Assembly (NCBI GenBank): GCA_015661465.1
Contig: DQVZ01000186.1
Span: 1 to 23,815 of the forward strand
DNA length: 23,815 nt
From: Aquifex aeolicus
GTDB lineage: Bacteria; Aquificota; Aquificia; Aquificales; Aquificaceae
Reading direction: 5' to 3'
This document shows positions 1 to 23,815 of this stretch, piece after piece. Positions within the stretch are counted from its first letter, which is position 1. Every line of letters begins with the position of its first letter. The position numbers and the translations under genes are program-made. The notes beneath the pieces were generated by a model that was not told the DNA's origin, searched no databases, and worked only from the letters and a program-made list of their open reading frames with translations.

Positions 1-470
1 ATAACGTGGGAACCCAAGTCATTTAGCGGATAAATTCTTTTAGGCATAGCTTCAATAAATACTCCTGGCAATTTGTATTTATTTCTATAGAACTTTTCTA
101 TTTCGGAAGGTGTAAGGTCTATTTTCACAACAAAAGGTTCAAAACCTCTTCTGAGGACTCTTTCCTTATCAATTTCTATTCCAAAAAGCTTACGAATTTC
201 CTCTATTACAGTTTCAAGTTCTTTTTTTCTCAAGCGGTTTACATCTAGCACCATAACGTACCGGGGTATATCGTATGCTAATTTTTTTCCGTTCCTGTCG
301 TAGATGTCCCCTCTTGGTGGATAGAGATATCTCCTCCTTATATAGTTCCTCTCGGAAAGTTCCCTGTATTTCTTTCCCTCTAGGATTTGAAGCCTGAAAA
401 GATTTACCGTTATAACGATGAAACTTCCTATAGCCGATAAAAGCATTACTAAAAAACTACGTCTTTTCAT
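1..470 (-). CDS. mrdA: Penicillin-binding protein 2 (peptidoglycan transpeptidase), N-terminal part
   Basis: This gene runs off the left edge; about 156 N-terminal codons are present. The protein opens with a basic residue cluster and one membrane anchor (residues about 5-27), followed by the class B PBP signature PPRGDIYDRNGKKLA (about 51-65), which marks the start of the periplasmic dimerisation domain. The catalytic transpeptidase domain lies outside the window. In the family the protein cross-links peptidoglycan during rod elongation with RodA and MreC/MreD. The ATG at 468-470 lies inside the 3' end of mreD (14 bp overlap), so the two are probably translationally coupled; GGATAA just upstream is only a weak ribosome site. 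Family assignment is firm; PBP2 rather than a division PBP rests on the mreD neighbour. Confidence 0.9.
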   Translation of the reverse strand, partial: MKRRSFLVMLLSAIGSFIVITVNLFRLQILEGKKYRELSERNYIRRRYLYPPRGDIYDRNGKKLAYDIPRYVMVLDVNRLRKKELETVIEEIRKLFGIEIDKERVLRRGFEPFVVKIDLTPSEIEKFYRNKYKLPGVFIEAMPKRIYPLNDLGSHV

Positions 471-924
471 TTATCCTTTTACATACAAATTTACACAAAA
501 TCAAAATAAAGATTAAATCTATTGCGAGAGAAAATATTAGCGATTTTACTGTGAAATCTATTAAAAACCTCCTTTCAACTATAAAGATTAAAAGTATCTT
601 TCTAATGACCACTACAGCAGGAAGGATTGTAAACAACTCCACAAATAAATTCCTTACGAAAACAGTATAAGTCATTAACATGTAAATGTAAGTAAAAAGA
701 ACATTTAAGAGGGTAATAATTCCCCAGCTGTCAGTAATTGCATCTAAGAATAAACCTATCAAAAAGGCGGATATCAAGGCTTTTTCCCTTATAAAGTATG
801 AAGAAAACAAAATAAATATAAAGGAAAGGGAAGGTGTCAGAAATAGAGTTCCAAAGATTGGTGTAAATACTGCAGCCTGGAACACTGATATTAAGAGAGA
901 AGCAAAAATAAAAAGTAAAATCAT
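457..924 (-). CDS. mreD: Rod shape-determining protein MreD
   Basis: A small, very hydrophobic protein with about five predicted membrane spans. It contains the pattern FLIGLFLDAITDSWGI, matching the MreD hallmark of Gly, Asp and Leu/Ile in a central span followed by a short polar turn. MreD is an inner-membrane member of the elongasome, and the immediate downstream overlap with mrdA is the classic arrangement. A TTG at 937-939 would add five residues, but a perfect TATAAT (944 to 939, minus strand) overlaps that TTG. Transcription should begin near 932, so the ATG at 922-924, preceded by AGG, is the more credible start. Sequence identity in this family is low; the call combines hydrophobic profile, size and context. 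Confidence 0.82.
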   Translation of the reverse strand: MILLFIFASLLISVFQAAVFTPIFGTLFLTPSLSFIFILFSSYFIREKALISAFLIGLFLDAITDSWGIITLLNVLFTYIYMLMTYTVFVRNLFVELFTILPAVVVIRKILLIFIVERRFLIDFTVKSLIFSLAIDLIFILILCKFVCKRINEKT

Positions 925-938
925 CAACCTAAAACTCA

Positions 939-944
939 ATTATA
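939..944 (-). promoter_or_regulatory. -10 element for mreD-mrdA
   Basis: Minus-strand TATAAT, read from 944 to 939, stands 14 nt before the ATG at 924. It implies a leader of only about 7-8 nt containing AGG. No convincing -35 was seen. Confidence 0.5.
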
Positions 945-961
945 CGCGAGAGGTAAATGAT

Positions 962-967
962 TATATT
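962..967 (+). promoter_or_regulatory. -10-like element, apparently leaderless start of the 976 gene
   Basis: TATATT is followed by exactly 8 nt and then ATG 976. No Shine-Dalgarno is present, so the transcript would begin at or within a base of the start codon. The -35 region shows nothing close to consensus. Confidence 0.4.
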
Positions 968-975
968 AAAGTAAT

Positions 976-1479
976 ATGAAGTTATTATCTGCTCTATTGG
1001 TAACAATGGGATTTGTTTTGCCTGCAGAGTATGAAAAGGATAAGGATGAGTTAGTAAAAATTTACCATCAGCTTTTAAAGTTAGAGCAAGAAGCTAAAAG
1101 CGGAAAAATAGATACCAAATTTGTAGATAAATTAAATTCTATCGGTTATCCTCTGTATATGCTTTATCAAAAGTATAGGTATCAAAAGGACAAGAGTGAA
1201 ATACATCATAAACTCTACGGTATAGCTAAAAAACTTTACGAAGATTATCTTATGGTAAAAAGGGATATATTCCCAAGATTTGTAAAAATGGACGCTGAAA
1301 GAAATAATTTACCAGTTTGTTCAGTTGAAACTGTAGGAAAAGATAAGAGAAAACTTATAGTACGTGTAAAAAACCCTAAAGACGACAGGGAAATAATAAA
1401 AATTTATGAATCAACACAACTTTATTATGCAAATCGCATAGGTTTCGAAGTAATAGACTTTAGACCATGTAGGGAATAA
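976..1479 (+). CDS. Secreted protein of unknown function
   Basis: I do not recognise this 167-residue protein. The first ~17 residues (MKLLSALLVTMGFVLPA) look like a signal peptide, with a likely cut after LPA, so the mature protein should be periplasmic. The rest is highly charged and largely helical, with many Lys, Tyr and Glu. Two cysteines sit far apart in the mature part (in PVCSVE near 114 and RPCRE at the end) and could form a disulfide. It is the first gene of the rightward block that leads into the flagellar genes, divergent from mreD with only 51 bp between start codons. A flagellar or envelope role is inferred from position only. Confidence 0.7.
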   Translation: MKLLSALLVTMGFVLPAEYEKDKDELVKIYHQLLKLEQEAKSGKIDTKFVDKLNSIGYPLYMLYQKYRYQKDKSEIHHKLYGIAKKLYEDYLMVKRDIFPRFVKMDAERNNLPVCSVETVGKDKRKLIVRVKNPKDDREIIKIYESTQLYYANRIGFEVIDFRPCRE

Positions 1480-1500
1480 ATTTAGAGTATAGTGGGGGGT

Positions 1501-2568
1501 ATGGGTATAGAAAAACTTCATATCTTTCAAACATTTAATATCGACGGTTTAAAGTTTTTTTCTTCGAATCTTAAGTTTAATGAAGGGGATTTTTTAGAGA
1601 TATTTCTAAGACTCCTTAGTGAATCAGCAGAAACTTCTAATGATACTAAAACCCCAGAGAAATTTGATGGAAATTCATTGTTTTCTAAACAAGCTATTTT
1701 GCCAATAAACCTATTATTTTCTAATACGCAAGTAGAATACGACGGAGAGAATATATCTTGGAAAAATGAGAAAAATTTAAGTAATTTTCCAGACGACATT
1801 CCAAAATTAAATATCCCCTTAACTAATAATCCTGTATTTCTCGCATCTAACACAAATCTAGATGGAAATAATAAATATTTCCAAATTTCAGCGAAAAACG
1901 GAGAGTTAGGGTTTATTCATAAATCCTTCAGAGAAGGACATATACCTACACAGATTGATAACTATATCTTAAACCAGCAGGGTGATATAAAAATTTCGAA
2001 AAATTTAGATTTAAAGGACAGTAATATTGAGCAATATAAAAATGAAAGCCGAGCGGTTTACCATGAAAGCTTTTTTTACAATTCAAACTTTAAAACAGAA
2101 ACCTTAACTTCCAAAGGTAAATCTGAAAGGAAAGAGTATAAAAGCGGGGAAATCAATCACTCTGTTCAGATTGAAATAAAAGAACTACCCCGAGAAAGGA
2201 TAAAAGTTCAAGAGTCTGAGAAAAGTTTAAGGTTAAAAGATTTTAGAATTTTTGAAAAGGACGGTGAAAAAAAGGTAACGGTAAAATTCAAAGAGCTTGG
2301 ATTTGAAATAAGATTTCTTCAGGATACAGCAAAGCTTAAGTTCACCTTAAATCAGCAACTTGCCAACTTTATAACTTCTTACGATGTCGTGAGAATTTCG
2401 CAGATATTTCAGAGCCTTGGTGTGAAATTGGAAAGCGTTAGCATAAATGGTCAAGAAATATACGGTAGGGACAAAAATAAAGATAGAGGTAATATAAGAT
2501 TAGATGAATCTACTCACAAGAACAATAATACTTCTGGCTGTAATAGTTCTTTCAGCGTTTTCCTTTAA
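1501..2568 (+). CDS. Probable flagellar hook-length control protein, FliK-like
   Basis: The N-terminal ~240 residues are Asn/Ser/Lys-rich, low in structure and without recognisable domains. The last ~110 residues alternate basic and hydrophobic strands (VTVKFKELGFEIRFLQD, then a helical QQLANFITSYDVVRISQIFQSLG, then VKLESVSINGQ). That is the layout of the conserved C-terminal domain of FliK, which in known systems senses hook length and switches the export gate through FlhB. Position upstream of flgB-flgC-fliE-fliF supports this. A GTG at 1492 is possible, but the ATG at 1501 follows a GGGGGG run and also a TATAGT 7 nt upstream. The call rests on domain architecture and context, since the family diverges strongly. 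Confidence 0.5.
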   Translation: MGIEKLHIFQTFNIDGLKFFSSNLKFNEGDFLEIFLRLLSESAETSNDTKTPEKFDGNSLFSKQAILPINLLFSNTQVEYDGENISWKNEKNLSNFPDDIPKLNIPLTNNPVFLASNTNLDGNNKYFQISAKNGELGFIHKSFREGHIPTQIDNYILNQQGDIKISKNLDLKDSNIEQYKNESRAVYHESFFYNSNFKTETLTSKGKSERKEYKSGEINHSVQIEIKELPRERIKVQESEKSLRLKDFRIFEKDGEKKVTVKFKELGFEIRFLQDTAKLKFTLNQQLANFITSYDVVRISQIFQSLGVKLESVSINGQEIYGRDKNKDRGNIRLDESTHKNNNTSGCNSSFSVFL

Positions 2569-4291
2569 CGCTTTAACTACGGATAAAGAAGAAGCATCTA
2601 AGATTTATTACGAGATAGCTTTAAAGGCGCTTCATTTAAACGATTATGAGGATGCCCTTGTTTTCTTTTCAAAGGCTTTATCTTTAGCTCCTAGTAGTAA
2701 ATACGGTGAACTCTCTTACCTTTATTACGGTTTGACTTACGCTCTATATTCCTATCACTTAGGCAATAAAGAAGGAATTTTTTCCGCAATAGGATACTTG
2801 AATCAATACACTTTCTATTATAAAAAGCCCGAATACCTTATACTCCAACGGGAATTTTTGGGAGACTCATACCTTTTAGTAGCTTGGTATGAAGACGCGA
2901 TGAACATATATGCTAACCTATACGGGGATACGAAAAAAAAGAAATACCTTATAAAATATGCATTCATTTCAGCTCTTTACGGAGATTACACAGGATATAA
3001 CGAGCTTAGAAGGCTAAAAAGTCTTCCAAAAGATTATTTATACCTCTATCACCTTGCTCTCGGAATATACAGTATTGATTTTGGAAGAAATAAAGAAGCT
3101 CTGCAACATTTAACGAAAGCATTAGAACTTAATCCTTTTCTTAGATACGATGTTCACTTCAATTACTATACAGGTCTGGCTTATTACAAGAATGGAAAAA
3201 TTTGGCGTTCTATGCTTTTCTTCTTAAGGGCTAAGGACCTGGACAAGTTTGGACTTTACAGAACAATGCTAAATTACTACCTTACACAGGTTTATCTGGC
3301 AACTAACAATTTCTCCGAAGCTTACGAGATTTACAAGGAGATATTTAAGGAAATTTTTTACAACTCTATTTACAAAGTTATCTACTCCAATTACTGGCTA
3401 AACGAGGAATTTCTAAAACGATACGAGGATTTTAAGTTTTACTACGATGTAATTTTACAGATAGGATGGCTCTCTACCGGGAAGAAAATTGTGGGCTATT
3501 CTCTATTGGCTCTCTACAACAAAGCTCTTAAAAGTAAAAATCTCTCTGAAGAAGAAAAAGTTTTCATGGAAACAATTAAATTTGAAAACACAGATTTTGT
3601 TATGAATAAGGAACTCTTTTCTTTTAAAAAACAATTGGATGTTTTAAATCGAAAGCTTTCTCTAATGGATGTTGAAGAAAGTGCAGAATTTATAGTAAAT
3701 CTGTATAAGACCCATAGGAATAACTTCTTAACGATTTTTTACAAACCCGATTCCCTCTTTGTTCTCGCGCGTGCTCTTGTATATACAGGAGATAAGGAAT
3801 TTTTAAAAATAGCTAAACTTCTACCGAACACTCCAGAACTTAAATTTCTTAAAGCTAAATACTGGTTTTCTAAGGGTAGAAAAGAAGTAGCCAAAAGATT
3901 CTTAAAAGATTCCATAAACAATTTAGAAGGAATAGATAAATTGGAAGCTATGTTGCTGCTGTATTACCTTATTGAAAATCCCTATATAGATGAAGTCTTG
4001 AAGTTAGCTAGGGAGTATAAGGAACTTGAAAATTATTTCCCTTACATGTATAGACTTGCGGGAGATATTTACTATGACAAGGGTATGTATAGAAAGGCTT
4101 TATTAATGTATAAGGAATTTTTACAGAATTATAAGGCAAAAGATGATATTTACGGTGCTACACTGGTTAAGATGGGGGTTTTGGCAGAGGTATTACAGGA
4201 CAAGAAAACAGTTGATTTTGTAGTAAAAGAAGCAAAAGGCTTTAAAAACCTATGGAGTGAAGCTATATTAACATTATGGGGAGGCAGCTGA
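2504..4291 (+). CDS. Secreted tetratricopeptide-repeat protein
   Basis: A 595-residue protein with an N-terminal signal peptide or anchor (MNLLTRTIILLAVIVLSAFSF) followed almost entirely by paired helices. TPR-type repeats are clearest at about residues 28-62 (ALHLNDYEDALVFFSKALSLAP), about 190-215 (RNKEALQHLTKALELNPF), about 220-245, and again near the C-terminus (DIYYDKGMYRKALLMYKEFL). Aromatic residues are unusually frequent. TPR proteins act as scaffolds or chaperones; this one would act in the periplasm or at the membrane. Its start lies 65 bp inside the preceding FliK-like gene, and its stop TGA shares sequence with the flgB ribosome site region, so it is almost certainly co-transcribed with the flagellar genes. 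Partner unknown; a flagellar assembly role is inference from position. Confidence 0.75.
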   Translation: MNLLTRTIILLAVIVLSAFSFNALTTDKEEASKIYYEIALKALHLNDYEDALVFFSKALSLAPSSKYGELSYLYYGLTYALYSYHLGNKEGIFSAIGYLNQYTFYYKKPEYLILQREFLGDSYLLVAWYEDAMNIYANLYGDTKKKKYLIKYAFISALYGDYTGYNELRRLKSLPKDYLYLYHLALGIYSIDFGRNKEALQHLTKALELNPFLRYDVHFNYYTGLAYYKNGKIWRSMLFFLRAKDLDKFGLYRTMLNYYLTQVYLATNNFSEAYEIYKEIFKEIFYNSIYKVIYSNYWLNEEFLKRYEDFKFYYDVILQIGWLSTGKKIVGYSLLALYNKALKSKNLSEEEKVFMETIKFENTDFVMNKELFSFKKQLDVLNRKLSLMDVEESAEFIVNLYKTHRNNFLTIFYKPDSLFVLARALVYTGDKEFLKIAKLLPNTPELKFLKAKYWFSKGRKEVAKRFLKDSINNLEGIDKLEAMLLLYYLIENPYIDEVLKLAREYKELENYFPYMYRLAGDIYYDKGMYRKALLMYKEFLQNYKAKDDIYGATLVKMGVLAEVLQDKKTVDFVVKEAKGFKNLWSEAILTLWGGS

Positions 4292-4666
4292 ATGGATATC
4301 TTTAGGGGGGTAAATGAATTAAAGTACTATCTTGATTACACTTGGAAAAGACATAAGGTTCTTTTGAGTAATCTCGCAAATGCCGACACACCAAATTACA
4401 GAAGAAGGGATTTAGTTTTTAAAGTAGAAGAACCGAATGTTCCTTTGAAAACCACTAAAGAAAAACACATAAACAACTTTAGAAAGTTTGAGGTCAAGAT
4501 AGTAGAGGATAAAAGTAGTATTAAGGGAAATGACAGAAACAATGTAAGTATAGAAAGAGAAATTGCTCAGCTGGTAAAAAATAGGTTGGCTTATGAAATC
4601 TACTTGAAGTTTTCTACAGGCAGCTTAAATACCCTGAATAGGGTTATTAAAGGGAGGGCTGAATGA
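4292..4666 (+). CDS. flgB: Flagellar proximal rod protein FlgB
   Basis: 124 residues, the usual FlgB size. The N-terminal motif LSNLANADTPNYRRRDLVF is the rod/hook-family signature (N-x-A-N-x-x-T-P-x-Y-x-R), and the C-terminal stretch about residues 85-115 is amphipathic helix that pairs with the N-terminal helix. FlgB forms the innermost rod ring on the FliE adaptor. A strong GGGGAGG at 4278-4284 precedes the ATG. The start follows the stop of the TPR gene with no gap, and the end overlaps flgC by 4 bp (ATGA). Confidence 0.93.
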   Translation: MDIFRGVNELKYYLDYTWKRHKVLLSNLANADTPNYRRRDLVFKVEEPNVPLKTTKEKHINNFRKFEVKIVEDKSSIKGNDRNNVSIEREIAQLVKNRLAYEIYLKFSTGSLNTLNRVIKGRAE

Positions 4667-5067
4667 TGGATATATTTGATGCCCTTGATTTGAGTGCTTA
4701 CGGAATGTATGCACAAAGGGTAAGAATGAATACTATAGCATCTAATCTTGCAAATTATGAGGCTTACAAAAGCGACGGAACACCCTTTCAAAGATTAGTT
4801 CCCTTATTCCAAGCGGTAGAAAATCCAAAAGATTCTTCAGAGGTTTATGTTGTGGTTAAGGAAATCCGGGAACTTCCTGGCTTCAAACTCATTTACGACC
4901 CGGATAACCCGAACGCGGATGAGAAAGGGTACGTAAGGCTTCCCGATATAGAACCCGTTAAAGAGATGGTTGATATGATTACTGCGGTGAGAAGTTATGA
5001 GGCAAACCTAAAGGCTTTTACCTTGACTAAAGAAATTTTTGAAAGAACTTTTGAGGCATGGAAGTAA
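4663..5067 (+). CDS. flgC: Flagellar proximal rod protein FlgC
   Basis: 134 residues with the rod-family N-terminus MNTIASNLANYEAYKSDGTPFQR and the FlgC C-terminal block PDIEPVKEMVDMITAVRSYEANLKAF, in which the MVDM and RSYEAN elements are diagnostic. The start codon overlaps the flgB stop as ATGA; a second ATG directly follows at 4666, so the exact first residue is uncertain by one. GGGAGG ends about 7 nt upstream. It overlaps fliE by 10 bp. In the family it polymerises next to FlgB in the proximal rod. Confidence 0.95.
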   Translation: MMDIFDALDLSAYGMYAQRVRMNTIASNLANYEAYKSDGTPFQRLVPLFQAVENPKDSSEVYVVVKEIRELPGFKLIYDPDNPNADEKGYVRLPDIEPVKEMVDMITAVRSYEANLKAFTLTKEIFERTFEAWK

Positions 5068-5339
5068 AGAAGTTAGGATTTATACCTTCTCTTTTTGTGA
5101 ATCGGCAGCTTCTTCAGGAAAAAGATATAGTGGAAAATTTTAAGAGCTTTGTAGAGTGGGTTAACGAGAAACAGTTAAGGTCCAAAAATCTTAAGAAAAG
5201 GGTTCTCCGTGGAGAAGACATACCTCTACACCAAATAGTACTGGAAGCGGAAAAGGCTAAGGTAGCTTTAAATCTGCTGATAGAGGTCAGAAACAAACTC
5301 CTTGAAGCTTACAAGGAACTTATGAAGATGCAAGTTTAA
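5058..5339 (+). CDS. fliE: Flagellar rod-MS-ring adaptor FliE
   Basis: 93 residues, typical of FliE. The diagnostic C-terminal part is EDIPLHQIVLEAEKAKVALN followed by LLIEVRNKLLEAYKELMKMQV, matching the family pattern of a D-x-H-x-V/T-x-x-A segment and a long amphipathic C-terminal helix ending in 'Y-x-E-l-m-x-M-x-V'. FliE links the FliF ring to the FlgB rod. Its start lies inside the flgC end, and only one base separates its stop from the fliF ATG, a contiguous flgB-flgC-fliE-fliF order seen in many bacteria. Confidence 0.92.
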   Translation: MEVKKLGFIPSLFVNRQLLQEKDIVENFKSFVEWVNEKQLRSKNLKKRVLRGEDIPLHQIVLEAEKAKVALNLLIEVRNKLLEAYKELMKMQV

Positions 5340-5340
5340 A

Positions 5341-6807
5341 ATGGATAAACTCAAAGAGTACTTTAAACTCTTAAGAGGTAAATTTAACAAACTCACCCCA
5401 TTTCAAAAGACCCTATCAATAGGCTTACCTTTATTATTACTTTCGCTCGTAGCTGTAGCGTTAATATACTTGACACAAGAAAACTATACAGTCCTGTATA
5501 CCGGCCTGTCTGCAGAAGATTTAAATAGTGTAGTAACCGAGCTTGATAAAGAAGGCATAAAATATAAAATTTCCCCGGACGGCAGAACTATTTACGTTCC
5601 GGAAAGTGTGGCAAGGGAATTGAGAATAAAACTCGCGGCAAAGGGGGTCCCTAAAAAGGGGATAGTGGGTTATGAGCTTTTTGATAAAAGTGGTATAGCA
5701 TTATCACGTTTTCAGCAACTGGTCAACTTCAAAAGGGCTATTGAAGGAGAGCTTTCGAGAACTATAACGAGCCTGGAGTGTGTTGATTACGCAAGGGTTC
5801 ATATAGTGCTTCCCGAAAAAAGTATTTTTATAAGGGAAGAAAAGGAAGCGAAGGCTTCGGTATTTGTGAAACTAAAACCCGGTTGTGAGCTTTCTGGTGA
5901 ACAGGTAAAAGCTATAAGAAATCTCGTTGCTGGAAGTGTAGAAAACCTGAAACCTTCACAGGTTGTAGTCATAGATGATAAAGGGAGAGACTTAACGGCT
6001 TACTTTGATGAAGAAAATTCCCACTTACAAGTATCGCAGCTGAAAATAAAAAGGGAGTTTGAAAAAAATATAGAAAGAAAAATACAGAGAACCCTTGAAA
6101 GCGTTCTGGGATACGGAAAAGCGAAAGTAAACGTTTCTGCGGAACTTGATTTTTCTTCAATAAAGAAGAGAGAAGAATTGTATGACCCTGACCTAACTGC
6201 AGTTGTAAGTGAACAAAAGAAGAAAGAGAGAACTATAACTTCACAAGCTATGGGGATTCCCGGAACACAAGCAAACATTCCGCCCGCAACTGGAGCCGGT
6301 CAAGGTGGAGAGGTAATTACCGAAAGAAAGGAAACCATAACAAATTATGAGGTGAGTAAAAGGGAAATATACTACGAAGATAACACTATAAAGGTCAAAA
6401 GAATAAGTGTCGGCGTAATTATAGATAAAGATTTACAAGTAAATGTGGAAGATTTAAAGAATCTCATAATAGCTTCTGCAGGACTTGACCCAAAAAGGGG
6501 AGACAGAATATCGGTAATAAGTTTGCCCTTTACAAAGCCACCTACAGTTGAGGAAAAACCTACTGTGCCTCTCTATATCTATGGAGTTATAGCGCTTGTA
6601 TCTCTTCTGATTCTCGGTTTAATTGTCTTTGGCTTACTCAGACTTATTAAAGGAAAAGCCCCTTCTCCGACACCTGCTACAACTCCTACAGTTTCCATGG
6701 TTGAAGAGGTAAGGAAAAAGAGCCCCTATGAGGAACTCCTCGAGATAGCAAGGAATGAACCGGAAAGGGTTGCTATGGTTATAAAAAAATGGTTAAGAGA
6801 AAGCTAA
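5341..6807 (+). CDS. fliF: Flagellar MS-ring protein FliF
   Basis: 488 residues. Membrane span 1 lies at about residues 25-45 and span 2 at about 412-436, with the large periplasmic ring-building region between them. The YscJ/FliF domain carries YTVLYTGLSAEDLNSVVTEL and GYELFDKSGIALSRFQQ, both family signatures. After span 2 a proline-rich linker leads to the cytosolic FliG-binding tail (YEELLEIARNEPERVAMVIKKWL). The expected fliG does not follow: the next gene, ahcY, converges and begins its stop 7 bp after the fliF TAA. The flagellar run therefore ends here and the C-ring genes must lie elsewhere. Confidence 0.97.
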   Translation: MDKLKEYFKLLRGKFNKLTPFQKTLSIGLPLLLLSLVAVALIYLTQENYTVLYTGLSAEDLNSVVTELDKEGIKYKISPDGRTIYVPESVARELRIKLAAKGVPKKGIVGYELFDKSGIALSRFQQLVNFKRAIEGELSRTITSLECVDYARVHIVLPEKSIFIREEKEAKASVFVKLKPGCELSGEQVKAIRNLVAGSVENLKPSQVVVIDDKGRDLTAYFDEENSHLQVSQLKIKREFEKNIERKIQRTLESVLGYGKAKVNVSAELDFSSIKKREELYDPDLTAVVSEQKKKERTITSQAMGIPGTQANIPPATGAGQGGEVITERKETITNYEVSKREIYYEDNTIKVKRISVGVIIDKDLQVNVEDLKNLIIASAGLDPKRGDRISVISLPFTKPPTVEEKPTVPLYIYGVIALVSLLILGLIVFGLLRLIKGKAPSPTPATTPTVSMVEEVRKKSPYEELLEIARNEPERVAMVIKKWLRES

Positions 6808-6814
6808 AGAAAAA

Positions 6815-8564
<1,750 letters not shown>

Positions 8565-8572
8565 AACTTAAC

Positions 8573-8582
8573 AGTTTAAAAT
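8573..8582. promoter_or_regulatory. Overlapping divergent -10-like elements of purE and murG
   Basis: Plus strand TAAAAT (8577-8582) is 7 nt before the murG ATG. Minus strand TAAACT (8578 to 8573) is 8 nt before the purE ATG. The two hexamers share two bases. Neither gene has a Shine-Dalgarno, and only 25 bp separate the start codons, so both transcripts would be leaderless or nearly so. The -35 regions fall inside the opposing genes and are not close to consensus. Confidence 0.42.
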
Positions 8583-8589
8583 ATTCGAA

Positions 8590-9624
8590 ATGATTGCAGT
8601 ATCGGGAGGAGGAACAGGCGGACACTTCTTTCCTGCAATAGCTTTCATAGATTATGCCAAAAACAAAGAGAAGATTAAGTTCATAGGAGCAAAAAGAGGA
8701 ATAGAATACAAACTCAAAGACTTAATAAAGGTGGATAGTCTTTTTTTAAATGTATACCCCTTCAGAGGTTTAGGGATGAAGGATAAGTTAAAAGCAGTTT
8801 TAAGCTTTATATCTTCACAAAGAGAAATAAACAGATTCTTAACGGAAGATTTCAAAGCTTTAGTTTTCGGAGGGTATACATCCTTACCCTTAGGACTGAA
8901 TGCGATTATCAAAGGTAAAAAACTTTACGTACACGAACAGAATTCTATTCCCAGCAGAACCAATAGACTTTTATCAAAGAAAGCAGAGAAGGTATTTATC
9001 ACATTTGAATACACCAGAAGGTATTTCAAATCGGCAATAAGAACAGGATTGCCATTAAGAAAAGAAGTAAAGGGAAAGGTTTCCAAAGAAGAAGCTAAAG
9101 AAAAGCTTAAACTGAATCCGGAAAAGTACACACTTCTCATTTTTGGGGGTTCACAGGGAGCGTTATTTTTAAATGAACTTACGGTAAAGATTTGTGATAA
9201 ATTACCTCCGGAGATTCAAATACTTTTGATAAGCGGTGAATCCCATTACGAGAAATTCAAGCATTATGAAAGGGAAAATTTAAAAATAATTCCCTTTTCT
9301 CTTGAGATGAATATAGTATTTTCGGCTTCCGATTTTGCGATAAGTAGAGCTGGAGCTTCAGCTATAACGGAACTTTCATGCTATGCTATTCCTTCCATTT
9401 TTATTCCTTTTCCTTACGCTGTAGATGACCATCAATTTTACAACGCTAAAGAAATTGAAGAACTGGGAGGAGGTATAGTAATAAGGCAGGAGAAAGCAAC
9501 GCCTGAAAAGATTTTAAGGGGTTTAGAGAATCTTTTAAACAATAGGGATACATTTTCAAGCAAATTCAGGAGTTTTTTTATAGAAGGAGCCGAGGAAAAT
9601 ATTTACAATCAATTACTCGAGTAG
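8590..9624 (+). CDS. murG: UDP-N-acetylglucosamine--MurNAc-(pentapeptide) pyrophosphoryl-undecaprenol N-acetylglucosamine transferase
   Basis: Membrane-associated GT28 glycosyltransferase that makes lipid II from lipid I. The N-terminal domain begins with SGGGTGGHFFPAIA (about 5-18), the first G loop with the conserved His. HEQNSIPSRTNR (about 117-128) follows, then the second G loop LIFGGSQGALFLNEL. The donor-site block SRAGASAITELSCYAIPSIF is followed by PYAVDDHQFYNA. Length 344 is normal. It stands alone, divergent from purE and convergent with purF, separate from the usual mur/fts cluster. Confidence 0.96.
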   Translation: MIAVSGGGTGGHFFPAIAFIDYAKNKEKIKFIGAKRGIEYKLKDLIKVDSLFLNVYPFRGLGMKDKLKAVLSFISSQREINRFLTEDFKALVFGGYTSLPLGLNAIIKGKKLYVHEQNSIPSRTNRLLSKKAEKVFITFEYTRRYFKSAIRTGLPLRKEVKGKVSKEEAKEKLKLNPEKYTLLIFGGSQGALFLNELTVKICDKLPPEIQILLISGESHYEKFKHYERENLKIIPFSLEMNIVFSASDFAISRAGASAITELSCYAIPSIFIPFPYAVDDHQFYNAKEIEELGGGIVIRQEKATPEKILRGLENLLNNRDTFSSKFRSFFIEGAEENIYNQLLE

Positions 9625-9675
9625 AAGAACGGCGGATTTTAACCTCAAAATGTATTTCGGTCAGCTTTACAATAC

Positions 9676-11079
9676 TCATCTCGTTACTTTCCTCTTAATA
9701 CAATCAACTATTTCCACCGGATAATTAAGACTAAAACAAGCATCACAGAACTCATTTACACTTTTGACACACCGCTGGAGGCCTTCCAGGGATAGGTATT
9801 TCAGGCTATCCACACCGATAAATTTAGCGATATCCTCTATAGGCATTCTATTGGCTATCAATTCCTCCTTAGTAGGTGTATCTATACCGTAATAACAGGG
9901 TCCGACAACGGGAGGAGAGGCTATACGCATGTGTATTTCCTTTACCCCCGCACGCCTTAACATACTCACTATTCTTTTAGAAGTGGTTCCCCTAACGAGA
10001 GAATCATCTATAACCACTATTCTTTTTCCTTTTAGAACCGACCTGTTAGGTGAAAGCTTCATCAAAACCCTAAGATTTCTGAGCTCAGGTGTAGGTTCTA
10101 TAAAACTTCTACCGACATAGTGGTTTCTGATAAGCCCGTACTCAAAAGGAATATTCTTTTCCTCAGCATATCCTAAAGCTGGTACTATTCCTGAATCAGG
10201 TACAGGAATTACTACATCGGCTTCCACATTATCCTCTCTCGCCAGCTGTTTTCCCATCTCTTTTCTTACGTTATAAACCCATTCCTCAAAGATATAACTA
10301 TCCGGTCTTGCAAAATAAACGAATTCGAAAATACATTTAGCCTTTCTTTCAGAATTATTTAAAATCCTGTAACTCCTTATTCCCTCTTCATCCAGGATGA
10401 GTACCTCTCCCGGAGCAACTTCTCTCCAGAAGTCTGCTTCCAATATATCAAAAGCACAGCTCTCGGATGCAAAAAGAATAGCTTTGTCCTTTCTTCCTAT
10501 AACAAGAGGTCTAAAACCGTAAGGGTCCCTTACAGCTATTAGTCTATCCTTAAACAGAAAAAGTAAACTGTAAGCTCCTTTTACCCTGCTGAGAACGTAA
10601 AGAATATAGGGAAGTACTTCCTTATCTCTCGGGTGGATTTCTAAATTTTTGGGAACAAAGGTTTTTCCCTCTTCAAGTAAAGCTAAGAAAAGCTCTGTAT
10701 CCGAGTTGTATTCAAAATTGATACCTTTATTTTCAAGTTCTTTTCTAAGGGAGAGAAAATTTACAAGATTTCCGTTATGAACTACCGCAACTTTACCCAG
10801 GGGTGTTTCCTTTACTATTGGTTGAGCATTTACCCCTCCGGCATTTCCCGCCGTTGAATACCTGACATGGGCTATAGCTATATTTCCCTTTAGCTTTTCC
10901 AGGTCTTCCTGTTTTATAGCTTCAAGAACCCTTCCGGTTTTCTTCACGGTGTAAATATCACTGCCATCGGAAGAGCTTATTCCTACACTTTCTTGTCCTC
11001 TATGTTGCAGGGAGTAAATCATAAAGAAAACATACTCGGATGCGTAAGGAGAATTGAACACACCGGCTATTCCGCACAT
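9676..11079 (-). CDS. purF: Amidophosphoribosyltransferase
   Basis: Glutamine PRPP amidotransferase, the first committed step of purine synthesis. The class II glutaminase begins directly with MCGIAGVF; Cys2 becomes the N-terminal nucleophile after Met removal. An in-frame TAA 13-15 nt upstream of the ATG rules out the propeptide found in Bacillus-type enzymes. The PRPP loop VVIDDSLVRGTTS lies at about 355-367. Four cysteines in the positions of the Bacillus-type [4Fe-4S] ligands are present: Cys249 (AKCIFEF), Cys395 (GPCYYGID), Cys445 and Cys448 (FCDACFS). So the mature enzyme should carry an Fe-S cluster without needing propeptide cleavage. It lies 27 bp downstream of rlpA on the same strand; TATATT sits 14 nt before the ATG. 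Confidence 0.96.
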   Translation of the reverse strand: MCGIAGVFNSPYASEYVFFMIYSLQHRGQESVGISSSDGSDIYTVKKTGRVLEAIKQEDLEKLKGNIAIAHVRYSTAGNAGGVNAQPIVKETPLGKVAVVHNGNLVNFLSLRKELENKGINFEYNSDTELFLALLEEGKTFVPKNLEIHPRDKEVLPYILYVLSRVKGAYSLLFLFKDRLIAVRDPYGFRPLVIGRKDKAILFASESCAFDILEADFWREVAPGEVLILDEEGIRSYRILNNSERKAKCIFEFVYFARPDSYIFEEWVYNVRKEMGKQLAREDNVEADVVIPVPDSGIVPALGYAEEKNIPFEYGLIRNHYVGRSFIEPTPELRNLRVLMKLSPNRSVLKGKRIVVIDDSLVRGTTSKRIVSMLRRAGVKEIHMRIASPPVVGPCYYGIDTPTKEELIANRMPIEDIAKFIGVDSLKYLSLEGLQRCVKSVNEFCDACFSLNYPVEIVDCIKRKVTR

Positions 11080-11106
11080 CTTTACAAGTTTTTAATATAA
11101 ACGATT

Positions 11107-11778
11107 TCAATAGCCGCAACGTATGACTTTAGCCTCAAAAGGAATTACACCGTCCCTAATCATTTTTAACTTCTTCGCCGCACCGTAGGATAAATCCAGA
11201 TGTCTTCCCTTAACGTAGGGACCTCTATCTACAATCTCAACCCTTACTTTTCTTCCATTTTTTAAATTTTTCACTTCGAGAATAGTACCAAAGGGTAAAT
11301 ACCTGTGTGCCGCGTATAAACCGTAAGAGTTAAACCTGATTCCCGATGCGGTTCTCCTTCCGTGAAATTTAGGACCATACCATGAGGCGTATCCTCTTAT
11401 TACCTTTGGACATTTTTTAACACCATTTTCGCCGCATCTAAGCAAATAGGCTTTTCCTACAAAAGGTTTTCCCAAATACTTTCTGTATCTCTTCGGCAGG
11501 CATATACCGTCGACCTTTCGGTTAAATCTTACAACAATTTTTATACTTCTTCCGTTTTTTGGATTTACGATTTTAATTTTGCTAAGATGCTGAAATTTGT
11601 TGGTGTAAGCGTATTTAGTAGGGCAGTAATAAACTTTAGTGTATACAACTTTTTTACATCGCCCTGTAAAAACTCTACCTTCTTCGGCATATTTTACTTT
11701 CTTTCCGCAGGAAACGAACAATAAACTCAAGAATAGTATTAAAATACCAGAAACTCTAATAAATGCACTCCGCCCCAA
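11107..11778 (-). CDS. rlpA: RlpA-family lipoprotein (DPBB-domain, probable septal peptidoglycan hydrolase)
   Basis: 223 residues. The signal peptide ends in a lipobox LLFVSC, with Cys24 as lipidation site. The C-terminal half (about 128-222) is the double-psi beta-barrel of RlpA: RGYASWYGPKFHGRRTASG, then HRYLPFGTILEVKNL and EIVDRGPYVKGRHLDLS, with the conserved Tyr-Gly, His and Asp. In characterised members this domain is a lytic transglycosylase acting on peptide-free glycans at the septum. No SPOR domain is present. Residues about 55-116 resemble the barrel's second half and look like a degenerate duplicate. The start is a TTG at 11776-11778 placed 7 nt after GGGGAGG; an ATG 4 nt further upstream is out of frame. 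Confidence 0.88.
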   Translation of the reverse strand: MGRSAFIRVSGILILFLSLLFVSCGKKVKYAEEGRVFTGRCKKVVYTKVYYCPTKYAYTNKFQHLSKIKIVNPKNGRSIKIVVRFNRKVDGICLPKRYRKYLGKPFVGKAYLLRCGENGVKKCPKVIRGYASWYGPKFHGRRTASGIRFNSYGLYAAHRYLPFGTILEVKNLKNGRKVRVEIVDRGPYVKGRHLDLSYGAAKKLKMIRDGVIPFEAKVIRCGY

Positions 11779-11870
11779 CCATCTCCTCCCCTTAAAAAAT
11801 TACAACACTTTTTATACAATTTTAATTATCTATTTTTTAGTAAACTTGTAAAACGAGGTTAAAACCACAT

Positions 11871-11954
11871 TCAGAACTTAAACAATGCAGTAAATAGGGG
11901 TATAAGCCCAAGAAGAAGAGCAATAGTAATTATTGAAATCATAACATCTCCCAT
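11871..11954 (-). CDS. Putative 27-residue membrane peptide
   Basis: An unlisted short gene. Its start ATG (11952-11954) is preceded by AAAGGAGGTATTAAA, a full Shine-Dalgarno at ideal spacing, and by a perfect TATAAT at 11998 to 11993. The peptide begins MGDVMISIITIALLLG, continues with hydrophobic residues including a central Pro, and ends ALFKF before TGA. It forms a single membrane span with almost no tails. The only polar positions are Asp3, Ser7, Thr10, Thr22 and Lys26. It resembles in size and layout the accessory peptides of membrane complexes or type I toxin peptides, but I recognise no family. The reading frame, ribosome site and promoter together make chance unlikely; product and function are not established. 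Confidence 0.6.
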   Translation of the reverse strand: MGDVMISIITIALLLGLIPLFTALFKF

Positions 11955-11992
11955 TTTAATACCTCCTTTCAGTTTGAAGTTTTCACATATAT

Positions 11993-11998
11993 ATTATA
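11993..11998 (-). promoter_or_regulatory. -10 element of the 27-codon gene
   Basis: TATAAT on the minus strand with transcription expected from about 11986. The leader would be about 30 nt and contain AAGGAGGT. The -35 position (about 12016-12022) reads AAGTAC or TAAGTA, far from consensus, so an activator may be needed. Confidence 0.55.
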
Positions 11999-12033
11999 AC
12001 CCGATTTGTAAGAAAGTACTTATTAACTCTTAT

Positions 12034-12059
12034 CAGTGTAATGTTTAATATTAACACTG
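12034..12059. repeat. Interrupted palindrome in the 11.9-12.1 kb gap
   Basis: CAGTGT and ACACTG flank a 14-nt AT-rich centre. The site lies about 50-75 bp upstream of the expected start of the 27-codon gene and about 95 bp upstream of the 12155 gene. It could be a dimeric regulator site; a 6-bp arm with a 14-nt loop is too weak for a terminator and has no T-run. Confidence 0.35.
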
Positions 12060-12154
12060 GAGAGAAATATTACAATCGTTTCCCGGTAAGCAGTTATTTT
12101 GACCCATTAACTTAAAACGACTTTTTAAAAGTTTTTGTGAAATAATTATGCTTT

Positions 12155-12574
12155 ATGTGGGGAAGAATACTTAAATTAATATGCGAAGAGCTGGGTAATA
12201 TGAATTTATTCCTTTTAGAAGCTGATAAGGATCTCAAATGGTACGGTGTTCCGGTTAAGGAGATATGCGATAAAGTTGGCTTTGAAGCAACAAATTCCGA
12301 AATAGCCCAGACCGTAAAGGCTAATTTACAAGAAGTTCAAGGAGAAGGATGGATAGTTTACGTAGATCCATTTAACAACTTTGCGGATATATATGAATCG
12401 GATAAACCCAGATATGGGAACAGATGGAATCCAGAGAAACCCTTTGACATAAGTGAGGTTCGTTTCAGAATAGGTTTCTTCGATTCGAAAGAAGAAGCTT
12501 ATGACTTTTTCCTAAAAATATCAAAGAAGATAAAAGAACTTTACAACCTCAAATTTGATGTGATTTACACTTAA
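12155..12574 (+). CDS. Protein of unknown function upstream of the oxidoreductase operon
   Basis: 139 residues, soluble, mixed alpha/beta, no signal peptide, two cysteines near the N-terminal third. I do not recognise a family. The segment about 50-100 is rich in Trp, Tyr, Asn and Pro (GEGWIVYVDPFNNFADIYES), suggesting a compact strand-rich core. The C-terminus is a Lys-rich helix pair. No Shine-Dalgarno precedes ATG 12155; AATAAT stands 8 nt upstream. It is followed by 94 bp with a separate promoter for the oxidoreductase genes, so it may be independently expressed. A link to the oxidoreductase is only positional. Confidence 0.65.
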   Translation: MWGRILKLICEELGNMNLFLLEADKDLKWYGVPVKEICDKVGFEATNSEIAQTVKANLQEVQGEGWIVYVDPFNNFADIYESDKPRYGNRWNPEKPFDISEVRFRIGFFDSKEEAYDFFLKISKKIKELYNLKFDVIYT

Positions 12575-12595
12575 AACTCTGTTTTGTTTTTGACC

Positions 12596-12623
12596 TTGCT
12601 CATACTATCTTTTTTCTTATATT
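12596..12623 (+). promoter_or_regulatory. Probable promoter of the oxidoreductase operon
   Basis: TTGCTC (12596-12601), a 16 bp spacer and TATATT (12618-12623) precede the delta gene. The transcript would begin near 12630 with a leader of about 40 nt ending in GTGGAGGTC. A TTGACC at 12590 is an alternative -35 but is spaced too far. Confidence 0.4.
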
Positions 12624-12668
12624 GTATTTTTACTAAACGCATACAAAATTAAGACGTGGAGGTCATGT

Positions 12669-13388
12669 ATGGCTGAAAGGAATCCTATTCAACCTGGACC
12701 TGAAGGATACATACCTAATCCTGCATCTTTCCAAGGATGTGATTTACCACCGCCTGGTAAAGCTCTTCTTTACGGTGAGATTGTAGATGAAGAAACCGCT
12801 ATGAGAGAAGCGGCAAAGGCATTACTCACAAGGAAAAATCCCACCATATTCCCGGGTCCACTGGTTTTATGGGGATGGAATGCAGATGCAATGGAAAAAG
12901 CTAAGGCCGTTTTAGAACTCGCTATGGAAATACCCAACTGCAGAATAATCCCTATGCCGGACTACAGACCCAAGTATCCAAAAATAGACCCTGAAGCGGA
13001 AATAAATCCGAATCACCCCAATCTTACGATACTTCACAATAGAATTGAAGTTTGTATATTTGTAGGTGTTCACTGTCACTACGCTAACCTCTCTCTCAGA
13101 ATGATTAGAGCAGGTACAAACTGTTATACCATAGCTCTTTGCGGTGAAATGGGCCACGAGGATGCTATGGTTTCATTAAGAGATGTACATGCGGATGAAA
13201 TAAGAAGATTCAGAGATGTTCTCGTAGAAGTTAGAAAGGAAATGGGAATAGAATGGGAACCCAAACTACCACCGGAAAACCCATCCCTGCCCAAAGAAGA
13301 GTGGGTCAAGGTATCTCCTCTGGACTTCGGAGAGTATGCATACCTTCTTATTCCCAGAAGAGGTGAAATTGTAGAAGAGAGTGAGTAA
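12669..13388 (+). CDS. 2-oxoacid:ferredoxin oxidoreductase, delta (PorD/ForD-type accessory) subunit
   Basis: 239 residues. First gene of a five-gene set whose order (delta, alpha, beta, gamma, ferredoxin) matches the five-subunit oxoacid oxidoreductases described in Hydrogenobacter. After a Pro/Gly-rich N-terminus, residues about 45-175 show an alternating helix/strand layout: AAKALLTRKNPTIFPGPLVL, later NLTILHNRIEVCIFVGVHCHYANLSL, then a Cys-rich NCYTIALCGEMGHEDA. That layout, particularly VCIF-VG-h-h-YA and the later hp/h-DA, resembles the epsilon subunit of archaeal CO dehydrogenase/acetyl-CoA synthase (CdhB). The match is by eye. The Cys and His residues (Cys129, His135, Cys136, His137, Cys152, Cys158, His163) could bind metal. 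ATG 12669 follows GGAGGTC; an out-of-frame ATG 4 nt earlier opens only three codons. Confidence 0.72.
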   Translation: MAERNPIQPGPEGYIPNPASFQGCDLPPPGKALLYGEIVDEETAMREAAKALLTRKNPTIFPGPLVLWGWNADAMEKAKAVLELAMEIPNCRIIPMPDYRPKYPKIDPEAEINPNHPNLTILHNRIEVCIFVGVHCHYANLSLRMIRAGTNCYTIALCGEMGHEDAMVSLRDVHADEIRRFRDVLVEVRKEMGIEWEPKLPPENPSLPKEEWVKVSPLDFGEYAYLLIPRRGEIVEESE

Positions 13389-13409
13389 TTAACTTTTAGG
13401 AGGTGTGGT

Positions 13410-14579
13410 ATGCCTGAGCAGAGAGTTGTTGAGCCAGAATATTTAATTTTAGAAGCTCCCAGGGAGAGAAAATTTATAACAGGTTCTCAGGCTTTTGCAG
13501 AAGCGGTAAAGAGAGCTAACGTTGACGTTGCTATAGCTTACCCAATTACTCCCCAATCCGAGACAATGCACCTCGTTGGAGACCTTTATGCGCAAGGATA
13601 TGTTAAGGATTACTATAGAGCAGAAGAAGAATACGGAGCAATGTCTGCTATTGCCGGAGCGGTAAGAGGTGGAGCAAGAGCCTTTACCGCAACGTCAGGT
13701 CCCGGACTACTCAGAGGACTTGAAGCTATAGCATCATGGCCTGGACATAGAATTCCCGCAGTATTAGGAATAATGACAAGGGTTGTAAACGCTCCCTTAT
13801 CTATCCAGCCTGATAACGTTGAAATAGCTTACCTGCTAAACGCAGGTTTAATAGTTCTTCACGCTGAAAATCAACAGGACGTTTTTGACTTCACACTGGC
13901 AGGTTTTGTAATTTCCGAAAAGGTAGACGTTTACCTTCCTGTAGTTGTTGCTACAGAGGGATTCTTCGTAACACACGCTAAGGGGTATGTAGATCTTCCT
14001 CCCGAAGATATGAAACTACCTCCGAGAGACCCATACAAAGCTCCGGTTCCTCCGACGGACTGTGAAATTCCACCTGCGAGAATTCAGAGGGATGCTCCGG
14101 TTCAAAAGTCAAATTTTATGAGCTATCTGATTCACGCAGTATGGCAACAGGAAGTTTGGTCTGCTAATAGAAGAGCGGCTAAGTGGATAAAACACTATCT
14201 CGGGGGTCTTATAGAAGTTGTTAATCCGGACGCAGAAGTATTTATAGTTGCTTCCGGATGTGCTGCGGCTCAAGGTAGAGAAGCTCAAAGATATGCTACT
14301 ATGGAAGGCTTAAATGTAGGTCTTGTAAAGATAAAATCTCTCAGACCGTTTCCGACAAATGAACTTAGGGAAGTTCTCAAAAACGCAAAAGCTGTAATAG
14401 TTCCCGAACACAACATCGTAGGATGGTTGGCAAAAGAAGTCAAAGCCGCAATACCCAACAGCGGAATAGTTGTAGATGGTCCCAGAGTTTACGGTGGTAT
14501 GACACTACCGGTTGAACTTATCATGGACGAAATTTATAAAGCCTTTGGTATTAAGAAGGAAAAGAAGACCGTTGTTTAA
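13410..14579 (+). CDS. 2-oxoacid:ferredoxin oxidoreductase, alpha subunit
   Basis: 389 residues. It holds the pyrimidine-binding half of the thiamine diphosphate site and part of the 2-oxoacid pocket. AIAYPITPQSETMH (about 41-54) is the family signature. YYRAEEEYGAMSAIAGAVRGGARAFTATSGPGLLRG (about 68-102, in pieces) follows the pyruvate:ferredoxin oxidoreductase pattern, and MTRVVNAPLSIQPDN is the next conserved block. The C-terminal half is the domain II region (VFIVASGCAAAQGREA, then LRPFPTNELREVL). Whether the substrate is pyruvate or 2-oxoglutarate cannot be settled by reading. AGGAGGTGTGGT precedes the ATG, 21 bp after the delta stop. Confidence 0.9.
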   Translation: MPEQRVVEPEYLILEAPRERKFITGSQAFAEAVKRANVDVAIAYPITPQSETMHLVGDLYAQGYVKDYYRAEEEYGAMSAIAGAVRGGARAFTATSGPGLLRGLEAIASWPGHRIPAVLGIMTRVVNAPLSIQPDNVEIAYLLNAGLIVLHAENQQDVFDFTLAGFVISEKVDVYLPVVVATEGFFVTHAKGYVDLPPEDMKLPPRDPYKAPVPPTDCEIPPARIQRDAPVQKSNFMSYLIHAVWQQEVWSANRRAAKWIKHYLGGLIEVVNPDAEVFIVASGCAAAQGREAQRYATMEGLNVGLVKIKSLRPFPTNELREVLKNAKAVIVPEHNIVGWLAKEVKAAIPNSGIVVDGPRVYGGMTLPVELIMDEIYKAFGIKKEKKTVV

Positions 14580-14600
14580 AAATCTTAAGGAGGTGTAGCT

Positions 14601-15470
14601 ATGGGATTGGAATATGTAAGAATTTCTCCAGGTTTTGAAAAATACATGCCCAGGGACTACGTAGACCTGGTTAAGTACGGCCCATTCGGAAAACAAGTAG
14701 ACGTAATGCAGATGGGCCAATTTAAAGAACTCGTAGAAGAACACCCGATGTGTGCCGGATGTTACATGGCTTACTTTATAAGGGTGTTCTACGCAGCTCT
14801 TCCCAATCCGGAAGACACAATAGTTCTCGGGACAGCAGGATGTGCAAGACTCGCATTATCCCAAGCGGCAGTACCTTTCATATACGGAAACTACGGTGAT
14901 ACAAACGCAGTTGCTTCAGGACTCAAAAGAGCCCTTTCTATAAGATTCCCTGACAAAGTTAAGGACGTTGTAGTAATAGCCGGGGACGGTGGTCTCATAG
15001 ATATCGGTTTCGGTATGACAATGCACTCATGGTTCAGAAGAGAAAAATTCACAACTATAATGGTTGACAACGAAGTATACGGAAACACAGGCGGACAAGA
15101 AAGTGGAATGTCTCCTAAAGGAATTCAACTCAAAATGGCACCCCTAGGAAAGAAATTTGACAAGATTAACGCAGTAGAACTCGCTAAAACTGCGGGATGT
15201 GTTTACGTTGCGAGAATATCACCTACAAATCCCAAGAGGATAGCTAAGACAATAAGAAGGGCTATTCTCGCTGCAAGACATTTCGGACCTACATTTATCC
15301 ACGCTTACACATCCTGTAATATCGAATACTCAATTCCTACCAGGGAGGTTCTCGCTGATGCAAGAAAGAGAGAAAAGCAAGACTTCAAGTTCTATGAATG
15401 GATGACCGATGAAGTAAAAGAATTCTTCGAGGAGCTCGAAAGGAAAGAAAAGCAGGAGGTTAAAAAATGA
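14601..15470 (+). CDS. 2-oxoacid:ferredoxin oxidoreductase, beta subunit
   Basis: 289 residues. Carries the thiamine diphosphate and proximal [4Fe-4S] site. The diphosphate/Mg motif is VVIAGDGGLIDIG (about 124-136) with VDNEVYGNTGGQ (about 155-166). The four cluster cysteines expected of the family are present: Cys51 and Cys54 (MCAGC), Cys81 (AGCARL) and Cys239 (YTSCN). Enzyme and partner subunits together interconvert a 2-oxoacid with its acyl-CoA plus CO2, with reduced ferredoxin, a reaction run reductively in CO2-fixing Aquificales. AAGGAGGTGTAGCT precedes the ATG. The end overlaps the gamma start by 4 bp. Confidence 0.93.
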   Translation: MGLEYVRISPGFEKYMPRDYVDLVKYGPFGKQVDVMQMGQFKELVEEHPMCAGCYMAYFIRVFYAALPNPEDTIVLGTAGCARLALSQAAVPFIYGNYGDTNAVASGLKRALSIRFPDKVKDVVVIAGDGGLIDIGFGMTMHSWFRREKFTTIMVDNEVYGNTGGQESGMSPKGIQLKMAPLGKKFDKINAVELAKTAGCVYVARISPTNPKRIAKTIRRAILAARHFGPTFIHAYTSCNIEYSIPTREVLADARKREKQDFKFYEWMTDEVKEFFEELERKEKQEVKK

Positions 15471-16156
15471 AAAGATATAACATAAGAATTGCCGGTGTTG
15501 GTGGGCAGGGGGTTGTTACCTCTGCCCACATTTTAGGTAATGCTATGGCTGCTGCTGGAAAGTACGCTTCTCTTGTTCCTTTCTTCGGTTCTGAGAAGAG
15601 AATGGCTCCCGTAGAAGCTTACGTTAGAGTTTCTGACCAACCTATTTACGAAGTTGGTGAAGTTGTTTATCCAAACGTTATAATGATTTATCACCCTCAG
15701 GTTATTACTCACGGTAAATCCTATACAATGCCTTTCTACTATGGTCTAAAAGAGAACGGTATGGTTATTATTAACTCCGATGTTGATATAATTCCCGACG
15801 AAGATAAGAAAGTTCTCGAGGATTTAAACGCGAGGATTTATATGATTCCGGCAACCCAAATAGCAAGAGATATAGCAGGAACAGAACTCGCTACAAACAT
15901 GGCTATGATAGGACTCTTCTTCGGAATTACCAGATTGGTAAACCTCGAACATATAGAAAAGGCACTCATAGAAAGATTCTTAGGTGGTACATTCGTAGCT
16001 TCAGGTGGTACAACGGCTCTCGACTCTGCAATTGAAAAGAAATTCAAGAAAAAACAAGAACTTCTTGCAAAGAATATGGAAGTTATAAAGTACACAATAA
16101 AACTTGCTGAAGAAAACGGCTGGGTAGAAACGGAAACAGAAGAGGTGAAAACCTGA
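15467..16156 (+). CDS. 2-oxoacid:ferredoxin oxidoreductase, gamma subunit
   Basis: 229 residues. The N-terminus NIRIAGVGGQGVVTSAHILGNA (read as RIAGVGGQGV plus helix) is the gamma/domain III signature, followed by a conserved GSEKRMAPVEAYVRVSDQPI. The stretch DSAIEKKFKKK and a charged C-terminal tail complete it. In the complex this domain contacts CoA and the other catalytic subunits. ATG 15467 overlaps the beta stop as ATGA, and AGGAGG lies 8 nt upstream. Confidence 0.93.
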   Translation: MKRYNIRIAGVGGQGVVTSAHILGNAMAAAGKYASLVPFFGSEKRMAPVEAYVRVSDQPIYEVGEVVYPNVIMIYHPQVITHGKSYTMPFYYGLKENGMVIINSDVDIIPDEDKKVLEDLNARIYMIPATQIARDIAGTELATNMAMIGLFFGITRLVNLEHIEKALIERFLGGTFVASGGTTALDSAIEKKFKKKQELLAKNMEVIKYTIKLAEENGWVETETEEVKT

Positions 16157-16170
16157 GGAGGTAAACATAG

Positions 16171-16407
16171 ATGTATTTTGTGGCTGATGTTAAGGAAAAC
16201 GAATGTGCTAAGTATAACTGTAAACAGTGTGTTCTCTTCTGTCCTGAACCAAACTGTTTGAACTTTAAATCCAGTACTAATAGTGCTTGGGTCTGGTACG
16301 ACAGATGTAAAGGTTGTGAAATTTGTGTTTATGTTTGTTCAGACCTATTGAAAAGACACTGTATAGAAATGGTAATGGTTACACCCAAGGCTACGGCCAA
16401 ATCTTAA
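16171..16407 (+). CDS. 2-oxoacid:ferredoxin oxidoreductase, ferredoxin-like epsilon subunit
   Basis: 78 residues with ten cysteines. Cys12, Cys17, Cys20 and Cys24 (NCKQCVLFCP) and Cys46, Cys49, Cys52 and Cys56 (CKGCEICVYVC) form two [4Fe-4S] sets; Cys29 and Cys64 are extra. The first set has a 4-residue rather than 2-residue first gap, and the second lacks the usual Pro after its last Cys. It should pass electrons between the beta-subunit cluster and soluble ferredoxin. TGAGGAGGTAAACATAG between the gamma stop and ATG provides the ribosome site. Last gene of the operon; the following sequence is T-rich without a clear hairpin. Confidence 0.88.
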   Translation: MYFVADVKENECAKYNCKQCVLFCPEPNCLNFKSSTNSAWVWYDRCKGCEICVYVCSDLLKRHCIEMVMVTPKATAKS

Positions 16408-16479
16408 ACCCTTTTTCTTCTTTTTTATTCAACTTTTACTGAGTGAACATTTATTAACCTAACGTTTTGGAAAGGCTAT

Positions 16480-16485
16480 TATAAT
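16480..16485 (+). promoter_or_regulatory. -10 element of the 16504 gene
   Basis: TATAAT is followed after about 7 nt by T-rich DNA and then TTGGGAGGTGG just before ATG 16504. The leader would be about 10-12 nt. No good -35 was seen. Confidence 0.5.
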
Positions 16486-16503
16486 TTTTTTGGGAGGTGG
16501 TTT

Positions 16504-16836
16504 ATGACTTTTAGCAACGAAGAAGTCGAAAAGTTGAAAAAACTTGCGGAGGAAATTAAAGATTTAATGGTAGAACCGAATATAGAGATAGATGTTTGTT
16601 TTGACGATGTAGCTAAAGACGAAGGTTGTGAAGTAGGTATTACTCCTGGATACACTCCAAAGTACCCTTATATAAAGGTGATATACAAAGCGGGAGATGG
16701 TGATGTATTTGAAAAGAAAATAGAAATACCTCCGGAAATTCTAAAGAAGGATGTTAAAGAAATTAAAGAGTTCTTAACCTTTGCTATAGAGCAATTTATG
16801 GAAGAAATAGACAGTGTAGAATACGGAGGAGAGTAA
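16504..16836 (+). CDS. Small acidic protein of unknown function
   Basis: 110 residues, strongly acidic and lysine-rich, without signal peptide or membrane segment. Predicted layout is helix (about 4-24), strands carrying Cys32 and Cys40 (IDVCFDDVAKDEGCEVGI), a Tyr/Pro-rich turn (PGYTPKYPYIKVIYK), and two C-terminal helices. I do not recognise the family. GGGAGGTGG gives a good ribosome site. It follows the oxidoreductase operon by 96 bp with its own -10 and converges on the reverse gyrase remnant, whose drifting frame now overlaps its 3' end. Confidence 0.7.
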   Translation: MTFSNEEVEKLKKLAEEIKDLMVEPNIEIDVCFDDVAKDEGCEVGITPGYTPKYPYIKVIYKAGDGDVFEKKIEIPPEILKKDVKEIKEFLTFAIEQFMEEIDSVEYGGE

Positions 16837-16838
16837 AA

Positions 16839-17090
16839 CTAATGTGCTCTCTCCTGCTCTTTCATCTAGGTTTTTAATCTTATGTACTTCTTTTAAAACT
16901 TCTATATAATCTATTTCACCGCTTTCTATTTTGTCCATAGCTTCTTCAAGTTGTCTCGTAAGCTCTTCGCTTGCCCAATATGGGAACTTCTCTACAAGAA
17001 ACTCGTAAACTTTCCTTCCCAAATCAGTCTGTCAGAGCTTATTACTCCCCCGCAGTTGGGACAACCTCTCTATATCAACTGTAAAGTCAT
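16839..17090 (-). pseudogene. Reverse gyrase remnant (N- and C-terminal fragments fused by a large deletion)
   Basis: Read from ATG 17090 the frame gives MTLQLI, a TAG, then RGCPNCGGVISSDRL, which is the first zinc-finger motif at the N-terminus of reverse gyrases. A few codons later, in the next frame, TDLGRKVYEFLVEKFPYW and ELTRQLEEAMDKIESGEIDY appear; this is the pattern at the extreme C-terminus of the topoisomerase IA half (compare 'PT-x-x-G-x-x-V-Y' and 'TR-x-LE-x-x-MDK-x-E-x-GE'). About 1000 codons between them are missing. Past residue NLDER the open frame runs on into the neighbouring gene (to 16774), but the +1 frame reads KEQERAH and stops at 16839, just clear of that gene: probably the original end. 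Nonsense codon, deletion and two frame changes make function implausible. Confidence 0.75.
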
Positions 17091-17098
17091 AATACTAC

Positions 17099-17365
17099 TT
17101 ATTTAATTCTCTTGAAAATAAAAATCCTCACCTTTTTGGTTTCGAGGTCTTCTTTCAGGGCAACTATATGGGTATACTCTTTAAGTCTTTCCCCCTTACT
17201 TACCTCTCCCTTATTCTTATTTAAGTAATAGATAGTGAAGTCTTTGAAATCTTCTTCTTTGAAGTCAGAAATGGGCCTGATTTTCATATCAATATCGGAA
17301 GTTCTATAGCCGTATATAAGTCCCAATAGAAAGTTAAAAACCTTATCCCCCTTGAGGAATTGCAT
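17099..17365 (-). CDS. Protein of unknown function ahead of the reverse gyrase remnant
   Basis: 88 residues if started at ATG 17365 (91 from ATG 17374). Basic, no signal peptide, no cysteines. The N-terminus is helical and hydrophobic (FNFLLGLIYGY), followed by a charged middle and a final strand pair (VALKEDLETKKVRIFIFKR). No family recognised. The promoter TTGACA-17 bp-GACAAT ends 7 nt before ATG 17365 and overlaps ATG 17374, so 17365 is the likely start on a leaderless transcript. Its TAA lies 8 bp from the start of the reverse gyrase remnant, which was presumably once the second gene of this operon. Confidence 0.65.
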   Translation of the reverse strand: MQFLKGDKVFNFLLGLIYGYRTSDIDMKIRPISDFKEEDFKDFTIYYLNKNKGEVSKGERLKEYTHIVALKEDLETKKVRIFIFKRIK

Positions 17366-17372
17366 AAAACTC

Positions 17373-17401
17373 ATTGTCAGAAAGTTTTAAAGCTTTGTCA
17401 A
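17373..17401 (-). promoter_or_regulatory. Promoter of the 17365 gene
   Basis: Minus strand TTGACA (17401-17396), 17 bp spacer, GACAAT (17378-17373), then 7 nt to ATG. This is the only clear two-box promoter in the window with a consensus -35. Confidence 0.6.
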
Positions 17402-17434
17402 GTTGGGAAAACCGTTCCTTTACTCTTGGTATAA

Positions 17435-18184
17435 TCAACTGATTTTTTGGAAAATTTCTTCGGGTATTTCAAAGTTTGCTATTACCTGTTGGACGTCGTC
17501 TAAATCTTCCAGAGCGTTGAGGAGTTTTATTACCTTCTGGGCTATTTCTTCATCGGTAATCTGAACTGTGGAAAGGGGTTTCCAAGTGATTTGCGCCTTT
17601 TCTACGTGAACACCAGCCTTTTCAAGGTTTTCCTTTACGTCATAAAGTTCTTCAGGAACTGTATAGATTATGTGTATCTCTTCTCCGGGTTGAACATCTT
17701 CTGCTCCAGCTTCAATAGCTTTTTCAAGCAGTTCATCCTCCGATATTTCACGTGCAGGAACTTCTATATATCCTTTCCTCTCGAATAGATAAGATACACA
17801 ACCGGAAGAACCTAAATTACCACCGTATTTAGTGAATACATGTCTGATTTCGGACGTAGTTCTATTCCTATTATCGGTTGTAGCCATTACCATTACGGCT
17901 ACTCCGCCGGGAGCGTATCCTTCGTATATAACCTCTTCAAATTGCTCTCCACCGAGTTCTCCTGCCCCCTTTTTTATAGCCCTTTCTATATTTTCAAGGG
18001 GCATATTAGCCTTCTTAGCTTGCTCTATTGCGGTTCTCAATCTCGGATTAAACTCAGGATTGGGTCCTCCCAGTCTTGTTGCTACTATTATTTCCCTTAT
18101 TAATTTGCTAAAGAGTTTACCCCTTTGTGCATCAACCTTTGCCTTCTTGTGTTTAATCTGAGCCCAGTGACTATGCCCTGCCAT
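17435..18184 (-). CDS. YebC/TACO1-family protein
   Basis: 249 residues, full family length. The N-terminus [20 protein letters not shown] (in fact AGHSHW-x-x-IKHKK) is the invariant signature; [17 protein letters not shown] and the [14 protein letters not shown] block follow, then YEGYAPGG, and [13 protein letters not shown] [16 protein letters not shown]. Family members have been described both as DNA-binding regulators and, more recently, as ribosome-associated factors that help translation of proline-rich stretches. No Shine-Dalgarno; TATATT stands 8 nt before ATG. It is divergent from the decarboxylase gene with 39 bp between start codons. Confidence 0.95.
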
Positions 18185-18192
18185 AGTATATA

Positions 18193-18216
18193 AATATAAA
18201 AATTTTTGTATATATT
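18193..18216. promoter_or_regulatory. Divergent -10-like elements of the yebC-type and decarboxylase genes
   Basis: Minus strand TATATT (18198-18193) is 8 nt before the yebC-type ATG. Plus strand TATATT (18211-18216) is 7 nt before the decarboxylase ATG at 18224. Neither gene has a Shine-Dalgarno. The region is extremely AT-rich, so a chance match is a real possibility. Confidence 0.42.
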
Positions 18217-18223
18217 TTTCAGA

Positions 18224-19396
18224 ATGACTGGAGTTATAACCTTAGGAGAGATTCAGTTTAACTTTGCCAAGAAGTACTTTACGGATTTTGTCAACGAAAG
18301 AAGAGGAAGGATAGAGAAGCTTTTAAAACCCGAAAAGACCCCTGTTCTCCTTATGGATATAGAAGGTGTAAAAAAGAAATATCTGAAAGTTAAATACAAC
18401 TTTGCGGAGTTTAACGTTTATTACGCTGTAAAAGCTAACGATGATGACAGAGTTATTAAAGCCCTCGTGGAAGTAGGTTCAGGTTTTGAAGTAGCTTCAT
18501 CTGAAGAACTCAAGAAGGTTATTAATTTAGGGGGAAAGGTAGAAAGGATAATTTCCAGTAATCCAGTAAAACCTCCTGAATTCATAGATTACGCCTACTC
18601 TGTAGGGGTTAGGACTTTTGCGGTAGACAGTTTTACAGAAGTTGAAAAAATAAAGAAGATAGCACCACGTTCAAAGGTTTACGTCAGAATTGCCGTTCCC
18701 AATGAAGGAAGTGATTGGCCTCTTTCGAGAAAATTTGGTGTGGATACAGATACAGCTCTTGAAATACTTGAATACGCCAATAACTTGGGATTAATTCCAT
18801 ACGGAATAACCTTTCACGTAGGTTCCCAGTGTAATAATTTGAGAAATTGGTTTATTGCGGTAAAGCTTTCTGCAGAGCTTTGGGAGAAAGCCAGGGCAAA
18901 AGGACTTAAACTCCAGATGCTAAACATAGGAGGAGGTCTGCCGGTAAGGTACAATTACGAAGCTCTCAGTATAGAGGATATAGCTTATTACGTAAAAGGT
19001 TTAATGAGGAAATACTTTCCAGTCCAACCCTACGAACTCCAGATAGAACCGGGAAGGGGAATTGTAGGAGACCAAGGTCTTATGATTACAAGGGTAATAG
19101 GAAAAGCCACAAGGGGAGAAGAAAACTGGATTTACATAGACACAGGAGTTTTCAACGGACTGGCGGAAGCACTCGGAGGAATCAGATATCCCTTCTACAT
19201 TGAAAGGGAAGGAAAATTGAAGGAATGGACTATAGGCGGTATTTCTTGTGATAGTATGGATGTAGTAGCGAAAAACGTTTTCCTTCCTGAACCTCAAATT
19301 GGTGATTTTCTTTATATTCTCTCCACCGGAGCTTATACAACAGTTTATGCTTCAAACTTTAACGGCTTTCCTAGGCCTGAGGTTGTTCCTTTTTGA
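18224..19396 (+). CDS. PLP-dependent basic amino acid decarboxylase, ornithine decarboxylase family
   Basis: 390 residues, fold-type III (alanine-racemase-like barrel plus beta domain). Key sites are VYYAVKAN with the PLP lysine Lys70, FHVGSQ (about 197-202), NIGGGLP (about 234-240), EPGRG (about 275-279), the cross-subunit CDSMD with Cys342 and Asp343, and [12 protein letters not shown] (about 371-382). CDSMD and the FNGF ending favour ornithine (or lysine/ornithine) over diaminopimelate decarboxylase. It would supply putrescine or a longer diamine for the polyamines that thermophiles make in quantity. A TTG at 18206 lies upstream of the plausible -10, so ATG 18224 is preferred. Exact substrate is not proven. 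Confidence 0.87.
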
Positions 19397-19436
19397 ACTT
19401 TTATAAGATAATAAAGATAATGGAAAAGATGGTAAG

Positions 19437-20222
19437 ATGATAATATACGCCATAGGCTTTGCCTTCTCCTCGGGAGTTGCGGTAAGCTTATTAATCTCTT
19501 TCTTTTTATTCAAAGAATCTTTAAAAGTTCAATTTGTACCCAAGGTAAAGGAAGAAAAGGAAATAAGTGCTGTAAGCGTGGCAAAGAGTTTTGAAAAGTT
19601 TTTTAACTATACGGAAGAAATTAAGGTAAAAAATAGTAAACCCACCTCTGAGAATATTTCCGCTCTTTCCTTTAAAATCAAGGGCTTAATTTTATCAGAC
19701 AGCCTTGAAGGGGTAATTCTTTTGGATGGCAATAAATATGTATTTCTTGAAAAGGGAAAGGATTATAAAGGTTATACGCTTTCCAGAGTAAAAAAAGATA
19801 GGGCTGTTTTCCGAAAGGGCGGTAGGGAATTTGAAATACCCTTTGAACCTGAAAAGATGAAGGAAGGAAAAATCTCCACCAGAAGGACTTACGATTTTCC
19901 ACAAAGGGAAATTGTTGTTAGCAAAAGAGAAATAGAAAGGATAACTAAAGACCCGGCAAAAATGTTTACACAGATTCGTCTGGTTCCCTATGTGAGAGGA
20001 GGTAAAACAGAAGGCTTTATTTTTGAATGGGTAAAGCCGGGTAGTATCTTTCACAGAATGGGCATAAGAAGAGGAGACATTCTCGTTTCTATAAACAACA
20101 TGACCATTACCAGCGGTGAAGATGCTTTTAGAATACTGCAGATGATTAGGAACGAACCTAATTTAAAAGTAGTACTTATCAGAAGAGGAAAAAGGGAGGA
20201 GATAAATGTCAGAATTGAGTGA
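19437..20222 (+). CDS. gspC: Type II secretion protein C-like, PDZ-domain protein
   Basis: 261 residues. One N-terminal membrane span (about 4-26) is followed by a flexible linker and a strand-rich homology region (about 75-140, ISALSFKIKGLILSDSLEGVILLDG), then another linker and a PDZ domain (about 180-261) with GFIFEWVKPGSIFHRMGIRRGDILVSINN read as FEWVKPGSIFHRMGIRRGD. This order is the GspC layout, in which GspC links the inner-membrane platform to the secretin. It overlaps gspE by 17 bp. The other type II genes (D, F, G and so on) are not here. GGTAAG just before the ATG is a weak ribosome site. Confidence 0.82.
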   Translation: MIIYAIGFAFSSGVAVSLLISFFLFKESLKVQFVPKVKEEKEISAVSVAKSFEKFFNYTEEIKVKNSKPTSENISALSFKIKGLILSDSLEGVILLDGNKYVFLEKGKDYKGYTLSRVKKDRAVFRKGGREFEIPFEPEKMKEGKISTRRTYDFPQREIVVSKREIERITKDPAKMFTQIRLVPYVRGGKTEGFIFEWVKPGSIFHRMGIRRGDILVSINNMTITSGEDAFRILQMIRNEPNLKVVLIRRGKREEINVRIE

Positions 20223-21615
20223 AAGTTTAGATTACATCGTAGAGTATGAAGATGAAAAAGAGATATTGGTAATAGTTCCCGATAACTTCAATCCCTACTC
20301 AATAGAGGAGCTTCGATTTAAAAAAGGAAAGGATGTAAAGATTAAGGTAGTAGAACCTGAAGAATATGCGAAACTCATACAAGAAAGAATTTCTCAAGAA
20401 GAGATATTAGTGGAAGAAGAGGAAGAAACCGCTGAAGAGAATGTTGATATTCTTTTCCAGAAGGATTCCTCTCCTGCCGTAAGACTGGTAAATACGATTT
20501 TGATAAAGGCTTCTTCTGTTTCCGCGTCGGATGTACATTTCGAACCTTACGAGGATGAAACTATTGTTAGGATTCGTATGGACGGTGTTCTTCATGATTA
20601 CATGAAAATTCCTCCGTTAACCTATCAGGAGGTGGTTTCCCGTATCAAGGTCATGGCAAAATTGAATGTAGCGGAGAAAAGGATTCCACAAGATGGAAAA
20701 ATCAGAGTGAAGATAGGGAGAAAGGATTACGATATAAGGGTTTCCGTTGTGCCTACTGTATTCGGTGAAAGGGTGGTTCTCAGGCTTCTTGAAAAAACGG
20801 GACAGCTTCTTACCCTTAAAGAGCTGGGTCTTTCTCCCGAAGATGAGGAAAAGGTGAGAAAGCTTGCAGAAAAGCCTTACGGTATAGTTCTCGTCACAGG
20901 TCCCACTGGTGCCGGGAAATCAACAACTCTTTACGCTATGCTACTCCATATAAGAAATCCAAAAAGGAACATAATAACAATAGAAGACCCTGTGGAATAT
21001 CAGATGAAGGGAATAAGTCAGATACAAGTAAATCCCAAGGTAGGACTTACTTTTGCTCAGGGCCTGAGGGCAATCCTCCGACAAGACCCGGACGTAATAA
21101 TGGTAGGTGAAATAAGAGACCCTGAAACAGCAGAAGTAGCAGTTCAAGCTGCTTTGACAGGACACCTAGTTTTATCCACAGTACACACAAATGACGCACC
21201 TTCAGCTATAACTCGTCTCAAGGATATGGGAATAGAGCCTTTTTTAATAGCTTCTTCAGTTGAAGGGGTGATAGCACAGAGACTTGTAAGGAAAATATGC
21301 CCTCACTGTAAGGAACCCTATAAACCTAACAAAGAAGAACTCAGGGAACTGGGACTTCCAGAGAGAGATTATACCTTCTACAGGGGAAAAGGATGTGAAC
21401 ATTGCCTTGGAACGGGATACAGAGGAAGAACAGGTATATTCGAAGTTCTGGAGATTGACGAAGAACTAAAAAAGCTGATAAATCATACTCAAGATGCTAA
21501 CGACATAAGAAATGAGGCGAAAAAGAAAGGTTTCAAAACCATGCTCGAAGATGGCATAGAAAAAATCCTAAAAGGGATTACCACGAGTAGCGAGGTTCTC
21601 AGCGTTGTAAAGTAA
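20206..21615 (+). CDS. gspE: Type II secretion ATPase GspE
   Basis: 469 residues. A short N-terminal domain (about 1-80) ends in an acidic stretch, then comes the GspE/PilB catalytic core. Seen are SASDVHFEPYE (about 106-116), the Walker A GPTGAGKST (232-240), the Asp box ITIEDPVEY (about 257-265), the Walker B DVIMVGEIRDPETA (296-309) and the His box LSTVHTNDAP. A zinc-binding tetracysteine Cys365/Cys368 (CPHC) and Cys397/Cys400 (CEHC) is intact. GspE hydrolyses ATP at the cytosolic face to drive pseudopilus assembly; a type IV pilus PilB is the alternative, but the longer N domain of PilB is absent and gspC precedes. GGGAGGA lies upstream within gspC. Confidence 0.9.
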   Translation: MSELSESLDYIVEYEDEKEILVIVPDNFNPYSIEELRFKKGKDVKIKVVEPEEYAKLIQERISQEEILVEEEEETAEENVDILFQKDSSPAVRLVNTILIKASSVSASDVHFEPYEDETIVRIRMDGVLHDYMKIPPLTYQEVVSRIKVMAKLNVAEKRIPQDGKIRVKIGRKDYDIRVSVVPTVFGERVVLRLLEKTGQLLTLKELGLSPEDEEKVRKLAEKPYGIVLVTGPTGAGKSTTLYAMLLHIRNPKRNIITIEDPVEYQMKGISQIQVNPKVGLTFAQGLRAILRQDPDVIMVGEIRDPETAEVAVQAALTGHLVLSTVHTNDAPSAITRLKDMGIEPFLIASSVEGVIAQRLVRKICPHCKEPYKPNKEELRELGLPERDYTFYRGKGCEHCLGTGYRGRTGIFEVLEIDEELKKLINHTQDANDIRNEAKKKGFKTMLEDGIEKILKGITTSSEVLSVVK

Positions 21616-23551
<1,936 letters not shown>

Positions 23552-23555
23552 GTAG

Positions 23556-23815
23556 ATGCTTAAGTTTATTTTCTTCAGACTTCTCCAAGCGATTCCTACC
23601 CTTATCGGGGTTACTTTCTTATCCTTTGTGATAATAAAACTTGCACCGGGAGATTATTTAGACCAGCTCAGGTTAAACCCCCAGATTTCTCCCGAAACAA
23701 TAGAACGCCTAAAGGAGATATACGGCCTGGATAAACCCTTGCTTGTTCAATACTTTTTGTGGCTTAAAAATGCCTTATTCTTTGACTTAGGGTATTCCTT
23801 CCAGTATCACGCTCC
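23556..23815 (+). CDS. ABC transporter permease, dipeptide/oligopeptide (DppB) type, N-terminal part
   Basis: About 86 codons before the right edge. The protein opens with FIFFRLLQAIPTLIGVTFLSF, the N-terminal span of DppB/OppB permeases, then IIKLAPGD (family motif), the YGLDKPLLVQYFLWL block, and a DLGYSF-type FFDLGYSFQY. These are the standard N-terminal features of permeases importing peptides or nickel. ATG 23556 has no strong ribosome site; TAAG lies in the preceding gene's end. Substrate and partner genes are beyond the window. Confidence 0.88.
   Translation, partial: MLKFIFFRLLQAIPTLIGVTFLSFVIIKLAPGDYLDQLRLNPQISPETIERLKEIYGLDKPLLVQYFLWLKNALFFDLGYSFQYHA

Follow-up and report, generated by a model that had tools for sequence, protein, structure and literature searches.

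Reverse gyrase is an enzyme that winds DNA and is characteristic of organisms living in very hot water. It is regarded as the marker protein of hyperthermophiles, and two copies have been described in Aquifex aeolicus and in Hydrogenivirga, the second being closest to the reverse gyrases of Thermodesulfobacteria and probably acquired horizontally (Catchpole and Forterre, PMC6878951). Two reverse gyrases per cell are likewise found in Crenarchaeota, where TopR1 and TopR2 are described as an archaeal duplication with diverged activities (PMC6878951); no orthology between these and the bacterial types is claimed. Decay of the gene has been described as well, in the megaplasmid of Thermus thermophilus HB27, which carries a reverse gyrase pseudogene (PMC1274311).

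The DNA analysed here (hereafter the window) is a stretch of 23,815 nucleotides, contig DQVZ01000186.1 of the Aquifex aeolicus assembly GCA_015661465.1, from a genome that shares its genus with the two-copy Aquifex. The two types of reverse gyrase concerned are called RG1 and RG2, and their clades match those of the Aquifex aeolicus/Hydrogenivirga pair (PMC6878951). RG2 presumably corresponds to the second copy of that paper, to which the result of a Thermodesulfobacteria-like origin belongs; the difference is that RG2 is dead in the window. As in Thermus HB27 (PMC1274311), a truncated reverse gyrase stands where a close relative (HB8 in that case) has an intact gene. The Thermus pseudogene lies on a megaplasmid, with no second copy named in the account given of it there, whereas the genome of the window keeps another reverse gyrase and both ends of the damaged gene survive. 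Both decayed reverse gyrases and Aquifex with two copies have thus been described before, and the RG2 scar of the window is a well-supported further case. Neither this scar nor a second one, in the Hydrogenobaculum-type genome G015, is reported in the titles and abstract openings listed by searches of the open literature on reverse gyrase, Aquificales and Hydrogenobaculum.

The scar occupies positions 17090 to 16839 of the minus strand, and its parts and neighbours are collected in the table. A preliminary description, made from the letters alone, had recognised the zinc-finger start of a reverse gyrase with an in-frame TAG, followed one frame off by the extreme C-terminus of the same enzyme, and both parts of that reading hold. 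The N-terminal remnant resembles the start of RG2 of the related genome G006, with 4 nucleotide differences over its 21 codons; the ATG is at 17090 and codon 7 is TAG (17072-17070). The C-terminal part belongs to the family TIGR01054, which in a profile search of the source assembly matches 16873-17043 (minus strand) over model positions 1112-1169 with an E value of 2.5e-18 and with one TGA inside the match. Its score of 64.7 bits lies below the family cut-off of 471.7 bits, so that a working enzyme is not encoded.

Features of the RG2 locus in the window
Feature	Position	Strand	Evidence
2-oxoacid:ferredoxin oxidoreductase (por-type) operon beside the RG2 locus	12155..16407	+	delta subunit matched to family
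DN110, 110 aa, convergent with RG2	16504..16836	+	93.6% amino acid identity to G006
82-aa open frame in the scar, TTG start	16774..17022	-	TIGR01054, E 3.1e-16
RG2 C-terminal remnant, about the last 60 codons	16839..17025	-	TIGR01054 and DNA alignment
GACT common to both deletion ends	17026..17029	-	alignment to G006
RG2 N-terminal remnant, start codon and CPNC of the first zinc finger	17026..17090	-	21 codons, DNA alignment
UP91, 91 aa, directly upstream of RG2 in G006	17099..17374	-	96.7% amino acid identity to G006
yebC, other flank of the locus	17435..18184	-	NF001030, E 5.4e-109

Relative to G006, which represents the ancestral state, 3,223 bp are absent from RG2 of the window. The large loss proposed earlier is thereby borne out, with its figure of roughly 1000 codons corrected to about 1,074, and the deletion removed nearly all of both domains, helicase-like and topoisomerase. 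As 3,223 is not a multiple of three, the C-terminal piece and the N-terminal remnant are out of register by one frame, and a one-base length difference near 16866 shifts the tail out of frame again. Alignment to G006 places the ancestral stop at 16841-16839, where the KEQERAH-stop had been taken as the old end of the gene (some positions in the scar were counted by hand from alignment outputs). With three separate disabling lesions (the TAG at codon 7, the frame-shifting deletion and the one-base length change) the scar is clearly a pseudogene and not a new kind of element. As for the join, the GACTGAT-like sequence previously noted at both ends shrinks to an exact shared stretch of 4 bp, GACT. 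Microhomology is favoured but not proven, since at least four shared bases were found in 2.5% of 200,000 random joins simulated inside the intact gene.

Among 41 genomes searched, G006 is the one closest to the window in DNA sequence at this locus. Window positions 17416-17026 align to positions 399-789 of its locus L055 (contig C12) with 93.1% DNA identity and positions 17032-16400 to 4006-4638 with 90.5%, and between both aligned blocks G006 has a reverse gyrase gene that is intact over 1157 codons (L055 725-4195, 1582 bits). The flanks are colinear with C12 of G006 from UP91 through the por operon. Both fragments align to a single orthologue, which stands intact at the corresponding site of a sister genome, and this supports the preliminary reading. 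The colinearity of both flanks and both remnants with the intact RG2 of G006 supports the loss of an intact gene.

UP91 and DN110 match no NCBIfam or Pfam family over the cut-off, and both are kept in relatives; the homologue of UP91 in G001 lies far from RG2. The gene names ychF, mutL, minC, PIN and dxs, and those of the por subunits other than delta, are presumptive. The por operon adjoins RG2 in G001, G004, G005 and G006; in G001 it is inverted and stands at the opposite end. RG2 of G001, G004 and G005 adjoins the por operon and/or DN110. In their main pieces, the RG2 proteins share with that of G006 84.8% (G001), 86.1% (G003), 73.8% (G004) and 75.4% (G005) of amino acids, and a second, N-terminal piece of G004 shares 66.9%; in G003, G004 and G005 the gene is truncated where a contig ends. 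The presence of RG2 in these four genomes and in G006 makes it likely that the gene is ancestral in the genus Aquifex.

Neither the RG2 gene nor a remnant of it was found at the two flanks in G002, and no RG2 piece is listed in that genome. There each flank is on a contig of its own with other genes next to it, and homology stops approximately where the reverse gyrase frame would begin and end. A single loss shared by G002 and the window was considered: in the por region DNA identity is 95.2% between the window and G006, 91.4% between the window and G002 and 92.3% between G006 and G002, and the two loci differ in structure. This grouping and this difference make separate losses the more likely course, against which stands the RG1 tree, where G002 is weakly paired with G000, the genome of the window (support 98/48).

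A functional copy had been expected elsewhere in the same genome, and the search for it in the source assembly found another reverse gyrase, RG1, on contig C94, over residues 305-1143. These 839 codons are open, with no stop, and share 97.0% of amino acids with RG1 of G006. Between the two genomes the RG1 codons show 25 nonsynonymous and 116 synonymous differences (dN/dS about 0.05). C94 stops short of the first 304 residues, and the profile search of the source assembly (307 contigs) found no piece of them, nor any piece of RG2 other than the scar. With the genome 82% complete, an intact RG2 elsewhere in it keeps a small probability. RG1, whose frame is shown over residues 305-1143, is presumably complete and active. 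The second reverse gyrase of G006 is 46% identical to its first. In G005 and G006, RG1 has another por-type operon in its vicinity, a paralogue with 47-66% identity to the one found near RG2, and no por gene stands beside RG1 in the stretches of G001 (L059) and G010 (L139) examined.

Taking these results together, it is highly probable that an intact RG2 existed in the locus until fairly recently, that it was destroyed by the internal 3.2-kb deletion and that its loss was tolerated as RG1 was kept. The deletion probably arose by slippage or end joining at the 4-bp GACT match. The nonsense codon near the start and the one-base change near the end are further lesions. Redundancy would explain why the loss was tolerated, with the retained RG1 presumably covering the function, and decay of a redundant gene is the simplest account. 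The recent loss of one paralogue that had been suggested at first agrees with this in the gene lost, and "recent" fits the 91-93% identity to G006, which gives no date.

A different reading is that the scar marks the loss of dependence on reverse gyrase, for instance through a lower growth temperature, and not redundancy. It finds a parallel in G015, a complete single-contig chromosome of the genus g10, of Hydrogenobaculum type, whose only reverse gyrase is a similar scar. At 221581-221085 of its contig C1 (L060 7582-7086) a reverse gyrase is reduced to some 67 codons of its start and to its C-terminus, with a TAG soon after the start and additional small differences in length. The congener G022 has an intact gene at the same place, and about 2,988 bp are missing between the two ends. 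At an E value of 1e-6 only the two pieces of the scar and a single hit confined to the C-terminal half of TIGR01054 were found in G015, with no other reverse gyrase; matches of this kind, to the C-terminal half alone, are taken here to be topoisomerase I. The gene lost in G015 belongs to the RG1 clade, and its scar is an independent event in another genus, which removed the only copy. The early TAG lies in the same GATATAG context in both scars (17072-17070 of the window and near 7582 of L060), where intact relatives have a glutamate codon; this common context is probably a coincidence. For the window, lost dependence has very little probability, as RG1 is kept and constrained over the part seen, and redundancy is the preferred explanation.

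The assembly itself could be at fault, if the contig skipped an intact RG2 present in the cells, and its fragmentation into 307 contigs and the short shared stretch at the join would suit such an error. Against it stand the TAG and the one-base change, which lie away from the join, and the profile search, which gave no further RG2 piece in the source assembly. Four base pairs are also fewer than the word length of assemblers. In addition, the 82-aa open frame of the scar is, letter for letter, the representative of P0001, a 90%-identity cluster whose 3 members occur on 19 contigs of up to 44,578 bp, which speaks against an assembly accident; the contigs are known by cluster membership at 90% identity, and some may derive from the samples that yielded the window. 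An artefact is therefore scarcely credible. The database search for this frame gave 3 proteins among 4 candidates. One of them, P0002 (54 aa, 2 contigs), differs from the tail of this frame in a single residue. In another, P0003 (114 aa, on one contig of 1,343 bp), the beginning of a TPR protein runs into the scar's tail at IEVLKE, which the two have in common; it is likely an assembly chimera, a real fusion being the alternative.

The same frame, being open and having its cluster on several contigs, could also be read as a small gene at work, for instance with the 82-aa C-terminal product as a separate protein. However, in the relatives examined it is not a gene of its own: the site holds the complete RG2 in G006 and nothing in G002. 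Besides, the TTG start lies inside the former coding sequence, the frame continues beyond the old RG2 stop into a tail that is the antisense of DN110, and both enzymatic domains are gone. A working remnant is, with these observations, hardly to be believed, and the decayed RG2 remains the preferred identity of the sequence. A chance match to reverse gyrase was rejected, given the TIGR01054 E value of 2.5e-18 and the two colinear blocks to the intact gene of G006.

Relaxed selection on the C-terminal remnant is only suggested by its codons. Over the 52 codons available, the remnant and G006 differ in 6 nonsynonymous and 5 synonymous codons, an excess with respect to RG1 (Fisher p 0.010) and to eight pooled neighbouring genes (23 nonsynonymous and 190 synonymous; p 0.0008), whereas the comparison with only DN110 gives p 0.26. 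Intact RG2 also varies over this stretch, with 12 nonsynonymous and 19 synonymous codon differences between G006 and G001. Outgroups, read by eye in a small protein alignment from which the row of G010 was left out, suggest that four of the six residue differences arose on the branch of the window and one on that of G006, the sixth being ambiguous.

A family search found TIGR01054 matches over the cut-off in 61 of 64 genomes. A midpoint-rooted maximum-likelihood protein tree, built with 41 of 55 long frames chosen by the authors (two duplicates, three partial frames and nine frames from genera already included were left out), splits the RG1 and RG2 clades with support 100/99. The RG1 clade includes, among others, the Aquificaceae genera in the tree other than g1 and g5. 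The RG2 clade contains Aquifex (g1), the Aquificaceae genus g5, and G028 and G030 of another family of the order, its range being restricted to these among the genomes classed. The intact orthologue of the scar falls in the RG2 clade, and RG1 of the window's genome in the other.

By identity to the G006 pair, 24 genomes were classed (seven of g1 and 17 of g5), many from partial pieces at contig ends. Among the matches listed, both types were found in 12 (G001, G003, G005, G006, G010, G018, G042, G043, G048, G051, G052 and G054), RG1 only in five (G000, with the scar, G002, G041, G047 and G053) and RG2 only in six (G004, G044, G045, G046, G049 and G055); no reverse gyrase was seen in G050, whose listed matches are only at E values above 1e-12. 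G047 and G053 have one match each beyond those listed. Since most of these genomes are drafts, the absence of a copy is weak evidence, except where completeness is high (G055, 99%). G004 has two of the genes that lie near RG1 in other genomes, but neither the gene that follows them there nor RG1 itself occurs in the 20 kb examined, which fits loss or relocation of RG1. G003 has more reverse gyrase pieces than two genes would account for: RG2 lies on C110, C124 and C209 carry ends resembling RG1, and C122 holds a full-length match, a complete-looking copy that stands outside the classing; perhaps this reflects a strain mixture or contamination (5%).

It is possible, at somewhat less than even chances, that RG1 and RG2 are interchangeable in Aquifex and g5 and have been sorted reciprocally, some lineages dropping the acquired RG2, in the window through a deletion that can still be seen, and others the native RG1. 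If that is true, either copy alone would carry life at the highest bacterial temperatures. A lineage that has lost one copy, its two-copy sisters and the genomes with RG2 only offer natural comparisons for the purpose of the second copy, and the scar of G015 is the matching case, in which the only copy went.
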